The notes under the pieces are model-generated. The model saw only the letters and a program-made list of their open reading frames with translations, ran no database searches and was not told where the DNA came from. The translations under genes and the position numbers were made by a program. From positions 1 through 64,000 of the forward strand of contig JABLXH010000017.1 in assembly GCA_013178155.1 (NCBI GenBank): DNA of 64,000 bases, read 5' to 3'. Source of the stretch: Armatimonadota bacterium. GTDB lineage: Bacteria > Armatimonadota > Zipacnadia > Zipacnadales > UBA11051. Position 1 is the first letter of the stretch; each line of letters opens with the position of its first letter. Shown piece after piece: positions 1 through 64,000 of this stretch.

Positions 1-119
1 GGTCGGGCCTTTGTGGCAGCCAGGGCCGGTTGTCGGCCCATGAGGGGGGCCAGCACCATGGCAGCCAGGAGCGCTGTGATGGCGGCAAGTCGAACGGCAG
101 ATGGTCTTGCGGTCTGCAT
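1..119 (-). CDS. N-terminus of a secreted protein (cut by window edge)
   Basis: An open minus-strand frame begins with ATG at 119-117 and runs off the window start. The 39 visible residues start MQTARPSAVRLAAITALLAA and continue into a hydrophobic stretch ending near QPALAA, which is a typical Sec signal peptide with an Ala-X-Ala-like cleavage region. The mature protein lies outside the window, so function cannot be assigned. A good sigma-70-like promoter sits directly upstream, which supports this being a real gene start. An internal ATG at codon 21 is a less likely start because it would remove the positively charged n-region. Confidence 0.6.
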   Translation of the reverse strand, partial: MQTARPSAVRLAAITALLAAMVLAPLMGRQPALAATKAR

Positions 120-128
120 GGCGGTGAA

Positions 129-158
129 AGTATAAGGGGGTATTTCCAGCGGCGTCAA
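129..158 (-). promoter_or_regulatory. Sigma-70-like promoter for the leftmost secreted-protein gene
   Basis: On the minus strand TTGACG (158-153) is followed after 18 bases by TATACT (134-129). The predicted transcript start, about 122, is only a few bases before the ATG at 119, so the message would be nearly leaderless. No strong Shine-Dalgarno sequence precedes the ATG, which fits that reading. Confidence 0.55.
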
Positions 159-469
159 GCCCAAAGGGCACACCCGTGGAGCCCCGCAATAAGCACAGAG
201 ACGCGGCAACAAGGGCTCCGGTTCGCTGAAAACGATGACTGCCCGCGCAATCCTCCGGCCCGCATGGGGTGCCGTGGAGGCCGCGGTCGGGGGAATCCAG
301 GGCGCTCTTCCCGTGCAGAGCGTGCTGGGCATCGGCCGGACACGCGCCAACTGCGAGGCCACTGGCACCTACCTGCAACTATCGGGCTCGTTCGGTTGTT
401 GGAGACATCTGACTACCCGAACTGTAACTGTTCTTGAGCATTCGAGGGATGACTGCTGACCTGCGCAGG
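159..469. other. Intergenic region without a recognisable gene
   Basis: This stretch between the divergent leftmost gene and the histidine kinase has only short frames without homology features I can recognise. The one notable motif is GAAC-N7-GTTC at 419-433, which also contains a tandem AACTGT repeat. It lies roughly 55 bases upstream of the likely kinase transcript start and could be a regulator site. Confidence 0.4.
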
Positions 470-475
470 TATAAT
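470..475 (+). promoter_or_regulatory. Perfect -10 element upstream of the FHA-GAF kinase
   Basis: TATAAT at 470-475 matches the -10 consensus exactly. No convincing -35 hexamer lies 16-18 bases upstream, so the promoter may depend on an activator. The leader to the kinase ATG would be about 108 bases. Confidence 0.45.
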
Positions 476-589
476 GGAGCATGGAGAGAAGCCTGTGCTG
501 GCGGACTCGTCAGCATGCCCACCCGGCAGCGACGAGGCGGATGTTGCACACCTGTATCTCTACTCAGAGGGTGGGCTTAAGGAGGCCCT

Positions 590-2275
590 ATGCCAACGAT
601 CGCCATCCTGAATGGGGATCTGGAGGGGCAAACGTTCACGGTCAACAAGTCGGTCGTCGCCATCGGCCGGCGGCACGACAACGATGTCTGCCTGTCTTTG
701 GATCCCCGCGTATCCCGTTACCACGCCCGCCTCACCTATCGCGGCGGTGAGTACGTCCTTGAGGACATCGGTAGCGCCAATGGCACTTTCCTGGGCCAGC
801 GCCGCATTCACGCTCCTACTGTCATCCGGCCGGGAGATCGTTTCCGGATGGGGCGTACCTGGCTTACGGTCCTGCCGGACCTGGCAGAGACCAGCCAGGC
901 GCGGGCCCAGGAGAGTGTGCAGTTCCTAAGCGATGTCGAAACTGCTCTGGCCGGAGTGGAAGGAGTGGCGGACAGCGTGCTTTACTCTGTCCGGGCCGAT
1001 GCTCCGTCCAGGGCGGTCAGCGCTGACGAGGCTACCCGCCGCCTGGAGGTCATGAACCGGATCGGTCAGGGGTTGGCATCCACTCTGGACCTCGATACGC
1101 TCGTTGACAATGTTCTCGGCGCGATCATGGAGGTCATCCCTGCCGAACGAGGCTTCGTCATGCTGGTGGACCGCGAGACCGGCGATTTCGTCCCCCAGGC
1201 CATGCGCGTTCGCAGCGGCTCTCGCGCGCCTGAGGCCATGCGTGTTTCCCGCCATCTTCTCGAACATGCGATCAGCAAGCGTGTGGCCTTCATGACGGCC
1301 GATGCCATGCAGGACGAGCGTTTCCTCAGCCTTGACAGTGTCCAGGGGTTGCACATCCGGTCAGCCCTCTGCGCACCACTCGTTCGCGGCGAGGAGGCGC
1401 TGGGGGCGATCTTCCTGGACTCCACTTCAACGACCCACGTCTTCGTGGAACGTGACGTGGAGATGCTGATGGCCATCGCTAACCAGGTGGTCACTGCGCT
1501 GGAGAATGCGCGCCTGTACACCGACCTGCGGCACGCCTACGAGGAGCTGCAGGCTGCCCAGGAACAGCTCATCCGTGCCGAACGCCTGACCACGATAGGC
1601 TCAATCACGGCCAGCATCGCCCACGACATGGCCAACATTGTGACGCCGCTGAAACCCCTCATTGAGATCGGCTTCCGTGACGCCAATGTTGACCCCGAGC
1701 TGTTTGAGGCCCTGACGCGCCAGCTGGATCGCCTCACAGCCATGGTGGAGCGCGTCACTTCCTTCTCGCGCACCGAGGAGCTCAAATTCGCCCCGGTGAA
1801 CATCAACGAGATCATTCGCAAGACGATGACCCTCATCCGCAGTGATGTGGCTCACAGCGGCACTGAGCTTGTTCTGGAGCTGGATGAGGGGCTACCGATG
1901 GTGATGGCGGACGCCGCCCAGCTCGACCGGGTGTTCCTGAACCTGGCGCTGAACGCCGTGCAGGCCATGGAAGGCAGCGAACGGCGCGTCCTGACCATCC
2001 GGACGGAGCACGACCAGGAAGAGGTGACAGTCAGCTTCATTGACACCGGTCCGGGCATCCCGGTGACTGTGCAGGACCGCATCTTTGAGCCGCTGTTCAC
2101 CACCAAGGAGACGGGTACCGGTCTGGGCTTGCCATCCTGCAAGCGCATCGTTGAGGACGAGCACCACGGCACGATCGCGGTGGACTCGATCGAGGGAGGA
2201 GGCGCGACCTTCACGGTCCACCTGCCCCTGGCTCCTGCTCGCACGCAGCCCGCCGAGGCTCTCCAGCCGGCGTGA
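590..2275 (+). CDS. FHA-GAF sensor histidine kinase
   Basis: A soluble 561-residue histidine kinase with no membrane segment. An FHA domain occupies about residues 1-97, with the signature Gly-Arg at 26-27, SRYH near 42-45 and SANGTF near 62-67. A GAF domain spans about 150-305, followed by a coiled-coil linker. The HisKA H-box SIAHDMAN places the phospho-accepting His at about 345. The HATPase domain has an N-box (FLNLALN, 449-455), G1 (DTGPG, 485-489) and G2 (GTGLGLP, 509-515). The start is fixed by AAGGAGG at 579-585, four bases before ATG. FHA domains bind phosphothreonine, so the kinase may link Ser/Thr phosphorylation or a small ligand to two-component signalling. No response regulator is adjacent, so the partner is unknown. 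Confidence 0.93.
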   Translation: MPTIAILNGDLEGQTFTVNKSVVAIGRRHDNDVCLSLDPRVSRYHARLTYRGGEYVLEDIGSANGTFLGQRRIHAPTVIRPGDRFRMGRTWLTVLPDLAETSQARAQESVQFLSDVETALAGVEGVADSVLYSVRADAPSRAVSADEATRRLEVMNRIGQGLASTLDLDTLVDNVLGAIMEVIPAERGFVMLVDRETGDFVPQAMRVRSGSRAPEAMRVSRHLLEHAISKRVAFMTADAMQDERFLSLDSVQGLHIRSALCAPLVRGEEALGAIFLDSTSTTHVFVERDVEMLMAIANQVVTALENARLYTDLRHAYEELQAAQEQLIRAERLTTIGSITASIAHDMANIVTPLKPLIEIGFRDANVDPELFEALTRQLDRLTAMVERVTSFSRTEELKFAPVNINEIIRKTMTLIRSDVAHSGTELVLELDEGLPMVMADAAQLDRVFLNLALNAVQAMEGSERRVLTIRTEHDQEEVTVSFIDTGPGIPVTVQDRIFEPLFTTKETGTGLGLPSCKRIVEDEHHGTIAVDSIEGGGATFTVHLPLAPARTQPAEALQPA

Positions 2276-2306
2276 CCGCGACCAGGCCTCGGCCAGACTC
2301 TGTTTC

Positions 2307-2335
2307 AGGCCGTCCCGCAGGGGCGGCCTGTCTCT
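2307..2335 (+). terminator. Hairpin terminator after the histidine kinase
   Basis: AGGCCGTCCC (2307-2316) pairs with GGGGCGGCCT (2320-2329) through a three-base loop, with one G-U pair. A short T-containing stretch follows. It lies 32 bases after the kinase stop. Confidence 0.5.
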
Positions 2336-2378
2336 TGGGCGAAGGGTCCGCGCAACCAGTCTTGAGGGTGACGCCAAT

Positions 2379-3566
2379 ATGGACCAGATCACCGTGGGTA
2401 TCCTGGGGCTGCGGCGGGGCATCACGCACCTGCACAACTTCCTGACAGTGCCGGAGGCACGGGTCATCGCGGCAGCGGACCGCTTACCGGATCGCCAGGC
2501 GGAGGGACGCCGACTCCTGGAGCCAGTGGGTGGAAAGATGGTGGCGGAGTTCGAGGAGTTGCTGGCCATGCAGCCTGACGCCGTCGTTGTGGCCAGCAAC
2601 GGCCGCATGCAGTGCCAGCACGCCTGTCAGGCCCTCGAGGCGGGGTGCCATGTGCTCTCCGAGGTGCCTGGAGCCTTTACTCTGGAGGAATGGGTCCGCA
2701 TACGCGATACCGTGCAGCGCACCGGGAACCAGTACATGCTGGGCGAGAACTGCTCCTTCTTGAACTTCATCCGCTACTGGCGCAAGTGGATAGCCGCAGG
2801 CCAGTATGGCGAGATGTCCCTGGCCGAGGCAGAGTACCTCCACTATCTCCCCCACACCCTGACCAACGCCGACGGCCGCTTCTTCACGCCGTCCGAAGCC
2901 AGACAGCAGGGCTTGAGAGGCCTCGTTCCCACCTGGCGGGCCGACCAGCCCCCCATTCAGTACCTGACCCACGACCTGGGCCCGCTGCTGGAGGTTCTGG
3001 ACGACCGGGTCATGTCCGTCACCTGCCGCAGCGGTCCCTGGCGCTGCCCCGAAGCGCCCTTGCGCCCAGACGGCCAGATCGCTCTCTTTACCACCGAGAA
3101 GGGCTTGCTGATTCAGATCCTGGTGACGCTTAACACCGTGCGCCCCAGCGAGCACCGCTATCGCCTGTTCGGCACCGGCGGTAGCCTGGAGTGGAGCTGG
3201 TACGAAGGCTTCTGCCGGCGGTTCCTGGCGGGCATGGAGGAGAGCAAGGGGTGGGAACGGGTAGACATCGCGGTGGCGACCAGCGAGACTGACAAGCAGA
3301 TGGGCCACGGCGGCATGGACGTCAACCTGGCCCGGCACTTCGTCTGGGCCCTGCACCGGGGCAAGACAGTGCCGATAGACGTCTACCGGTCCATCGAGTA
3401 CTCCCTGCCGGGGATCATCGCCGCCCAGTCGGCTGACTTGGGCGGGACGCCCCTGGCGGTGCCCGACCTCCGGCTGAAGCCCTTCCGCGGTACGGCCTTC
3501 TGGGACTACGTCGGCTTCCCGGAGGATGAGCCCGAGGGCCGGCCAATGCCGCCGTCTGCGGCGTGA
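2379..3566 (+). CDS. Gfo/Idh/MocA family oxidoreductase
   Basis: A 395-residue NAD(P)-dependent oxidoreductase of the Gfo/Idh/MocA family. The Rossmann domain starts MDQITVGILGLRRGITH; the next landmarks are VIAAADRL and PDAVVVASN, and SEVPGAFT stands where most members have the EKP motif, so the conserved Lys appears absent. The C-terminal alpha/beta domain follows from about residue 130. The frame is open further upstream, but ATG at 2379 gives the correct family N-terminus and has GAGGGTG eight bases before it. The substrate, probably a sugar or cyclitol derivative, cannot be predicted, and loss of the catalytic Lys leaves dehydrogenase activity uncertain. The gene follows the kinase terminator and seems to be its own unit. 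Confidence 0.88.
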   Translation: MDQITVGILGLRRGITHLHNFLTVPEARVIAAADRLPDRQAEGRRLLEPVGGKMVAEFEELLAMQPDAVVVASNGRMQCQHACQALEAGCHVLSEVPGAFTLEEWVRIRDTVQRTGNQYMLGENCSFLNFIRYWRKWIAAGQYGEMSLAEAEYLHYLPHTLTNADGRFFTPSEARQQGLRGLVPTWRADQPPIQYLTHDLGPLLEVLDDRVMSVTCRSGPWRCPEAPLRPDGQIALFTTEKGLLIQILVTLNTVRPSEHRYRLFGTGGSLEWSWYEGFCRRFLAGMEESKGWERVDIAVATSETDKQMGHGGMDVNLARHFVWALHRGKTVPIDVYRSIEYSLPGIIAAQSADLGGTPLAVPDLRLKPFRGTAFWDYVGFPEDEPEGRPMPPSAA

Positions 3567-3630
3567 GGCCCCCAGTCCCGCGCCGCAGGGCGGCCGGCGC
3601 CTCAGGCGGTCCCTCCCGGCAGCAGCGGCA

Positions 3631-4467
3631 CTACCCCTGCAGGGACTCCTTGCTGCGCGTGTACTGCAGTTCGACGTCCGGCGCCACACCACCGGCGGCG
3701 ATACACTGGCGGGCTATCTCGATGTCCTCACGGGCCTCCTCCGGCGACATGAAGCCGACGGCCACCGCGTCCACGGGCTTGATATTGCTGTACACAAAGG
3801 GCAAGCCGGTGATGGGCATCACCCGTCCTGAGCCCAGGGGCTTGATGACCACCACCGGCTTCTTTGCGTGCCGGATGACGCTGGCCACCCAGTCCGTCTC
3901 CACGGCGCACATGAACCCCACTGCATTGAAGATCTGCAGGTACCCCTCGCAGTCATAGCCCGCGCGATCGGTGACGACGACGGTCTCCGGGCGGTGAGTG
4001 CTCCAGCCAGGGATCATGCCCCGCTGGCGGATGAGGGCCAGCGCCTCTGGCGCGTCAAGGATGCAGCCGTCCGACACTACCAGGCGGTTGTCGGTGAAAG
4101 TCTGGTGGGGCCAGCAGAACTCACAGCCCAGGTCGGCCGCCAGGTCAATGCCCGGCCGAAGCTGTTCCAGGTCCATGCCGGCCGGTGTGGCGATGTAGTT
4201 CACATGCCACCCCGTGTTGCGCTCCAGCTCTTCGAGGATGCTCTTGAGCTCTGGTGAGGGCCCGGCTACCAAGGCGTTGATGCCTTGCTCCGCCGCCGCG
4301 GCGATGACCTCATAGATGCGCTCGCGAGTGAAATACCGGCGCAGCCACTCGTCCCGGCCCCTGCTGATATGGGACGCGGCGCAGAACATATTGGTCCCGA
4401 TGACCATGCGGGAGATGGCGAGCCCGCCGATGTTGGTCATGGGGAAATGAAACGGGATGCCCGCCAT
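3631..4467 (-). CDS. Aldo/keto reductase-like TIM-barrel protein
   Basis: This 278-residue minus-strand protein has repeated beta-alpha units and a C-terminal section, KPLGSGRVMPITGL then VDAVAVGFMSPEEA, that resembles the phosphate-binding end of aldo/keto reductases and related TIM barrels. I cannot identify the catalytic tetrad with confidence, so the activity is open. The start is ATG 4467, with GGAG about ten bases upstream; the frame extends further but through low-quality sequence. The gene is divergent from the GntR regulator and shares with it the intergenic region containing a palindromic operator, so it may be a regulatory target. It converges on the Gfo/Idh gene with a 64-base gap. 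Confidence 0.65.
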   Translation of the reverse strand: MAGIPFHFPMTNIGGLAISRMVIGTNMFCAASHISRGRDEWLRRYFTRERIYEVIAAAAEQGINALVAGPSPELKSILEELERNTGWHVNYIATPAGMDLEQLRPGIDLAADLGCEFCWPHQTFTDNRLVVSDGCILDAPEALALIRQRGMIPGWSTHRPETVVVTDRAGYDCEGYLQIFNAVGFMCAVETDWVASVIRHAKKPVVVIKPLGSGRVMPITGLPFVYSNIKPVDAVAVGFMSPEEAREDIEIARQCIAAGGVAPDVELQYTRSKESLQG

Positions 4468-4582
4468 GGCACGGAAACTCCTTATGGGTTGACTCGCACC
4501 GCAAGCGCTCCTGAGTATACACGGCCGGGGCGTGGTCGAACAGATGCGTGGCAGCCGTGGAAAGGGTACTGATGGAGAAATC

Positions 4583-4616
4583 ATATACAGTATACTGTAC
4601 ACAATATACACTGTGA
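4583..4616. promoter_or_regulatory. Palindromic operator, probable GntR/FadR-type site
   Basis: A perfect 14-base palindrome, TACAGTATACTGTA, lies at 4586-4599, and a related half-site TATACACTGTG follows at 4605-4615. The AT-rich island stands out from its GC-rich surroundings. It lies between the divergent aldo/keto-reductase-like gene and the GntR gene, where an autoregulated GntR operator would be expected. No clear sigma-70 hexamer pair was found around it. Confidence 0.6.
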
Positions 4617-4690
4617 CTGGGATCGGCTGACATCTTCATCTCATACGACGCTATACGCTCAATGACCAGGTCGACGACGCTGTCCTGGAG

Positions 4691-5326
4691 ATGATCGTCT
4701 CCGGGGAGTTCCAGCCGGGTGACCGGGTTCCGGATGTGGTGGTTGCCGAGAAGCTGGGAGTCAGCCGCACCCCCGTCCGTGAGGCGCTGGCCACTCTGGT
4801 GGCCCACGGCCTGCTGATCAAGAACGCCCACTTCGGCTGTACCGTCGTCGAACCAAGCCCGGCGGACCTGCTGGCCGTCTTCCAGGTGCGGGAGGTCAAC
4901 GAGGCCCTGGCTGCCCGGCTGATGGCCCTGCAGGGCACGGCCGAGGACATCGCGACGCTGGGAGAGATCCACAGGCAGCTAATGGGCGCCGCCAGTGACC
5001 GCGACGTTATGGCCTACTGGCGCAGCGACTTCGAGTTCCACCGCCAGATCCTGATCGGCTCGGGCAACCGTTATCTCGCTGAGGGCCCCCACCTGACGGC
5101 TCTGCTCCTGCAGTTCTTCCTGATGGCCCACAAGTACCAGTACGGTTTCTACCAGACCGACGCGCCCTGGTGGGCTTCCGTGTCGCGGCCTGAGCATACC
5201 GCCATCTGGGAGGCCATTCGCGACCGTGACCCCGAGGCTGCTGAGAACCTGATGCGTGAGCACATGCGCCGCAGCAGCGACCGTGTGCAATCCCTCCTAG
5301 CAGCTCAAGCCGCAGGCGAAACGTGA
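4691..5326 (+). CDS. GntR family transcriptional regulator (FadR/FCD type), start uncertain
   Basis: A winged-helix DNA-binding domain with the family signature GDRVPDVVVAEKLGVSRTPV is followed by an all-helical FCD ligand domain containing EFHRQIL and the metal/ligand-site pattern near RPEHTAIWEAI. The frame stays open upstream to 4631 and encodes LNDQVDDAVLEMIVSGEF, which is exactly what the first helix of this family looks like, yet there is no ATG, GTG or TTG between 4631 and 4690. The true start is therefore either a rare codon such as ATA 4643 or the gene has lost its start; ATG 4691 would delete part of helix 1. It precedes the transporter and MttB-like genes, which it probably controlled. 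Confidence 0.8.
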   Translation: MIVSGEFQPGDRVPDVVVAEKLGVSRTPVREALATLVAHGLLIKNAHFGCTVVEPSPADLLAVFQVREVNEALAARLMALQGTAEDIATLGEIHRQLMGAASDRDVMAYWRSDFEFHRQILIGSGNRYLAEGPHLTALLLQFFLMAHKYQYGFYQTDAPWWASVSRPEHTAIWEAIRDRDPEAAENLMREHMRRSSDRVQSLLAAQAAGET

Positions 5327-5442
5327 GTGTCCGTCACGTCCGGGAATGGATGCCGGTGAGACCTGGCCACAAGTCCTCCCGGACCAGCATAGGTCGGTCC
5401 CATCTTCCATACTGAGTGACGAACTGAATAGGCGACGCCAGG

Positions 5443-6987
5443 GTGGTCACCCAGTTCTTTGAGGCTTCTCCCACCGGGCAGGTTCCCTGGAGTGTCTGGA
5501 TCGGGCCCCTGGGTGTCTGGATTGGCCTGGCGCTCATGCTGTGGCTGGGGATGTTTTGCACAGTAGAGCTGTTCCACCGGCGCTGGGGTGAGCAGGAGCA
5601 TCTCCGCTATCCGCTGCTGTACCTGCCCCTGGAGCTGGCGGGGAGGTCGGGCGCTCGCGGCCACCCCTTCCTGCGCGACCCCCTCATGTGGCTGGGGTTC
5701 GCGGCGGGCTTCTGGTATGCTCTGCCGGTGGTGGTTAGCCCCCTCTGGCCCAACTTCCCCGACTGGAAGTTGACCGGCTACCCCTTCCGAGCCCTCACCA
5801 GTTCGCCCGGGAACGAACTGGCGAGCATCTACATGCGTCCCCTGCCCCACCTCATCGGCCTGGGCTACCTGATGAGCAGCGACAATCTCCTGACCATCTG
5901 GGCGACCTACCTGGCGCAGCGTCTGGCTTGGGTGGCAGCCACAGCGTACGGCTTCCGCCGGCCCGGCTGGCATCTCGGGGGCGGGCTGGACCTGCAGCAA
6001 ACCCTCGGCGCCATAGTGGCCCTCTTCCTCTGGCTCATGTGGAGCAACCGGCGCACCTTCCACGGCGCCGTCACCGGTCCGGCCACGCCCGAGCGCTGGC
6101 GCGTCTTGGGCGCGGTCGGCGGCGCTGCTGGAGCCGTCTGGCTGGGGACGCTAATGGGAGTAACAGTGGGCCTGGCCCTGGCGCTGGTGCTGCTGCTGAA
6201 CGCTTCCTCGCTCGTCTACGCTCGCATCCGTGCCGAGGTAGGGCTACCCAGCTACTACGCCGTTCCCTTCGAGTTCCAGGAACGGGATACCGTATTGGAT
6301 GTGCTGGGCAGCCGGACCTTTCGGGGCGACCTGGGCCTGGCTGCCATCTCGCGCTTCAGCGTCATGGGTTGGATGACCCAGGGCCGGTTTCCAGCTATCG
6401 CTGCCTACCATATCGAGAACGTGGAACTCAGCCGCCGTTCGGCCTCAGGGGTTTCGACGATGCTCTGGCTCAGCCTGTGCGCCGCCCTGGCGGGCCTCGC
6501 CATCGGCTGCTGGACACACCTGACAACCTTCTACGACATGGGGGCACTGTCGACGGTGGGCGCGGGAGGCAACGGCTACTATGAGGTTGGCGCGGCGCGG
6601 CGTAGCTATGCGAAGCTGCTCTCGCAACTCAACGCCGCCACCGACTTCTCCCTGGCGCCTAACCTCTTCTGCCTGGCAGGAGGCGCCATCGTGCTGGCCC
6701 TGGCTTACCTGCGCGGACGCTATGTAGGCTTCCCCTTTACGCCCTGGTCCTACGTGATCGGCTCGACCTATGGCACCACCTTCTGGACCAGCTTCTTCAT
6801 GACCTGGGTGGCGCAGAAGCTGATCCTGCGCTATGGCGGCGCCCAGAGCTACCGGCGGGCGATCCCGTTCTTCCTGGGCATCTCCTTTGGCTACATGACG
6901 GCGACCGTGGCCGCAGTCACTGTCACCTTCGCCAGCGGTAAGGCGCTGAGCTTCAGCGCCGGGAAGCGGCTGTACTTCGATATCTGA
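5443..6987 (+). CDS. N-terminally truncated OPT-like transporter (DUF6785/DUF6784 type)
   Basis: A 514-residue polytopic membrane protein with about nine or ten hydrophobic segments. The region WGEQEHLRYPLLYLPLELA and the C-terminal VGFPFTPWSYVIGSTYGTTF resemble the DUF6785/DUF6784 oligopeptide-transporter-like family of Armatimonadota and Planctomycetota. From memory, family members carry roughly 130-190 more residues and several membrane helices before the point where this frame starts. Here a TGA at 5425 closes the frame upstream and only 116 bases separate it from the GntR stop, so the missing part is absent rather than misannotated. The protein may be non-functional. The annotated start is GTG 5443 without a strong RBS. 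Confidence 0.7.
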   Translation: MVTQFFEASPTGQVPWSVWIGPLGVWIGLALMLWLGMFCTVELFHRRWGEQEHLRYPLLYLPLELAGRSGARGHPFLRDPLMWLGFAAGFWYALPVVVSPLWPNFPDWKLTGYPFRALTSSPGNELASIYMRPLPHLIGLGYLMSSDNLLTIWATYLAQRLAWVAATAYGFRRPGWHLGGGLDLQQTLGAIVALFLWLMWSNRRTFHGAVTGPATPERWRVLGAVGGAAGAVWLGTLMGVTVGLALALVLLLNASSLVYARIRAEVGLPSYYAVPFEFQERDTVLDVLGSRTFRGDLGLAAISRFSVMGWMTQGRFPAIAAYHIENVELSRRSASGVSTMLWLSLCAALAGLAIGCWTHLTTFYDMGALSTVGAGGNGYYEVGAARRSYAKLLSQLNAATDFSLAPNLFCLAGGAIVLALAYLRGRYVGFPFTPWSYVIGSTYGTTFWTSFFMTWVAQKLILRYGGAQSYRRAIPFFLGISFGYMTATVAAVTVTFASGKALSFSAGKRLYFDI

Positions 6988-7048
6988 AGCTGTTCGTGGG
7001 ACGACACTGCCACGGGCCATAGGTCCGTGACGAACCGAGGTGAGGCGT

Positions 7049-8500
7049 ATGCGGGCCAATCTGCGGGCCAACGCAGGCACCCAGTTCCGGGTCCTGTCGG
7101 CGGATGACGCGGAGCGTATCTACCTGGGCGCGCTGCGGGTTCTGGTCGAGGTGGGGGTGCTGATCAAGGAGCCCGAAGCGCGCGTCCTACTGGAGGCGCA
7201 CGGGGCCCAGGTGAACGACGAGCTCGTGCGCATTCCGGAAGGTATGGTCCGGCAAGCGGTGGCAGCGGCGCCACCGCGTTTCACCGTCCACTCGCGCGAC
7301 CCCGCGCGGTCCCTGCATATCGAGCCCAACCGGGTGCACTACGGGCCAGGCCCGATCTGTCCGAACTTCCTTGACCCTATACGGCTGAGACCCGGCCATA
7401 CGTCATGGCGGATGCCGTGGCGGTCGCCAGGACCTGTGACGCTCTGGAGCACATTGATTTCGTGGAGTCCCTGGGTTCCATCAGTGACGCGCCAGGAGGG
7501 CTGATGGATGTCTTCGAGTTCGCCCTCATGGCTCAACACACCGTGAAGCCCATCGTCGCCTGGGCCTTTACACGTGAGAGCTGCGCGACCATCCATCAGA
7601 TGGCCGTAGCCATGGCCGGCGGCGAGGCGGCCTTCCGGGCACGGCCCAACTACATCTTCTACGCGGAGCCCATGTCGCCGCTGCATTCGGGCCAGGATGC
7701 CGTGCGCAAGCTGATGTACTGCGCCGAGAACCGCATCCCCATCGTCTACACACCCTGTCCCATCGCCGGCGGCAACTTCACCGGTGAGTGGCGCCGGGAC
7801 GCTGGCCGTGGCCCTGGCAGAGACACTGAGCGGCGTGGTCATGGCCCAGCAGAAGGCGCCCGGAGCACCGATCATTGCCGGTGGGGTCGTGTCCATCATG
7901 GACATGGGAGCCATGATCTACTCCTATGGGGCGCCCGAACTCGCGCTCTTCTCGGCGGCCCTGACGGACGTGGTGAAGCATCTGGGTCTGCCGATGTTCT
8001 CAACCGCCGGCTGTTCCGATGCGAAAGTGGTGGACCAGCAGGCGGCCATCGAGGCCACTCTCTCCATCCTCTTCGCGGCGCTCTCTGGCGCGAACCTCAT
8101 CCACGATGTGGGCTTCCTGGAAAGTGCACTCATCGGCTCGAACGAGATGGTCGCGCTATCCGAGGAAGTTATCGGCATGGCCAAACAGGTCGTCAAGGGG
8201 ATTGCGGTGGACGACGAGCACCTGGCCCTCGATACCATCGCTCAGGTGGGGCCCGCAGGGGAGTACATCAGCTCCGAACACACCCTGCGGCACTTCCGGG
8301 AGTTTTGGCACCCCACCATGATGACCCGCTGCGCCATGGAGAAGTGGGAGGCGATGGGGCGCCCGACCATGGGCCAGCGAGTGCGTGAGCGAGTGGACAG
8401 CATCCTGACCTCCCACCAGCCGCTGCCCATTGCGCCGGACCAGATGGCCGAACTGCGGCGTATCGTCGCAGCGGCGGATGAGCAGTACGGCCAGGAATGA
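7049..8500 (+). pseudogene. Trimethylamine methyltransferase (MttB) family, two frameshifts
   Basis: Three consecutive reading frames together encode one MttB-superfamily protein of normal length (about 484 codons). Segment 1 (7049 to about 7377) has VHYGPGPICPNFLDP. Segment 2 (about 7378-7780) continues with YVMADAVAVART and IVYTPCPIAGG. Segment 3 (from about 7784) gives SGAGTLAVALAETLSGVV, the motif TAGCSDAK and ALSGANLIHDVGFLESA. A single base is missing in a Pro codon near 7377, and one extra (or two missing) bases occur near 7784. No in-frame TAG is present, so it belongs to the non-pyrrolysine branch, whose characterised members demethylate glycine betaine and similar quaternary amines with a corrinoid protein. 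GAGGTGAGG precedes ATG 7049. No corrinoid protein gene is nearby. Confidence 0.8.
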
Positions 8501-8509
8501 GCCCAGGAA

Positions 8510-8541
8510 CCGGGACCCCCTCAAGCTCGAGGGGGCCCCGG
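8510..8541 (+). terminator. Strong hairpin after the MttB-like gene
   Basis: CCGGG-A-CCCCCTC (8510-8522) pairs with GAGGGGG-C-CCCGG (8529-8541) with one internal mismatch and a six-base loop. It begins ten bases after the MttB-like stop. No T-run follows. Confidence 0.55.
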
Positions 8542-8585
8542 TAGCCGCTGGCAATCAACCGACTTCTGTGAGGGTCAACACATCA

Positions 8586-9040
8586 GGGCCGGCCGGCAAC
8601 TGATGGGCCACCTCGCCACAGGCTTCGTGTGCGCTTCGCCCTCGGGTGTAGAGGTGTCTCGCCAAGTCTCCAGACAGCCACAATGGTGTTCCCTAGCGGC
8701 GGCCTTCGCGTCTTCACGACCTGGCCATTCACCGCCATCATCGCTACTCTCGGGGCGCTCCGATCATACAGGTCAATGCCTGCCGGCTTCCCGGCGATGA
8801 CCTGGACGCTCTGGCTCCCGTCGCTTGTGGTGAGAAAGGTGCCGTTGCCGCCTTGCACCTCCTGCCACTCGCCGTCGCCGACACGACAAGTCGTTGGGCA
8901 CGGTCACTCGCTGGCCTGGCTGGAGGGCCAGGATGAGATACCAGTCGCCAGGCTGGATGCCACCGGCCTTGAGGTTCACTTTATCGGTCAGCTCCCGCGG
9001 GTCCCCGCCTTCTCCCCCTTGACCTTGTTAGCGGGCTTGA
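8586..9040 (-). pseudogene. Decayed minus-strand gene fragments
   Basis: Between the MttB terminator and the GH172 gene the minus strand shows coding-like segments in different frames. One segment reads GDPRELTDKVNLKAGGI and then QPGDWYLILALQPGQ; the next, one frame over from about 8895, reads VGDGEWQEVQGGNGTFLTTS and then SQSVQVIAGKPAGIDLYDRS. A short piece at 9180-9245 reads ALANLRDFAPFAV before a stop. The segments look like beta-rich extracellular protein, but I cannot name the family. The broken frames suggest a degraded gene downstream of, and in the same direction as, the GH172 gene. Confidence 0.45.
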
Positions 9041-9249
9041 TTGTGTGGGTCTTGTCCCGCTCGGGGAGCCGCACCTGCGGGCCGCGATAACATGGTCCGT
9101 TACCATGGTCCACTATGGGTCGCCAGGTACGCAGTGCATTCGGCCTGCCGGGCAACTCAGTCACCTCGTGTCAACTGACCGCGAACGGCGCGAAGTCCCG
9201 CAAGTTGGCAAGCGCCAGGTCACCGGAGCCATGGAACACCGCGGACTGG

Positions 9250-10299
9250 CTACCGCCCCCAGCGCAGCTTCGGCGGCAGCATCTCCGGGAAGGCGGCGTG
9301 GGGTTCCATCTGGTACCAATAGCCGACCGAGGCGATGTCATCGGTAAGCGGCTGGAACCAGCCGTTAGGCCACCAGCCCAGCTCCTGGATGGTCACCTTC
9401 AGGTCCTGGTCGAAGCGTATCGGGTCCATCAGGTGCCAACGATACAGCCCATGCTTCGGCACCCGGTCTGGTTCACGTTGCCACAGCGGGTAGCCCAGAA
9501 ACGCCGTGGAGAAGGTGTCACCGAAGCCCCAGGCGCCGCCAAAGTAGTCCTCCGTGCCGGTGCCGCAGATGGTCGGGAACTCGGTGTCCCCGTCCATGAA
9601 GAACTTGATCTCGCCCTCGCCCCACCAGCCGTCCGAAAGCTGCGTCCACGCCAGGTAGGTGCCCACGTACTGCCCTTTGCCCCGGATGCCGTCCAGGATG
9701 ACGTGCTCCGGGCGTTCCCGAGTGCCCAGGGACTTGCGCCACTGGGCGTGGAACCGGGCCGCCTCGGCGGGGACCTCGGTCTCAGCAAAGGTGATCTGGT
9801 AGAAGAAGCCGCCAATGTCTTCCCAGCGCTGGTTCTCCACGGTGATCCGCGCACCGTTGGTGAAGGGCAGGGGGAAGTAGCTGTTGAACCCGCCGGAGGG
9901 GTTCACGGCGATGGGCAGGGAGTTGACCTTGGCCCGCAGACCATGCCCACAGCAGAAGAAGTCGCCCAGCGGTACCTCGACGGACGGCGTATCCTCGCCA
10001 TCCCAGTACATGCGCAGGATGCAGTCGCGATAGGCAGCCTCCGCGACGGTGATCCAGATGTGCTGCACGATGCCCGAGCCGGGGATGTCGGCGAGGGTCA
10101 CGGTCTCCCCGGCCTTCACTGTGATGCAGGGCCGCACCTTCCAGCCCTGCCCCAGGTCGCCGGCCGGACCGCCCTCCGGCAGCGCTTTGGCGCCGCCGCC
10201 TTTGGCGCCGTCAGGGTTCTCAGCACAGATGGAGCGTGTACGGGCCTCGGCCAGCAGGTAGGCGCCGCCCAGACCAAACATGTAGCCAGGGGGGAGCAT
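9250..10299 (-). CDS. DUF2961 / glycoside hydrolase family 172-like protein
   Basis: A 349-residue DUF2961 protein, the family now classed as GH172, whose characterised members act on fructose anhydrides or arabinofuranosides. Supporting segments are SIVQHIW-type GIVQHIWITVAEAAYRD, a YWDGEDTPSVEVPLGDFF segment, and WWGEGEIKFFMDGD followed by CGTGTEDYFGGAWGF. These are the conserved beta-jelly-roll motifs and carry the acidic residues (GEGEIKFF and GTEDYF) expected at the active site. ATG 10299 has GGAGGTG four bases upstream; the open frame continues further but without family sequence. No signal peptide is evident, so the protein is probably cytoplasmic. It is divergent from folE2. The exact substrate is not predictable. 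Confidence 0.85.
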   Translation of the reverse strand: MLPPGYMFGLGGAYLLAEARTRSICAENPDGAKGGGAKALPEGGPAGDLGQGWKVRPCITVKAGETVTLADIPGSGIVQHIWITVAEAAYRDCILRMYWDGEDTPSVEVPLGDFFCCGHGLRAKVNSLPIAVNPSGGFNSYFPLPFTNGARITVENQRWEDIGGFFYQITFAETEVPAEAARFHAQWRKSLGTRERPEHVILDGIRGKGQYVGTYLAWTQLSDGWWGEGEIKFFMDGDTEFPTICGTGTEDYFGGAWGFGDTFSTAFLGYPLWQREPDRVPKHGLYRWHLMDPIRFDQDLKVTIQELGWWPNGWFQPLTDDIASVGYWYQMEPHAAFPEMLPPKLRWGR

Positions 10300-10395
10300 G
10301 GTGCACCTCCGGGAATGGGATCGCCGCCTGCTTTTCGCCGTCCTCCCTGGCATGACCTCGCGCGAGACCCTATTCCCCTTTGGCCGGGCGGCGTG

Positions 10396-10401
10396 TACAA
10401 T
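10396..10401 (+). promoter_or_regulatory. Possible -10 element for the folE2-que operon
   Basis: TACAAT at 10396-10401 lies 31 bases before the folE2 ATG. The -35 region at the right distance is weak, so this is a tentative call. Confidence 0.35.
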
Positions 10402-10432
10402 ACGCACACCTTCATTCCCGGGGACCTGAGCA

Positions 10433-11209
10433 ATGCGTGATGTGGCTTCCGAGGGCGATGCCAGGGGAATACAGATCCAGCGGGTCGGCGTCCGCGACCT
10501 GGCGCTGCCGATCATGGTGCGCGAGAAGAGCGGGCGCCTGGCGCACCTGCTGGGCACTTTCGATGCCAGCGTGGAGTTGCCGCACACCGAGCGTGGGACG
10601 CACATGAGCCGCTTCGTGTCCATCCTGTCGCGGTGGAGCAAGAAGGCCGTGTCAGCGGTCGAGATGGAGCAGATGGTGCGGGAGATGGCGCAAGCGTTCG
10701 ACGCTCCGGCGGTACACCTGAGCCTGTCGTTCCGGTACTTCCTGGAGAAGTGCACCCCGGCCACAGGTCAGTTGTGTCAGACCGACTATGTATGTCGTTT
10801 CGACGCGCGGATCAACCAGGGTGAGTACAACTTCGAGCTGGGTGTTCGCGTGCCCATCATGACGGTCTGCCCCTGCTCAAAGGAGATTTCCGATGAGGGC
10901 GCCCACAGCCAGCGGGCCTTGCTGACCGTGAACCTTCGCGCCCTTCCAGGGGTCATCATATGGTTGGAGGACCTCATCCCGCTGTTGGAGAAGCAAGGCA
11001 GTTGCGATCTATACCCGCTGCTGAAGCGCGCCGATGAGAAGTGGGTGACCGAGACCGCCTTTGCACACCCAAAGTTCGTGGAGGACGTGGTCCGCGATAC
11101 CGTGCTGGCGCTGCGCGGGGTAGCGGGAGTGGTGTGGTTCTCGGCCGAATGTGAGGCCCAGGAATCTATCCATAACCACGTAGCTTACGCCTACGCAGAA
11201 AGTGAATAG
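10433..11209 (+). CDS. folE2: GTP cyclohydrolase I type IB (FolE2/MptA family)
   Basis: A 258-residue enzyme that converts GTP to 7,8-dihydroneopterin triphosphate, the first step of both folate and queuosine/deazapurine synthesis. The family motif TVCPCSKEIS carries the catalytic Cys, preceded by GVRVPIMTV. The C-terminal FSAECEAQESIHNH motif is also characteristic. Type IB enzymes use a range of metals and often replace zinc-dependent FolE. The gene heads a five-gene plus-strand run ending in queD and queC, so it most likely feeds preQ0 synthesis here. Its stop codon TAG is directly followed by the ATG of the next gene. Confidence 0.93.
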   Translation: MRDVASEGDARGIQIQRVGVRDLALPIMVREKSGRLAHLLGTFDASVELPHTERGTHMSRFVSILSRWSKKAVSAVEMEQMVREMAQAFDAPAVHLSLSFRYFLEKCTPATGQLCQTDYVCRFDARINQGEYNFELGVRVPIMTVCPCSKEISDEGAHSQRALLTVNLRALPGVIIWLEDLIPLLEKQGSCDLYPLLKRADEKWVTETAFAHPKFVEDVVRDTVLALRGVAGVVWFSAECEAQESIHNHVAYAYAESE

Positions 11210-12202
11210 ATGCATACAGCCATCGCCGTATTCCTGATCGTCCTGGGTGCCGGGCTCCTGTGGCTGATCTTTCGGGGTCTTCCCCGCCTCCTCGACCGGG
11301 CGGGGGAGTGGTCGGAAGCCCAGCCAAAGGCCCGGTTGGAGAAGCGGGCCGCCGACGAGCCCATCGGGCCCGAGGGTCTGGTCTATCTCTTTGCCCACCG
11401 CTTCGTGAAGCCACCGCCGCGGCGCCCAGTGGGGTCCATCCCCCGCGACCGGGCCTATGCCTGCCAGGACGATACTGAGCTCTGCCCGGAGGACTTCGCC
11501 AAGCAGTTGCTCTATGCGGTGCTGACGGAGCTTTACGAGGCCGAGTGTCTGGAGTTCCGCCTGGTGCCACGCTCCGCCAACTTCATGCCTCCCTACCCAC
11601 AGAAACAGTGGGAGTTGCATCTCCGGCAATGTCAGGCGTTCCCCGCCTCACCGCTGGGCGATAGCCTGGCCGTGAGCTTTGACCTGTGCCGCCGCAACCG
11701 CCTGCGCAGCAAGAAGGGTCAGGAGGAGCTCCTTCCCGACGAGGAGTTCTTCTCTTTTGACGAGGTTCTGGACCGCGCCCTGCGGGCCATCCGCCAGGAG
11801 ATGACGTTTTGGCAGCGGGGCACGGTCTGCAGCGACCTGCGACGCTATGTCGAGGACGCGCTGGTCGCACAAGGCTACCTGACGCTGCCCGAACGCGAGA
11901 CGTGGCTCGACCGCGTGCGAACTGCCCGACCGACCGTCAATGAGCCGATGGTCGCCGCCCTCGCCGCGGAGGCGGAGGCCCTGCTCGAACGCCTGCAAGG
12001 GTTCCGAAGCCGCTATGGATCTTCCTTCGCGGTCGAGCCCCGCGAAAACGAGCAGGGACAGGTTGTGGACATCGACCCGGAACTGGCCAACCGGGCCGAG
12101 GACCTAGACGAGATGCCGCTGGACGACTGCCTCCGCATGACCATTCACGAGGCGATCGTGGCCATCAAGCAGCTAGAACCAAGCGGGGAGGCCGGCATCT
12201 AG
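11210..12202 (+). CDS. Membrane-anchored protein of unknown function in the queuosine operon
   Basis: I do not recognise this 330-residue protein. It has one N-terminal membrane segment (about residues 4-22, AIAVFLIVLGAGLLWLIF), then a charged soluble region that would face the cytoplasm or be tethered to the membrane. No catalytic motif was recognised; cysteines are scattered (for example ACQDDTELCPED). The ATG abuts the folE2 stop codon without a gap, so translation is probably coupled. Its position between folE2 and queD suggests co-expression with preQ0 synthesis, but a direct role is not shown. Low-complexity acidic segments near the C-terminus (RAEDLDEMPLDD) resemble a regulatory tail. 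Confidence 0.75.
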   Translation: MHTAIAVFLIVLGAGLLWLIFRGLPRLLDRAGEWSEAQPKARLEKRAADEPIGPEGLVYLFAHRFVKPPPRRPVGSIPRDRAYACQDDTELCPEDFAKQLLYAVLTELYEAECLEFRLVPRSANFMPPYPQKQWELHLRQCQAFPASPLGDSLAVSFDLCRRNRLRSKKGQEELLPDEEFFSFDEVLDRALRAIRQEMTFWQRGTVCSDLRRYVEDALVAQGYLTLPERETWLDRVRTARPTVNEPMVAALAAEAEALLERLQGFRSRYGSSFAVEPRENEQGQVVDIDPELANRAEDLDEMPLDDCLRMTIHEAIVAIKQLEPSGEAGI

Positions 12203-12232
12203 GTCGGCGCTTACCGCGTGCGGGGTTACCCA

Positions 12233-12496
12233 ATGAGCCGTGACGAGATCATCGAATGGGCTGTCATCCTTCTGAGTGTGGTGCTCTGGTGGCCCCGCCT
12301 GTTTCTGGGCTATGACCCCCTCTGGTACCACCTGCTGATCTATTACGCGGTTCCAGTGGCCCTGATCGTCATCTTCGTACGTCGTTTCCGGCGCATGAGG
12401 GCCGGGCTGGAGTACAGTGAGAAGGTGGTGCAGTCGCAGCGCTACGGCCAGCCGCCCCCGTCCCTGGACGAGAAGGAGGGCCGCCGGCGGTCGTAG
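12233..12496 (+). CDS. Small two-helix membrane protein
   Basis: An 87-residue protein that starts MSRDEIIEWAVILLSVVLWW and has two hydrophobic helices (about 8-24 and 35-51), followed by a basic, hydrophilic tail ending EKEGRRRS. I do not recognise a family. GTG 12218 would add five residues (MRGYP), but ATG 12233 gives the cleaner N-terminus. It lies 30 bases after the preceding unknown gene and before queD, so it is probably part of the same transcript. Confidence 0.65.
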   Translation: MSRDEIIEWAVILLSVVLWWPRLFLGYDPLWYHLLIYYAVPVALIVIFVRRFRRMRAGLEYSEKVVQSQRYGQPPPSLDEKEGRRRS

Positions 12497-12666
12497 ACAG
12501 CCGGTTCAGTCGTCTGGTCCCGCCCCGGTGACCCGTGCCGCACGCCCTTTCGGGTGGGGAGCCGCCAGGGCATAGCGGGCGGTGCACGACCCGGCCTCAT
12601 GTCCGGCGGACAGACGTGCCGTCTTCCCCGACGTCTGGCCTCCCACGCGACGAGGAGATCAGAGCC

Positions 12667-13038
12667 ATGTACGAGCTTACAGTTGAGCGGCGGTTTTCGG
12701 CTGCCCACCACCTGCGCAACTACGAGGGCCCCTGCGCTCGCCTGCACGGTCACAATTACCGGGTCGAGATCACGGTGAGCGGTGAGGTCCTGGACAACAG
12801 GGGCATGCTGGTGGACTTCGGACCACTGAAGGCGCTATGCGACGAGGTTCTGGAAGACCTGGACCACCGCTGCCTCAACGAACTCCCTGTCTTCGCCACT
12901 ACCAACGTGACAGCGGAGAACCTCGCTGCCCACATCTTCCACCAGGTTGCTTCGCGGCTGCCTGAAGGCCTGCGGATGGGAAGTGTTCGGCTGTGGGAGA
13001 CTGACGGTTCCAGTGTCACTTACCGGGAGAGAACGTGA
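12667..13038 (+). CDS. queD: 6-carboxy-5,6,7,8-tetrahydropterin synthase QueD
   Basis: A 123-residue member of the PTPS/QueD family that turns 7,8-dihydroneopterin triphosphate into 6-carboxytetrahydropterin, the second step to preQ0. The zinc ligands are His14 (SAAHHL) and His27 and His29 (LHGHNY). Cys23 matches the catalytic Cys, and Asp66-His67 (LDHRCLNE) completes the proton relay. ETDGSSVTY near the C-terminus supplies the pterin-anchoring Glu. ATG 12667 is preceded by GAGGAG at 12652-12657; a longer frame exists but lacks family sequence. Its TGA shares its A with the queC ATG (TGATG), so the two are translationally coupled. No queE is in the window, so that step must be encoded elsewhere. 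Confidence 0.93.
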   Translation: MYELTVERRFSAAHHLRNYEGPCARLHGHNYRVEITVSGEVLDNRGMLVDFGPLKALCDEVLEDLDHRCLNELPVFATTNVTAENLAAHIFHQVASRLPEGLRMGSVRLWETDGSSVTYRERT

Positions 13039-13685
13039 TGCGCGGCGTCGTGCTGTTGTCCGGCGGGTTGGACTCGGTGGTGGCCGCCTCGCTGGCGGCG
13101 CGTGAAATGACACTGGCGGTGGCGCTGACAGCCGACTACGGCCAGCGCGCCGCCGCCTGCGAGATCCGTGCGGCACGGCGCGTCGCTGCCGCCCTGGGGA
13201 TCCCCCATGCCGTGGTGCCCCTGGACTGGGTCGGCCGCCTGTCGGCCAGTGCGCTCACCTCGCGGGACCGCGAGTTGCCCCACCTGGCTGCCGAACAGCT
13301 CGACACAACCGCCGCTGAGGCCAGTGCCGCCGCTGTGTGGGTACCGAATCGGAACGGACTTCTGGTGAATGTGGCGGCGGTGTACGCCGAGGCGTTGGAC
13401 TGCCAGGCCATCGTTTGCGGGTTCAATGCCGAGGAGGCCGTGACCTTCCCCGACAACAGCCCGGCGTATGTGGACATGGCCAACGCTGCCCTGGCGCTGT
13501 CCACGCGCAACCAGGTGCAGGTCATCTCCCCTACTCTCCACCTGTCGAAGGCCGAGATCGTGCGTCGGGGTCGTGAGGTGGGGGCACCACTGGACCTGGT
13601 CTGGAGCTGCTATGAGTCCGGCCCCGCGCCCTGCGGGCGCTGCGAGAGCTGCCTGCGGCTGCAACGGGCTCTGGAGGACGCTTAG
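13038..13685 (+). CDS. queC: 7-cyano-7-deazaguanine synthase QueC
   Basis: A 215-residue ATP-dependent enzyme that converts 7-carboxy-7-deazaguanine to preQ0. The PP-loop LLSGGLDS (residues 6-13) binds ATP. Near the C-terminus the pattern CYESGPAPCGRCESC supplies the four zinc-binding cysteines of the family. The start ATG 13038 overlaps the queD stop by one base; GTG 13035 is an alternative one codon upstream. The end overlaps the convergent glycosidase gene by three or four bases, so transcription from both sides meets here without a spacer or obvious terminator. Confidence 0.94.
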   Translation: MRGVVLLSGGLDSVVAASLAAREMTLAVALTADYGQRAAACEIRAARRVAAALGIPHAVVPLDWVGRLSASALTSRDRELPHLAAEQLDTTAAEASAAAVWVPNRNGLLVNVAAVYAEALDCQAIVCGFNAEEAVTFPDNSPAYVDMANAALALSTRNQVQVISPTLHLSKAEIVRRGREVGAPLDLVWSCYESGPAPCGRCESCLRLQRALEDA

Positions 13686-16621
13686 GGCGCAGCGACTTCC
13701 TCGATCCGCAGGTCGTCGAAGTACACCGTCCCTTTGCCCCGCATCTGGACCACTGCGTAGGCGCCGCCCTGCGGGTCGGGCGTGGTGGTGAACTCGAGGC
13801 TGAGCTGCTGCCACTCACCCGAACCCTTCGACCACGGGTATGTGCCACCCAGCCACCTGCCGCCGAGGCTCCACTCCACGTAGAACCGGAACTCAGTCTC
13901 GGGACTGGGGCTCTTGACCCAGGCGGTGAAGCGGTACTTACGGTCCGGAAGCAGCTCCAGTCCCCGCTCCACCAGCAGAGGGCCCATGTCCGGGCCGGTA
14001 CTGGTCAGCGCCAGGGCCACCCGGCCGCCATGGACCTCCGCATTGGTCAGGCTTGCCGTCAGCGGCGTGTTGCTGCCCCACCGGTCTGGCAGGTTATCGC
14101 CGTCCCGGTCAACCTCAAACCCTGGATTGCGCACGGCATTGCCTTCCTCAATCATCAGGGAACGGATGGCGGCGCCGTCTGGCGCGTCCCTCCAGTCGGC
14201 GGTGAAGTCCCGGCGCACGTCCACGAAGTCGGCGTCATCGGTAAGGACAGCCACGCCATAGGGGCCCAGGGGGACGGTGAGGACCTGTTCGGGCCCCATG
14301 GGCAACTCCGCGCCCTCAAAGAGGCGACGCACGTGACCCGCGTAGATATTAGGTGCTTTGACCGTGGCTGTAGTGTCCACGGCTGTCTCATTAACCAGAA
14401 ACAGGAAGTTGCGTCGGTTGTGTTGCTTGTGGAGCAGCACAACGCCTTTGGCAGGGGAGGCAAGCTGGGCCTGGTCCTCTCCACGATAGGGCAAGGCCGC
14501 CAGGACGTCGTGCAGAGCCGCCAGTTCGCTCACGAGAGAGCGAAGCTCCGACCAGAAACGCGAGGGCTTCTCGGTGTAGTGAGTGCCCCAGTAGAGCAAC
14601 CCATTGGCGCCGTGCACAATGGCGTCGTAGGCCATGAAGCGCGACTGCTCGAAGGTTGGTGTGATCACGGCAGGCCGGGGCGTCTGCCCGCGCGAAAGCT
14701 CGCCCCATCCGAAGCCCTGCAGCACCATGAACACGGGTTTCTGGCCCCCCACCGCCTCCCGGTTCTTCCTGGTCTCGTCGCCAACCACACTGATGGTGGA
14801 GTTCGGCAGGTTGGAGTGCCCCGCCCCGTCAGGTACCGGATAGATGTCGCAGCCCGAGGCATCCGTCGCCCGATTGTAGTATGCGAGCGTGCTGATGAGG
14901 TTGCGGGGGGCGTGATTGGTCCAGATCAACCGCTGCTGGTCAATGAGGCGCAGATGGCAGTACCCCTCATACAGCCCGTCGGCATCGGCGCCGCCCCATG
15001 CCGGTTCGTCAATGCTCTCCCATATCAGAAGGCCGGGATGGTCGCCGGCCCGCTGTACCATTTCGGCGAGGCGCTGGCGCTTCATGGCAGCATCCGAGGA
15101 GAAGTCCAGGAGACTCCCCAGGGGCACCCACAGCCGCATCCCGGCGGCGTAGACCTTGTCCAGCAGAGCCTGGGCTCCCGCATCGGGGAGGCCATGGCAC
15201 ATACAGAGGTTGAAGCCCGCGTCCCGCAGCATGCGCAGGTAGGCCTCCGTCCCCGGGCTCTCGTAGATCCCCAGCGGAAAGAAGGGCTGTCCCTGCACAA
15301 TCAGCATGTTGTCCTCGGCCCGCACGTCAACGAGGCGCGAGTTGACCGCGGGATCGCGCAGGACGGCAAACCGCAAGTCGGTGCTGACCAGCGGCTCTCC
15401 CTCGGCTCCCACCAGACCGGCTCGCAGCACGTAGCGGCCGCGTTCGAGACCAGTCGTATCCACTGGCACATGCCCCACGCGGGCCGCAATAGGCATCAGC
15501 TCGCGGGTCACCACAGTCTCTTCGGTCCACGTCGGCCGCACCGCCAGGCGCAGGCCATAGCGAGCCAGGTCGTTGTCCGGAACACTGATCTGGTACTGCA
15601 AGACAAGGTCGTCGCGGTAGAAGGACTTGTGGATCATGAACTCCGCGAGCGCGGAGACGTCCACCATCCGCCCCTCGGCGGCAAGAACCCGCTTTTCGGG
15701 CCCGACGACCGTGCACAACAGCTCGTGAGGCCCCGCCTGCAGCAACTGATAGGCAACTGAAACAGGCGCGCTCTCGCCGGCAGCCAGCGTCACACTGTCC
15801 CGGGAAGTCGTCCGCGGGTGCTCAGAAGGAGGGGTGACCCGAAGCTGGACATCGAACATCTGACCGGTCGGCGTCCGGTTTGTGATTTCGGCCACTAGCG
15901 TGTTCTGCCCGAAGAACTTCTGTCCCCAGTCCTGCACGGCCAGATCCAGGCGGAAGGGGCTCAGGTCGGCGGCAATCTGCAGGTCGCCGAAGCTTGCCGG
16001 AGTGCCGAAGGCGCCCGTGGCAGGAGCCCAACTGGAGTTCTCCGGCCCGGCGGGACGCTCCCGGCAAATGTTCAGTCCCCAGACCTGGCCGGCGCCACGG
16101 TCCAGGCCCAGGGTGGCAAAGGGGAGGCGCATCTCCACCAGCCAGCAGTCCGCGGCCCGCTGGGTCGCCACCTCCCAAAGCCCGTTCCATTCCGGGCTGC
16201 TGCCAGCGGCGTCGCCCTGCAGGTCAAAGCGTGTACCCAGGGGGTTACAGGCAAACTGGAGGTAGTGGAAGCGATCACGGGCGGGGTCCAAAAACACCTC
16301 CACGACGTCATCCTGGAATAGATCACGGCCATCGCGGACGCTACACGCCGCACGCAGCCCCGCCATGTCCGGCTCAGCGGCCCTGACGGCGATGTAGAGA
16401 GCATCGGCGTCATGGGCGACCCACGCCTCGGTCTGCGCCTGCGCCGTCACTCCCGTGCCCAGCACCACGAAGTCGCGCACCTGCGCCGGAGCCTGCCAGA
16501 CGGCTTCCCTCAGCTCTCCATCCAGCACCACGGGTTCCTTCAGGGCGACCGCCTCGACGGTGGGAGCGGCCCCAGCCGCAACGGTTAGCAGCAAGAGGGC
16601 AAGGCAAGTCAGGGGGCGCAT
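13682..16621 (-). CDS. Secreted multidomain glycosidase-like protein with CBM9-like and CBM4/9-like modules
   Basis: A 979-residue exported protein with a signal peptide (MRPLTCLALLLLTVAAGAAP). Residues about 24-210 look like a CBM9-type sugar-binding domain (DALYIAVRA, DLFQDDVVEVFLDP, VWGLNICRER). After a beta-rich linker, a TIM-barrel domain at about 430-700 contains FFPLGIYESPGTEAY, ESIDEPAWGG and FMAYDAIVHGANGLLYWGTH, a layout like GH42/GH5-related barrels. A C-terminal jelly-roll (NPGFEVDRDGDNLPDRW onward, ending YFDDLRIEE) is a CBM4/9-like binding module. ATG 16621 is preferred to GTG 16630 because AGGTGA then sits at normal RBS distance. It follows ruvB by 28 bases in the same direction and may be co-transcribed. 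The substrate is unknown. Confidence 0.85.
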   Translation of the reverse strand: MRPLTCLALLLLTVAAGAAPTVEAVALKEPVVLDGELREAVWQAPAQVRDFVVLGTGVTAQAQTEAWVAHDADALYIAVRAAEPDMAGLRAACSVRDGRDLFQDDVVEVFLDPARDRFHYLQFACNPLGTRFDLQGDAAGSSPEWNGLWEVATQRAADCWLVEMRLPFATLGLDRGAGQVWGLNICRERPAGPENSSWAPATGAFGTPASFGDLQIAADLSPFRLDLAVQDWGQKFFGQNTLVAEITNRTPTGQMFDVQLRVTPPSEHPRTTSRDSVTLAAGESAPVSVAYQLLQAGPHELLCTVVGPEKRVLAAEGRMVDVSALAEFMIHKSFYRDDLVLQYQISVPDNDLARYGLRLAVRPTWTEETVVTRELMPIAARVGHVPVDTTGLERGRYVLRAGLVGAEGEPLVSTDLRFAVLRDPAVNSRLVDVRAEDNMLIVQGQPFFPLGIYESPGTEAYLRMLRDAGFNLCMCHGLPDAGAQALLDKVYAAGMRLWVPLGSLLDFSSDAAMKRQRLAEMVQRAGDHPGLLIWESIDEPAWGGADADGLYEGYCHLRLIDQQRLIWTNHAPRNLISTLAYYNRATDASGCDIYPVPDGAGHSNLPNSTISVVGDETRKNREAVGGQKPVFMVLQGFGWGELSRGQTPRPAVITPTFEQSRFMAYDAIVHGANGLLYWGTHYTEKPSRFWSELRSLVSELAALHDVLAALPYRGEDQAQLASPAKGVVLLHKQHNRRNFLFLVNETAVDTTATVKAPNIYAGHVRRLFEGAELPMGPEQVLTVPLGPYGVAVLTDDADFVDVRRDFTADWRDAPDGAAIRSLMIEEGNAVRNPGFEVDRDGDNLPDRWGSNTPLTASLTNAEVHGGRVALALTSTGPDMGPLLVERGLELLPDRKYRFTAWVKSPSPETEFRFYVEWSLGGRWLGGTYPWSKGSGEWQQLSLEFTTTPDPQGGAYAVVQMRGKGTVYFDDLRIEEVAAP

Positions 16622-16649
16622 GCGAGTCACCTGTCAGGTACAGATGGGA

Positions 16650-17714
16650 CTACTCGTCAAGGTCCAGGGGCAGGGCGGGGGCCGCTGGCGGCCGGTGCGG
16701 GGGCTGCAGGCCCAAGTGGCTGTAGGCGCGCTCGGTGGCCTGTCTGCCGCGGGAGGTGCGGATGATGAACCCGATCTTCAGCAGATACGGTTCCACCACA
16801 TCCTCCAGCGTTCCAGCATCCTCGGCCAGAGTGGCAGCCAGGGCATTCAGGCCTACTGGCCCCCCGCGGTAGTAGTCAATGATCGTCAGCAAGTACTTCC
16901 GGTCCAGCGGATCGAGGCCTTGCTCGTCTACCCCCATGGCGTGAAGCGCTTCCGCAGCGATCTCCTGGGTGACGCGGCCGTCAGCCCTGACCTGGGCATA
17001 GTCACGCACCCGCCGCAGGAGACGGTTGACGATGCGCGCCGTGCCCCGGGATCGCGCCGCCAGCTCACGACAGCCACCCTCGTCTATCGGTATCGCCAGC
17101 AGGTTCGCCGCCCGCCGGACTATCCGCTCCAACTGCTCCGGTGTGTAGAAGTCCAGGTGGTGAAAGATGCCGAACCGCTCTCGCAAGGGTGCGGTGAGCA
17201 TACCGGCCCGCGTTGTCGCCCCGATGATGGTGAAGGGCTCCAGGTTCAGAGGGATGGTCTTGGCGTAAGGGCCTTTGTCCACGATGAAATCTATGCGGAA
17301 ATCCTCCATCGCCGGGTAGAGATATTCCTCGACCACGCGTGGCAGGCGATGGATCTCGTCTATGAACAGGATCTGGCCCCGGCTGAGGTTGGTAAGGATG
17401 CCAACCAGGTCGGTGGCACGCTCCAGGGCCGGACCGGAGGTGCGGTGCATCTCCACCCCCATCTCGTTGGCGATGACATAGGCCAGAGTGGTCTTGCCGA
17501 GCCCGGGCGGACCGTCGAAGAGGATGTGTTCCAGCACATCTCCGCGCTGTCGTGCCGCCTGAATGGCCACCCGCAGGTTGGTGATGAGACGCTCCTGCCC
17601 CACATCGTACTCATCGAGAGTGGTGGGGCGCAGGGCCAGAGCCTCTTCGCTATCCTCAACCTTCTCAAAGCCCGAGATGATGCGCCGTCGTCCAATGTCT
17701 TCCGTATCTGGCAT
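16650..17714 (-). CDS. ruvB: Holliday junction branch migration ATPase RuvB
   Basis: A 354-residue AAA+ motor that drives branch migration with RuvA. The N-terminal [12 protein letters not shown] is the family's typical RP..L.E..GQ pattern. Walker [12 protein letters not shown], Walker [10 protein letters not shown], sensor [19 protein letters not shown] and the C-terminal winged helix with [16 protein letters not shown] are all intact. It is the third gene of a ruvC-ruvA-ruvB run on the minus strand, 76 bases after ruvA. Length is normal for the family. Confidence 0.97.
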
Positions 17715-17790
17715 GTCTCAAGCCCTGTCTGGAAGAGTCACAACCGGAGGGGGCCCGGCTGGCAGCCACCTGGCGTTCCTGTCGTGTCAC

Positions 17791-18411
17791 CTAACTCCGC
17801 CGAAACACCGCCTTGACGATCTCGTCAGCCGTCGTCAGCGGCGGGTCGTGGTCGCGCAGTGCCAGAATCGAGCGCAGCGCATCGGCCCGGCCAACGCCAA
17901 GCGTCTCCAGTATGGCGAGAGCCTCGTTCTCCGCATCGCTCTCCGGCTTGGCGGCCGGTCGGCCAATGCTCTCCACCTCGGCGACATCCACGAAGGGACC
18001 CATCTTGCCCTGCAGGCTGGCCACAATGTCCTTGGCTTTCTGAGGACCCACGCCGGGCAGTGAACGCAGGAGCTTGGTGTCCCCGATCTCGATGGCTCGG
18101 GCATAGGTGGCGACGGGGACGTTCATGGAGCGCAGGGCGCCGCGGGGCCCCAGGCGCGGCACGTCGAGCAATCGCTCAAAGAACCGCAGATGGGCAGGGG
18201 TCTCAAAGCCCATCAGCACCGGCAGCCCCCGGTTGCCATCAATCTGCAGGAAGTTGTAGACATGCAACTCCACCACCGCGCCCACTTCGCGCTCCGCCAG
18301 GTGCTCAGCCGTGGCAGGGGAGACAGTGACCTCGTAGACCAGCCCACCAACCGCCAATTCCACGGTCTCCGGCCCGACCGCCACCAGGTTTCCCCGTATG
18401 CGGCAGATCAT
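17791..18411 (-). CDS. ruvA: Holliday junction DNA-binding subunit RuvA
   Basis: A 206-residue Holliday-junction-binding protein. The OB-fold domain starts MICRIRGNLVAV and includes VSPATAEHLAEREVG. The helix-hairpin-helix region is LLRSLPGVGPQKAKDIVASL, and the C-terminal RuvB-binding three-helix domain ends EIVKAVFRRS. The usual start is ATG 18411, with GGAGG upstream. Its ATG overlaps the ruvC stop (ATGA), so the two are translationally coupled. Confidence 0.95.
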   Translation of the reverse strand: MICRIRGNLVAVGPETVELAVGGLVYEVTVSPATAEHLAEREVGAVVELHVYNFLQIDGNRGLPVLMGFETPAHLRFFERLLDVPRLGPRGALRSMNVPVATYARAIEIGDTKLLRSLPGVGPQKAKDIVASLQGKMGPFVDVAEVESIGRPAAKPESDAENEALAILETLGVGRADALRSILALRDHDPPLTTADEIVKAVFRRS

Positions 18412-18911
18412 CGGCGACCTCCGCGATCTGTCAGACGACTGCGAGTGGGGCTGGCATGGCACAGCGCCAGGGCAAGGGCGTCCGTCACGTCATCGGGGCT
18501 GGGCGCCTGCTCCAGGCCCAGCACCTGGCACACCATCCGCCCGACCTGCGCCTTGGTAGCCCGGCCGTTGCCAGTCAGGGCCCGCTTGATGAGTGAGGCA
18601 GGATAGCCAACGACGGTCACCCCGTGTTCACCAGCGGCCAACAGGGCCATCCCCCGTGCGTGCCCCATCAAGATTGCGGTACGTGGGTGAGCGTACTTGG
18701 TATATAGCTCCTCCACCACGACGCACCCCGGCTCATACTCGCGCAGGATGCCGCCCAGGCCCTCGTAGAGAGTGCGCAACCGCAGGGCCAGCGGCGCGTG
18801 AGGGTCGGTGCGGATAACCCCCCCCTCGATGAGGCGCAGCGTGCCCCCCAGAGCCTCAATCAGGCCGTAGCCGGTGCACTGCAAGCCTGGATCTACGCCG
18901 AGTATGCGCAT
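18408..18911 (-). CDS. ruvC: Crossover junction endodeoxyribonuclease RuvC
   Basis: A 167-residue Holliday junction resolvase with an RNase H fold. The catalytic acids are visible in order: Asp in ILGVDPG (residue 7), Glu in VVVEELYTKY (about 67-68) and two Asp in SPDDVTDALALA near residue 140. It is the first gene of the ruvCAB operon. A good extended -10 promoter lies immediately upstream, and the leader is short (about 17 bases) with only a weak Shine-Dalgarno match. Confidence 0.96.
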   Translation of the reverse strand: MRILGVDPGLQCTGYGLIEALGGTLRLIEGGVIRTDPHAPLALRLRTLYEGLGGILREYEPGCVVVEELYTKYAHPRTAILMGHARGMALLAAGEHGVTVVGYPASLIKRALTGNGRATKAQVGRMVCQVLGLEQAPSPDDVTDALALALCHASPTRSRLTDRGGRR

Positions 18912-18934
18912 GCCAAGTGGGCACTCCGCCCGCG

Positions 18935-18964
18935 ATTATAGCACCCGCCAGAGGTGCGTGTCCA
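18935..18964 (-). promoter_or_regulatory. Extended -10 promoter of ruvCAB
   Basis: On the minus strand TGGACA (18964-18959) is followed after 18 bases by TATAAT (18940-18935), and the TGC just before it makes an extended -10 (TGCTATAAT). No LexA-like box was seen here. Confidence 0.65.
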
Positions 18965-18965
18965 C

Positions 18966-20477
18966 TCAGGGCCCCGGCCCCACCTCGTAGCAGCGCCAGG
19001 CCCGGCTGCCCCCCACCTGGACCAGAGGGCTGTTTGGGAGCGCCTGTTGCCACCTGGCGACTGCGGTCTCTTCAGGGTCGCGCAGAATGACCCAGCTTCC
19101 CGGCCCCAGGCCCAGTCCCGCCGCGTCGGCTGGTGGCCGGGGCGTCTCGCTCACTGCCACGTTGGGGCCCGTGCGCGCCTGCAGTGCCACCACGTAGGCG
19201 CGGGATCCGGCGATTACATGCACGCGCCCTGCCGGCAGTTGGCGTCGCAATGCCTGTCCCAGCTCCCATTCCTCGGCAACTGAAGCAGCGAAGGCCGGAC
19301 GGCCGCTGAGCACCGACCGGACCCCCACCGGGAGTCCCCGGTGTGAGAGTTGTGCGTCGCCGGCCAGTAGCAGCGTCCCCACCGCAATCACCACCAGCCC
19401 TGGAGTGACCACACGGCGCCACTCGACGCCAGCCTTGACGATGTCGCTGACGAAGGCCACCAGAAGCACCGCCCCCACCCCGACCACGGCAGCCGCCACA
19501 GGCCCCAGGGCCAGCCACGGCGAGCCGTCCTCGGAGACCGGGCGCAACGTGATGAAAACCAGGGGAGAAAGCACGGCGGCGATCAGCATGCCCACTGCCG
19601 GAACGCCGGTCTGCGGGGCCTGGGAACGCCGCAGGTGAGCGTAGGTCAGGGCTACTGCCAACGGATTGGCGATCACTACCACCGTCAGAAGCGGGCTCAG
19701 AACATCCGGGGCGGCCTCGCGGCCGACGGTCAGCGCCCGCACCATCGTGACTCGCCAGAAATGGCCCCATTGACCCATGATCAGCCAGTCGGCCAGCACC
19801 CACACGGCTGCTGCGTAGGCAGCCGGAAGCAGGAAAGCGATCAGGGTACCTTCGGCACGGCCGGGAACGACGCCGCCGCGACTGCGCCAGGTCACGTAGA
19901 TGGCTGCAGCCAAGACGACGGCTGCAGCCTCGTAGGCCAGCAGGATGGCGGCCGCAGCCAGAAGACCCCCCGTGACCAGGTCGCGCGCGCGTCCTGACCG
20001 GGCCCATAGCACAAGGGAAGCCGCTAGGCCCAACAGCACAAAGGCCAGCGGCATGGCCCTGGCCCCCAGGGCTGCCCAGCCGAGCACCAGGGGATGCCCG
20101 GCATAGAGGCTGACGACCACAGCGAGAAGCCATCCCGGGACGTCCAGCGCCCGCCCCAGGCGCACCAGCACCACCGCACTGAGCCCCAGGAACACCGCGC
20201 CCAGCAGTGGTCCTGCCAGCCCGCCGGCAAGCAGTCCAGGGGCGAAGGCTGCCGCCGGCACGTGCAGGAGGGCCAGCATGGGCGGCTGGTCGAAGCCGAT
20301 CAGTGCCAGGTTGGCGTGGGTCTGCAAGTGGAAGACATCCCACGCCTTCCGGGCCGCCGCCTGCGTCTCCAGATCGGCCAGTCCCTGAGTGTGAGCTCGC
20401 CAGCCGCAGTACGTAGCCAGCAGCGCAGGCAGCAGGAAGGCAAGCCAATCGCCAAGCCGCCGCGCCCGGGCAGACAC
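18966..20477 (-). CDS. Polytopic membrane protein, probable GT-C type glycosyltransferase
   Basis: A 503-residue protein with about eleven or twelve hydrophobic segments and a C-terminal extracytoplasmic domain (from about residue 385, with AASVAEEWELGQALRRQLPA). The arrangement resembles ArnT/PMT-like (GT-C) lipid-linked sugar transferases, but the diagnostic Asp/Glu loop motif is not certain, so the assignment is tentative. The GTG start at 20477 overlaps the upstream glycosyltransferase stop by one base (TAGTG), so the two are translationally coupled and likely work on the same envelope polysaccharide or glycolipid. The open frame extends upstream into that gene but in shadow sequence. Confidence 0.7.
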   Translation of the reverse strand: MSARARRLGDWLAFLLPALLATYCGWRAHTQGLADLETQAAARKAWDVFHLQTHANLALIGFDQPPMLALLHVPAAAFAPGLLAGGLAGPLLGAVFLGLSAVVLVRLGRALDVPGWLLAVVVSLYAGHPLVLGWAALGARAMPLAFVLLGLAASLVLWARSGRARDLVTGGLLAAAAILLAYEAAAVVLAAAIYVTWRSRGGVVPGRAEGTLIAFLLPAAYAAAVWVLADWLIMGQWGHFWRVTMVRALTVGREAAPDVLSPLLTVVVIANPLAVALTYAHLRRSQAPQTGVPAVGMLIAAVLSPLVFITLRPVSEDGSPWLALGPVAAAVVGVGAVLLVAFVSDIVKAGVEWRRVVTPGLVVIAVGTLLLAGDAQLSHRGLPVGVRSVLSGRPAFAASVAEEWELGQALRRQLPAGRVHVIAGSRAYVVALQARTGPNVAVSETPRPPADAAGLGLGPGSWVILRDPEETAVARWQQALPNSPLVQVGGSRAWRCYEVGPGP

Positions 20478-21895
20478 TAGCTCGCCCCCCCGAGCATGCC
20501 ATGGTCCGTCTTCTCCCAGTAATGCGGGCGGGTGATAAGTTGCGCCAACGCCTTGTAGGCGCCCCAGCTCATCATCAGCCAGTAGAGAGGGGTGAGCACT
20601 GCATACTTCACCAGGTCGTAATAGCCGCGATTGAGGCAGCCGATCACGGCCACATAGACAAACACGAAGTTGGCCACCAGCAGGCAGAAGACACCCAGGG
20701 CATAGATGGGTGCAGGAAACAACGAGGCGATGAGCCCGGAGCGGGTCAGGAACCAAAGCAGCGTCATCAGCCAGTAGACAGGGTTGAGCAGAAAGCTGAC
20801 CACAGCCCCGCCAATGGTCATGTGGAAGGAGGAGAAGGCTCCAGTCCCGAGCTGCCGCATGAGTGCCAGCGGCTGGCGCATGTGCACCAGCCACGTCTGA
20901 ATGTAGCCCTTTACCCAGCGCGATCGCTGCCGGAACCACGACAGGAAGTTGCCGTTGGCCTCCTCCCAGGTGGTCGAGTCAATCATCGTTGCGAGGTAGC
21001 CCTTTTTGTGCAGGCGGATGCCCAGGTCACAATCCTCAGTCACATTGAAAGGGTCCCAGCCACCCAGTTCCTGCAGGACGGGCACTCGGAAATGGTTAGA
21101 TGTGCCCCCCAGAGGAATGGGCCAGCCACAGGCCGTCAGACCGGGCAGGAAGAGGTCAAACCATGCGCTGTACTCGCTGGTGAACCAGCGGGTCAGCAGG
21201 TTGCGCCGTTGGTTGTAGAAGTTCAGCTTCGCCTGCAGACAGGCCACTTGCGGCGGCAGAGCAGCAAACGCTGCCACAGCCTTACGAAGCTGGTCCGGCT
21301 CGGGGCGATCCTCGGCGTCGTAAATCACCAGCAGGTCAGACCGGGACGTGTAGAGCCCATGGTTGCAGGCTTTGGGCTTGGTCTTGGGTTGGCTGTCGGG
21401 CACGACTACCGCGCGAAACTGCGGCGGCAGCCTGAGCGCGGCGCAGGCCTCCTGTGTCGTATGGTCATCCTCCTCCATGAGCAGCTGGATGTCCAGCTTG
21501 TCGGGCGGATAGTCAAGCTTACTCAGATGCTCCACAAGCCGCGGCAGTACCAGGGCCTCCCGGTAGAGCGGCACCAGGATCGTGTAAGTGGGCAGTTGGG
21601 CATCAGGAAGCTTCGCCACCTCTTCCGGCGTGAACTGCAGCGCCACCGGCCGGCTCATGGAGATCCAGATTAGCCAGAGCTTGTACAGGGAGTGCGCAAC
21701 ATAGAAAACGATGGCCGCTCCGTTGAGGCCCAGGAGTGTCGCCGCAGGCCAACGCCAAAGCAGCACCGCCAGCGCCACCAGGCCCAGCATCCCGGCGATG
21801 CGTTGTGGAGGCGTGAGGGTGCGGTAGGCGCACTCCTCTGGGTGCTCACGAAAGAACTGCAGAGGGTCCACCGCTTCGGAAGGGGTCACTGCCAT
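20477..21895 (-). CDS. Membrane family 2 glycosyltransferase (processive, BcsA/NfrB-like)
   Basis: A 472-residue GT2 enzyme. Two N-terminal membrane helices (about 33-50 and 54-76) lead into the GT-A domain: PTYTILVPLYREA, LLMEEDDHTT, then the metal-binding LLVIYDAEDRPEPDQL, TEDCDLGIRL as the acceptor Asp motif, and FRQRSRWVKGYIQTW as the Q/RxxRW processivity motif. Three or four C-terminal membrane helices follow. Enzymes of this type polymerise or transfer UDP-sugars across the cytoplasmic membrane. ATG 21895 begins MAVTPSEAVDPLQFF. The gene is coupled to the membrane protein downstream. Confidence 0.9.
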   Translation of the reverse strand: MAVTPSEAVDPLQFFREHPEECAYRTLTPPQRIAGMLGLVALAVLLWRWPAATLLGLNGAAIVFYVAHSLYKLWLIWISMSRPVALQFTPEEVAKLPDAQLPTYTILVPLYREALVLPRLVEHLSKLDYPPDKLDIQLLMEEDDHTTQEACAALRLPPQFRAVVVPDSQPKTKPKACNHGLYTSRSDLLVIYDAEDRPEPDQLRKAVAAFAALPPQVACLQAKLNFYNQRRNLLTRWFTSEYSAWFDLFLPGLTACGWPIPLGGTSNHFRVPVLQELGGWDPFNVTEDCDLGIRLHKKGYLATMIDSTTWEEANGNFLSWFRQRSRWVKGYIQTWLVHMRQPLALMRQLGTGAFSSFHMTIGGAVVSFLLNPVYWLMTLLWFLTRSGLIASLFPAPIYALGVFCLLVANFVFVYVAVIGCLNRGYYDLVKYAVLTPLYWLMMSWGAYKALAQLITRPHYWEKTDHGMLGGAS

Positions 21896-21951
21896 GGGAG
21901 GTTCATGAGTTCCGCTAACTCGCCCCCTTGCGGGCGCGGGGAATCACGCCG

Positions 21952-21974
21952 GCTGGCCCGTAGGCCGGGCCAGC
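21952..21974 (-). terminator. Hairpin between the foldase and glycosyltransferase genes
   Basis: GCTGGCCCG (21952-21960) pairs perfectly with CGGGCCAGC (21966-21974) around a five-base loop, in the 143-base gap downstream of the foldase gene. It has no T-run, so it may be a Rho-assisted terminator or attenuator. Confidence 0.45.
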
Positions 21975-22038
21975 GTTGTCGCGTGACGTGCAGTTCCATC
22001 CAGCGGCCCCCTGGGACCCGCGGGGGCCAGTCGCGGCG

Positions 22039-23376
22039 TCAGGGAGCCAGTTCGAGTGCGCCCTGTGCCGGGACGACGGTCGGGGGCGGTAGCTCCTGCT
22101 CGGGCGACGTGATCCGCAGGGCATTGGCCCGCGCATCCCACTCAACTCTGGCGCCCAGTGCGGTCAGGACCGGTCGGGGCGGAATCCACAACTGTCCCGA
22201 CCGCATCTGCGGCGGCTCCTTGATGTCCACCGCCTCCACCGGGTCCTGGCCCACCAGAGCGCGGGGCGCGCCGACGACCACCTTGACCCGCCCGGCCAGC
22301 GTGCTGGCGGTCAGTGACTGCTCCGCGGCCTTCCAGTCCAGCCGGGCGCCAATGGACTGCAGCACCGGCTTCGCGGGCACGATGATGTTGCCACTGGCCA
22401 ACCTGACCGGGGGCGAGCCCAGAGCGAGTTCCTTCCCATCCACGAACACGCGGATGTTGCGGTATGCCCGGTACTCTTCTGTCAGCCAGGTTACGGGGGC
22501 CCAGGTCACCCTGATGTCAGACCGACGCACCAGTTCCCTCAGATAGTCGTCCCGGGACACACTGGCGGTACCCTGCAGCTTCGCCACGATGGCCGGACGA
22601 GCCTCGGCGAAGCTCAGTGGTGGTTTGCCCTGCACCTCGGTCACCAGAGCGATCCAGTAGTTGTTGCCCGAGCGGATAGGGTAGCTGACGTCATTTTGCT
22701 CAAGGCGGAAAACCTGGTCGGCCAGGGCCTGGTCAGGCAGGTCGCCAGGGCTTACCCAACCCATGTCGCCGCCTTTGTCCCGGGACTCATGCACCGACAG
22801 CTCCCTGGCGACCGTACCGAACTGGTCCCCCGCGGCGAGACGTTCGCGAGCCAGGTAGGCGTCCTCCACGGTGGTGGTGACGATCGCCAGCAAATGCACC
22901 TGCTTGGTGGCCCCGAACTCCTCAGGGTGGGCATCATAGTAGGCCTTCGCGGCGGTCTCACTGACGGCGATCTGGTTGCCCATCAGCTTCGCCAGGAGTA
23001 GCTCGCGGGAGGTCTTCTGGGTGAAGGCCGCCTCGGTCATCCCCAGGGTCCGCAAGTAGCGCTGGAATCCTGCTTCGCTGCCCTGCCGCGTCCGCTCGGC
23101 GGCCACCGCGGCTGCCACCTCTGCCGCCGACACCGTGATGCCCAGCCGTCGGGCCTCCTGTCGAACCAGACGGTCCTCGATGATGTCGCGCAGGATCGGC
23201 GCTGCCCACCGGTCATCAATGGCCTGGGCTACGTGGTCCTTGGTGATCGGGCTGCCGTTCACGGTAGCCAGGGGCGGAGGTGGCGGCGGGGCTGGGGCGG
23301 GTGGTGCCTGAGCTACGACAGCGCTGACGACGGCCAGCAGGACGACGGCGGGAGCGCAGCAGCGGAGCACTTTCAC
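22039..23376 (-). CDS. Secreted SurA/PrsA-like peptidyl-prolyl isomerase with C-terminal stalk domains
   Basis: A 445-residue exported foldase. A signal peptide (VKVLRCCAPAVVLLAVVSAV) and a Pro-rich linker lead into a SurA-N-like helical domain (ATVNGSPITKDHVAQAI). A parvulin/PpiC rotamase domain follows at about 158-255 with ARELSVHESRDKGGDMGWVS. The C-terminal half (about 295-430) holds two repeats, IIVPAKPVLQSIGARLDW and LWIPPRPVLTALGARVEW, typical of copper-amine-oxidase-N-like stalk domains. The GTG start at 23376 has AAAGGGGA in front of it; the frame extends upstream without RBS. Its promoter is a good sigma-70 match. Confidence 0.88.
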   Translation of the reverse strand: MKVLRCCAPAVVLLAVVSAVVAQAPPAPAPPPPPPLATVNGSPITKDHVAQAIDDRWAAPILRDIIEDRLVRQEARRLGITVSAAEVAAAVAAERTRQGSEAGFQRYLRTLGMTEAAFTQKTSRELLLAKLMGNQIAVSETAAKAYYDAHPEEFGATKQVHLLAIVTTTVEDAYLARERLAAGDQFGTVARELSVHESRDKGGDMGWVSPGDLPDQALADQVFRLEQNDVSYPIRSGNNYWIALVTEVQGKPPLSFAEARPAIVAKLQGTASVSRDDYLRELVRRSDIRVTWAPVTWLTEEYRAYRNIRVFVDGKELALGSPPVRLASGNIIVPAKPVLQSIGARLDWKAAEQSLTASTLAGRVKVVVGAPRALVGQDPVEAVDIKEPPQMRSGQLWIPPRPVLTALGARVEWDARANALRITSPEQELPPPTVVPAQGALELAP

Positions 23377-23417
23377 GGCGCATCCCCTTTCCGGGAAATG
23401 GCAGCCAACCACGAGCG

Positions 23418-23447
23418 ATTATAGTCGCGCCTTCGGGAGCAAGTCAA
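23418..23447 (-). promoter_or_regulatory. Sigma-70-like promoter of the foldase gene
   Basis: On the minus strand TTGACT (23447-23442) and a perfect TATAAT (23423-23418) are separated by 18 bases. The predicted leader is about 35 bases. Confidence 0.75.
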
Positions 23448-23557
23448 CCGAGCGTGGCCCGGGACGGACCGGAGGTGGGGCTGTGCCTCCGAGCGAAGCA
23501 TCCCAGCAGCCAGGGGCTCGCATGCCTGTGTGCAATTCGCTGGAGGGAGGTCCGACA

Positions 23558-26500
23558 ATGTGGGTCTGGGTGGCCATCGCGGCAGGACTGATCGCCAGCG
23601 ACGCGCTGGCGGCCGACGAGCCGGGGTTGATCGCTAACGGCAGCTTTGAGGCCGACGGAAGCAAGCTGGTGGGCGTGGGCTACGTGGCAGAAGGCAATGC
23701 CCTGACCGGTTGGACGCCCTCCGAGGCGGTGGGCGTCGCGCGGGCTACGCAGGGCCATGCCTTCTTCGACAACGGAGTCCCACCCGACGGCGAGGTCGTA
23801 GCAGTGCTACAGAACCGTACCGCGATGCGCCAGGAGATCGGTCCGCTGGTGCGTGACCAGGTCTACCGACTACGCCTGAGGGCTAACGGCCGGGCCTCTG
23901 ACCAGACCGGACTGGGACACTATGGCAGCCTGCTGGTGCGCCTCAACGAGACGGTACTCCTGGGACCGGTGGAAGTCGCCGCCGTGGACCCGCTGGGGCA
24001 GCACGAGACGCCCTTCCACACCTTTGAGGCCGCCTTCTACACCGGCGGTGGGCGGTGTCTATTGGAGCTGAGCCAGGTCGCGCCGGGCGATGGCGTGTCC
24101 GTCATGATAGACGACATCCGCGTGGAGCCCGTTGACACACCCTTGGCCGACGCCATCCGGGTCAACCGCGCCCGTGTTCGGGGCATCGCCGAACCGGTTG
24201 CGGGCGTTGATTTCCGGAGCACACAGTGGATCTGGTCTGCGGAGGGCGCACCGCAGCCCGCTGATGTCCCCGCCGGAACGCGGTATTTCAGGCGCACGTT
24301 CGATGTGCCTGACCTCGGCCAGGTGACGCGCGCCCTGGTCATCGCCTCCGCCGACAACTCGGCACAAGTCTACATCAACGGCGTGGACTGCGGTACCGCC
24401 GGGGGCTTCAGCAACTGGTATGAGATGGACTGCACCGAGGCCCTGCGTGCTGGCCGCAACGTCCTGGCGGCCGAGGTAGCCAACGCCGGAGACAAGCCCA
24501 ACCCTGCCGGCTTTGCGGCCATGCTGGTGCTCTACGATGCCGCCGGCCAGGTGCTTCAGGCCCTGCCGACCGGGCCGCACTGGCGTGTCAATGCCGAGGC
24601 TCCCCCCGGGTGGCTTGAGGCCGGCTTCGACGATGTGAGCTGGCCGTCTGCTGTCTCCGTAGGCCCCGTGGGCTGTGCCCCCTGGGGCAGCTTCGGCTTC
24701 CTGACCTGGCTCGTCCCCGACGACTTCCCGCACTTTCGTGTGCCGGGCCATGAGCGCTACATGGAGCTGCTGCAGCAGCTTCACTGGCTGCATTACGGGG
24801 GCTCGGGGCCCAAGGCTACGCTATGGGACGGGTGGATGTCCATGTGCTCCCTGTGGCCCGCTGTGGGGCAGGAGCCCAGCGCCGACGACTTCCGCGCCCA
24901 GTGGCGGGCTGTGCTGCCTGCGCGCGAGATTGACCACGAAGGCTATGTCGGTACCCATCAGCACCACGGCTTTGGCCACGGCGGTGGTTGGCCCTTCCCC
25001 ACCTGCTTCCAGGCTCAGGGCGTTGGCTACCAGTTCGCGGTCAACCACGTCGCCTACCGTGTGCCGCCCGTACGCGAGGTGTCCAACTGGCAACTCCAGG
25101 GGCTGGAGACGGTCTCGCTCGATGAGACCGAGGGCTGGTCAGTGCGCGTGACTGACGACGAGGCGACGCTGGTAACGCCGGACTTCGACTGCGACAGCTT
25201 CGTGGCCCCCTTCATCCGCCTGGAGTGGCGCCCGGACTTCCCGCCGGAAGCCGAGGGCACGCTGGAGTGGGCCACGGCCGATGCGCCAGAGTTTGGCCCC
25301 GAGCGTAGCCTGCCCTTGCATCTGGAGCCCGATGTCCCCGGCGGCGCCTACACGCACGTGCCCCTCTACAGGCACCCCGAGTGGAAGGGACGACTGACGA
25401 GACTCCGGCTCACGTTCCGGCACGCAAACGGCGGGACGTTCCGCCTGCTCGGCCTCATCACCGCGCCCGATACCCGTCATCCGGTCAACAACTCTTGCTA
25501 CCTGCAAGGCTGTACCGAGTACTTCAACTGGACCGGTGACCGCGGCTTCCTGAGCCAGGAGATCGGCCGCATGCGGACTGCTCTCCGGTACGCGCTGACG
25601 GAGTTCCAAGTCGAGGCCAACGGCTGCGTGCTGGTGCCCTGGGTGGGCCATTCGGGTCGGTCGGGGCTGGAGGTTGCGCCCGCTGGCACGAAGACCATCC
25701 GCTACGGTGAGGGGATCGGCGCCAACTACTGGGACCTGCTGCCCTTCAGCGGCTACGACTGCCTGGCGACCATCTACCTGTACGATGCCATGCGCCGCAT
25801 GGCCGCTCTCGAGGAGGCCATCGCTGCGCATCCCGACTGGGGCCTCCCCGCGCCGCCGCCTGAGCTGTCCGCCGCGCGTCTCCAGCGCCTCGCTGACAAC
25901 ATGGCCGCCCGGGGCCGCGAGCGCTTCTGGAATCCCGAGACCGGCCGCTTCGTGGCCTGCGTGGACACTGACGGCGTGGCCCACGACTATGGCTACACGT
26001 TCGTCAACTGCGAGGCCATCTACTACGGCTTCGCCTCGTCCGAACAGGCGCGGAGTATCCTTGACTGGCTCGACGGCCGCCGCGTGGTCTCGGGTGACAC
26101 CGCCACTGGCGCTGACATCTACCACTGGCGCTTTGGCCCCCGCGCCAGCACCCGACGCAATGTCGAATGGTACACCTTCCCCTGGTCAGGACCGGAGAGC
26201 ATCCCCTGGGGTGGGCAGGTGCAGGATGGCGGGGCCGTGCTGGGCTTCGCTTTCCATGACCAGATGGCGCGCCTCATGACTGCCGGTCCCGACGACGCCT
26301 GGCGCATGCTCCGGCAGACCCTCGACTGGTTCGCCGAGGTACGCGCCGAAGGCGGCTACCGGGCCTACTATGCCGTGCCTGGCCGGGGTACGCTGCAGGG
26401 CGGTGGCCCGCCGGGAGGCCTGGGGATGGACTGCGAGTTCTTCGAGAGCGCCCTGGTGCCGCAGATCATGCTCTATGGCTTCCTGGGCTTCCGCGCCGAG

Positions 26501-26749
26501 CCCGACGGCTTCCTCCTCGACCCGCGCCTGCCCGCCGACTGGCCCGAACTACGGGTAACCCGCATCCACTACCGCGACGCGGTCCTGACCATCACCGCCC
26601 GCCCCGACAGCCTGCTTCTCACCAGCCAGGGCCAGCCCTGCCGCGCCCGCCTCCGCCTACCGGAGGGCTGGACCATCACCGGCCAGGGCACCAACGAGGC
26701 CGAGGTTGCGCTCGGTGGTGGGGCGGAGGTTGGGGCGAGCAGGGGATAG
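23558..26749 (+). CDS. Large secreted glycosidase-like protein with (alpha/alpha)6 toroid domain
   Basis: A 1063-residue exported protein. After the signal peptide (MWVWVAIAAGLIASDALAA) comes a jelly-roll domain starting LIANGSFEADGSKLVGVG (about 25-190, ending with IDDIRVEPVD), then a second galactose-binding-like domain (TRYFRRTFDVPDL, VYINGVDCGT; about 215-380) similar to the N-terminal domains of GH78 rhamnosidases. The C-terminal half has a helical toroid signature (LYDAMRRMAALEEAI, ERFWNPETGRFVACVDTDG, FAFHDQMARLMTA) and ends in a beta-sandwich (FLLDPRLPADWPELRV). The architecture is GH78/GH63/GH95-like, but the family and substrate are not certain. GGAGGGAGG precedes ATG 23558. Confidence 0.8.
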   Translation: MWVWVAIAAGLIASDALAADEPGLIANGSFEADGSKLVGVGYVAEGNALTGWTPSEAVGVARATQGHAFFDNGVPPDGEVVAVLQNRTAMRQEIGPLVRDQVYRLRLRANGRASDQTGLGHYGSLLVRLNETVLLGPVEVAAVDPLGQHETPFHTFEAAFYTGGGRCLLELSQVAPGDGVSVMIDDIRVEPVDTPLADAIRVNRARVRGIAEPVAGVDFRSTQWIWSAEGAPQPADVPAGTRYFRRTFDVPDLGQVTRALVIASADNSAQVYINGVDCGTAGGFSNWYEMDCTEALRAGRNVLAAEVANAGDKPNPAGFAAMLVLYDAAGQVLQALPTGPHWRVNAEAPPGWLEAGFDDVSWPSAVSVGPVGCAPWGSFGFLTWLVPDDFPHFRVPGHERYMELLQQLHWLHYGGSGPKATLWDGWMSMCSLWPAVGQEPSADDFRAQWRAVLPAREIDHEGYVGTHQHHGFGHGGGWPFPTCFQAQGVGYQFAVNHVAYRVPPVREVSNWQLQGLETVSLDETEGWSVRVTDDEATLVTPDFDCDSFVAPFIRLEWRPDFPPEAEGTLEWATADAPEFGPERSLPLHLEPDVPGGAYTHVPLYRHPEWKGRLTRLRLTFRHANGGTFRLLGLITAPDTRHPVNNSCYLQGCTEYFNWTGDRGFLSQEIGRMRTALRYALTEFQVEANGCVLVPWVGHSGRSGLEVAPAGTKTIRYGEGIGANYWDLLPFSGYDCLATIYLYDAMRRMAALEEAIAAHPDWGLPAPPPELSAARLQRLADNMAARGRERFWNPETGRFVACVDTDGVAHDYGYTFVNCEAIYYGFASSEQARSILDWLDGRRVVSGDTATGADIYHWRFGPRASTRRNVEWYTFPWSGPESIPWGGQVQDGGAVLGFAFHDQMARLMTAGPDDAWRMLRQTLDWFAEVRAEGGYRAYYAVPGRGTLQGGGPPGGLGMDCEFFESALVPQIMLYGFLGFRAEPDGFLLDPRLPADWPELRVTRIHYRDAVLTITARPDSLLLTSQGQPCRARLRLPEGWTITGQGTNEAEVALGGGAEVGASRG

Positions 26750-26838
26750 GGACAGCACGATGGTCTCGCAACCCCGAAGAGGGACACAGACGTTACCGGG
26801 GCGCGGCCACAACCGTGGTGCGACCCCGTGATTCGCCC

Positions 26839-27774
26839 CTACCGCAGACCAACAACATCCCTGAAGAAGCTGTTGCACGTTGTCTCGTGGAACTGAAGCT
26901 CCTGTAAGCCGTGCTCCTGGCGGCACCGCTCCAGTGCCTCCATTTCAACGGAGCAGACCCCGTGCAGCGTCGAGCGTATCATCAGTTTGCCTCTCATGCG
27001 CCTATTGCTAAGCACCGCCTCGCGAACCCGGAGGCGTCTCAGGTTGTCACCATGGAGACCGAACCCCAGAAAGTACAGCCTCTCAGCGCTCGCGATCGCA
27101 TCGTGTGCTGCTTTGAACTCATCTGAGCAGAACTCCCCGCCTGAATCGTTGAACTCGCAGATGACCTTGATCGACGCAGCTCTGGCCGCGAGGTCGTCAC
27201 TGGTATCGTTGGCATAAGGCACCTCAGGGTATGGGCCCATCATCCCGTGAGGATGGATTATCCGCAGATCCTGGACTATGGCAGCCGCCTCTGACTCGGT
27301 GACGTTGTAGTGGTAACGGATCCGCTGCGTAAGGAAGGCCTGCAATGACCGGTCGTAGTTGAACGTGACAATGCTCAGGGCGTTCTCCAGCACTTCGTGC
27401 ACCATGCGTTCGCGGACCAAGGCGTCAAACAGGTGCGAGTACCACCCTGGGTCATTGGGCCAGACGAGCTTTTCCATATCCTCATGGCGCTTCAGTAGCG
27501 CCACGATCAGGACTTTCCCCAACTCGATGAACTGCGGGTTCGCGGACAGGAAAGCGTCTATGGAGCCGTGTGCGGAGTTTCCAAAGCGCACCGCCATGTC
27601 ACGGCGGAAGCCTGCGGGCCAGTTGGCGGCTATGTAAGGGTCTATATTCTCGCCGTGCTGACATAGGTACCTGCAGATGAGTGTCTTCAGCTCTGCGCCA
27701 CAGGGGTACCCCAAGTGTGCGCTTGCTCCGGCTCCCAGCACGAGGACGGTCCGTACGGTTATCGACTCTGACAC
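26839..27774 (-). CDS. SIR2-like NADase-type protein, candidate defence gene
   Basis: A 311-residue protein of the bacterial SIR2-like group (SIR2_2 type). The NAD-binding GAGAS loop is at residues 14-18 (VLVLGAGASAHLGYPCGAEL), the SIR2 Asn lies in TFNYDRSLQAFL (about 137-148), the His in IIHPHGMMG (about 172-180), and a final Rossmann strand reads LYFLGFGLHGDNLRRL. Such domains deplete NAD+ in several phage-defence systems (Thoeris ThsA, DSR1/2, short Argonaute SPARSA), but a metabolic or regulatory role is possible. No TIR, Argonaute, helicase or other partner is adjacent. Base composition is visibly less GC-rich than the flanking glycosidase genes, which suggests transfer. The start GTG 27774 overlaps its only RBS-like sequence (GGGAGGTG), so the exact start is not settled. 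Confidence 0.8.
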   Translation of the reverse strand: MSESITVRTVLVLGAGASAHLGYPCGAELKTLICRYLCQHGENIDPYIAANWPAGFRRDMAVRFGNSAHGSIDAFLSANPQFIELGKVLIVALLKRHEDMEKLVWPNDPGWYSHLFDALVRERMVHEVLENALSIVTFNYDRSLQAFLTQRIRYHYNVTESEAAAIVQDLRIIHPHGMMGPYPEVPYANDTSDDLAARAASIKVICEFNDSGGEFCSDEFKAAHDAIASAERLYFLGFGLHGDNLRRLRVREAVLSNRRMRGKLMIRSTLHGVCSVEMEALERCRQEHGLQELQFHETTCNSFFRDVVGLR

Positions 27775-27871
27775 CTCCCTGTGAATGCAAAGAAATCCTT
27801 CACGGTCGCCGACGACAGCAGCCCAGAGACCCTTTCCGGCCTGCCGCGGTGCTTATCTAGGGAAGACACAC

Positions 27872-29851
27872 TCACCTCCTCACCCCCACCTCCCCCACCT
27901 CGAACGGCACGAAGCCTAGCTTCAGCGCCGGGGAGTCGGGGTGCAGGCGGAAGTCGTTGGCGGCGACGGAGACAAAGCGCGGGTCGGCGATGACCGACTC
28001 CTGGTCCAGCCACATGCCCTGCTTGCGCCACTCCCCCAGCGGGAAGCCCAGGAAGGTCACCGGCGCACCGCTGTAGTCGTAGTAGACGTTGTAGTTCAGC
28101 ACCATGCGGTAGTTGGGCCACTTGGGCTCCACCCACAGCCGCCCGCCGTCCCAGCAGACGATGTTGCGCTGCAGCACATTGCAGTTGGTGTCATCATACT
28201 GCGGCGCGTCGCCGTAGCGCGTCCACTGGGCCGGACCGTTGAGCGCGAAGATGTTGTTGGTGACCACATTCCCCAGGCAGTCCCAGTTGAAGTGCAGCCC
28301 GGCGGCGTTGCGGTAGACCAGGTTGTCCTCAACTCGCACGCCGGTGGTCGCCTGGTCCAGACCGATGCCGTAGCCCGCGCAATCGTGTACCACGTTGCGG
28401 CGAATGATGGTGCCCGGCTGGATGCCGAGGGTGTAGATGGTGGAGTGAGAGCCCAGCAGGGTGCGGATGCTGTGGGCGTGGTTGTACTCGATGCGGTTGT
28501 CATGGGCGCGGCTGCGAGCATAGCCCCAGTTCCAGCCCGCCGACACCGCCCACTGCCAGGAGCCGACCATCTCGTTGTGGCTGACCGTGTTCTCGCCGCT
28601 CTGGCCGATCCAGACCGCCGGGCCACCGAAGTAGCTCTGGGCGCCGTCGCGGAAGAGGCAGTCGCTGATGGTTGTGCGGCAGGCCTCGTCGGCGTCGTCG
28701 GCGCAGACCTCCGGCTCGCCGACCTTCACTCCGCCTGCCCCCAGGTCCTGGAAGGTGCAGCGCAGCACGCGGTTGCCCTGGCAGCCGCGACCGAGTTCGA
28801 GGCCCCAGGTATCGGCATGGGACACCTCGCAGTCGGCGAAGAGGCAGTCGCGAGCGTAGCTGGCGCTGACCGCTGCGCCGACCGGCAGTTCCGCCTGGGG
28901 ATACCCCAGGCCCTCGGGCGGCAGGTTCCAGGCGCAGTGAGCAAAGCGCAGACCGCGCACCTCGACATGCCGCACCGGGCGCTCCGCCGTGCCCTCCAGG
29001 CGCAGAACCTGCTCCAACACCGGGGCGATGACTTCTGCGCTCCCGAGGTCCTCGCCGGGCAGGGGCAGGTAGCGGAACTGGCCAGTCGGGCGGTCCAGGT
29101 ACCACTGCCCCGGCTTCTCCAGGGCCTCGGCGACGTTCTCCACGTAGTAGCCCATGTTCCAATACAGCGGCCGCCAGCTCCCGCCGGTAAAGGTAATGAG
29201 GCGCTCGGTCTCATCGAGGCGGGCGATGCGCAGGCGCGCCTCGGTCCAGAACTGCAGCACGATGACCTCGATGTCGTCGCGGTTGCGCCAGTCAGCCCGC
29301 ACATGACCTGGCGCGTAGACGAGGGTCGCGTTCTCCGGGCTGCCATACCCGGCCAGGGCGTAGGTCCCGGTCTCCGGCAGGCGCGGCCTGGCGCGGCGCT
29401 TGTCGTTGACCCAAAGGTGGCGGAAGTACCGCTTGCCATCGCGCACCTCTGGCACGATGGTTTCCCAGGCGCCGCCACTTGCCCGCAACCCCGAGAGCTT
29501 CGTGCCGCCACTCAAGACCACTCTGTCGCCGGGGTAAGCGGCCAGTACGGTTGGCCCCGCCACCGAGCCGCTGTGTTCGGAGAGGAGACGCAACGGCGCT
29601 GTCAGGTAGTACGTCCCCTGGCGGACGAACACGGTGATAGGGTCAGTGCGTCCGGCCCTGCGAGCGGCGGCCACGGCGTCGAGGCCCCGCTGGATCGTGG
29701 CGAAGGGGCCGTCCTTGCCGCTCGCGTTCGGCTGGGCCAACCGTCCGGTCCAGGTGTCGCGACCGGCGGGCGAGACGTAGAACGTTTGGCTCGGCGCAGC
29801 CTGGACGACGGCACAGAGGATGATGAGCAAGCAGGGGGTGAGGTAAGCCAC
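27872..29851 (-). CDS. Secreted right-handed parallel beta-helix protein (GH141-like)
   Basis: A 659-residue exported protein with a signal peptide (VAYLTPCLLIILCAVVQAAP). The N-terminal FYVSPAGRDTWTGRLAQP followed by DGPFATIQRGLDAV is the typical start of GH141/pectate-lyase-like parallel beta-helix proteins. Rungs with repeated hydrophobic and Asn positions run to near the end (VLRCTFQDLGAGGVKVG, GENTVSHNEMVGSW, GVRVEDNLVYRNAAGLHF). It is likely a carbohydrate-active enzyme on plant or algal polysaccharide. GTG 29851 is preferred because AGGAGGAA lies just upstream and the preceding gene's TAA is only two bases away, indicating coupling to the GH5-like gene. Confidence 0.85.
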   Translation of the reverse strand: MAYLTPCLLIILCAVVQAAPSQTFYVSPAGRDTWTGRLAQPNASGKDGPFATIQRGLDAVAAARRAGRTDPITVFVRQGTYYLTAPLRLLSEHSGSVAGPTVLAAYPGDRVVLSGGTKLSGLRASGGAWETIVPEVRDGKRYFRHLWVNDKRRARPRLPETGTYALAGYGSPENATLVYAPGHVRADWRNRDDIEVIVLQFWTEARLRIARLDETERLITFTGGSWRPLYWNMGYYVENVAEALEKPGQWYLDRPTGQFRYLPLPGEDLGSAEVIAPVLEQVLRLEGTAERPVRHVEVRGLRFAHCAWNLPPEGLGYPQAELPVGAAVSASYARDCLFADCEVSHADTWGLELGRGCQGNRVLRCTFQDLGAGGVKVGEPEVCADDADEACRTTISDCLFRDGAQSYFGGPAVWIGQSGENTVSHNEMVGSWQWAVSAGWNWGYARSRAHDNRIEYNHAHSIRTLLGSHSTIYTLGIQPGTIIRRNVVHDCAGYGIGLDQATTGVRVEDNLVYRNAAGLHFNWDCLGNVVTNNIFALNGPAQWTRYGDAPQYDDTNCNVLQRNIVCWDGGRLWVEPKWPNYRMVLNYNVYYDYSGAPVTFLGFPLGEWRKQGMWLDQESVIADPRFVSVAANDFRLHPDSPALKLGFVPFEVGEVGVRR

Positions 29852-29853
29852 CG

Positions 29854-31215
29854 TTACTGTTCCTCCTGGGCAGGCTCCCCTGGCGCCGGAGAGGTCCGCC
29901 AAGTCTCAAGCAGCGTGGTACCGTACTCCGGGAAGAGCACGAGTGAGGGGTTCTCATCTTGAACGGTGCTGTCAGGGTTCCCGTAGGCCCAGTACAGGGC
30001 CCCAGCCAGGCCCTCCCGGCGCAGCCCAGCCACATGCTCCCGCAGACAACCCAGCCCCAGCGCATGGTCAATTCTCTGCCAGTCCGGGGCGCTTCGGAGG
30101 TAGTTGGCAAAGACTCCACACTCGCCGCACAGAATGGGTTTCCCCAGTTGGGTGGCCTGTTGGCGCACGGCCTGCCACTCGGCGGACTCCAGGTTACGGC
30201 GGAGGAAGTCGGCCACGCCCTGCTCGGCGGTACGCCAGGCGTACAGGTGGACGTCCGCGAAGTCCAGACGGGACCCGAGGAGGGCCTGCAGCCGGGCGGG
30301 AATGCGCTCGTCGGTAGTCTGGTCCTGCGACAGGGTACCAGGTCCTTGCCGACCCACGGCGGCGAAGGTGAAAACACTGCAGCTTACCAGAGCCTTTGGG
30401 TCGGCTTGATGGATAGCATCGGCACAGCAGTTGGCCCACTGCACGAAGATCCGGTCCATCAGCGTCTGCGCCTCCGTATCCGAGGCCAGGGCGTAATCCC
30501 GGCCGGCGAAGGTGAAGCTGGCGGCCCGCTCGGCGAAGGGCGCCTGACGCTGGCTCAGACAGGCCTCGTTTTCCAGCTCCCAGGCCAGGACCACTGCCAG
30601 CAAGTCGGGGTCGCGAGCGCGGAGGGCCTCGATCAGGGTCACGATGCCGTTGGCTCGGGTGCGCACCGAACCACGGTGCAGGCGGAAGTTGTTCACCCCC
30701 ATCGTCTGATCCCAGTCGGCCCGCAGGTCACAGTCGGCCTCACCCGGGAGTGGCCGTGCGGACCACCAGTCGGAGGGCGGAAGCCATATGTCCCACGAGA
30801 AGATCACACGCAGCCGGTGCGTTCGCGCAGTCTGCAGGAAGTGGACGACGTTGTCGAGGTAGGCAGGAGAGATCTCGCGGGCCTGAGGTGAGACCAGGAT
30901 GCCCGTCTCGCCCACGTGATACACGTGGAAAGTGCGGATCGTGTTGAAGCCCCATCCCGCCAGGTCGGCCATCATCTTCTCAACGAAGCTGCGGTCGTAA
31001 GAGCCAGGACAGAAGGTGGCGTGGCCGACCTTGCCTTCCTGAAGCGGGCCAACGCGATAGTAGTTGGCGCCCAGAGGGACAAAGGGCTGCCCAGTGGCAC
31101 TGTCCACGAAACCACCCCCTGCTATGGCAATGCGTGGGGTATCGGCGCGCGGACTCGCCGCGGCCACGAGAAGACCAACACTGCAGGCAAGTAGCGCAAG
31201 GGCCGGTTGGGGCAT
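29854..31215 (-). CDS. Secreted GH5-like (mannanase/cellulase-type) glycoside hydrolase
   Basis: A 453-residue exported TIM-barrel hydrolase. The signal peptide is MPQPALALLACSVGLLVAA. GQPFVPLGANYY opens the barrel and FNTIRTFHVYH forms strand 2. The acid/base Glu is in AWELENEACL (Glu217) and the probable nucleophile Glu in PILCGECGVF (Glu365). YWAYGN near the C-terminus matches strand 8. Enzymes like this cleave beta-1,4-mannans or glucans; the exact substrate is not predictable. It is the second gene of a minus-strand run with the beta-helix gene, and follows the membrane-protein gene by 13 bases. Confidence 0.87.
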   Translation of the reverse strand: MPQPALALLACSVGLLVAAASPRADTPRIAIAGGGFVDSATGQPFVPLGANYYRVGPLQEGKVGHATFCPGSYDRSFVEKMMADLAGWGFNTIRTFHVYHVGETGILVSPQAREISPAYLDNVVHFLQTARTHRLRVIFSWDIWLPPSDWWSARPLPGEADCDLRADWDQTMGVNNFRLHRGSVRTRANGIVTLIEALRARDPDLLAVVLAWELENEACLSQRQAPFAERAASFTFAGRDYALASDTEAQTLMDRIFVQWANCCADAIHQADPKALVSCSVFTFAAVGRQGPGTLSQDQTTDERIPARLQALLGSRLDFADVHLYAWRTAEQGVADFLRRNLESAEWQAVRQQATQLGKPILCGECGVFANYLRSAPDWQRIDHALGLGCLREHVAGLRREGLAGALYWAYGNPDSTVQDENPSLVLFPEYGTTLLETWRTSPAPGEPAQEEQ

Positions 31216-31228
31216 TGCTTTGTACCTC

Positions 31229-32182
31229 TCAAGGGTCCGTGGGGGGCCCGTCGGCGGTTCGGCGGCCCGCCAGGATGACCAGTATGCTGCCAGCGAAGGC
31301 CGTCGCGCCCACGCCTATCATCGCCCACCAGAGGGTGTCCCGGATGGGACTGCCGTCCATGCCACTGCGCAGCAGCAGCGCATAGACGCCCGTGGCGACC
31401 AGGGGCGCGGCCAGCAGCGCCAGGCAGTTGCGGGCGACCCACGGCGATGGTGGCAGGGGCGCGACAGCGGCCGGCGCTCCGACGATCCGGTAGCGCCAGA
31501 GCACGAGACCCGCGCCCAGCAGAAGGGCCGGCAGGAGAAGCACCCGGGCGCCAAGTGCAGCAACGTGCTGGACGTAGAAAAACCCCAGCAACAGGGTCGC
31601 CACCGCCATCCCGGGCCAGGTGACCCGGAAGGCGCGAGCCTCGAGCCTGGCCCAGAGCCAGTAGCATGCAGCCAGGAGGGACGTGATGAGGGCGCCATGG
31701 GCCACGAAGGCGCTGACCGGCGTGACCTGCGATGGCGTCTCGGCCCACAGGAACGTCGCCCACAGCCCCCAGAACAGCCCGATGCCCACGGCCGCAGCCA
31801 GCGCCGGCCAGGGGCTGGTGCGCCGCAGCAGCCGCGGTATGAGGTAGCAACCTACCGTGACCGAGATCAGCGCGTGCCAGGAGACGCCGGTGCACAGCAG
31901 GCTGAGCGGAAAGGGTGCGGACTCCTCCGTTCCGTAGAGCGTCGCCGCGATGCCGCCCTCAACCAGCCAGCCATACATGGCCCCGGCGACCATCATGGCC
32001 GCGGCGTGCGCGACGCGGAAGACGCTGATGATACACAGCAGCAGATACGCGGCCACCGAATAGGCTAGCCAGGTTATCACGTAGTCGCCCACGCTGTCGC
32101 CGGGCCGAAAGACAGTCCAGAACAGCCGCTCAGAGAAGAAGAGCAGAACGTAGCCGGTGACCAGCGACCGCAGGAGCGCCAT
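31229..32182 (-). CDS. Polytopic membrane protein of unknown function
   Basis: A 317-residue protein with about nine hydrophobic helices and no recognised motif. It starts MALLRSLVTGYVLLFFSERL and ends in a short hydrophilic tail (RRTADGPPTDP). The ATG 32182 lies five bases after the TAG of the upstream GH36-like gene, and its own stop is 13 bases before the GH5-like gene, so it belongs to the same glycosidase operon. A transport or envelope role is possible but not supported by motif evidence. The longer open frame upstream is overlap with the neighbouring gene. Confidence 0.72.
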   Translation of the reverse strand: MALLRSLVTGYVLLFFSERLFWTVFRPGDSVGDYVITWLAYSVAAYLLLCIISVFRVAHAAAMMVAGAMYGWLVEGGIAATLYGTEESAPFPLSLLCTGVSWHALISVTVGCYLIPRLLRRTSPWPALAAAVGIGLFWGLWATFLWAETPSQVTPVSAFVAHGALITSLLAACYWLWARLEARAFRVTWPGMAVATLLLGFFYVQHVAALGARVLLLPALLLGAGLVLWRYRIVGAPAAVAPLPPSPWVARNCLALLAAPLVATGVYALLLRSGMDGSPIRDTLWWAMIGVGATAFAGSILVILAGRRTADGPPTDP

Positions 32183-32187
32183 GTGCT

Positions 32188-34209
32188 CTAGACCCCATCC
32201 TCCGGCGGTCTCGCCGGTAGACGCAGAGTGCACCATCCCACCCCTCGGGGTCCCAGCTTCACCCACAGGCGACCGCCGGGCAGCACGCGGAAGGTTCCGC
32301 CCTCTCCCCCGCTCTCTGAGCGCCAGCCCGCGTCCGGCAGCTCTGCGTATCCGAAGGGCAATCTCACGGCGTCACTCTGCTCGCGGTCGGTGGGGTTGTA
32401 GGCCACCACCAGCGCCCGCGTTGGGTCGCCTGGCAGCACATGCGCCACGGCATCGAGATGGATGCCGTCGGGCCGCCGCACATGCAGCAAGTCCCCCTCG
32501 GCGAAGAAGCGCTCATAGTCGCGGTAGAAGCGCGTCCAGCGCTTGAGGACCGCTTCACTGCCCGGCCCCTCCCAAAGCAGTTCCCCGCTGGGCATGCCGT
32601 CGAAGCCGTAGCCGAAGGCACTGCCCAGGTGCATGTTGTAGAGGTCGAGGTTCTCCTCCAGCGGTGACAGCGACAGTCCCCCCAGCCATGGGATCAGGTT
32701 GATCACCTTGCAGAGCTGGCAAGGGTTCCACAGCTGAAGGGAGTCATACTCAAGGCCGCGGCTCCACCACGCGTAGTGCCAGGGGGCACGCCTCTCGGTG
32801 TCAGAGCCTTCGTAGGCTCCGGAGCCCGCAACGCGCGAGGCGCCGGCCGCCAGGTGCGCGGGGCCGGCCGCGGTCGGCAGGAACAGGCCCCGGGCCCGGG
32901 CCTGCCTGTAGAGCTGGATCGTGTTCGCCCAGGCCGGCAACCGACACCCGCCGCCCGGCGGATGCCCATGGTCCTCGGCGTAACACCAGAAGCCAGGCGG
33001 CGAGGACTGCCAGTAATCGTAGGGCCCGTCGAGGTCATAGCCGTCGAAGCCGCCCCGCTCGACCGCCTCGCGTACCCTCTCCAACAGGAAGGCGCCCCAC
33101 CCGGAGGCCGGACAGGCGTTCTCGGTCCAGTTGCCGGGGTTGTCGCGTGTGGGGGCAAGCACCTTGCCCTGGGCATCAACGCGGTTCCAGCGGTGCTCGC
33201 GGAAGACCCGGTTCTCCGCGACCCCCGAACCGCTCACGCCGGGGTTCCACCACACGGCGGTATGGGTCACATAGAAGAAGACCTTCATGCCGTGGGTGTG
33301 GCACCAGTCGGTGAAGCGCCGGACATCGCGCCACCCGCCGGGCCACAGCTTGCGGTCCAGCTCGTAGTCGGCGAAGTTGGTGAAGAGCACGGGCGGGCTG
33401 CCGCAGTGATGGATCCAGGTGGCACGGAAGCCTGCTTCGGCGGCCTGGCGGGCGAAGGTCCACAGGGGCTCCGTTGACTCCAGCGGCCGGGCGGGGCGGA
33501 ACCCGGCCATGAGCTGGCGCTGGTTGGTCCACGGCCAGACAACGCGCATGGCCCGGCGCAGAGCCAGTCCCCGGGCTTCGGGGTCGCCATCGGGCAGGAC
33601 GAACTGCCAGCATGCATGGCCGGGGAAGTCGTAGGACTGGCCGGGCTCCAGTCTCAGGCCAAGGGGCGGGTCCAGTCGCGTGGGCCCCACCAGGTGCAGC
33701 CCACCGGAGCCCTGAGGGACCACCTGGTAGCTCTCGAGGGTCAGCGCGTCCACCGTCAGAGGTTGGATGCCGGCGTTCAGGAGACGGATGGACTTAACCA
33801 GCACGGGCGCCCGGTGAAACAGGTCATACGTCAGCTCCGCCTCAAGCCCGCAGGCGGCGCGGAACTCGGCGCGCAGGCGCTGGCGGTCGTTCAGAACCAA
33901 GGGCTTCGGCCAGCGCGCGAGGCGCAGGTCCTCAGCGCCTTCGCCACCGATTGCCAGCACACTTCCACCGACGGTGACGCCGCCCTCGTCAGGGGCGCCA
34001 GCCCAGGCCACGAGCTCGTGGCCACCGTCAGCGGCCCGGTAGCTGACCGTGCGCCAATCAGGGGCCGTGGCGAACTCGCGCCGCAGCCACCGGTTCTCCA
34101 GGCCCACGCGGACCTCGCCTCCCGCCGCCAGGCCCATGGCGCCCGTGAACAGCCCGATCGGCCAAGCGCAGGCCAGTAGCAGTCTCAGGCCGTCCAAGAC
34201 GGGGCCCAT
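32188..34209 (-). CDS. Secreted alpha-galactosidase-like (GH36/GH31-type) glycosidase
   Basis: A 673-residue exported protein with a signal peptide (about residues 1-29). An N-terminal beta-sandwich (about 31-230) includes LTYDLFHRAPVLVKSIRL. The TIM barrel starts near ATWIHHCGSPPVLF; GMKVFFYVTHTAVWWNP and GGFDGYDLDGPYDYW (around residues 387-400) match strands of the clan GH-D barrel, with Asp392 or Asp394 as the likely nucleophile. The C-terminal beta domain ends GVGWCTLRLPARPP. It heads the operon continuing with the membrane protein, GH5-like and beta-helix genes, suggesting joint breakdown of a complex polysaccharide. RBS AGGGAGA precedes ATG 34209. Confidence 0.83.
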   Translation of the reverse strand: MGPVLDGLRLLLACAWPIGLFTGAMGLAAGGEVRVGLENRWLRREFATAPDWRTVSYRAADGGHELVAWAGAPDEGGVTVGGSVLAIGGEGAEDLRLARWPKPLVLNDRQRLRAEFRAACGLEAELTYDLFHRAPVLVKSIRLLNAGIQPLTVDALTLESYQVVPQGSGGLHLVGPTRLDPPLGLRLEPGQSYDFPGHACWQFVLPDGDPEARGLALRRAMRVVWPWTNQRQLMAGFRPARPLESTEPLWTFARQAAEAGFRATWIHHCGSPPVLFTNFADYELDRKLWPGGWRDVRRFTDWCHTHGMKVFFYVTHTAVWWNPGVSGSGVAENRVFREHRWNRVDAQGKVLAPTRDNPGNWTENACPASGWGAFLLERVREAVERGGFDGYDLDGPYDYWQSSPPGFWCYAEDHGHPPGGGCRLPAWANTIQLYRQARARGLFLPTAAGPAHLAAGASRVAGSGAYEGSDTERRAPWHYAWWSRGLEYDSLQLWNPCQLCKVINLIPWLGGLSLSPLEENLDLYNMHLGSAFGYGFDGMPSGELLWEGPGSEAVLKRWTRFYRDYERFFAEGDLLHVRRPDGIHLDAVAHVLPGDPTRALVVAYNPTDREQSDAVRLPFGYAELPDAGWRSESGGEGGTFRVLPGGRLWVKLGPRGVGWCTLRLPARPPEDGV

Positions 34210-34302
34210 TGTGCATCTCCCTTAGCCGCGCTGCCCCACCGGGGTGGCAGAGCTCTTTCGCCCTCGCTGGCGGGGCCTCCTACCGAGCGAAGCAAAAGCA
34301 TC

Positions 34303-34331
34303 TTGACAACGGGCGGACATTGCTCTATAGT
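34303..34331 (+). promoter_or_regulatory. Consensus sigma-70 promoter of the gntR-slipin operon
   Basis: TTGACA (34303-34308) and TATAGT (34326-34331) are separated by exactly 17 bases. The predicted transcript start (about 34338) lies inside the adjacent operator. Confidence 0.85.
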
Positions 34332-34347
34332 TCTATTTGTATAGAAC
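34330..34347. promoter_or_regulatory. Operator for the YtrA-type GntR regulator
   Basis: GTTCTAT (34330-34336) and ATAGAAC (34341-34347) form a perfect seven-base inverted repeat with a four-base spacer. It overlaps the end of the -10 and the predicted transcript start, the classic position for autorepression by the regulator encoded just downstream. Confidence 0.8.
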
Positions 34348-34368
34348 ATTGAACCGGCGCTCTCTACC

Positions 34369-34746
34369 ATGCAACTGCACGTTGACCCCAACAGCCCCCT
34401 CCCGCTATACGCGCAACTGGTGGACCAGTTCCGCCAGGCCATCGCTACCGGCAAGCTGGCGCCCGGCGACGCCCTGCCCACCGTGCGGCAACTGGCGGTG
34501 GATCTGCGGGTCAACATGCACACTGTGGCGCGGGCCTATAACGAGTTGTCGCGGGAGGGGCTGATTGCCATGCGCCGTGGTCTGGGGACCACGGTGGTGG
34601 CCCGGCCACGACCGCCCGAACCGGAGGAGCGCGAGCGTCGGGTCTCGGAGATCATCCGCGAGGCCCTGGCCGAGGCGGCGGCTCTTGGTCTCAGTAGTGA
34701 GGAGTTCCTGCGTGCGTTGACACAGCACGTCCGAGAGCAGACATGA
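34369..34746 (+). CDS. GntR family regulator, YtrA subfamily
   Basis: A 125-residue repressor: a winged helix (PLPLYAQLVDQFRQAIATG, then ALPTVRQLAVDLRVNMHTVA and GLIAMRRGLGTTV) followed only by a short helical dimerisation tail, which is the YtrA layout. These proteins usually repress transporter or envelope-stress operons. The ATG 34369 gives the standard family start. The promoter and a perfect inverted-repeat operator lie just upstream, so autoregulation is likely. The slipin-like gene follows 31 bases downstream and is probably in the same transcript. Confidence 0.93.
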   Translation: MQLHVDPNSPLPLYAQLVDQFRQAIATGKLAPGDALPTVRQLAVDLRVNMHTVARAYNELSREGLIAMRRGLGTTVVARPRPPEPEERERRVSEIIREALAEAAALGLSSEEFLRALTQHVREQT

Positions 34747-34777
34747 TGTCCCCCGGTCGGGGGAAGGAGAGACAACG

Positions 34778-35704
34778 ATGGCGACGATGGCCCCACCCAT
34801 GCCTCTGACGACCCGCTCCGCTCAGCCTCATGTGCATCCGTTACAGGTCCTGCTGCTGGTTCTGTGCATTGCCGCCGGCGGCATCGGCACCGGCATCATG
34901 CGCGGCAACCCCATACCCATCATTGCCGGTGGCTTGCTGGGGGTACTGATCTTCTCGAGTCTGCAGGTCGCCTCACAATGGGAGAAGGCCGTGGTTTTGC
35001 GGGCGGGCAAGTTCAGCTCTCTGAAGGGCCCCGGCGCATTCTTCATCGTGCCGGTCCTGGACACCATCCCCACCTGGATAGACCACCGCATCCAGACCAC
35101 GCCTTTCAATGCCGAGCAGACGCTCACCAAGGACACCGTGCCGGTAGACGTGGACGCGGTGCTGTTCTGGGTGGTGTGGGACGCGGAGAAGGCCGCGCTG
35201 GAGATCCAGGACTACCGCCAGGCGACGTTCTGGGCCGCGCAGACGGCACTGCGCGACATCATCGGCGAGACGCTGCTGTCCGACATCCTGGTGGGGCGGC
35301 GCAAGCTGGACGAGGCGCTGCAGAAGATCATTGACGAGCGCACTACGCCGTGGGGCATCACGGTGCAGTCGGTGGAGATGCGCGATGTGATCATCCCGGC
35401 GGGCCTGCAGGACGCCATGAGTCGCCAGGCGCAGGCCGAGCGCGAGCGGCAGGCGCGGGTTATTCTCAGCGAGTCTGAGGCGCAGATCGCCGGCCAGTTC
35501 ATCCAGGCGGGCCTGGCCTACGAGAGCAACCCCACGGCCCTGCACCTGCGGGCCATGAACATGCTCTATGAGGGCCTCAAGGAGCGCGGAGCGCTGATCG
35601 TGGTCCCCAGCACAGCGGTGGAGAGTATGGGCCTGGGCACCATCACCGGCCTCTCGGCCCTGTCTGGCTCCGCCTCGCCCCCCACGCCCCCGACGCAGCA
35701 GTGA
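34778..35704 (+). CDS. SPFH/Band 7 (slipin-like) membrane protein
   Basis: A 308-residue protein with a hydrophobic N-terminus (two adjacent helices at about 22-37 and 46-62) and an SPFH domain: WEKAVVLRAGKFSSLKGPGA, then DTIPTWIDHRIQTTPF, LTKDTVPVDVDAVLFW and the distal coiled-coil AMSRQAQAERERQARVILSE. Slipins and HflK-like proteins form membrane microdomain assemblies and often work with a NfeD protein, but no nfeD is adjacent. AAGGAGAG lies seven bases before ATG 34778. The strong hairpin directly after the stop suggests the operon ends here. Confidence 0.92.
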   Translation: MATMAPPMPLTTRSAQPHVHPLQVLLLVLCIAAGGIGTGIMRGNPIPIIAGGLLGVLIFSSLQVASQWEKAVVLRAGKFSSLKGPGAFFIVPVLDTIPTWIDHRIQTTPFNAEQTLTKDTVPVDVDAVLFWVVWDAEKAALEIQDYRQATFWAAQTALRDIIGETLLSDILVGRRKLDEALQKIIDERTTPWGITVQSVEMRDVIIPAGLQDAMSRQAQAERERQARVILSESEAQIAGQFIQAGLAYESNPTALHLRAMNMLYEGLKERGALIVVPSTAVESMGLGTITGLSALSGSASPPTPPTQQ

Positions 35705-35712
35705 GCAAAGCC

Positions 35713-35746
35713 CCGCACCGGAGGTCCCGGACGACCTCCGGTGCGG
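35713..35746 (+). terminator. Strong hairpin terminator after the slipin gene
   Basis: A perfect 14-base stem, CCGCACCGGAGGTC (35713-35726) with GACCTCCGGTGCGG (35733-35746), and a six-base loop. It starts eight bases after the stop codon. Confidence 0.7.
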
Positions 35747-35843
35747 CTGTCGCTGACCACCCCATCAACTGGGTCGGGAAGCGCATTTGGGCTAGGTGGC
35801 GATGCGGGGCCGTACCGCAGGGGGGACGGGCCGGAGAACGCAA

Positions 35844-35876
35844 AGAGGGCCTGCCTCGGGGTTAGACAGGCCCTCT
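35844..35876 (-). terminator. Hairpin terminator of the DUF6807-like gene
   Basis: AGAGGGCCTG (35844-35853) pairs perfectly with CAGGCCCTCT (35867-35876). On the minus strand the stem is followed by TTTGCG. It lies about 30 bases downstream of the minus-strand stop at 35905. Confidence 0.7.
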
Positions 35877-35904
35877 CGCCACGACATACGACACGGTCAG
35901 TGGT

Positions 35905-37137
35905 TTACTGCTCAACCACTCTGACGGTTGGCGGGTGGATGAAGTTCAGGTACTGACCCGCAACCTTTGCTGACTCAGTGTCCCCGGCGTGGATGAAGAC
36001 CCGGAAACGGAACGACAGGACGTCTCCTGCCCTGACGGTCAGGTCGCCGCGCTGGCCGGGATCGCCGGTGAAGTCATGGATGCCCCACTGGTTGGCGGTG
36101 AACAGGCCGTAGCTGCGGACGTGCCAGTGGGTCGGGAAGCCGTGGTTGGAGGGGTGGTCCATGATGGTGACGCCCACGGTCTCGCCGTCTACCGGGCCGC
36201 AGTAGTCCACCCACTCGGCGCGCTTGCCCCAGTTCTCGGCCTCCGTCTTGGCCCCGTAGGAGTTGACGATCAGTCCACCGTTGCGCTCCTCCATGCTCTC
36301 CTTCAGGCGCACCGACAGCGTCCCGGCCTCCTTGGTGTCACCGAAGAAGAAGCCTTTGTCCTCCAGGGCAACGAAGTTGATGAACCAGTCCATGACGCGG
36401 CAGCAGTCAGGGGTGTTGTAGACGCGGACGACGGTGTGCTCCTCCAGCATCTTGTGCTTGGCGCCGCGGCGCCCGCTCATCCAGTCATTCAACGCCATGA
36501 TCTCGCCACACACTGGTCCTTCCGCAAGCACCATCAGCTCCTGACACTCGGTGGTGGCATGATCGTTCATCTCGCTCCAGTTGTCCTCGCCGTCGTTGAC
36601 ATGCCCTTGCGCGACCCAGAAGCCCTTGTGGTGCTCATGGTCAATGCCCGGCTTGGCGGGGATGTTGACCTCGCGGACGATGATCTTGCCGCCCGGTCCG
36701 TAGACTGGATAACAGAACGGTCGCGCCATGCCCTCCTGTTTGAACACATAGCTCATGAACAGGTCGCCGTTGACGCGGAAGGTGGCTTTCTGGTCGTCCT
36801 CGATGTCAACGGTCACGCCGCCGGCGTCCTCGCTGGCGCTTCCCAGGCACAACTGGTAGCGCTTGCGCTCGCCGGCTTTGAGCTCCGGAATGATCCAGAG
36901 GACCTCACAGCAGCAGGTGCAGTCCTCCTCGCCACAGTCACAGGCCTCACCGAGGCACTGACAGGGCACCTGCGGCCCCAGGCTGCCATCGGTGTTGACC
37001 TCATGCAGCAGATGGACCTTGTCCTCGCCGCAAGTATGGGAGCTCACAAAGGAGACGATAGCGTTCTTCCGGTCGTGCGGACCGGCATCGACCTCCAGCA
37101 ACAGCACGTCACAACCGCAACCGCAAGCGGACATCAT
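35905..37137 (-). CDS. DUF6807 (PmoA-like) protein with a Cys-rich N-terminal region
   Basis: A 410-residue protein whose body resembles the DUF6807/PmoA-like beta-sandwich family (FCYPVYGPGGKIIVRE, HEHHKGFWVAQGHVN, GVTIMDHPSNHGFPTHWHVR, LFTANQWGI). Family members are often next to carbohydrate or Gfo/Idh genes but have no settled activity. The odd part is the first 77 residues: twelve cysteines, including MSACGCGC and VPCQCLGEACDCGEEDCTCC, which looks like a metal-binding or iron-sulfur-cluster insertion and is not typical of the family. No signal peptide is seen. AAGGAGG lies four bases before ATG 37137; the next codon is also ATG (37134). Confidence 0.78.
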   Translation of the reverse strand: MMSACGCGCDVLLLEVDAGPHDRKNAIVSFVSSHTCGEDKVHLLHEVNTDGSLGPQVPCQCLGEACDCGEEDCTCCCEVLWIIPELKAGERKRYQLCLGSASEDAGGVTVDIEDDQKATFRVNGDLFMSYVFKQEGMARPFCYPVYGPGGKIIVREVNIPAKPGIDHEHHKGFWVAQGHVNDGEDNWSEMNDHATTECQELMVLAEGPVCGEIMALNDWMSGRRGAKHKMLEEHTVVRVYNTPDCCRVMDWFINFVALEDKGFFFGDTKEAGTLSVRLKESMEERNGGLIVNSYGAKTEAENWGKRAEWVDYCGPVDGETVGVTIMDHPSNHGFPTHWHVRSYGLFTANQWGIHDFTGDPGQRGDLTVRAGDVLSFRFRVFIHAGDTESAKVAGQYLNFIHPPTVRVVEQ

Positions 37138-37261
37138 ATATCCTCCTTGGGCCCCTGGGGACCGGGGGTTTTGCATCGTCCCCTATTCGCCGCCAATCAG
37201 ACAGATACCTTTCGCCCCGATCGGTGCAGGCATCTGCCCGGTGCTTGGCGAAGGACCGGCG

Positions 37262-37918
37262 GTGTCAGTTGAGGCCCGGCTTCCACGAGTAAGGTTCACA
37301 GCCGCTGGTCTGCGTCCTGGCGAGACAGGTGAGGCCGCCGCGCCGGTGCTCCTGGCCGCCGACATCGCCTCGGCCTCGGGCGTAGAGCTCGTTGAGTTTG
37401 TGCGCGACGGTGAGACGGTGCACGCCCTCGACCCGCGCGGCACCCAGCGCCTGTCGCGACAGATGTTGCGCGTTGCCTGGCCCGCGACGCCCAACGAGGC
37501 CAGCGAGGGTCACATTGAGGTCCTGGACAACGAGATCGAAGAAGCCGAGCCCTACGGGGACCCACCCCTTGCCCTGAGGACGCTGGGCCCGCGCCGGGTC
37601 GCCTGGGCGACGACAGGCACCGGCGCTGGCCGTCAGGGCGTGACATTGCGGTTGCGGTCTTCGCACTCTGGGCTCCTGCAGGTCACCTCGGGGCATTCAC
37701 GGCTCGTTCAGCACCTGCACCGTTTCAGTGGGCGGCGAACAGTGCTGGCGGGGCGGGTCGAGCTATGCCGTCTGTCTGACGTCCCAGCACCGCGGGAGCT
37801 TCAGATCACCTGGCACGATCGCCCCCTGCCTGGCAGTTACCAGTTCTGGGTGCAGGTCACCGAGACTGATGGCCGGCAGATGGTATCAGAGCCCGTCTGC
37901 CTGACGGTCGAGGGGTAA
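37262..37918 (+). CDS. Beta-rich protein of unknown function, possibly DUF3604-like C-terminal part
   Basis: I do not firmly recognise this 218-residue protein. Its segments, such as ASGVELVEFVRDGETVHALD and GSYQFWVQVTETDGRQMVSE, resemble the C-terminal beta domain of DUF3604-type metallo-proteins, but the catalytic PHP-like part is missing. The preferred start is GTG 37262, with AAGGA six bases upstream; the frame is open further, back into the divergent DUF6807-like gene. It ends seven bases before the GT4 glycosyltransferase and is probably co-transcribed with it. Confidence 0.55.
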   Translation: MSVEARLPRVRFTAAGLRPGETGEAAAPVLLAADIASASGVELVEFVRDGETVHALDPRGTQRLSRQMLRVAWPATPNEASEGHIEVLDNEIEEAEPYGDPPLALRTLGPRRVAWATTGTGAGRQGVTLRLRSSHSGLLQVTSGHSRLVQHLHRFSGRRTVLAGRVELCRLSDVPAPRELQITWHDRPLPGSYQFWVQVTETDGRQMVSEPVCLTVEG

Positions 37919-37924
37919 TCCAGC

Positions 37925-39058
37925 ATGCGCATCGCCTTTGACGCACGCACGCTCTGCACCCCCAAGACCGGCGACCGAACGGTCACAACAGGCCTGCTTC
38001 AGGGCATGCTGGCGCTGGCGGAACCCGAGGGCCTGGAAATCATCGCGGTCTCGGACCGTCCCATTCCGACCGGCTTGCTCCGTGAGACGGCTGCACTGCG
38101 GATGCATATGGCCCCTTGGCCGCGTGGCTACGCGTGGACGTGGCTGGCTTTCCCCAGGGCGCTCAGGGCCGTCAAGGCTGATGTTGCCGTGTTGCAGTAC
38201 ATGGCACCGCAGCGCCTCCCGTGTCCCTTTGTGACGTTCATTCATGACACGGTCTGGCGGTCCATGCCCGAGACCTTCCCGTGGCGTGATCGCCTGGTGC
38301 TGGACACCTTCATCCCATCCACCATCGCCCACGCCGCTGCGGTCTGTACGGGCTCTCACTTCGCGGCCAGCGAGATCTCCCGGCATTACCCTCACGCTGC
38401 CGGCAAGCTGCATGTGGTCCCCTATGGCGTTGAGGCTCGCTTCCGACCGGTCACTGACCAGCAGGAGCTGAGGCGTGTGCGCGCGAAGTACAGTCTGCCG
38501 GAACGTTTTGTCCTCTCGGTGGGCGTGCTACAGCCCCGCAAGAACGTTGAGGCACTCGTCCACGCCTACCAGCGTCTGCCGGCGCCGTTGCGGGCCCAGC
38601 ATGGCCTCGTCATTGTCGGCAAGCACGGCTGGCTCATGAAGCACCTTCCGGCGCTGGCGCGTGAGGCCGGTCCGGATGTGCAGTTCACCGGGTATGCCGA
38701 TGACGAGGACCTGCCGGCGCTGTATACCCTGGCGGAGTGCTTCGCCTACCCGTCGCTGTATGAGGGCTATGGGCTACCCCCGCTGGAGGCGATGGCCTGC
38801 GGGACACCAGTGCTTACGTCAAATGTGGCTTCCCTGCCCGAGGTCACAGCCGGGGCGGCACTGTGCGTTGATCCGACCGATGTTCAGTCCCTGCAGGATG
38901 GGCTGCAGCGAATGTTGACTGACACGGACCTGCGGCGGGAGCTGGTTACCCGGGGACTGGAGCGTGCGGCAGGCCTTACGTGGGGGCCTGCGGCACAGGG
39001 CTTACTGGGGGTTCTGCGAGCTGTCGTAGCCGAGGGCTGGGCCCGGTCAAGGAACTGA
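37925..39058 (+). CDS. Family 4 glycosyltransferase (GT-B fold)
   Basis: A 377-residue retaining glycosyltransferase of the GT4 group. The N-terminal Rossmann half has RIAFDARTLCTPKTG and FVTFIHDTVWRS. The C-terminal half has FVLSVGVLQPRKNVEALV and the nucleotide-sugar-binding motif AYPSLYEGYGLPPLEAMACG with the conserved E-x7-E (EGYGLPPLE). These enzymes typically extend polysaccharides or glycolipids. GAGGGG precedes ATG 37925. It forms a short run with the preceding gene. Confidence 0.93.
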   Translation: MRIAFDARTLCTPKTGDRTVTTGLLQGMLALAEPEGLEIIAVSDRPIPTGLLRETAALRMHMAPWPRGYAWTWLAFPRALRAVKADVAVLQYMAPQRLPCPFVTFIHDTVWRSMPETFPWRDRLVLDTFIPSTIAHAAAVCTGSHFAASEISRHYPHAAGKLHVVPYGVEARFRPVTDQQELRRVRAKYSLPERFVLSVGVLQPRKNVEALVHAYQRLPAPLRAQHGLVIVGKHGWLMKHLPALAREAGPDVQFTGYADDEDLPALYTLAECFAYPSLYEGYGLPPLEAMACGTPVLTSNVASLPEVTAGAALCVDPTDVQSLQDGLQRMLTDTDLRRELVTRGLERAAGLTWGPAAQGLLGVLRAVVAEGWARSRN

Positions 39059-39125
39059 CGGGCCGCCAAAAAGTGTTGTAAATCTTCGTAACATATCAAT
39101 CGCGGCTGCACGAACGAGGTGCGAC

Positions 39126-39827
39126 ATGGCACAGACCACGGTCCGGGCAGCGGGTAGGTCGCGTATGCGGCTTCTGGTGCTGGCACTGCCGGTGCTTCTG
39201 GTGGTGGCAGTCGTCGTGAACCTGGGGAGCATCAAACAGGTTGCCAGCGGCGAGCGAAGCCTGCGCAGCATCATCTACGGCATCAGCATGGGCAAGGGCG
39301 ATGGCCTCATGGGCTGGAAGGTACCCCGGGACACTGGCTCTGAGAAGGCCAAAGTGACCATCGAGGCGTTCCTGGCAGGTGGCGAGGCATGCCATGTGCA
39401 GACAGCTTTGGTCGGAACGGCTCTGGGCAAGATCGATCCGGAGCGCATCCGAGTGAAGTTTGTGGACGCCAAGAGCGGCCCGACGGCGATCAAGCGCCGC
39501 GAGGAGGTCAGGCTCGGTTGCGACCAGGGGTTTGCGGTGAATGGTAAGACCGAGTTCGAGGTCCCGGCGCCAGAGAAGGGCAAGGGCGCCAAACGCACCG
39601 TCTTCCTGGCTCACAACCACTTCTCGGGTGGTGCCAGTCCCATGGAAGTGCTACACCCGGTACTGGACCAGGAGCTCAAGAAGGCCTACAACGGCAAGGG
39701 CCTCGGCATGACCCCGGAGGAGTTCGCGACCAGGCTGCAGAGCGGAGTGGATCTGGCGCGGGGTATCATGGAGGCCGAGGCGCAGCAGGCGCGGGCCCAG
39801 CAGGCTGAAGGTCAGGGAAGCCAGTAA
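39126..39827 (+). CDS. Membrane-anchored protein with a thioredoxin-like core, unknown function
   Basis: A 233-residue protein with one N-terminal membrane helix (LLVLALPVLLVVAVVVN) and an extracytoplasmic domain. KAKVTIEAFLAGGEACHVQT followed by IRVKFVDAKS looks like the first beta-alpha-beta of a thioredoxin fold, but there is no CxxC; single Cys residues lie at about 88 and 131. The C-terminus is a Gln/Ala-rich coiled coil (EAEAQQARAQQAEGQ). The family is not recognised. It is 67 bases after the GT4 gene. Confidence 0.65.
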   Translation: MAQTTVRAAGRSRMRLLVLALPVLLVVAVVVNLGSIKQVASGERSLRSIIYGISMGKGDGLMGWKVPRDTGSEKAKVTIEAFLAGGEACHVQTALVGTALGKIDPERIRVKFVDAKSGPTAIKRREEVRLGCDQGFAVNGKTEFEVPAPEKGKGAKRTVFLAHNHFSGGASPMEVLHPVLDQELKKAYNGKGLGMTPEEFATRLQSGVDLARGIMEAEAQQARAQQAEGQGSQ

Positions 39828-39830
39828 GGC

Positions 39831-41123
39831 CTACCACACCTGCCTGACCAGTTCAAGCGCCACCTCCACCATCTGTGGGCCCGTCTCCGGCACCAGACGG
39901 CGGGCTGTGCCCACCTCTGTCTCGTAGCTGCCCTCGTGACAGGCCTTTACGGTGGGGATATACGCCTTCCAGTCGTTAGCCAGCTCCACGCAGTGCGTGT
40001 CCGGGCAGGCGGAACGCTGCTTGATCTCCAGCCCGATCTCCACAAAGATCTCTCCCGGCAATCCCACCAGCACCACCGGTCCGACGCGGAGAGCCTGCAC
40101 CCACGTCGGCTGCTCCCTGGGCATGCGCGACAGCCGCAGGCGCTCGAAGGCCCGCACCTGGTCGGCTGTAGGGTGCATGCGGTCCATCTGCGCCACGACC
40201 TGTTCATCTTCTGCCAACTGAGCCGCCTCAACGTCGTCACGAATGCCCGGGAACTCGTATAGCGCCCCTCTTAACGATGGGTCCTCACATATTCCGCCTT
40301 CGTAGTAGGCTCGCATGGCGGCCCCGGCCACGATCCCTGCCACCTTGATCGCCTGGCCGTCAGGTAGTCTGTGCTGGGGCGCAGGCTTCGTGAAATCGCA
40401 GTTGTTGACGTCACCCGTCGTGCCGTTGCTCAAGATGGCCAGGGGCACGCCGAGTGCCCGGCGCAGGTTATGATCCACCCGGGCGAAGTAGTCGGCCGAG
40501 ATGTGATCGCCGGGGGAACTCCCCACATAGTGCAACGGGTAGTTCACATAGAGCCCGAGCGGCTCGGCAGTCTCCGGCGAGCGAAACCCAAGTACGCTCA
40601 ACGTCCGGTCCACAGGCCCGGCTGGGCGAACCATGTCCGGGTTCTGATACCCGGGGTTCATCACCACGCTTCCGTCACGCATATGCCAGCGTCGGTTGAA
40701 AACCTGGTCCACCTCACCCCGCCCGTAGACCATCTCCGCCGGCTGCAAGGCCCCCAGGGCGTTCTCCACGGCATCAGCGATGCGGTCGGGCAGAAGAGCG
40801 GCGTAATCGGGGTCCTTGTCCACGGCGAGGATGCTCACCGCCGCCGGCCCGGTATGCGTATGGGTCGCGCTCACCAGCACGTTCTCCCACGGGATGCCCG
40901 TGCGCTCGTGGATGCGCCGCTTGGCCACATCCACCTCGTCCCGCTCGATCATGCACAGGTCCACGGTCACCAGCGCGACTTGAGCCTCCCCGTTGTCCAC
41001 TACCAGGGCCTTGGCGTGCAGGGGGTCCTTCACATGGGTGCTGACCCGCGGCCCGAAGCCGCCGATCAGATGGGTCCCCAAGCGGGGCGTAATGTCGGTC
41101 TCGAAGGTGCCTGCGCGCAGCAT
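39831..41123 (-). CDS. Neutral/alkaline ceramidase-like amidohydrolase
   Basis: A 430-residue protein of the neutral/alkaline non-lysosomal ceramidase-like group. The start LRAGTFETDITPRLGTHLIGG is typical of this family, the zinc motif is SATHTHTGP (His88, His90), and LYVNYPLHYVG and LSNGTTGDVNN are also conserved. Many bacterial members without a signal peptide, as here, are annotated from genome context only and may act on other amides. It is the last gene of a minus-strand run with the UroD-like and Gfo/Idh genes, suggesting a small catabolic operon. Confidence 0.85.
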   Translation of the reverse strand: MLRAGTFETDITPRLGTHLIGGFGPRVSTHVKDPLHAKALVVDNGEAQVALVTVDLCMIERDEVDVAKRRIHERTGIPWENVLVSATHTHTGPAAVSILAVDKDPDYAALLPDRIADAVENALGALQPAEMVYGRGEVDQVFNRRWHMRDGSVVMNPGYQNPDMVRPAGPVDRTLSVLGFRSPETAEPLGLYVNYPLHYVGSSPGDHISADYFARVDHNLRRALGVPLAILSNGTTGDVNNCDFTKPAPQHRLPDGQAIKVAGIVAGAAMRAYYEGGICEDPSLRGALYEFPGIRDDVEAAQLAEDEQVVAQMDRMHPTADQVRAFERLRLSRMPREQPTWVQALRVGPVVLVGLPGEIFVEIGLEIKQRSACPDTHCVELANDWKAYIPTVKACHEGSYETEVGTARRLVPETGPQMVEVALELVRQVW

Positions 41124-41157
41124 GTCACTAACCTTTCCCGGGTCGTCACAGGGGCCA

Positions 41158-42246
41158 TCAGCCGCCCACGACCCGCCGCTTCAGCTCGCGGCAGTAGTAC
41201 TCGTAGTTGCTCCACGACACGTCGTCCGGCACCAGGTGGTCCAGGTCCGGGATGTACCGCCCCATCTCTACAGCCGGCCACACGCGATCCAGCTCTGCAT
41301 CTATGGCCGCGGGCCCCTGAGCCAATGCCCGCTTGTCTATGCCGCCCATGAGTGCCAGTTCCGGATACCGGCGCCTGTAGTCGCTCACGTCGCAACCTGC
41401 CGCCACCTCCATCGGGTACAGGAAGTTGGTACCGGCCTCTATCATGGGAGGCACGATGGTATCCGGGTTGCCGTCGGTGTCCACCGAGATGAGTGGGATG
41501 TCATGGGCCTCGGCGAAGGCCTTGAGGCGGCGGTAGGGCGGGCCCATGAACTCGCGCCAGTGCTGCGGCGAGATGAGCGACCCCTGGCGACCGGCCATGT
41601 CTTCCCAGACGTGGATCACGTCCACGCGCACGCCGGCGTGCACCACGGCCTGAAAGACTGTCAGGCAGACGTCCGCCAGGTGGTCCATGATCTCGTGGAC
41701 GAGGTCGGGGTCATCATAGAAGAGGTACAGGCACTCCTCGTCTCCCACCAGCCAGCGCAGGCCGCCGTAAAAGGTGCAATCCGGGAAGGCGCCAAGCTGG
41801 ATCGGGTAGCCCCGCGCCATCCATTCTCGAGCCTGCTCCAACCACGGGCCAGCCAGGCGGTCGGGATGGTGCGGGTCCAGACGCTCAGCCTTGTAGCGCT
41901 CCCAGTCGGCCCGCCCAGCCACGGGGAACTTCAGGAACTCAGCCATGGACTCGCCGTGCTTGTAGTCCCGGCGGACGATCCCCCAGGAGTCGGTCGCGGT
42001 GATGTAATCGTCATCTTCTGCCAGCACCTCCCGGGGGAAGGCCGGGCACGGCCCGCACTTCACCGGCACCACCAGTGGCGGCATATCCGGGTGCATGAAG
42101 CTGCGGTGGTCGGTGACCTCCGCCGGCTTGCCCTCCCGCTCCCAGCGCTGCCAGGCGCGGCCCCAGGGGCCCCAGAACAGCCAGAACGGCGGCCGGTCCA
42201 CCTCCTGCCCCAGACAGCACCGCACGAAACGTTCACGGTCGGTCAT
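41158..42246 (-). CDS. Uroporphyrinogen decarboxylase-like (MtaA/CmuA-type) protein
   Basis: A 362-residue UroD-fold TIM-barrel protein. MTDRERFVRCCLGQEVDRPP is the usual N-terminus of UroD-like methyltransferases, and DVIHVWEDMAGRQGSLISPQ plus LISVDTDGNPD form the substrate end of the barrel. In characterised relatives (MtaA, CmuA) this fold transfers methyl groups between corrinoids and thiols; true HemE is unlikely from the divergent active-site region. GGGGAGG precedes ATG 42246. It sits between the ceramidase-like and Gfo/Idh genes, with gaps of 34 and 20 bases. Confidence 0.85.
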   Translation of the reverse strand: MTDRERFVRCCLGQEVDRPPFWLFWGPWGRAWQRWEREGKPAEVTDHRSFMHPDMPPLVVPVKCGPCPAFPREVLAEDDDYITATDSWGIVRRDYKHGESMAEFLKFPVAGRADWERYKAERLDPHHPDRLAGPWLEQAREWMARGYPIQLGAFPDCTFYGGLRWLVGDEECLYLFYDDPDLVHEIMDHLADVCLTVFQAVVHAGVRVDVIHVWEDMAGRQGSLISPQHWREFMGPPYRRLKAFAEAHDIPLISVDTDGNPDTIVPPMIEAGTNFLYPMEVAAGCDVSDYRRRYPELALMGGIDKRALAQGPAAIDAELDRVWPAVEMGRYIPDLDHLVPDDVSWSNYEYYCRELKRRVVGG

Positions 42247-42266
42247 CGTCGCGGCCTCCCCTTGCC

Positions 42267-43370
42267 TCAGTCGTCCAGCGTCCCGGGGCGCAGGCCCACC
42301 GGCAGCATCGCCGGACGCTCGCAGGTGCTCTGCAGCTCCAGGTACCTGCGCTCAGCCGAAGACTCAATGAGCGTGTCCATGATGTCCAGCACGTGGAAGG
42401 CCAGCTCCCCACTGGCGCGGTGCGGGCGTCCACTTCGCAGGGCGTAGGCCATGTCCGCCACACCGATCCCGCGGTTTTGCTCGGTGTAGATGTGACTGAG
42501 CGGCATGGGCGACCACTCGCTGCCATTGGCCCGGCGCAGGTGAACCGGCCCGCCGAAGCCGTTGGGGTCGCCGACGCTGAGACTGCCCTCGGTGCCGTAG
42601 ATCTCCAACAGGGGCAGGTTGCTCGCCCAGACGTCGAAGCTGGTCAGAAGCGTCCCCACGACGCCGCTGCGGAACTGCAGGATGCCAGCGACATGGGTCG
42701 GTACCTCGACGGTGACACGCTCGCCGCGTTTCGGCTCGCTGGTGATGGTTCGCTCAGGGAAGGTGACGGTGGCCGAAGCAACAGCCTGCTGGACCGGCCC
42801 CAGCAGGTTCACCAGGGCAGTCAAGTAGTAGGGCCCCATGTCCAGCAGCGGCCCCCCGCCGACCTGGTAGTAGAACGCCGGGTCGGGATGCCAGCTCTCG
42901 TGGCCGTGGCAGGCCATGTGGGCGCTGGCAGCGATGGGCTGGCCGATCCAGCCGTCATCTATCAGCTTCCGCGCCGTCTGGATGCCGCCGCCGAGGAAGG
43001 TGTCCGGTGCGCTGCCGACCCGCAAGCCCAGTTCAGCCGCCCGCTCCATAACCTGCCGCCCCTGGGCGCGGTTGACCGCCAGGGGCTTCTCGCCATAGGT
43101 GTGCTTGCCCGCCTCGAGGGTCTGCAGCGCCACCTCGGCGTGGGCCGCCGGAATGGTCAGGTTGACGACGATGCTGATCTCCGGGTCGGCCAGTAGCTCG
43201 TCCACGGAGCAGGCCCGGGGGATACCATACTCCTCCGCCCGTGCCCGCGCGCGTTCCGGGATGGCGTCCGCCACGGCCGCGATCTCCAGGATCTCAAAGC
43301 GCTGCCCGGCCGTCAGATAGGCCGGGGAGATGTTGCCACAACCGATGACGCCGATCTTTGTCTTCTCCAT
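42267..43370 (-). CDS. Gfo/Idh/MocA family oxidoreductase
   Basis: A 367-residue dehydrogenase. The Rossmann fold reads MEKTKIGVIGCGNISPAYLT; the conserved EKPL is in YGEKPLAVNRAQG, and WHPDPAFYYQVGGGPLLDMG supplies the catalytic Asp/His region of the C-terminal domain. The family oxidises or reduces sugars and cyclitols with NAD(P). ATG 43370 gives the family start, although its RBS is weak. It is the first gene of the minus-strand run with the UroD-like and ceramidase-like genes and is divergent from the acyltransferase-like gene. Confidence 0.93.
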   Translation of the reverse strand: MEKTKIGVIGCGNISPAYLTAGQRFEILEIAAVADAIPERARARAEEYGIPRACSVDELLADPEISIVVNLTIPAAHAEVALQTLEAGKHTYGEKPLAVNRAQGRQVMERAAELGLRVGSAPDTFLGGGIQTARKLIDDGWIGQPIAASAHMACHGHESWHPDPAFYYQVGGGPLLDMGPYYLTALVNLLGPVQQAVASATVTFPERTITSEPKRGERVTVEVPTHVAGILQFRSGVVGTLLTSFDVWASNLPLLEIYGTEGSLSVGDPNGFGGPVHLRRANGSEWSPMPLSHIYTEQNRGIGVADMAYALRSGRPHRASGELAFHVLDIMDTLIESSAERRYLELQSTCERPAMLPVGLRPGTLDD

Positions 43371-43477
43371 GCCGCGCGGGTTCGCCGTTGCGCCTCTATT
43401 GCCCTCCCCTCTCAAGGGGAACCGCTGCCGGCCGCCGAATACACTGCCGCCGCATCAACCGATGCCGGGAGTATGCC

Positions 43478-44755
43478 ATGATGAAGCTCAGCGAAGTGCT
43501 GTCCGCCCTGCAGATAGCCGAGGCCGGGGAACTGCTTGCTCCGCACTGGGAGGACTCCGAGGCTACCTTCCCCTCTGAACTCCCGCCTTTCCTCGACCCC
43601 GACCGCTGCGCGGCCTTGCGCGCGTTCACCAACCTCCAGCCCGAGGTGGACCCGGACCTGGTCGCCATCGCGCGGCAGGTCGTCGCCAACCCGGCGCTGC
43701 TGCACCTGGCCTGGCATTGCCACCGTCTGGTGTACCACCACCCGGAATACTCCCATGCCGACATCGCCCGCTGGCCCTGGCTGGAACGCACCCTCGGCCC
43801 GAACCACGGGCTCTTCTACCTGCTTACCGCCCTGAGCGCTGTGCCGCAGGTACAGGCTTTCCACGCCGCCCGCGCCATTCCCGAGGCCATCAGTCGTGAC
43901 ACGGTCAGCCACTACCGCGAGGCCATGCGGCTGAAATGGGTCGAGGCTGAGGGCCGCTGGACGGTGGAGCTGCACGCCCTCTACTGGACCCGCTACCACG
44001 CCTGGGGCGACCTGTACTCCTGCGGGCGCATGGAGTACATGGTCAGGCCCTTCAGCGGCATGGTCCAGGCCTACCGCCACAGGGCCTCCGGGCAAGTCCT
44101 GGCGCTGGACGCCGGGGGTCATGTCTTCACAGCGGAAGGATACATCAACGCCGGGGAGACCGTAGACAGCCGCCCCGGCAACTGGGAGTCGCGCTTCGAG
44201 GACCGCGGCGACACGGTCGTCGGCGTGCCCATCCGCGCCACCGGTCAGGCCATCAACACGCTGGTGGAACTGAAGCGCGGCGAATGGGACCCGGTGCTGA
44301 AGAAGGGCGACCCGGTGCTAGATACGCATATCCCTGCCGGCGGGGGCTTTACGCCCGACAAGTGCGAGCACTCCATGCGCCTGGCTGTGGACTTCTTCCG
44401 CCAGTTCTTCCCCGACCGCCCGTTCGTCGGCTTTGCCTGTGGCTCGTGGATTCTGGACCCGGAGATCCGTAACTGGTACGACCCGCAGTCCAATATGGTC
44501 AAGTGGATGGATGAGCTGTACCTGTTCCCCTACCCCTCGGGGCCCCGGACCGGCATGTTCTTCGTCTTCGGCAGCGACCGGACCGACTACGCCAACCTGC
44601 CCCGCGACACCAGCCTGCGGCGGGCCATGGCCGACCACCTGCAGGCAGGCGGCTACTGCCGCGCGGGGGGCATGTTCTTGCTGACCGAGGACCTGGAGTA
44701 CTACGGGAGCCAGTGGTACCGTCGCAACTGGGGCGGGGAGCTACTGGGGCTGTAG
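43478..44755 (+). CDS. GNAT-like acyltransferase-domain protein (DUF5596-type)
   Basis: A 425-residue protein. The N-terminal helical domain starts MMKLSEVLSALQIAEAGELL and the C-terminal half has VDFFRQFFPDRPFVGFACGS, DELYLFPYPSG and ADHLQAGGYCRAGGMFLLTE, features of the GNAT-like N-acyltransferase/DUF5596 group found in Firmicutes and Armatimonadota-like genomes. The substrate is unknown. GGGAG precedes the double ATG (43478, 43481). It is divergent from the Gfo/Idh gene, and its end is followed by a tandem repeat and a terminator. Confidence 0.72.
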   Translation: MMKLSEVLSALQIAEAGELLAPHWEDSEATFPSELPPFLDPDRCAALRAFTNLQPEVDPDLVAIARQVVANPALLHLAWHCHRLVYHHPEYSHADIARWPWLERTLGPNHGLFYLLTALSAVPQVQAFHAARAIPEAISRDTVSHYREAMRLKWVEAEGRWTVELHALYWTRYHAWGDLYSCGRMEYMVRPFSGMVQAYRHRASGQVLALDAGGHVFTAEGYINAGETVDSRPGNWESRFEDRGDTVVGVPIRATGQAINTLVELKRGEWDPVLKKGDPVLDTHIPAGGGFTPDKCEHSMRLAVDFFRQFFPDRPFVGFACGSWILDPEIRNWYDPQSNMVKWMDELYLFPYPSGPRTGMFFVFGSDRTDYANLPRDTSLRRAMADHLQAGGYCRAGGMFLLTEDLEYYGSQWYRRNWGGELLGL

Positions 44756-44761
44756 GCGCCC

Positions 44762-44880
44762 GCCGGGTGTCCTTGCCCCAGAGAACCGATAGGCCCGGCA
44801 TCCCCGCCCCACAGAGCCGGCCGCGCCGGGCATCCCCGCCCCACACAACCGGTAGGCCGGGCAGCCTTGCCCGGCAACCG
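44762..44880. repeat. Four-copy degenerate tandem repeat, 31-32 base period
   Basis: Units starting at 44762, 44793, 44825 and 44856 share a core of GCCGGGCAT or GCCGGGTGT followed by CC-CTTGCCC or CCCCGCCCC and then AACCGGTAGG or close variants. The last unit forms a perfect hairpin, GCCGGGCA (44856-44863) with TGCCCGGC (44868-44875). The array lies between the acyltransferase stop and the terminator. There are no spacers, so it is not a CRISPR. Confidence 0.75.
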
Positions 44881-44895
44881 AGCAGAACAAGGAAA

Positions 44896-44924
44896 GGGGA
44901 CAGGCCTCCCGGACCTGTCCCCCT
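44896..44924. terminator. Hairpin terminator between convergent genes
   Basis: GGGGACAGG (44896-44904) pairs with CCTGTCCCC (44914-44922) around a nine-base loop, flanked by AA on the left and CTT on the right. It can serve both the acyltransferase gene (plus) and the secreted-protein gene (minus). Confidence 0.6.
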
Positions 44925-44974
44925 TCGGGAGAGCGAGCCGATAGGGCTATAGGCCCAACCTAACCACCGAACGG

Positions 44975-45520
44975 CTATTGCGGAACGAACTCGATACGCC
45001 AGCAGATACGGCTTCCTTGCGGGTCTTGCTGCATCGCGTGGAGTGCCCCGTCGCTTCCCATGAACATGATGTCCATGGTCATGTCATACGGGACTGCCGG
45101 GAGGTCGGTGAACTGGTAGCGCAGGTAGTTACGCCACGGCCCGCCCTGCAGTGTCCCGTCCCACTCGCCGGACAGCGTGCAGTGGAATGTTGGGCCCGGC
45201 AGTACGCGCATGAAGTTGAACAGCGCAGTGCCTTTGAATGGTAGGTTCGGAGCGCCAGGGTCAAGCACTGACACTCCGCTCCATCCCACGTCGTACGTGG
45301 TCCCGCCGTTGTCTCCATCCAGCAGGTCCCAATCGTAGTAGAACGTGGCTTTGCCGTTGGCCGGGACATTGACAGTCAGCTTGATGTCCGAGGCCGTGAA
45401 CTGCGTGGCCGGGGCCGGAATGCTCACGTGCGGGAGATATGGGGCTCCCGGCTGCGCGAACACCGGTAAAGCGGGCAGCACCAGACAGATAACTACAACC
45501 AACACGAAGATCGTTCGCAT
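44975..45520 (-). CDS. Small secreted protein of unknown function
   Basis: A 181-residue exported protein. The signal peptide is MRTIFVLVVVICLVLPALPV ending at VFA-QPG. The mature part is beta-rich (ASDIKLTVNVPANGKATFYY, FTDLPAVPYDMTMDIMFM) with Cys residues at GPTFHCTL and RICWRIEF that could form a disulfide. I do not recognise a family. ATG 45520 is preceded by GAGGAGGGAG. It lies downstream of the pseudopilin gene on the same strand, with a 129-base gap. Confidence 0.75.
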   Translation of the reverse strand: MRTIFVLVVVICLVLPALPVFAQPGAPYLPHVSIPAPATQFTASDIKLTVNVPANGKATFYYDWDLLDGDNGGTTYDVGWSGVSVLDPGAPNLPFKGTALFNFMRVLPGPTFHCTLSGEWDGTLQGGPWRNYLRYQFTDLPAVPYDMTMDIMFMGSDGALHAMQQDPQGSRICWRIEFVPQ

Positions 45521-45649
45521 GTCTTCTCCCTCCTCTTCTCTGCTGGCACGGCCCGAACGGCACGTTGTGCGCGACCTCCCGGTACGCAATGGTGGCACGG
45601 CACTCACCTTGCCGAGATACGGTCCACTACTCAGAGCACTCCGCCTACT

Positions 45650-46342
45650 CTACGGATACTGACCCGACGGACGCCAGTTCCTGGGATTTCCGTCGACACC
45701 GAACACGCCCGCGCTCTTCACCATCCACTTGGCGTGACCGTCTGCGAACACGCAGTTAGTGCCATCGTTGTGGCGGAATGATACCCGCCCCCACGGGGCT
45801 TCTGTCCGACAGCAGCTCTCGCGCGGAGCAGGCGCAATGTAGCCGCTCGCGCAGCAGTCTTCGCGATCGGCCTTGTCATTGTTGCGGGAGTCCGCGACGG
45901 CGATACATTCCGCGGGATACTTGATGGCCCCCAGCTTCTGGTAGTCCAACGCGAAGTTCCACCCATAGCTCCTGGGCACCGCCTGGTACGGGCCATTGGG
46001 AGACACATAATAGTTGTTCATCAACGCGTCGCGGGGCATGGACGGGCAAGCGAAGAGCTGGGTATTCTTGATATACGGGAAGATCTGGCCCGCCCAGCAG
46101 GCGTGATAGGCAACCGTACCCGACGGCGCCGGACAGCACGGACAGTGCCGTGGGAACTTCTCATCGAAGTCCTGCGCATACATGGCCAGTCCCAGACCGA
46201 TTTGCTTCACATTAGACAGACAGGAGGTCTGGCGGGCCTTCTCCCGGGCCTTGGCAAAGACCGGGAACAGGATTGCGGCCAGGATCGCGATGATCGCGAT
46301 CACGACCAGCAACTCAATAAGCGTAAAGCCACGTCGCATCAT
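45650..46342 (-). CDS. Type IV pseudopilin-like protein (DUF1559/prepilin N-terminus)
   Basis: A 230-residue protein with a class III prepilin signal: [20 protein letters not shown], where PilD-type cleavage would fall after Gly and leave N-methyl-Phe. The following [19 protein letters not shown] and [11 protein letters not shown] are the pattern seen in the very numerous DUF1559-like proteins of Armatimonadota and Planctomycetota. The C-terminal domain ends with [19 protein letters not shown], the H-x-G motif of the family. It has an unusual number of cysteines (HCPCC, EDCCAS, ESCC). AAAGGAG is seven bases before ATG 46342. The protein is probably part of a secretion or surface pseudopilus. 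Confidence 0.9.
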
Positions 46343-46874
46343 GTCACGACTCCTTTCGCCCTCGTGAAGGTATGCCTGCGATGAGTTCTGCGGCCATCCG
46401 GGCACGACACTCGCTCTGCGTCACTCAACACCGCAATCAGGCTCTGGGCCGATCTCACCTCCCTTCCTCCCCCCCGTTACCGGTCCTTCCCCCAGCGCTC
46501 CACAACGACAACCATGTTGATATGGGCCATATTCCCCATAATCTCGCCGCTTCCTTCCTCTGAGTAAAAAAAGTTATGATAAAGTTCATTGACTTACCGC
46601 CATGTTGCGCTGGCCGAGACTGTGAGCTCGTCCCTGAGTTATGCGGAAACAAACCCCTTTACCAACTGCTCGGCAACGCGCGTTACGCCGGGGGGCTGCG
46701 GTGGGTTGCCCGGGTGCCGTGCAAGGCGGGCTTTGGGGGAAGCGGAAGGCTACTGGCGGCCTGCTATTGGGGGCAGGCGGAGCGGTCCAGACGGCCAGTC
46801 AGGTCCTCGAAGAGGATTTCGAGGTCTGGCCGCCCGATGGTGTGGGCGCTGTCCGGCGAGGTGCGGGACTGGAG
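46343..46874. other. Intergenic region between pseudopilin and heparinase genes
   Basis: This region of more than 500 bases has no gene I can support. It includes an A-tract and AT-rich patch (about 46564-46600) and a purine-rich stretch on the minus strand just upstream of the pseudopilin gene, which may be a long leader. A minus-strand 20-codon frame (MGNMAHINMVVVVERWGKDR) with a GGAAGGAAG sequence upstream is present but has no other support. Confidence 0.45.
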
Positions 46875-49800
46875 TTAGCTGGCGGGGGTCACCTCTACTG
46901 CGCCGCTGCTCTGGAGTTGGTAGGCTCCGGCTTCGGTGCGGCTCGCCCAGACGGTCAGCGGGACGATGAACTCCGCACCCTCCGTGAAGTCGTAGACAAA
47001 CCCCTTGCCGTAATCCTTCGGGTCGCGGAAGCCGCGGATGAAGCTGACCTCGCCCAGGCAGACCTTGTACAGTTCGCCATCCTGCTCGACGCTTTCAATC
47101 TCGTAGCAGGCGTTCCGCTGCCGGTCGTTGGCGATGATCATCTGCTGGCCGCGCAACGTCTCGCCCAGAGGCAGGATGGCATCCACCCAGACGTAGCCCT
47201 TGCCCTCCATGTCCTTATCCATGCGGACGATCCGACCGGTCTGCCCCGGTGCGGGCACGGTGAGCGCGAAGTCGCCGAGCGCCAGGCGCGTCCCCCGGCA
47301 GAGCGCCGCGCGCTCCACGTGACCATCTCGCAGCCGTAGCCAGCCGATGCCGCCGGCGAACTCCAGACCCCCCTCGGCCCGGATGACGGTGGTGTCGTCG
47401 GCGCTGCTGACGAGATAGTCGGTGGCGCCATCAGCCAGGTCCACGCGGACGGCCACAGCCTGGGCCTCGGCGGGGGCGTTCTCGAGAGCAAGCCTCTGGA
47501 CGCGGGCGATGTTGGGGGTCGCCGTATAGGGTTCGATGATGCCGGTGAAGGTGCTGGTAAGGTTTTCGCCCGCGCGGTGCGCCAGGACGTAACGCAGCCA
47601 CTCCGGGTTGCCCTGCTTGTTCTGCGGGGGCTGCATGTCGCCCAGGGCCACGTCGGCAAGATCGCTCAGGCTGTGGTACCGCAGATGGATGTCGTCCTCG
47701 GGCCTCAGGCCACGCCAGCCCGCCTGGCCTTTCCAATCCACCACGAAGCTCGCGGGCGGCTCCGTCTGGCGAGCCACGTGCGTCACCCAGGAGTAGCCGT
47801 AGCCGGGCCCCTCGGGCGTCTCGGTGCGATAGGGCACATCAGGTCCGGCGTAGGTGCCCTGTTCCTGCGGCGTCAGGGACAGCCCCGTGGTCTGTACCTC
47901 ACCCGGCAGACCGTGGATGGAGTACAGATGGTCGTTGCCGCCCACGACCCGGAACACGTCCAGTGCGTACCCCTCACCGTCCGCAATCTTGACGAAGGCC
48001 AGCGTGCGCTGATAGCGACTGACGCCATCGTAGACTTCCCGGCTGTCCACACGGACCGCGCCGAAGTCGTCTAGCTGGCAGTACAGCTCCGGGTGTCCCA
48101 CCCAGTTCACTTTCTGGGGCAGCCCGTTGACCACGACGGTGTTGTGGGACAGGGTGTTCTCGGTGACATAGTTGCGGTGAGGCCAGTTGGTGGCATACTC
48201 GGGGTAGCCGTGGTCGGGCAGCATGCAGAAGCCCTTGTAGTAGATGTCGAAGTTGAGCCGGTCGAGGTGCCCGTGGCCCCCGTTGCGACCATAGTACATC
48301 CACAGCGCCGTGCCCGGCTTACCCCAGCCGTATTCGATGGAGGCCAGGCCGTAGCCGGCCATGTTGTGCCCGCCCTGCCACGGGTTCTCCTGGCCCTCGA
48401 TGGCCTCGGCCAGAGCCTGGACCTCACGCTCGATCCGGTCGGGGTCGGCGGCGAGGATGTCTCTGCCCAGGCCGGCGATCTTGCCATCGGCTGCATAATA
48501 GGCGGCCAGGCCGATGCTGGGGTCTTGCAGGTACTTGTACCCGCGCACGATGAAGTCCGGCGCTGCCGCGACCAGGCCCAGGGACCCGCAGGAGCCGGAG
48601 TCGCCGATATTGGGTGTGGCGTACCCCAGCACGCCGATGCGCCAGCCGGCGGTGAAGGTGGCTTTGAAGGACGGAAAGTCACGGTAAATATCATGGCGGG
48701 TGTACTTGCCGTAGTCGGCCAGCATGTCGGCGACCGTGCCCATATTGGTGCCCCAGCCAAGAGCATAGCCGGGCGCAGCCTCGGCCCCCACACCGTCCCT
48801 GTCAATGCCACCCACGATGACACCGGGGATGTGCCCCCCCGCGGCCTCAAACAGGTAGTCGAGCCACTCTCCTGTCTCGGGCTCGGTATCCAGCGCAATG
48901 GCGCAGGCCGCCAGGGCACGCTGTGTCATCCCCTCGTTGCCGGCGACGTCACCATCGAACACCCCCTTTGCTCCCGCCCGGAGGATGCCGTCATCCAGGT
49001 TCTGGACCAGCAGCTCGCGGGTCCCCTTCTTCTGAGCCAGCTTGTACTGCCGGCCTTTCTCCGCCAGGAAGGCATACAGCTCCGGATCGTCCCGCGTTCC
49101 TGAAAGCACCATGTCCACGGCACGAGCGAAGGTGGTGACGGTGCCTGTCTCCCAGATCTTACCCTCGATCTTCCCCCGCTTGGCCCCGCCGTCGGAGTGG
49201 TAGTACCCCATGTCGCCGTAGGGCTTCCACTGGTAATCAGGGTAGAGGTCAGCTATCCGGTCGAGCATCACCAGGGCCTTGTGCGCGTATTGCTGTTCGC
49301 CGGTGTAAGCGAAGGCGTTAGCCAAGGCTGAGACGCCGTTTTGGAGCGCGTCCCAATACTTCCAGACGTAATAGGCCACAAAGAGATGGCGGTGCCCGTT
49401 CTCGTCGAACCAGCCATAGCCGTCATCCACGCCATAGAGGTGCAGGGGGTCATTGGGGTCCGGGTGCACGGTGTTGTACAACAGGCTTCGGTCAGCCTTG
49501 TCCGGATCGAATACTCCGGCCTCATTGATGCCGCTGCGGTAGTACGCCTCGAAGTCGTTTTTGGGAAAGACTTCCTGGCAGGACGGGCACTTCAGCTTGA
49601 AATGGTCCTTCCAGATGTCAGGATTGTAGGGGTAGTTACCATACTTGTTGATGGCCTCGCCGCAGACGGGACACCCCGGACGCTTGCCCTGGTACATGCT
49701 GACATCAATGGTCCGCGGCAGCTTCTGCCCCGGGATCATGTGCCATAGCTCATCGTCGCTGAGCTTGACCCAGGGATCCGCCGCGGCCACAACGCGCTCG

Positions 49801-49961
49801 CGCTCGGCCCGGGCCCAGTCGTACCGCTCGCAGTTCGCACGCAGGTTGGCGAGCCGCTCCGCCGTATAGTGGCCACCGTAGTCGCGCACGGCCCCGGCCG
49901 GCGCCCCCAGCAGCATGAACAGGGCGGCCCCAAGGACCGCGGCGGCGATGATAGCGGGCAT
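46875..49961 (-). CDS. Secreted heparinase II/III family protein with zinc-ribbon-like insert
   Basis: A 1028-residue exported protein with a signal peptide (MPAIIAAAVLGAALFMLLGA). The N-terminal part holds a CxxC pair, GCPVCGEAIN, and a second, LKCPSCQEVFPKNDFEAYYR, that look like a four-Cys zinc ribbon in the secreted domain. An alpha-toroid follows (YYVWKYWDALQNGVSALANA). The heparinase II/III beta-sandwich begins around GRNGGHGHLDRLNFDIYYKG and YVTENTLSHNTVVVNG, which hold the His residues typical of the family. Such lyases cleave uronic-acid-containing polysaccharides. ATG 49961 is preceded by AGAGG. The gene is divergent from a second, related heparinase gene. Confidence 0.87.
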   Translation of the reverse strand: MPAIIAAAVLGAALFMLLGAPAGAVRDYGGHYTAERLANLRANCERYDWARAERERVVAAADPWVKLSDDELWHMIPGQKLPRTIDVSMYQGKRPGCPVCGEAINKYGNYPYNPDIWKDHFKLKCPSCQEVFPKNDFEAYYRSGINEAGVFDPDKADRSLLYNTVHPDPNDPLHLYGVDDGYGWFDENGHRHLFVAYYVWKYWDALQNGVSALANAFAYTGEQQYAHKALVMLDRIADLYPDYQWKPYGDMGYYHSDGGAKRGKIEGKIWETGTVTTFARAVDMVLSGTRDDPELYAFLAEKGRQYKLAQKKGTRELLVQNLDDGILRAGAKGVFDGDVAGNEGMTQRALAACAIALDTEPETGEWLDYLFEAAGGHIPGVIVGGIDRDGVGAEAAPGYALGWGTNMGTVADMLADYGKYTRHDIYRDFPSFKATFTAGWRIGVLGYATPNIGDSGSCGSLGLVAAAPDFIVRGYKYLQDPSIGLAAYYAADGKIAGLGRDILAADPDRIEREVQALAEAIEGQENPWQGGHNMAGYGLASIEYGWGKPGTALWMYYGRNGGHGHLDRLNFDIYYKGFCMLPDHGYPEYATNWPHRNYVTENTLSHNTVVVNGLPQKVNWVGHPELYCQLDDFGAVRVDSREVYDGVSRYQRTLAFVKIADGEGYALDVFRVVGGNDHLYSIHGLPGEVQTTGLSLTPQEQGTYAGPDVPYRTETPEGPGYGYSWVTHVARQTEPPASFVVDWKGQAGWRGLRPEDDIHLRYHSLSDLADVALGDMQPPQNKQGNPEWLRYVLAHRAGENLTSTFTGIIEPYTATPNIARVQRLALENAPAEAQAVAVRVDLADGATDYLVSSADDTTVIRAEGGLEFAGGIGWLRLRDGHVERAALCRGTRLALGDFALTVPAPGQTGRIVRMDKDMEGKGYVWVDAILPLGETLRGQQMIIANDRQRNACYEIESVEQDGELYKVCLGEVSFIRGFRDPKDYGKGFVYDFTEGAEFIVPLTVWASRTEAGAYQLQSSGAVEVTPAS

Positions 49962-50097
49962 GAGTGTCCTCTCCCAACGGATCTGCATGGCTGTGACACA
50001 GTTCGCGGACCCCCCGGTCCCGACCTCCCTGACGCAGGTGCCAGGCCTGCCTGGCGCGAACCCGCCGGGGCCGCTGATGACTGAAAGGACCCGCCCC

Positions 50098-53000
50098 ATG
50101 GAACGTCTGTTACTTGCTGGTCTGGCACTAGCACTGCTCACCAGCGCCGCCACGGCCAAGAACAGCCGGACGTTTTACAGCGAAGAGATGATGGCCCGTG
50201 TCCGGCAGAAGCTCGCCACGGAGGAGTGGGCCCAAGCTGAGGCCGCCAGCGCGCGCCGCGCCGTGCAGTGGCTGCTGGACATGTCGGACCAGGAGGTGTG
50301 GGACTTCATCCCGCCGCCGGAGCAACTGCGCGCCATCAACGTCTGTATCGGCCATGACTGCCCGGTCTGCGGCGATGAAATCACCCGCAAGGCCGGTCAC
50401 TACCCCTGGATCACGAGCCGCGAGAAGCCCTTCAAGCTCGAGTGCCCGGTGTGCCACAGTGTCTTCCCGAGCAATGACTTCGAGCCGTGGAACACCGAGG
50501 GCCTGGAAGGAGAGCCCGATGACACCCTCGGCTATGTGGACAACGGCCTGGGATGGCTAGACAAGAGAGACGGGCGCCGTTACTACTTCGTGCCCTACTA
50601 CATCTTCTGGCAGCGCTGGTCCCGGGACATCATCGGCGGGGTGCGCGACCTGGCGAAGGCCTACCTGCTCACAGAAGACCCTGCCTGCGCCCACAAGGCG
50701 GCAGTGATGTTGGCCAAGATCGCCAGTGAGTACCGGCGCTTCGACTACGCTACCCAGTGCTACCACGAGGGTCGCTTCGGTGTCGGAGGGCGTATCTCCG
50801 ACTACATCTGGACCACGGGCAACGACAGCACCCTCGGCCTGGCCGCCGACGCCATCTGGCCGGCCCTGAGCCAGGACCGGGAGCTGACCGCCTTCCTGGC
50901 GACCAAGGGCATCGTGGACGCGGCCCGGACCATCGAGCAGGACATGCTGTTCGTGATGGTGGATGACCTGATGACCGGCAAAGCTGCCGGTAACATGGGC
51001 ATGCACCAGAGCACGCTGTGCGAGCTGGCGATCGTTCTGGACAATGATGATCCCGCGGCGGGCCCCACAACCGCCGACATCCGCCAGTGGCTGATGAGCG
51101 GCCCCGGGCGCGTGGAGGACCTGCTGTGGAACGGCTTCTGGCGCGAGGGCCTGGGCGGGGAGGCATCGCCCGGGTACAGCAGCGGATGGTGCAGCAACTT
51201 CTACGAGATCGCGCGTCTCCTCCCGCGCATTGGGGTGGACATCTGGAGCAACCCGAAGCTGAAGAAGATGGCGGACATCGGCTATGACCTCTGCTTTGCA
51301 GGCGAGTACACGCCCTGCGTCGGTGACGCCGGGTCCTGTCTGGGGATGGGCCGGGTGGCCTGGACCCCCGGCCTGCAGGGCCCGGCCTTCATGCACTACC
51401 GGGACCCACGGCATGCGCAGATGCTGGCGCTGATGGGCGCCAAGTCACAATCGCTTTTCGACGAGCTGTTCGATGAACAGCTCGTGGCGGACACCGTGGC
51501 TCAGGTTGGCACAGACCTGCAGTGGCACTCGCGGGTGCTGGGAGGGTACGGGCTGGCCATCCTCGAACGGGGGGAGGGCGAGCACAAGCGTGCCCTGAGT
51601 CTGTACTTCGGCGATGCCAGCGGCGGTCATGGCCACTATGACCGCCTCAACATCGAGATGAAGGCCTTCGGCCACTCTGTGCTCTGCGAGGATGGCTACC
51701 CGACTCCATTCACGCGACCTGACTTCCACGAGTGGCGCCGCGCGAACACCGCCCGGCACTACCTGGTGCAGGTTGACGAGGAGCCGCACCGCAACACCCT
51801 CGCCGGCGACCTGAACACTCTGGCGGTGGCCCCCGAGGTGCAGGTCGTGGACGCCTCGGCGGAGATCGCCTACGAGGGCAAGACGCCGCTGTACCGTCGG
51901 ACCGCAGCCCTGGTGGATGTCTCTCCCGAGGCCTCGTATCTGGTTGATATCTTCCGGGTGCGCGGAGGCAGGCAGCACGACTGGTGCTTCCACGGGCCGC
52001 CCTTCCCCGAGTTCAGCCTCACCGGCGGCACCCTCGGGCCGGTGCAGACCAGGGGAACCTTGGCGGGAGAGAACGTGCCCTACGGCGCCAGACCGCCGGC
52101 GCTGAGCGATCCTGACAGCGCGCTTATCCCCCTGCAGACAGCGACCGGGTTGCTTACCGGCGACCACTACAGCAAGCTGGAGCCAGAAGGTTGGACGACC
52201 CACGCTAACGGCATCCTGACCCAGAAGGTCGGCGCCGAGGCGGTGGTGGCCCTGGATAGCCCCTTCGCCGCGGGGCCGTGCAAGATCCTGGCTCGCGTAT
52301 GGGACTACTGCGACGGCGCCAATGAGGTGGACCTGACCCTCGGCGGCGTCACGGTGACCCTCACCTATGAGACTGGTGACCAAGCCGGCTTCCGGTGGGT
52401 CAGCGCACTGGCTGACCTGCCCGAGCCCGCGCGCGAGTTGAGGGTTGTGGCTCGATCCCGCGGACAGTCCCACATTCTCGTGGATCAACTGGTGCTGACC
52501 AAACGCCTGGACCTGGACCAGCCCGAGGGCAACCTGGCCCGGACCGCCAGCAGCGGCTACCAGGGCTTCTGGAACGTACAGCGAATGCACCCCGCGGGTC
52601 TATGGTCAGCCACCTGGCGGCAGCCCGACGAAGACGTCAGCCTGACGATGACCATGCCTGCGGGCTGTACCCAGGAGGTCGTCTCGTGTCTGGGCGAGCC
52701 AGAGCTGGTGCCTGGTGCGCCGAAGACGCTCCAGTACGTCATCGGGCGCAACCGCGGATCTGATCTGCTCTCCAGATACGTGGCCGTGGTGGAGCCTCAC
52801 AAGGGCCCGGCGACGGTCACCGACGTCGTACTGCTACGATCGGCTGATGCGCCGGCGGAGGCGGTGGGCCTGCGGGTCAGCCGCGGCGGCGTCACCGACC
52901 TGATCCACAGCTCCCTGGATCGGGAACAACTGATCTCATGGGAGGGGGCCGGTGTGCCTTTCGCGGCGCAGGGAGAGTACGCCCTCGTTACGCTCGGTCC

Positions 53001-53652
53001 CGATGGCGTTCAGCGCGCCTGTCTGATCAACGGCACGCGGCTGCAGGCGGGCGCGATCACTGTGGAGAGCGCCCCGCCACCCACCGGACGCGTGGTGGCC
53101 GTGGACCACGGAGCCAACACGATCACGCTGGACCAGCCTCTCGCCAACGCGGGGGCTTTCCGCGACACGGCCATCATCCTGGGCAATGAGCGCCACAGCA
53201 CGAGCTACATGGTGGTCCAGGCCGAGGTGCGCGACGGCCACACGATCATCGGCCTCGGCGACGTGCTCTGTATCGTCGGCATGGGCGCTGTACAGGAGTT
53301 CGATCCGACTGGCGACGTGCTGCTGGCGGACCGCCGCTTTGACACCTACGGCCGCACGGAGCACGACCGCCACGCCGGTCGGTGGGTCTTCAATGAGAAC
53401 AAGACGAGGTGCTTCCGCCTGGCAGCGATTGAGCAGGCGCAACGGCTCCGGCTCGAGGGCGCGGCCGGCGACCTGGCCGAGGTCTTCGCCGACGCCGATG
53501 GCGATGGCCGCCGGGTCTACTGGATCAGCGACATCGGCCCTGGTGATACCTGGCGGCTCCCGTCGGTGACCTGGCTGCAACGGCAGGCTTCGGGCACGTA
53601 TGCTGTTCAGGCCGCGGTCCAGGTCAAGCTCACGCTGCCGAAGGGGGAGTGA
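50098..53652 (+). CDS. Second secreted heparinase II/III family protein with zinc-ribbon-like insert
   Basis: A 1184-residue exported protein with a signal peptide (MERLLLAGLALALLTSAATA). It has the same N-terminal zinc-ribbon-like arrangement as its neighbour: HDCPVCGDEITRKAGHY and LECPVCHSVFPSNDFEPW. The toroid domain is followed by FGDASGGHGHYDRLNIEMKA and ARHYLVQVDEEPHRNTLAGD, the heparinase II/III active-site region. A carbohydrate-binding-like insert lies at about 695-800 (FAAGPCKILARVWDYCDG). RBS GAAAGGA precedes ATG 50098. The next gene starts at its stop codon, so it is probably co-translated with the beta-lactamase-like gene. Confidence 0.87.
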   Translation: MERLLLAGLALALLTSAATAKNSRTFYSEEMMARVRQKLATEEWAQAEAASARRAVQWLLDMSDQEVWDFIPPPEQLRAINVCIGHDCPVCGDEITRKAGHYPWITSREKPFKLECPVCHSVFPSNDFEPWNTEGLEGEPDDTLGYVDNGLGWLDKRDGRRYYFVPYYIFWQRWSRDIIGGVRDLAKAYLLTEDPACAHKAAVMLAKIASEYRRFDYATQCYHEGRFGVGGRISDYIWTTGNDSTLGLAADAIWPALSQDRELTAFLATKGIVDAARTIEQDMLFVMVDDLMTGKAAGNMGMHQSTLCELAIVLDNDDPAAGPTTADIRQWLMSGPGRVEDLLWNGFWREGLGGEASPGYSSGWCSNFYEIARLLPRIGVDIWSNPKLKKMADIGYDLCFAGEYTPCVGDAGSCLGMGRVAWTPGLQGPAFMHYRDPRHAQMLALMGAKSQSLFDELFDEQLVADTVAQVGTDLQWHSRVLGGYGLAILERGEGEHKRALSLYFGDASGGHGHYDRLNIEMKAFGHSVLCEDGYPTPFTRPDFHEWRRANTARHYLVQVDEEPHRNTLAGDLNTLAVAPEVQVVDASAEIAYEGKTPLYRRTAALVDVSPEASYLVDIFRVRGGRQHDWCFHGPPFPEFSLTGGTLGPVQTRGTLAGENVPYGARPPALSDPDSALIPLQTATGLLTGDHYSKLEPEGWTTHANGILTQKVGAEAVVALDSPFAAGPCKILARVWDYCDGANEVDLTLGGVTVTLTYETGDQAGFRWVSALADLPEPARELRVVARSRGQSHILVDQLVLTKRLDLDQPEGNLARTASSGYQGFWNVQRMHPAGLWSATWRQPDEDVSLTMTMPAGCTQEVVSCLGEPELVPGAPKTLQYVIGRNRGSDLLSRYVAVVEPHKGPATVTDVVLLRSADAPAEAVGLRVSRGGVTDLIHSSLDREQLISWEGAGVPFAAQGEYALVTLGPDGVQRACLINGTRLQAGAITVESAPPPTGRVVAVDHGANTITLDQPLANAGAFRDTAIILGNERHSTSYMVVQAEVRDGHTIIGLGDVLCIVGMGAVQEFDPTGDVLLADRRFDTYGRTEHDRHAGRWVFNENKTRCFRLAAIEQAQRLRLEGAAGDLAEVFADADGDGRRVYWISDIGPGDTWRLPSVTWLQRQASGTYAVQAAVQVKLTLPKGE

Positions 53653-53657
53653 CGGCT

Positions 53658-55682
53658 GTGGACGCCGACGGAACCACGCTCCCCCGCTGGCTCACTTATC
53701 CCAACGAGCGGTGGCCAGTGGCCACTCCCGAAGAGGCGGGGTTCCGCCAGCCTGAGTTCGACCAACTCCTGGCTCGCTACGAGCCTCACCCCTCGACGTT
53801 CTGGGGTGAGAGGCACGCGCCAGGCGACTTCGGGGCGGTCCTCACGCGGGGTGGCTACATGGTCAAGACCTGGGGACGAGCTCACGACTACCGTTACCAG
53901 ACCGCTTCGGTTGGCAAAGCCTTCACTCTGGCGCTGTTGGGCCTGGCCGTGGAGAGACTGGGACTGGACCCGAATGAACCGGTATGTCACACCTGGACCG
54001 GCGCCGGTCAGATGTCCCACCCGCACAAGCAGATGGACGCCACTACCCAGCACGGCATTACCTGGCGCCACCTGGCTGAGCACACCGCCGGGTACGCCAT
54101 CGAGAACGCCGCCCACTGGCGTCGGGGGCTGCTACCGGAGGAACCGTGGATCCGGCGGGCCTGGTCCGGCGACCCTGACTTCGATATGTACGCTCTCCGG
54201 CCGCCGGGCGTCCGGTTCTACAGCAGTGCCAACTACGTTCGGCTCGGACAGGCCCTGACCGCGCTGTTCGCCGAGGACCTCAAGGCTGTCCTTGATCGCC
54301 AACTCCTGGGGCCCATTGGCATCCCGCCAGACCGCTGGGAGTGGCTGACGCTGGCCCAGGCCCATGCGGCGGTGGACCTGTACCCGGAGGCGCCGGGTTA
54401 CGGGCAGTATGCCGACCTGCCGCATGAGATCGGTGGCGTGCCGGTGCGGGGTGGCCCGGGCTGGGTCTGCATGTCTGCGGCAGACCTGGCGCGTTTCGGC
54501 TTGCTGGTGGCGACCGGTGGACTCTGGAAGGGCCAGCGGCTCCTGGGGTCCGAATGGCTCATCAGCAAGAGCGGCGGCAACGGGAGCACGATAGTCGGCG
54601 ACCGCCAGACCTTCATCGCCGGGGCGCGGGTCGCCACCGAGAACCTGCCGGGGTTTCTGTGGGTGCCAGACTTCACCGAGTACCGGTTCCCCCCGGAACT
54701 GCTCGCCCCAGAGGAGCCTTTCAGTGAGGGTCATGTACGGGAGGTTGCCATGCGCATCCTGGCGCTGTGCCTGATTGTCGTGGTATGCGGATGCATTCGC
54801 GGCTCCCGGCTCGCGGCCGAGGAGCCAACGCCGCAACTTCCGGCGGCCGAGGTCATCTTTGCCGAACCCTTCGAGGACGCCAACTGGGAGGACCGCGGCT
54901 GGTATGACGGGCCTCACATGCAACTGACCAGCGCCGAACACGTTGCCGGCAGCACCCGGTCCTGCGTCTGGCACTGGGAGAAGCCCGGCGACATCAGCCC
55001 GGCAGGCGGGGGCGCCCGGGCCCGGATCCGGCCTGTCGAGGACGTGACGCTGGAGTTCTCGATCAAGCACAGCGCCAACTGGGCGTGGACCGGGGTTCCC
55101 TATCACCCGCATGAGTTCCACTTCATCACTGATGTGGACCCAGCCTACATCGGCCCGGCGTGGACGCACCTGACCTTCTATATCGAGGTAGTCAACGGTC
55201 GGCCGCGAGTGGGCATCCAGGACGGAATGAACATTGACACGACCCGCATCGGGCAGGACCTGGTGGGGGTGACTGAGCAGCGTGCGGTTGCCGGTGGCAA
55301 CGGTGACTCGGACGGCTATGGCAAGGGCGACTGCTACAAGGCCGGAGACGAGTACCGCAATGGCAAGTTCTGGGGTCCCGATGAGGTCTACTTCAGCGAC
55401 GAGCCGGGCCCCCGCTACAAGGGCGACTGGCACCGCATCAAGGTGCGCCTGCGCCTCAACAGCGTTCGCGATGGCATCGGGCAGCGCGACGGGATCATCC
55501 AGTACTGGTACGACGGCCAGCTCATCATGGACTACCACGACGTGGTCTTCCGCACCGGCCAGCACCCGACCATGCGGCTCAACCAGTTCCTGATGACCCC
55601 GTATTTCGGTCCGGGCGTCCCGCACGAGCAGAGCATCTGGGTGGACGACCTGAAGATCACCACCCCGGCGCCAGCTAACTGA
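53658..55682 (+). CDS. Serine beta-lactamase-like domain joined in frame to an exported beta-sandwich protein
   Basis: One 674-residue open frame contains two unlike proteins. Residues 1 to about 364 are a class C beta-lactamase/penicillin-binding-like domain without a signal peptide: TASVGKAFTLALLGL supplies the S-x-x-K site and FYSSANYVRLG the Tyr motif. Codon 365 is an ATG (54750) with GGGAGG five bases upstream; what follows, MRILALCLIVVVCGC, is a signal or lipoprotein-like N-terminus, then a polysaccharide-lyase/LamG-like beta-sandwich (LEFSIKHSANWAWTGVPY). Either the first gene's stop codon has been lost or the fusion is real with an internal start. GTG 53658 is favoured over 53649 because the GGGGGAG RBS is then properly spaced. 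Confidence 0.7.
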   Translation: MDADGTTLPRWLTYPNERWPVATPEEAGFRQPEFDQLLARYEPHPSTFWGERHAPGDFGAVLTRGGYMVKTWGRAHDYRYQTASVGKAFTLALLGLAVERLGLDPNEPVCHTWTGAGQMSHPHKQMDATTQHGITWRHLAEHTAGYAIENAAHWRRGLLPEEPWIRRAWSGDPDFDMYALRPPGVRFYSSANYVRLGQALTALFAEDLKAVLDRQLLGPIGIPPDRWEWLTLAQAHAAVDLYPEAPGYGQYADLPHEIGGVPVRGGPGWVCMSAADLARFGLLVATGGLWKGQRLLGSEWLISKSGGNGSTIVGDRQTFIAGARVATENLPGFLWVPDFTEYRFPPELLAPEEPFSEGHVREVAMRILALCLIVVVCGCIRGSRLAAEEPTPQLPAAEVIFAEPFEDANWEDRGWYDGPHMQLTSAEHVAGSTRSCVWHWEKPGDISPAGGGARARIRPVEDVTLEFSIKHSANWAWTGVPYHPHEFHFITDVDPAYIGPAWTHLTFYIEVVNGRPRVGIQDGMNIDTTRIGQDLVGVTEQRAVAGGNGDSDGYGKGDCYKAGDEYRNGKFWGPDEVYFSDEPGPRYKGDWHRIKVRLRLNSVRDGIGQRDGIIQYWYDGQLIMDYHDVVFRTGQHPTMRLNQFLMTPYFGPGVPHEQSIWVDDLKITTPAPAN

Positions 55683-56658
55683 ACAGACGCAACTGGCCCT
55701 GGGCCTGTTCCCGTGGGGGCGGGGGCGTGTGGCGCCGGAAGCCCCGCAGGTGCAGGCACAGCTCGCGGATGTCCTGCGGGCCGTGCAGCGGAAGCGCACC
55801 CTCCTGCAGGAGCATCCGGTTCCCGGCGTGCTCCTCGCGGCCATCGCTCCAGTTGACAGCGTAGACTTCCCGGCCCTGGTGTCTGGCGTTTTCCGCCGTG
55901 GCCAGGCTGCCTCCGGTGAGGCGACACTCGACCACAATGACCGCCCGGCTGAGAATGCTTGTCAGACGGTTACGGGCCATCAGGTTGGGCACCGTCGGCT
56001 GAGCCCGGGGCGGCAGCTCGGAGAGCACCGCGCCCTGGCGCCTGATGCGGGCGGCCAGGGGGGCGTTCTCCTCGGGCTGAACGTTCAGGATGCCGCTGCC
56101 AAGGACAGCAATAGTCCGGCCATCGGCGGTGAGGGCGCCGAGATGGGCGGCGGTGTCGATGCCTCGCGCCAGCCCGCTGACGGTAGTGAAGTCCTCACTG
56201 CCCAGAGCCCGCGCGATATCCCCGGCCAAGTCCGCCCCCGCCGCGGTCGGCGTTCGCGTACCCACGACGGCTACCGCCAGGTCGTCCAGCGGGACCAGCT
56301 CACCCGCTACACACACCACCGGCGGGGGATGGGGCAACTCGCGCAAGGGACGGGGATAGGCAGGGTCGGGCGAGAAGTGCACGGCCACTTCGTGCAACGC
56401 CAGGTCCCGCAGGTCGTCTTCGAAGCTTTCCAGGTTCTCGCGCAGGAATGGAATGGTGGCAGCCTGTTCGGCTCTCAGCCTCGCCTCCCCATGCACCAGG
56501 TCCGAGGGCTCCGCCTGCAGCGCCTCCAGAGCACTCCCGAAGACCTTCAAGGCTCGCGCGAAGCCCGCCGGTCCCAGCTCAGCCCCCCAACTCAGGGCCA
56601 GCCAAGCCAGTCGCTCGTCGGCTGGCAGGACATGCTCGGGGGCGGGGCGCACAGACAC
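55675..56658 (-). CDS. dprA: DNA processing protein DprA (Smf)
   Basis: A 327-residue DprA homologue that loads RecA onto incoming single-stranded DNA during natural transformation. The Rossmann core has VAVVGTRTPTAAGADLA, FTTVSGLARGIDTAAHLG and FNLMARNRLTSILSRAV-like PNLMARNRLTSILSRAVIVV followed by GGSLATAENA. An N-terminal SAM-like helical region precedes it. The start is GTG 56658, ten bases after the stop of the upstream protease gene. The end overlaps the convergent beta-lactamase-like frame by eight bases. Confidence 0.93.
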   Translation of the reverse strand: MSVRPAPEHVLPADERLAWLALSWGAELGPAGFARALKVFGSALEALQAEPSDLVHGEARLRAEQAATIPFLRENLESFEDDLRDLALHEVAVHFSPDPAYPRPLRELPHPPPVVCVAGELVPLDDLAVAVVGTRTPTAAGADLAGDIARALGSEDFTTVSGLARGIDTAAHLGALTADGRTIAVLGSGILNVQPEENAPLAARIRRQGAVLSELPPRAQPTVPNLMARNRLTSILSRAVIVVECRLTGGSLATAENARHQGREVYAVNWSDGREEHAGNRMLLQEGALPLHGPQDIRELCLHLRGFRRHTPPPPREQAQGQLRLFS

Positions 56659-56668
56659 CTCGCTGCTC

Positions 56669-57751
56669 TCACCGCTTTCCCGGGGGCTGGATGCTGACGG
56701 CCATGAGGTACTGGTTAACGCTGTCCGGTGTCACCAGACCCAACAATGTGTCGCCAGCCATGACGGCGGCCACCGGGCAGCTTCCCCCCGCGATGCGGTC
56801 GTAAAGCTGAGCCAGGCTTTCCTCGGGCCCCACCGCACACGGTCCCTTCAGCATCACCTCGGCCACGGTGGCGTCTCCACCCAGCTCGTGCATGCCGCTG
56901 ATCAGCGCCTGGCGGGTGACCAGTCCCACCAGCCGCCCGTCGTCAGTCACGGGGAAATCGTGCTGGTAACTCCGGCTGGCGTGGGCGAAAGCCTCGTAGA
57001 GCGTCTCGTCCTTGTCCAGCGACCGGAACTCGCTGACCATCGCGGCCCGTGCGGGGACCCCGGCCAGTGCCGACCGCAGTTGCACCTGGGTGTCTTCCGA
57101 TGTCGCCCCCAGGAACAGAAAGACTGCGATGAGCAGCCACCAGAGGTTCATGAACAGGCCGAGGAAGCCCAGGATGATTGCGAAGGCCTGGCCGACGGTG
57201 GCAGCGACGTGCGTGGCGCGAGCGTAGTCCATGCGCATCGCCAGTAGGGATCGCAGGACGCGCCCGCCGTCGGCGGGAAACGCAGGCAGCAGGTTGAAGA
57301 GCGCCAGAAGAATGTTCACCCAGGCGATGCGGCCGAGGAAGGACGAGAGGCTCTGCTGCATGGGATGCAACAGCGGCCCGCCGCCATAGAGTGAGAAAGC
57401 CACCGCTCCCAGCACGATCGCCACCGCGATACTCGCCGCCGGTCCCGCAATGGCGACATGGAGCTCCTGGCGCGGGTCGTCAGGCATCCGCTCCATCATC
57501 GCCACGCCGCCGATCGGTAGCAGCACGATCTCCCTGACCGGTATGCCGTACCTTCGCGCCACGAGACTGTGCGAGAGCTCGTGGATCACCACGCAGGCAA
57601 AGAGGACTACCACGAAGAGAACACCCAGCAGTCCACCGCCCCCAAAACGATCCCCCGGAGAGAACGCGATCAGCAGCAGCAGGAGGAGAAAGGTGATGTG
57701 CAACCGCAGTGGTATGCCAAAGACGTTGCCGATTTGAAACGACCAGGCCAT
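56669..57751 (-). CDS. Site-2 zinc protease (M50B) with CBS domains
   Basis: A 360-residue intramembrane metalloprotease. The zinc motif HELSH is in VVIHELSHSLVARRYG (about 55-70), and the second ligand region is LLPAFPADGGRVLRS. About five membrane helices precede two C-terminal CBS domains (from about residue 240: VSEFRSLDKDETLYEAFAHA, then PCAVGPEESLAQLYDRIAGG), which usually bind adenosine nucleotides. Such proteins cleave membrane-bound regulators. GGAGGG precedes ATG 57751. It is co-directional and nearly contiguous with dprA. Confidence 0.93.
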   Translation of the reverse strand: MAWSFQIGNVFGIPLRLHITFLLLLLLIAFSPGDRFGGGGLLGVLFVVVLFACVVIHELSHSLVARRYGIPVREIVLLPIGGVAMMERMPDDPRQELHVAIAGPAASIAVAIVLGAVAFSLYGGGPLLHPMQQSLSSFLGRIAWVNILLALFNLLPAFPADGGRVLRSLLAMRMDYARATHVAATVGQAFAIILGFLGLFMNLWWLLIAVFLFLGATSEDTQVQLRSALAGVPARAAMVSEFRSLDKDETLYEAFAHASRSYQHDFPVTDDGRLVGLVTRQALISGMHELGGDATVAEVMLKGPCAVGPEESLAQLYDRIAGGSCPVAAVMAGDTLLGLVTPDSVNQYLMAVSIQPPGKR

Positions 57752-57962
57752 AGAGTCCCTCCTCGGACCTACGCGCGGTCATCACTGCTCAGTTTGGCAG
57801 AAGGCGGTCAACTCTGTCCATCGGCCTCCTGTCGACGCAGGAAGAGACCGGTTGTCTTACCCTTCGCCTCCTACCGGTTCTTGCCCTTCTGTGACCGCGC
57901 GCATTACACTGAAAGAGGCCCCATCGGGATGGCACCCATACGATCGTGCGCCTCGGAGACCT

Positions 57963-58736
57963 ATGACTGAGGTTGAGCCTCGGCGATTACCGCCCGAGTT
58001 CCGACAGCAGCCGCTGACGGCTCGCTTGCTCGATGACTTCTCGCTCTGCCCGCGGAAGTTCCTGCTATCGTTTTTCGTCACGGAGCAGGACGAGCGCCGG
58101 CTGCGGGGGGGACCGGCGATGCTGCATCAGGCCGTCCGTCAGGCTCTCCTGGCCATCTACCAGTTGGGTGGGCCGGCTGAGCGCCCCTTGGACGAACTGC
58201 GCGCGTGCTTCGAGCAGCACTGGGATGGCAGGCGCTGCGCCGATGCCCTGGAGGAGCAGCAACTGCACCGCGCCGGCCACGAGATGCTGGAACGGTATCA
58301 TGCGGCACACGTCAGTGATGCTCGGCGGCTGGTGGCCCATGACCTGCGGCTGACGGGGACGGCCGGAGGCCAGGAGCTGGTGGCCGTTGCCGATCTGGTC
58401 CTGCAGGGCCAGGACGCCAACCTGGACGTGATCCGGTTCGTGACCGCACGCCGGCCGCTCTCCGAGGCCGAGCTCGCCCACGACCTCTCGGCTCAGGTGC
58501 TGTGGCTGCTCGCTCAGGAGCACTTCCGTGACCGCAGTCCGCGGGTGTGGTACCACGCCTTGCGCCAGGGACGGTACCGGGAGGTAGTGCTGGATCAGGC
58601 GCAGGCGACGCACCTGCGCGAGGATCTGGCCGCTCGCGTGGGGCGCATCCACCGGGAGGAGGAGTTCGCCCCGCGCAGGGGCCCGTACTGCCGCTGGTGT
58701 CGCTCGCGCGCGGGGTGCCCCTTGTGGCAACGCTGA
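57963..58736 (+). CDS. PD-(D/E)XK nuclease-like protein with four-Cys cluster, catalytic residues probably lost
   Basis: A 257-residue protein resembling the AddB/Cas4/RecB-like nuclease domain. The first Cys is in LCPRKFLLSF, and YCRWCRSRAGCPLW at the C-terminus supplies three more, as in the iron-sulfur cluster of AddB and Cas4. The acidic position of motif I is in LVAVADLVLQ, but where VVDYKTG-like motif II/III should be the sequence reads DVIRFVTARR, lacking both the acid and the Lys. It may be a structural or DNA-binding remnant. ATG 57963 has GGAG upstream. The next gene overlaps its end. Confidence 0.7.
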   Translation: MTEVEPRRLPPEFRQQPLTARLLDDFSLCPRKFLLSFFVTEQDERRLRGGPAMLHQAVRQALLAIYQLGGPAERPLDELRACFEQHWDGRRCADALEEQQLHRAGHEMLERYHAAHVSDARRLVAHDLRLTGTAGGQELVAVADLVLQGQDANLDVIRFVTARRPLSEAELAHDLSAQVLWLLAQEHFRDRSPRVWYHALRQGRYREVVLDQAQATHLREDLAARVGRIHREEEFAPRRGPYCRWCRSRAGCPLWQR

Positions 58737-59719
58737 AGTGGCTCGCCTTGTTGGCCGTGCTCATGGCGCTTCCGGCGGTGGGAGCTCCCGCCCGGCGCGC
58801 TCTGCAGTCAGGTAACGTGACGGTTGCATACAATGCGGAGGACGAAGCCTTTGCGCGCACGGCGCTGGCGGCGGCATGCGATGCCCTGCCGGTGCTGGAG
58901 GAAGCCCTCGGCCTGACCGCGAGGCGACAGGGGAGCCACATCCCGGTCCGCATCGAGATCGCGCGCCGCCAGGAGGACTTTGACCAACTCGTTGGCGGCA
59001 GCACTCCTCCCTGGGTACAGGGCATCGCTCTTCCGCGCGAACGTCGTATCGTGCTCAAGACGCTGCTGCCCTCCGTGGCCCGCACCGTCGTGGCCCACGA
59101 GCTGACCCACCTGCTGCTTGGCGAGATGGCGCGGGAGGTAGACGTGGAGCCCCCGCGATGGCTCCACGAGGGTCTCGCCAAGTTCGCCGCCCAGGACTTC
59201 ACAGAAATTGACCGGGAAGTACTCGGAAGGGCTGTAGTCGAAGGCCGTCTCCTGCGTTTCCGCGAGTTGCCAGACGCCTTTGGCGGCAATCGTGAGCAAG
59301 TGGCGCTGGCCTACGCCCAGAGCTACACCCTGGTGCGGTACTTGCACGAACTGCACCCCGGGGGCGGCATCCGCCAGTACCTTCAGAACCTGGCTCTGAC
59401 CCGTGACCCGGAACGGTCACTGCTGCGGACCTACGGACAGGCGCCCGAGATCCTGGAGCGGGAATGGCTGGCCCAGACGAAGGACGCCTATCTCAAGCAC
59501 GGACTACCGCTGTCAGCCGAGACCGCCATCCTGGCGGCAATGGCGCTCCTGGCGGCTGTCGCTCTCGTGGTGCAGGACCGGCGCCGGAGGCTGCTCCGTC
59601 AGCGCTTGCAGGAGGAAGAGGAACTCCGCCGAATGTTTGGAGAGTCATCGCTACCGGACGGACCGCCGGCCGCAAGCTGCGAGCGAGAGCCGCAGGATCC
59701 CGACGCCAACCTCAGCTAG
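58724..59719 (+). CDS. Peptidase MA-like membrane metalloprotease
   Basis: A 331-residue protein with an N-terminal signal or anchor (ATLKWLALLAVLMALPAVGA) and a gluzincin domain: AHELTHLLLGEM supplies HExxH, followed about 20 residues later by RWLHEGLAKFAA with the Glu zinc ligand. A C-terminal membrane helix (AILAAMALLAAVALVV) and a basic cytoplasmic tail follow. It resembles peptidase MA-family proteins seen in many bacteria. GTG 58724 is a likely start; GTG 58715 is possible. It overlaps the end of the nuclease-like gene and directly precedes the MscS gene. Confidence 0.82.
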   Translation: MATLKWLALLAVLMALPAVGAPARRALQSGNVTVAYNAEDEAFARTALAAACDALPVLEEALGLTARRQGSHIPVRIEIARRQEDFDQLVGGSTPPWVQGIALPRERRIVLKTLLPSVARTVVAHELTHLLLGEMAREVDVEPPRWLHEGLAKFAAQDFTEIDREVLGRAVVEGRLLRFRELPDAFGGNREQVALAYAQSYTLVRYLHELHPGGGIRQYLQNLALTRDPERSLLRTYGQAPEILEREWLAQTKDAYLKHGLPLSAETAILAAMALLAAVALVVQDRRRRLLRQRLQEEEELRRMFGESSLPDGPPAASCEREPQDPDANLS

Positions 59720-59734
59720 ATGGGAGCGACCACC

Positions 59735-60319
59735 ATGTGGGAACACATCGTTGACTACGCCAATCGCGTGTGGGGCTCAACCCTTCCGACCCGCGTGGCC
59801 TGGGCCATCAGCGTCGGCGTTGTCTTCGAACTGCTGATCTGGCTAGCCGGCCGTCGCCTGCGGCGCGCCCTCCAGCCCGTCCTGCAGCGCGACAGTTACC
59901 TGGAAGCCACTGAACGCGTCTTGCGCCGCCGGGTGTTGCTGGTGCTGCCGCTGCAAGCGATCCGTGGGCTTCTTTTCGCGGTCGCTATCCTGATCATGCT
60001 GCGCTACCTGGGCTTCAACACTGCGGCCGAGGTCGTGCCCGTGGGGCTGGGCCTGCTCCTGGTCGCCGTCCTGGCCAGTTGGCGCCTCCTACAAGACTCG
60101 GTGGCCGGGTACTTCATAATGTACGACGACCTGTTTGCCACTGGTGACCGGGTAACCATCGGGGAGTTCACCGGTACGGTGACCAGCATCGGGCTTCGTC
60201 ACACCAAGCTGCAGGGCCCGGATGGACGCGAGATATGCCTCGCCAACAGCGAGATCCGCACCGTCACAAACCACACCCGCACTCGAGAGCTTCAGCGCAA
60301 GGCCCAGGGCAGTCAGTAG
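59735..60319 (+). CDS. Small MscS-family mechanosensitive channel
   Basis: A 194-residue channel protein. Three N-terminal membrane helices (around residues 20-39, 70-88 and 92-110) lead into the beta domain, with GLGLLLVAVLASWRLLQDSV as TM3 and FIMYDDLFATGDRVTIGEFT as the start of the cytoplasmic domain, followed by GTVTSIGLRHTKLQGPDG. It is at the short end of the MscS family. ATG 59735 has GGGAG eight bases upstream; ATG 59720 abuts the previous stop. It is the last gene of the plus-strand run and converges on the helicase gene. Confidence 0.9.
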   Translation: MWEHIVDYANRVWGSTLPTRVAWAISVGVVFELLIWLAGRRLRRALQPVLQRDSYLEATERVLRRRVLLVLPLQAIRGLLFAVAILIMLRYLGFNTAAEVVPVGLGLLLVAVLASWRLLQDSVAGYFIMYDDLFATGDRVTIGEFTGTVTSIGLRHTKLQGPDGREICLANSEIRTVTNHTRTRELQRKAQGSQ

Positions 60320-60325
60320 GCGGCC

Positions 60326-62938
60326 CTAGCTCGCAATCAGCACCTCCTCCGGGCTGAGGTCGAGGCGCAGGCCGTGGCGCGGGACAGTCACCAGAATCCG
60401 CCGCACATCGCGGTCGGGCACTGCCTTCGCCAACTTGGCGCACAGCCGGCTGCGATGGGAGTATATCTGTCCGGGTTCCACAAACCGGTCGCCATTCCAG
60501 AGCCGGTTGTAGAGCGTGTCGTAGCGCACGCACTTGCCCGGTGCTTCGGCCAGCGCGCGCAGAAGCCGGTATTCGGCCGGGCGCAAGTCAACACGCTGAC
60601 CGCAGAACACTGCCTCGTCTGGCCGCCCCTCATCAAGCACGAGGACTGGCTCGGTGGCCACTGCCGGTGTCCGTGCGAGTCCGGGGCCGCCTCTGTCAGT
60701 GAGCGACGGAGCCGGTCGCCCGGCCGGCGGCGAAGCGGCGGCGATGGCGCCACCAGCGCGGCGGAGCCTGTCGGCCACCACCGGACCCACCAGACTGGCG
60801 AGCCACTCTGCCGGCGCCTGGGCGGCCTCGCGGGGTGACCGCACGCCCTCGGCGACCAGTCGCCGGATCTGGTCGCGGCTCAGACCAGGCAGGCGTAGAC
60901 GCCCCAGAGCGACACCCGCTGCCGGCAACCCCAGGGCCAGGCGTTCCGCGTGCTGGCGCAGGCGGTCGCAGTCGGACGGTGACCACCCCTGCTCCGCCCC
61001 TATGGCGGCCAGCGTTTCCACGAGCCAGCCGGTTGTCTCGCCCAACGTCGCCAGGCGAGCCGCCGTCGTCCGCAGCTCCTCCTCAAGCAGGGCTGTCGCT
61101 TCGTCACCGACCCACCGCTGCAGAACCAGCGCCTGCCGGGCGGCCTCCTGCCGCAACGCGCGACTCCGGATCCCCGTCGCCAGCGCCTGCGCCAGGACGC
61201 CGGTGCCCTCACCTAGCTGCGCGGCCAGAGCTCTGAGCTGCGCACCGTAATCTACAGTCTGGCTCAAGTGGAAGGGGGGCGCCCACTCGGCCATGGCCTC
61301 ACAGCTCAGGAGGGCGACGTAAGTTGCCTCCAGGTTCGTCAGCGCCTCGCCCTCTACCCACTGCTTCAACCACACGAAGGTGTGGTGGCTGATCCCGGCA
61401 GCAGCCACGACCCGGCCCAGAGCCGTGGGCACCAGACGTCGGCCCCCGGCCTCGGAGCGTAGCAGTCCCTGACGTTCACACTCGCTCAGGCCCGAGGCGA
61501 GGCGAGCCGGTAGCACTGCATCTCCTGCCCAGTAGGCCGTAAACGTGCGCGTGTAGGCGCTCTGTATGTCTCGGGCATGGCGACTATCGGCAACCGCGGC
61601 GAGCTGAACGGCAGCGTCCGTGGCCTCCATATGGCTCAGCGCAGGCTCCGCCAACTCCGGTGTCCCCTCCACGTAGCGCTGCCAAAGACTGACCTGAGCC
61701 AGCGGCGAGTCGGCCAGCAATATGGCCCGCCCAAACTCGCTGTGACCCAGGCGTCCGGCCCGGCCGGCACGGTTTTCATACTCGCCAGCCGAGATCGGGC
61801 GGAGCATCGCTGGCCCCCCGCGGTCCTCGCACTGCCAGCTCCACGGATCAATGATCACGTTCTGCGCCGGGAGATTCACGCCCAGGGCCAGGGTGGGCGT
61901 TGCACACACCACCTGGATCTGCCCGGCGCGGAAGGCGGCCTCCACGCGCTGGCGATCGTCGAATAGCAGATCGGCGCTGTGGAAGGCCACGCCGCTGGGC
62001 ATAAGGCGATCCAACTGCCGCTGCACGACACTCTGCCCCGTCTCCTCTCCTCCCTCCCAGGGGGCTTCCCTGTCGGGCGTGAGAGCTCTCGCCAGTCGCC
62101 AGGCCAGCGCCACCACGGCCCCGCGGTCCCGGGTAAAGACCAGCGTACTCTCGCCCCGTCGCGCCAGGAACGCGGCGAGCCGCGTAGCCGCATCGGCGTA
62201 GCTGTCACCTGGACACACTCCGGCGCCCGCGAACTCCTCTGTGGCCAGACGGCCGCTGTTGTGCTCGCGGTACTCAAACGTATCACCGCTGAGCACTCCC
62301 CGGCGCAGTTCAACAGGCCGCCAGGTGCTCTCGAGCCAGCCCGCATGGAGATACTCCGCGAGGCGAGGCGAGGTTCCCAGGCACGCCGACAGCCCGATGA
62401 TCTGCACGCCTGGCATCTGTCGCAGTTCAGCCAGCAGCACCTCCAGGCATGGCCCCCGCTGGGCATCAGCCAGCATCTGCAGCTCATCTACGACTACCAG
62501 CCCTAACCCGGCCAATCCGGCACCTGAACGCACCCACAGGGAACGCAGTTTCTCCGGGACTACTACGCCCAGGTCATAGTCACCCCGCAGCAGGCGCTGG
62601 TCATCGCTGCGCCGGTCGCGCGTGCTGACCGCTACGCGCAGACCCAACGAGCCATAGGCCCGGTCGAAATGAGCGAACTTTTCTTCAGCTAGGGCTCTGG
62701 TCGGGGCCAGGTACAGAACACGCTGACCGGCCAGGGCAGCGCGACTGGCCGCCATCTCCCCGATAAACGTCTTGCCGGCGCTGGTCGGCGCCTGGACGAT
62801 GAGGTTGGCGCCAGCCAAGACACCATACCTGGTTACAGCTTCCTGCTGGATAGGGAGCAGCTCGGGACCGAGATGTGACTCCCACACCTGCAGAAGACGT
62901 GACGGCACGCCAAAGGCTTCCAAGGAACGGATGAGCAT
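60326..62938 (-). CDS. Ski2/Hel308-like DNA helicase with C-terminal OmpR/PhoB-type DNA-binding domain
   Basis: An 870-residue SF2 helicase. QQEAV forms the Q-motif, Walker A is APTSAGKTFIGEM (50-62), motif II DELQ (151-154) replaces DEAH-type boxes, motif III reads GLSACLG, motif V TPTLALGVNLPA and motif VI EYENRAGRAGRLG. A winged helix and ratchet helical region follow, as in Hel308. The last about 90 residues form a Trans_Reg_C winged helix (LRPAEYRLLRALAEAPGKCV, then QIYSHRSRLCAKLAKAV and RRILVTVPRHGLRLDL). This OmpR-type domain on a repair helicase is unusual. The promoter is a consensus sigma-70 with a LexA-like box in its spacer, so the gene is likely SOS-induced. Confidence 0.9.
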   Translation of the reverse strand: MLIRSLEAFGVPSRLLQVWESHLGPELLPIQQEAVTRYGVLAGANLIVQAPTSAGKTFIGEMAASRAALAGQRVLYLAPTRALAEEKFAHFDRAYGSLGLRVAVSTRDRRSDDQRLLRGDYDLGVVVPEKLRSLWVRSGAGLAGLGLVVVDELQMLADAQRGPCLEVLLAELRQMPGVQIIGLSACLGTSPRLAEYLHAGWLESTWRPVELRRGVLSGDTFEYREHNSGRLATEEFAGAGVCPGDSYADAATRLAAFLARRGESTLVFTRDRGAVVALAWRLARALTPDREAPWEGGEETGQSVVQRQLDRLMPSGVAFHSADLLFDDRQRVEAAFRAGQIQVVCATPTLALGVNLPAQNVIIDPWSWQCEDRGGPAMLRPISAGEYENRAGRAGRLGHSEFGRAILLADSPLAQVSLWQRYVEGTPELAEPALSHMEATDAAVQLAAVADSRHARDIQSAYTRTFTAYWAGDAVLPARLASGLSECERQGLLRSEAGGRRLVPTALGRVVAAAGISHHTFVWLKQWVEGEALTNLEATYVALLSCEAMAEWAPPFHLSQTVDYGAQLRALAAQLGEGTGVLAQALATGIRSRALRQEAARQALVLQRWVGDEATALLEEELRTTAARLATLGETTGWLVETLAAIGAEQGWSPSDCDRLRQHAERLALGLPAAGVALGRLRLPGLSRDQIRRLVAEGVRSPREAAQAPAEWLASLVGPVVADRLRRAGGAIAAASPPAGRPAPSLTDRGGPGLARTPAVATEPVLVLDEGRPDEAVFCGQRVDLRPAEYRLLRALAEAPGKCVRYDTLYNRLWNGDRFVEPGQIYSHRSRLCAKLAKAVPDRDVRRILVTVPRHGLRLDLSPEEVLIAS

Positions 62939-62966
62939 GGGTAACCCCCTGGGTCAGGCCATCCGC

Positions 62967-62995
62967 ATGTTATCAAACACTTGTTCGACTGTCAA
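62967..62995 (-). promoter_or_regulatory. Promoter of the helicase gene
   Basis: On the minus strand TTGACA (62995-62990) and TAACAT (62972-62967) are separated by 17 bases. The predicted leader is about 22 bases to ATG 62938. Confidence 0.8.
62974..62987 (-). promoter_or_regulatory. LexA/SOS-box-like operator in the helicase promoter
   Basis: The minus strand reads CGAACAAGTGTTTG, 13 of 14 positions of the Gram-positive-type LexA consensus CGAACRNRYGTTYC. It lies between the -35 and -10 hexamers, where a repressor would block polymerase. The LexA gene is not in the window. Confidence 0.65.
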
Positions 62996-63041
62996 CGGTG
63001 CTTTCCACCGTGACTTGCGCGTTCCCCGGAAGGGCGACCTC

Positions 63042-63070
63042 TTGAACCGCTACGCTTCTCTGTGTATCAT
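63042..63070 (+). promoter_or_regulatory. Promoter of the radical SAM gene
   Basis: TTGAAC (63042-63047) and TATCAT (63065-63070) are separated by 17 bases. They face away from the helicase promoter, in the 188-base divergent gap. Confidence 0.55.
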
Positions 63071-63126
63071 CATCGCGTCCCGTTTGCGGAGTTGCCTCAC
63101 CCCCCGAACTCAGGAGTTATGACCCC

Positions 63127-64000
63127 ATGTCGCGCGTTCTGCTGGTGAGTTACCCTGGTTACCCCTCCACTCCGGCCACCCTCGTGGCGAACCCCTGGCT
63201 GGGCAACACGGCCGCCGCGCTGCAGGCTGCCGGCCATTCGGTCCTGGCGCTGGACTACGGGACCCTCAGCACCATGCGACGCCTCTACCCGGAGAGCCTG
63301 ACCGCCCACCTTCGCCCTTTGGCTGCACGGGTGGCCGAGTCCGGCGGCGGGGCGATGAACGAGGACCAACTGCGCGTGCTGCGTGAGGTCTCCGACACGC
63401 TGGACGCCCATCAGAGACTGACTGAGGGGCAACTGTCGGCGGAAGTGGCGGCTGCGGCCAGAAGCTGGCAGCCTGATGTGGTCGCGCTCGAACTGGCCGA
63501 TACGGATGGTTATGCGGGCACCATGGGCATCATTCGCCAGCTCCGGGCCGAGTTGCCCGCCGCCCACCTGGTCTGCGGGGGCCGCAAGGCCATCTGGTTC
63601 CGACACCGACTGCTGAATGTCTGCCCCGAACTGGACTCCGTGGCATTTGGGGACATCGAGGCCGTGGTGCCGGCCCTGGCGACACGACACGATCTGCGGG
63701 GAGCTGGAGAGCCCATCGCCGGTCTGTTGGAGCGCGGCCAACCGGCAGACGATGTTCCGGCCGGGCACCAGCTCAGCCCTGACGACCTGCCGGTGCCCAT
63801 CTACGATCCCGACATCTACCCGGCGATGGCGGGTGACGAGAAGATCAAGATGCCTATCGTCACCGACAGCCGCGGGTGCCCCAATCGCTGTGCCTTCTGC
63901 GTTCACCCCTTCGAGGACGGCGGACGCCTGCGGCAAGCGTCTCCGGAACACATCGCCGATGTCTTTGCCGCTCTGCAGGCGCGCTACGGCTTCTCGGTCT
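63127..64000 (+). CDS. B12-binding domain radical SAM protein (cut by window end)
   Basis: An open frame from ATG 63127 runs off the window end, so 291 residues are visible. The N-terminus MSRVLLVSYPGYPSTPATLV and PDVVALELADTDGYAGTMGI form a cobalamin-binding-type Rossmann domain, although the DxHxxG motif is not evident. The radical SAM cluster motif is RGCPNRCAFCVHPF (Cys251, 255, 258; CxxxCxxC). Such proteins often perform methylations or rearrangements in secondary metabolism, lipid or cofactor synthesis; the product here is unknown. AGGAG lies ten bases upstream and a sigma-70-like promoter at 63042-63070 precedes it. Confidence 0.9.
   Translation, partial: MSRVLLVSYPGYPSTPATLVANPWLGNTAAALQAAGHSVLALDYGTLSTMRRLYPESLTAHLRPLAARVAESGGGAMNEDQLRVLREVSDTLDAHQRLTEGQLSAEVAAAARSWQPDVVALELADTDGYAGTMGIIRQLRAELPAAHLVCGGRKAIWFRHRLLNVCPELDSVAFGDIEAVVPALATRHDLRGAGEPIAGLLERGQPADDVPAGHQLSPDDLPVPIYDPDIYPAMAGDEKIKMPIVTDSRGCPNRCAFCVHPFEDGGRLRQASPEHIADVFAALQARYGFSV

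Follow-up and report, generated by a model that had tools for sequence, protein, structure and literature searches.

To our knowledge, in the SIR2 antiphage systems described so far the enzyme is accompanied by a sensor domain or by a partner. KomC of the Kongming system (KomBC) is a single-domain SIR2 protein of 264-278 aa, near in size to the SIR2-like protein encoded in the 64-kb stretch of DNA analysed here (the window), and shares the NYDR and G...N motifs with the family of that protein. However, KomC works with KomB (according to PDB titles), whereas no gene of this kind adjoins the window gene, its neighbours being glycosidase genes; moreover, KomC carries KFHG where the window family has HxHG, and in the window protein the helical region is longer and its SID motif contains an invariant aspartate. 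The SIR2 subunit of SIR2-HerA (Nezha) provided the best Foldseek matches to our structural model, with the top VIA-align Z scores (15.1 and 15.0), but this subunit works with HerA, and no HerA-like gene was found among the ten flanking window proteins. Thoeris combines a two-domain ThsA with the TIR protein ThsB, whereas the window protein has a single domain within 311 aa and no TIR was detected in the ten flanking proteins. DSR1 and DSR2 are long proteins with a C-terminal sensor region (the matched full-length DSR2 chains have ~950 residues, compared to 311 aa here), and in SPARSA a SIR2-APAZ protein acts with a pAgo, unlike the single-domain window protein, whose ten flanking proteins gave no Argonaute-type match.

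Two more distant comparisons are of interest. Human FAM118B (SIRal) resembles the window protein in its SIR2_2-type fold (Z 12.3) and in an active-site asparagine and histidine that serve NAD processing, but it belongs to a vertebrate clade with a filament surface of its own, as described in the available part of the source (PMC12700824); it was not matched at E<=1 by the profile of our alignment A2 (the window protein and its relatives, 96 sequences). AbiH (PF14253) matches 5 of these 96 sequences weakly (best E 4.3e-5), but not the window protein at E<=10, and 67 of the 96 match Pfam SIR2_2 (PF13289) instead (E<=0.01). The five weak matches hint at a possible distant relationship of AbiH to SIR2-type proteins. 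A search of 151 genomes for AbiH gave no match anywhere, controls included, and is therefore uninformative. By the features tested, the gene thus lies outside Thoeris, DSR, SIR2-HerA and SPARSA, and is a stand-alone variant of the SIR2 NADase kind. No description of the family was found in titles and abstracts, a coverage outside which most subscription papers fall. The SIR2_2 sirtuins of acetic acid bacteria, set beside the family by description only and from the part of the report that was accessible, may overlap with it (PMC11820453).

Genomic setting of the SIR2-like gene

An earlier note on this DNA had placed the gene at exactly the right coordinates (26839-27774), without a strand, which is minus, and all three motifs it had named, GAGAS (14-18), TFNYD (137-141) and HPHG (174-177), are present in the 311-aa protein (Table 1). 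It had also described the gene as sitting alone among carbohydrate-degradation genes, and the scan of flanking proteins agrees: the convergent neighbour is a GH65-C-like/GH2-N-like glycosidase, and a GH5-like cellulase lies on the same side as the GH141-like protein.

Table 1. Coordinates of the SIR2-like gene, its conserved motifs and its direct neighbours in the window.
Feature	Position	Strand	Basis
SIR2-like gene, stand-alone, 311 aa, GTG start (start uncertain)	26839..27774	-	ORF; fold by AlphaFold model
GAGAS nucleotide-binding loop, residues 14-18; G14, A15, G16 invariant (96/96)	27721..27735	-	alignment
SIDAFL, residues 71-76, helical part; D73 96/96, S71 91/96	27547..27564	-	alignment and model
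FNYD, residues 138-141, with N139; aligned to NYD of KomC and ThsA	27352..27363	-	alignment
HPHG, residues 174-177; H174 94/96; H176 aligned with KomC H146, Tyr in 61/96	27244..27255	-	alignment
LGFGLHGDN, residues 236-244; G237 96/96, N244 95/96	27043..27069	-	alignment
GH141-like beta-helix protein, upstream co-oriented neighbour, 97 nt gap; outside the system	27872..29902	-	
Glycosidase, GH65 C-terminal-like domain, convergent neighbour; outside the system	23483..26749	+	

Upstream of the GAGAS motif, as far as the preceding stop, the frame offers a single possible start codon (ATG, GTG or TTG), the GTG at 27774. The best ribosome-binding-like stretch directly abuts it, and residue 4 is a serine at the place where a methionine starts most relatives. 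Because the start codon is uncertain, the window copy may be poorly expressed, a point that counts against a defence function.

A search for direct repeats flanking the gene was negative, as was one for tRNAs in the 64-kb window. Neither the scan of flanking proteins nor that of 41 ORFs with PADLOC revealed phage genes on either side, a prophage or a defence island, a location that counts against a defence function. The PADLOC scan covered 41 of the 47 other called ORFs (590-62938), one glycosyltransferase ORF among them, and its only matches were judged to be housekeeping proteins: ShosA, QueC, a HamB-like helicase, PsyrA and others matched one ORF each and are probably housekeeping homologs. 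A prepilin-like protein is encoded at 45650-46405, with similar proteins in two other loci (L147 and L148). A test for an empty site gave no clean example. One genome (G009) encodes a GH141 homolog (~60% identity) with no SIR2 gene in the ~620 bases to the contig end, but belongs to another family of the order, and for the other flanking glycosidase no close match was found in the 15 genomes searched.

Fold and family assignment

The window protein scores 20.5 bits against Pfam SIR2_2, below the curated cut-off of 24.5, and is therefore SIR2_2-like but below the formal Pfam line. None of the remaining Pfam SIR2 families matched it at E<=10, nor did any NCBIfam model, and as a single query it gave no meaningful phmmer match in the PDB. 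The check for defence homologs suggested in the earlier note did return a PADLOC SIR2 match, albeit a weak one (E 1e-4); a PADLOC SIR2 model matches 95 of the 96 family sequences at E<=0.01. Since the SIR2_2 score lies under the cut-off, the SIR2 call rests mainly on fold and relatives, and both bear it out. The AlphaFold model built from the 96 sequences (mean pLDDT 94.0, pTM 0.93) displays a SIR2 fold including the NAD pocket, with SPARSA and DSR2 next to SIR2-HerA among the best Foldseek matches. In VIA-align comparisons (rmsd 3.5-5.3 over 225-249 residues, with up to 265 aligned residues for antiphage SIR2 proteins) KomC (Z 14.8), ThsA (14.5), SPARSA (13.5) and DSR2 (12.7) rank between SIR2-HerA and FAM118B, and CobB, SIRT5 and other sirtuins match at about 12. 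A search of solved structures with the A2 profile placed KomC first (E 4.7e-8) and also matched ThsA. The viral structure library gave no match at E<=0.001. The relatives are short, single-domain proteins (266 to 418 aa, median 328, for the 121 family ORFs of at least 260 aa).

Active site and conserved residues

Alignment A2 comprises 95 relatives in addition to the window protein and derives from 126 ORFs (124 loci plus L002 and L005), of which length and start filters left 118 and the removal of redundancy 110; 15 more were dropped by hand, namely ORFs with odd starts, partial ORFs, L005, and some in order to keep the set small. N139 is found in all 96 sequences, although the invariance of the FNYD motif is partly by construction, since the genome scan used a pattern containing it. 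H174 is likewise nearly invariant. At position 176, in contrast, tyrosine (61 sequences) prevails over histidine (33) and phenylalanine (2). N139 and H176 align with the asparagine and H146 of KomC, whose H146N mutant is among the PDB entries, and in FAM118B the corresponding type of residues, N163 and H206, are needed for NAD processing according to the portion of PMC12700824 that was available. The window protein thus carries both the active-site asparagine and the histidine of SIR2 NADases, with H174 and H176 both present, but H176 is not conserved across the family. That the canonical catalytic position is a tyrosine in most relatives counts against a defence NADase; either this tyrosine stands in at position 176 or H174 took over. 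Changes between the histidine and tyrosine states number 11-13 on a quick tree, compared to about 28 with shuffled labels. Because of this swap, what the catalytic histidine of sirtuins contributes can be tested directly.

In the helical region S71, D73, G86, K87, E98 and W111 are each conserved in at least 89 of the 96 sequences. The window protein deviates at position 145, where it has Q instead of the E found in 90 of 96, a departure that likewise counts against the proposed function.

Base composition

The SIR2-like gene has a GC content of 0.585 (the window averages 0.66), the lowest of the 48 called ORFs, and none of 1225 windows of the same length placed outside it in the 64 kb reaches so low a value. 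Its GC3 is fifth lowest and its codon adaptation sixth lowest of the 48, and several of the ORFs ranking below it look like miscalls. The dip relative to both sides that the earlier note had seen by eye is thus real, and neither GC content nor codon use equals that of the neighbours.

The same note had taken the dip as a possible sign of recent acquisition, a reading that the relatives do not support. At 115 of the 117 measurable loci (of 124, L011-L134) the family gene has a lower GC content than its flanks (73 of 75 genome loci and 42 of 42 viral ones), with a mean deficit of ~9 points, while flank GC itself spans 31% to 71%. Codon positions one and two are also lower, in addition to GC3 (0.466 versus 0.610). 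Among control ORFs of 250-450 aa from the same loci, a set that includes miscalled ORFs, 178 of 525 fall below flank GC, and a deficit of at least 8 points was seen in 20 of 525, compared to 60 of 117 family genes. The GC content of the family gene tracks that of the flanks (slope 0.80, r 0.84) yet remains lower, which indicates a gene that adjusts in part to its respective host but still stays AT-rich. Low GC is therefore a family-wide trait and does not date the transfer into this genome; we rejected the dip as an argument for recent acquisition. It fits a defence gene, as low GC is typical of such genes according to the available part of PMC13092281. More generally, low GC can be a stable trait of a family, so that a GC dip alone is no sign of recent acquisition.

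Distribution and mobility

In a search of its own genome and 60 related ones (61 genomes) the window protein found only itself. The gene occurs in one of the seven genomes of its own family and, by profile search, in 5 of 291 genomes of the phylum; a sixth match of the single-sequence search (L006) was judged from its ORFs to belong to a different SIR2 family. Relatives are carried by 14 plasmid records of Agrobacterium and Rhizobium, and no match in plasmids was found at the DNA level. A scan of species genomes with a single pattern containing FNYD gave 116 confirmed places, of which 80 were kept for analysis; together with 44 viral contigs of IMG/VR they make up the 124 loci analysed, spread over many phyla. 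As IMG/VR contigs can include host flanks, these 44 loci are not all proven to be phage-borne. Among 50,697 phage records none matched any of three different queries, which counts against a defence function.

On the quick tree the window protein groups with one protein each from Nitrospirota, a deltaproteobacterium and Planctomycetaceae (up to 40% identity), and a second clade (37 rows) consists almost entirely of Pseudomonadota and viral contigs, apart from one Bacillus. We read this mixing of phyla as lateral transfer, in support of the lateral mobility implied in the earlier note. At least three relatives (L052, L054 and L083) are broken by a stop or frameshift, which suggests frequent loss. 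Among planctomycetes two family copies occur on one contig (L026 and L043) and another two in a different genome (L017 and L063).

Gene neighbourhoods of the relatives

No conserved partner gene was found within eight genes of the relatives, where the largest neighbour family occurs in 10 of 124 loci and at varied offsets (flanking genes were called by a longest-ORF method that includes miscalls). The immediate neighbours are mostly unrelated to each other and often housekeeping genes, with a few integrases, TIR and restriction proteins; homologs are thus not confined to conserved metabolic operons, since the neighbours vary between relatives. Pfam and PADLOC scans of 150 of the 153 immediate neighbours, run without a control set and considered for the 25 families listed, gave few defence models and common housekeeping genes beside the genome relatives, which was counted against a defence function. 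The earlier note had left open whether the gene is a single-gene defence system or the effector of an unrecognised one. The lack of a recurrent partner agrees with its stand-alone character and makes the effector of a multi-gene system the less likely of the two.

On viral contigs, 134 neighbours from 35 of the 44 loci were compared with PHROGs, and matches to major head protein, integrase and head maturation protease lead, with terminases behind. In one locus (L106) the gene is inserted in opposite orientation between the genes of a head-tail adaptor and of the major head protein, behind which come those of protease, portal and terminase, and two further loci (L103 and L114) show the same order by clustering and by eye. 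Elsewhere it is found between terminase and portal (L119), between two head genes, one minor and one major (L130), or two genes from an integrase (L117). Phage genes flank the relative on both sides in L106 and L119. These varied sites indicate that the gene has entered phage gene clusters at more than one place, in the manner of cargo genes.

Four loci (L039, L047, L071 and L083) have ribonucleotide reductase genes close to the SIR2 gene, seen as three matches among the 150 immediate neighbours and as one clustered family in four loci; in L071 a small-chain-like gene ends 6 bases before the SIR2 gene. This proximity possibly reflects an insertion hot spot or chance.

Proposed function

We consider it somewhat probable, on balance, that the gene encodes a mobile, free-standing SIR2_2-type effector that consumes NAD, carried by chromosomes, plasmids and prophages, and whose likeliest use would be single-gene phage defence through growth arrest or abortive infection. 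We infer this function from the best structural matches being antiphage SIR2 proteins, from the sporadic distribution, the prophage loci and the low GC, all of which favour defence. NAD+ would be bound in the cleft between the Rossmann-type core and the helical subdomain; once triggered, the enzyme would cleave nicotinamide off NAD+, and the drain of NAD+ would stop the phage along with the cell. As there is neither a partner nor a further domain, it must be the SIR2 domain that responds to the trigger, perhaps by assembly into oligomers, which the accessible part of PMC12700824 reports for several immune sirtuins.

A more specific version, which we put forward only tentatively, is that of a widespread SIR2 defence family without partner or sensor domain, in which sensing would be a property of the helical subdomain with its conserved residues (D73 in the SID motif, G86-K87, E98 and W111), and H174, which is nearly invariant and precedes the usual position by two residues, would perform the chemistry. 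The catalytic role having moved to H174, the usual histidine would be free to switch repeatedly to tyrosine, and the window protein, in which both histidines occur, would be instructive as an intermediate.

It is unlikely that the gene is instead a mobile selfish or accessory NAD-consuming enzyme of other purpose, such as a toxin of a toxin-antitoxin pair or a gene for competition between prophages. Carriage by prophages in several gene orders and by the plasmids of Agrobacterium and Rhizobium, one of them ~4 kb from a HipA gene, would fit such a role, but for a toxin-antitoxin pair a conserved small antitoxin-like neighbour is missing, given that no family recurs in more than 10 of 124 loci within eight genes. 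Quite unlikely, in our view, is that an acquired gene has decayed and no longer functions in this genome: the uncertain start codon, the Q at position 145 and the broken relatives point in this direction, whereas the full-length open frame, the presence of all core motifs and the confidently predicted fold speak against it. Similarly unlikely is a regulatory enzyme that acts as an NAD-dependent protein deacylase or as an ADP-ribosyl transferase. The SIR2 fold and the similarity to CobB, SIRT5 and other sirtuins can be adduced for it; the failure to match other Pfam SIR2 families, the NADase-type SIR2 proteins as closest folds and the sporadic distribution speak against it.

If the gene does function as a free-standing NAD-consuming defence effector, a compact lone SIR2 protein found across many phyla and in prophages would represent a minimal form of defence by NAD depletion that would be easy to clone and test.

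Follow-up and report, generated by a model that had tools for sequence, protein, structure and literature searches.

Hel308 has mostly been regarded as an enzyme of archaea and eukaryotes. OmpR/PhoB proteins, for their part, recognise particular chromosomal sites and promoters, and in the SOS response DNA damage leads to RecA-stimulated cleavage of LexA. A 2009 structural paper described Hel308 as apparently unique to archaea and presented its domain 5 as a brake, with 3' tails exiting nearby (PMC2636818). Archaeal hel308 mutants are mitomycin sensitive, and on a model fork the enzyme specifically removes the lagging strand (PMC10484726). In the winged helices of PhoB and KdpE, loss of the phosphate-contact Arg (PhoB R203, KdpE R200) abolishes DNA binding (PMC3264566).

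Here we describe a bacterial protein that apparently joins ordinary parts of these kinds in an undescribed combination, behind an informative promoter. It is encoded in a 64,000-nucleotide stretch of Armatimonadota DNA, the whole of which we call the window. A sequence-only reading of the window had proposed a Hel308-like helicase in which an OmpR/PhoB-type winged helix takes the place of the usual C-terminal domain, and it knew of no characterised protein so arranged; our literature searches likewise found none, nor any description of a Hel308 protein with an OmpR-type winged helix.

A complete Hel308 helicase with an added domain

The gene occupies 60326..62938 on the minus strand, starts with ATG, and is open over 870 codons, encoding an 870-aa Hel308-type SF2 helicase with a C-terminal OmpR/PhoB-type winged helix. 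The Hel308-like core is borne out: Pfam places DEAD at residues 29-188 (E 9.4e-26) and Helicase_C at 317-398 (E 1.1e-7), the best curated families are the archaeal Hel308 models of NCBIfam, which cover residues 7-725 (E 7.5e-91), and Ski2-like motifs I, Ia, II, III, V, and VI are all present. The scores fall far below the NCBIfam equivalog cut-offs (NF002654, 305.5 versus 887 bits, E 7.5e-91; NF040935, 205.4 versus 1200 bits, E 1.2e-60), and strong E-values combined with missed equivalog cut-offs place the protein on the same superfamily branch as Hel308, not among archaeal-type equivalogs.

Based on Pfam matches and motifs, and for the first also on alignment to Hel308 in the PDB, we assign domain 1 (RecA1, residues ~1-205, with APTSAGKT and DELQ; 62324..62938, on the minus strand like all the features described here) and domain 2 (RecA2, residues ~206-430, with motif IVa AFHSADL and motif VI ENRAGRAGR; 61649..62323), both with approximate boundaries. 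Fold match to Hel308 and secondary structure place domains 3 and 4, the winged helix and the ratchet helix bundle, at residues ~431-670 (60929..61648); the Pfam family of domain 4 (PF21280) is matched in relatives, with no call in the window protein itself. Residues ~671-733 (60740..60928) match the helix-hairpin-helix (HhH) domain V of Hel308 by NCBIfam, by PDB alignment, and by helices at 688-735. A flexible linker follows (residues ~734-763; 60650..60739), with pLDDT <50 at 737-761 and a pairwise identity of 0.17, and then the added winged helix (764-870; 60329..60649).

An AlphaFold2 model built with an alignment of 23 orthologues (mean pLDDT 87.6) leaves residues 737-761 disordered and, set against whole Hel308 chains, shows domains 3, 4, and 5 in the Hel308 order. 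Hel308 chains top the Foldseek PDB list (TM by target 0.84 over ~740 columns), polymerase theta coming next, and Hel308 also ranks first in a PDB sequence search, in which a weak second stretch (601-733) spans domains 4-5. The window protein is a complete five-domain Hel308 helicase (residues 1-733) plus a linker and a C-terminal winged helix. Thus, the proposal that the winged helix replaces the usual C-terminal domain does not stand: the protein retains domain V and carries the winged helix beyond it.

The winged helix and its rewritten surface

The match of the C terminus to Trans_reg_C is genuine. PF00486 is found at residues 780-857 with an E-value of 9e-10 and a score of 38.9 bits, above the gathering cut-off of 26.2, and, when the C-terminal 158 aa are searched alone, with an E-value of 6.1e-11; a profile of 39 helicase winged helices finds in the PDB the DNA-binding domains of BaeR (E 1.1e-13, the best), ArlR (~3.8e-13), and PhoB (1.6e-11). 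In the AlphaFold2 secondary structure the N-terminal beta sheet (strands 766-769, 775-778, and 781-784), three helices (alpha1 787-797; alpha2 806-814, preceded by a strand at 803-805; and alpha3, the recognition helix, 823-839), and the C-terminal wing (strands 849-852 and 856-859) are all in place at 766-869, and an extra strand at 866-869 lies beyond the canonical elements. The pLDDT of the folded region 764-870 is mostly 84-96, with one block at 72, so the wing (849-859) and recognition helix, whose integrity had been left for structure prediction to show, are intact (pLDDT ~72-96). No receiver domain was found in the window protein by Pfam scan.

What might such a domain do on a helicase? 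Its conservation suggests that it matters. Mean pairwise identity is 0.57 for RecA1, 0.49 for RecA2, 0.31, 0.35, and 0.36 for domains 3, 4, and 5, 0.17 for the linker, and 0.50 for the winged helix, and dN/dS values of 0.13-0.22 in four pairs show, as far as codon comparisons can, strong purifying selection on the winged helix. As its identity matches that of the motor domain (0.50 versus 0.49 for RecA2), something appears to depend on the winged helix just as much as on the motor.

The residues with which OmpR/PhoB domains contact DNA have largely changed, as judged against 15 response-regulator domains drawn from the same genomes. The position of PhoB R203 and KdpE R200 is C833 here, and only 2 of the 39 helicase domains have Arg there, against 15/15 response regulators; that of PhoB R193 is G823, never Arg in helicase domains versus 13/15. 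The position of PhoB R201 is R831 (Arg or Lys in 23/39), and that of PhoB T217 is T851 (Thr kept in 33/39). Conserved positions specific to the helicase domains are Q824 (37/39), Y806 (33/39), Y810 (31/39), and V866 (36/39), and new basic residues stand on the recognition helix and wing at 829 (36/39), 854 (32/39), and 855 (Arg in 26 and His in 9, or 35/39). The extra C-terminal strand is common to both subtypes of the helicase winged helix, the second of which is described below, and response regulators are without one. Because the canonical contact Arg is mostly lost, the claim of an OmpR-like mode of DNA binding is weakened, and, with the contact positions remodelled, any DNA binding or specificity of the winged helix is something we infer. 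In total, the surface appears conserved but rewritten, which is compatible with duplex or fork binding in an altered mode or with a protein partner.

We consider the second of these possibilities, a docking module that brings an SOS-induced helicase to a partner such as the clamp, SSB, RNA polymerase, or a repair protein, rather than to DNA, to be the less probable one, although it deserves serious attention. The loss of the canonical DNA-contact Arg alongside strong conservation of Q824, Y806, Y810, and V866 would suit it, as would the extra strand that response regulators lack, and the C-terminal PCNA-binding motif (PIP box) of PfuHjm (PMC2636818) is a precedent for docking through the C terminus. 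The new basic residues at 829, 854, and 855, the retention of T851 in 33/39 domains, and the lack of any partner gene conserved beside the helicase gene all speak against it. The alternative that we carry forward is that the winged helix acts as a tether to duplex DNA, to which we give an even chance.

Distribution, origin, and neighborhood

The fusion proves to be conserved in Armatimonadota and beyond. Strong matches, most of them full length or cut by contig ends, occur as a vertical-looking single copy in 31 of the 41 genomes of the window's order, and the full-length two-part protein is present in 20 or more other genomes of its class. Among 151 genomes sampled over the phylum, the two-part protein was found only in that class, and the carriers belong, by their named relatives, to Candidatus Zipacnadia / WS1 (Armatimonadota). 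Outside the phylum, the same architecture occurs in Hydrogenedentota, BRC1/Sumerlaeota, and Atribacterota, in one truncated Coatesbacteria protein, and, weakly, in one Myxococcales protein. A divergent C-terminal form is carried by 11 more proteins (from Planctomycetota, Zixibacteria, GN15, Hatepunaea, UBP4, and Myxococcales, and one unclassified). Pfam Trans_reg_C gave no match in the eight divergent-group proteins tested; the divergent domain can nevertheless be aligned with the winged helix, extra C-terminal strand included, hhalign finds the two homologous (probability 95, E 2.4e-8), and a model of the divergent domain (pLDDT 92) has the ArlR DNA-binding domain as its best PDB match (probability 0.99, E 0.046). 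An OmpR-type winged helix was absent from the proteins of Binatia, the archaeal Hel308s, and the Hymenobacter/Sphingobium/cyanobacterial-type proteins compared.

Several observations arose alongside this survey. Decayed helicase copies in two genomes of one genus (L143, G018:C40, 2140-2668; L144, G021:C63, 1668-2301), in which residues 1-57 run almost directly into 207-286 and most of the RecA1 core is missing, represent loss of the helicase gene within the order. A minus-strand ORF of 1035 aa elsewhere in the phylum (L141, G047:C37) encodes a Hel308-like relative with ~270 extra N-terminal residues and without the winged helix. Paenibacillus pinisoli (L083, 10001-12748) has a Hel308-like protein with a different C-terminal extension (GEPDLSMELNNGQVYTIQVTAKEDK), which by eye resembles a restriction-endonuclease-type nuclease domain. 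A record titled as a Klebsiella pneumoniae metagenome-assembled genome (L063) clusters with the Binatia proteins and is almost certainly mislabelled.

Could the fusion be an artefact of annotation or assembly, or a chance joining to a response-regulator gene that happened recently? In several genomes of family f5 and in one f3 genome (L114-L116, L118, L120, and L121), the helicase does have an OmpR-type response regulator within a few kb. The idea is nonetheless already refuted: the ORF is uninterrupted in many independent assemblies and phyla, and in the domain tree the nearby regulators cluster with other regulators and not with the helicase domain, which also disposes of the nearby f5 genes as the source of the winged helix. 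The recurrence of the same uninterrupted protein across genomes of the class and in other phyla rules out both an assembly chimera and a chance match, and we hold it as close to certain that the fusion of a Hel308 helicase with a winged helix is real and ancient.

In the domain tree, 40 helicase winged helices are split from 15 response-regulator domains by one branch (support 100/99, in 200/200 bootstrap trees), and profile scores in the same genomes are 110-151 bits for helicase-borne domains and 63 for the best other domain. On these trees and scores, common descent of the helicase-borne winged helices is shown. In the helicase tree, 51 of the 54 rows of one bacterial group have the winged helix, and the trait needs three changes, for which one gain and two losses suffice; a single gain with later losses is the most economical interpretation but, the deep branches of this tree being weak (59), not a proven one. 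Two separate acquisitions, of the classic and of the divergent winged helix, are disfavoured by the hhalign homology and the shared C-terminal strand. An early helicase tree without a mixture model had scattered the trait over six changes, in part because divergent domains were scored as absent.

Beyond synteny among close relatives, no conserved operon or partner gene was found. On the 3' side of the helicase the window encodes an MscS beta domain, Peptidase_MA_2, PDDEXK_1, M50, and DprA. The PD-(D/E)XK nuclease gene (PF12705; 57852-58736, plus strand) is convergent with the helicase gene, and its product has a cysteine-rich C terminus (CRWCRSRAGC) and is Cas4/AddB-like by eye. The DprA gene (PF02481, E 4.8e-57; 55675-56658, minus strand) adjoins an M50-CBS peptidase gene, and in genome G001 the two are found in synteny with the helicase.

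PADLOC models of HamB match the SF2 core (E 1.9e-28), which raises the idea of an anti-phage defence helicase like HamB of Hachiman. We consider this very improbable: the Hel308 models give a far better fit, one that spans the full length (E 7.5e-91), the gene is a vertical-looking single copy in 31/41 genomes of the order, neither HamA nor another conserved partner is adjacent in relatives, and the promoter is of LexA type.

A LexA-type operator in the promoter

Upstream of the helicase ATG lies TTGACA-17 bp-TAACAT (62995..62967; 10/12 consensus), made up of a -35 hexamer TTGACA (62990..62995), a 17-bp spacer, and a -10 hexamer TAACAT (62967..62972). A putative LexA/SOS operator, CGAACAAGTGTTTG, sits in the spacer (62974..62987; 20-bp box 62971-62990), a feature that the sequence-only reading had not mentioned. 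The box fits the Gram-positive LexA consensus CGAACRNRYGTTYC (PMC2248561) in all but the last base, is kept in relatives, and is shared with lexA promoters. GAACN4GTTY stands between -35 and -10 in 15 of 16 helicase promoters of three families (TTGACA-N17 spacer), and those of a fourth family have GAATN4GTTC variants. With a matrix built from 15 helicase-promoter sites, the window site itself among them and lexA sites not used, the window site scores 25.1 and the next best in the 64-kb window 11.7. Just upstream of lexA, in the helicase's own genome and in nine related ones, lies a box of this kind, and no other site in the lexA locus scores higher; the LexA of its own genome is a clear equivalog (227.8 versus 110.95 bits).

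We surveyed the SOS regulon of the 5.5-Mb genome by pattern matching. CRAACN4GTTYGNTA has three matches there (lexA, the window helicase, and a site inside one unrelated gene), against none for the reversed control, and when a -35 is added, with at most one mismatch allowed, the pattern finds only the window helicase and a DUF6504-DnaE polymerase cassette. The latter (L170, G000:C33, 1501-3025) has an SOS-type promoter with TTGACTATAGAACATTTGTTTGATATAAT ahead of DUF6504 and a DnaE-family polymerase and is probably a LexA-controlled mutagenesis cassette. No box was found within the recA locus.

In Hydrogenedentota the operator is different. TGAAN6TTCA, its halves with up to two mismatches, occurs in 13/13 helicase promoters, in the order TTGACA-like element (TTGAAA in one), TGAAN6TTCA, GTATAcT, and it is the top site just upstream at the main lexA locus of 5/5 genomes. 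The lexA promoters of this phylum carry CTGAAN6TTCAG (L152-L156, positions ~1456-1721), apparently the LexA operator of Hydrogenedentota. These promoter comparisons show that in two phyla the core promoter contains a LexA-type operator, whose sequence differs from one phylum to the other. It is hard to see what other than LexA control would give each phylum an operator of its own that its lexA and helicase promoters share, and we posit that the helicase gene is very probably under LexA (SOS) control, a claim grounded in Zipacnadia and Hydrogenedentota only.

These palindromes also bear on the suggestion that the winged helix loads the helicase sequence-specifically at particular chromosomal sites or promoters. 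The fold is a genuine PF00486 domain with recognition helix and wing intact, as such loading would call for. Against it, the base- and phosphate-contact positions are remodelled and vary between lineages, the protein has no receiver or dimerisation domain, and such conserved palindromes as were found are all LexA boxes that go with lexA, which argues against their being the helicase's own target. The link to promoters drawn by the sequence-only reading finds no backing in a protein without a receiver domain and a gene without a conserved neighbour, and we regard such loading as improbable.

Proposed mechanism and meaning

The account toward which we lean is that of a LexA-controlled Hel308/HELQ-type repair helicase with a winged helix that tethers the motor to branched DNA. 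By analogy with Hel308, the protein is in all likelihood a DNA-repair helicase, and the LexA switch in its promoter implies that it is probably a damage-induced one. In this model, DNA damage would lead to LexA cleavage and derepression of the helicase gene, and the Hel308 motor would then act at forks and recombination intermediates. As Hel308 biology suggests, the motor would translocate 3'-5' on single-stranded DNA by means of its ratchet helix and unwind forked or recombination intermediates, most likely on the lagging-strand side of stalled forks. Held by a tether of ~30 residues, the winged helix would sit behind domain V, at the exit of the 3' strand, in a position to grip the adjoining duplex or a partner. 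We speculate that it binds nearby duplex DNA and so holds the motor on branched DNA, the step of which we are least sure, and we propose that, because there is no receiver domain, this binding would need no phosphorylation.

We slightly favor a broader view in which the protein represents an ancient, undescribed bacterial Hel308 subfamily, an SOS-controlled counterpart of HELQ, with a repurposed OmpR-type winged helix, LexA control in at least two phyla through unrelated operators, and a former transcription-factor domain that, free of the phosphorelay, has become a DNA- or partner-targeting module. What is at hand is a widespread bacterial branch of Hel308 that an extra domain sets apart as a clade and that in two phyla has a damage-response promoter, which makes SOS repair a testable role. 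It also shows that a non-signalling motor protein can hold on to a response-regulator output domain through deep evolutionary time while the residues for DNA contact are rewritten, and comparing helicase with regulator winged helices would reveal what changes once gene regulation is lost. The two lineage-specific LexA operators are of use, too, in delineating SOS regulons in phyla of which few or no members have been cultured.

Comparison with known systems

The helicase domain of DNA polymerase theta is the next best fold family after Hel308 (TM by target ~0.67-0.78), with lower sequence similarity; theta is without the OmpR-type domain, and no polymerase is fused in the window protein. The proteins of Binatia and of the Hymenobacter/Sphingobium/cyanobacterial type are Hel308-like helicases too, of 750-816 aa, but they end after domain V or are without the OmpR-type domain, and the latter type forms a separate clade. 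The OmpR/PhoB-family regulators BaeR, ArlR, and PhoB share the fold and sequence of their effector domain with the window winged helix, whereas the helicase domain lacks the receiver, has mostly lost the phosphate-clamp Arg, and has gained Q824, basic residues at 829, 854, and 855, and the extra C-terminal strand.

The closest systems are archaeal Hel308/Hjm (Archaeoglobus fulgidus 2P6R, Pyrococcus furiosus 2ZJ8) and metazoan HELQ, with which the window protein shares the five-domain SF2 Ski2-like architecture (TM by target 0.84), motifs I-VI, the ratchet Trp (W638 here), and the domain V HhH. The equivalent of A. fulgidus R592 is not conserved in place in the PDB alignment (T631 here), and a conserved R628 lies about one helix turn earlier. 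The archaeal motif IVa, FHHAGL, tunes annealing and unwinding (PMC10484726); the window protein departs from A(F/Y)HHAGL with AFHSADL, and its bacterial clade has FH[SN]ADL, keeping the F and the first H, so these activities may differ. Unlike Hel308 and HELQ, finally, the window protein is bacterial, carries an extra C-terminal winged helix on a linker, and is preceded by a LexA-type promoter.
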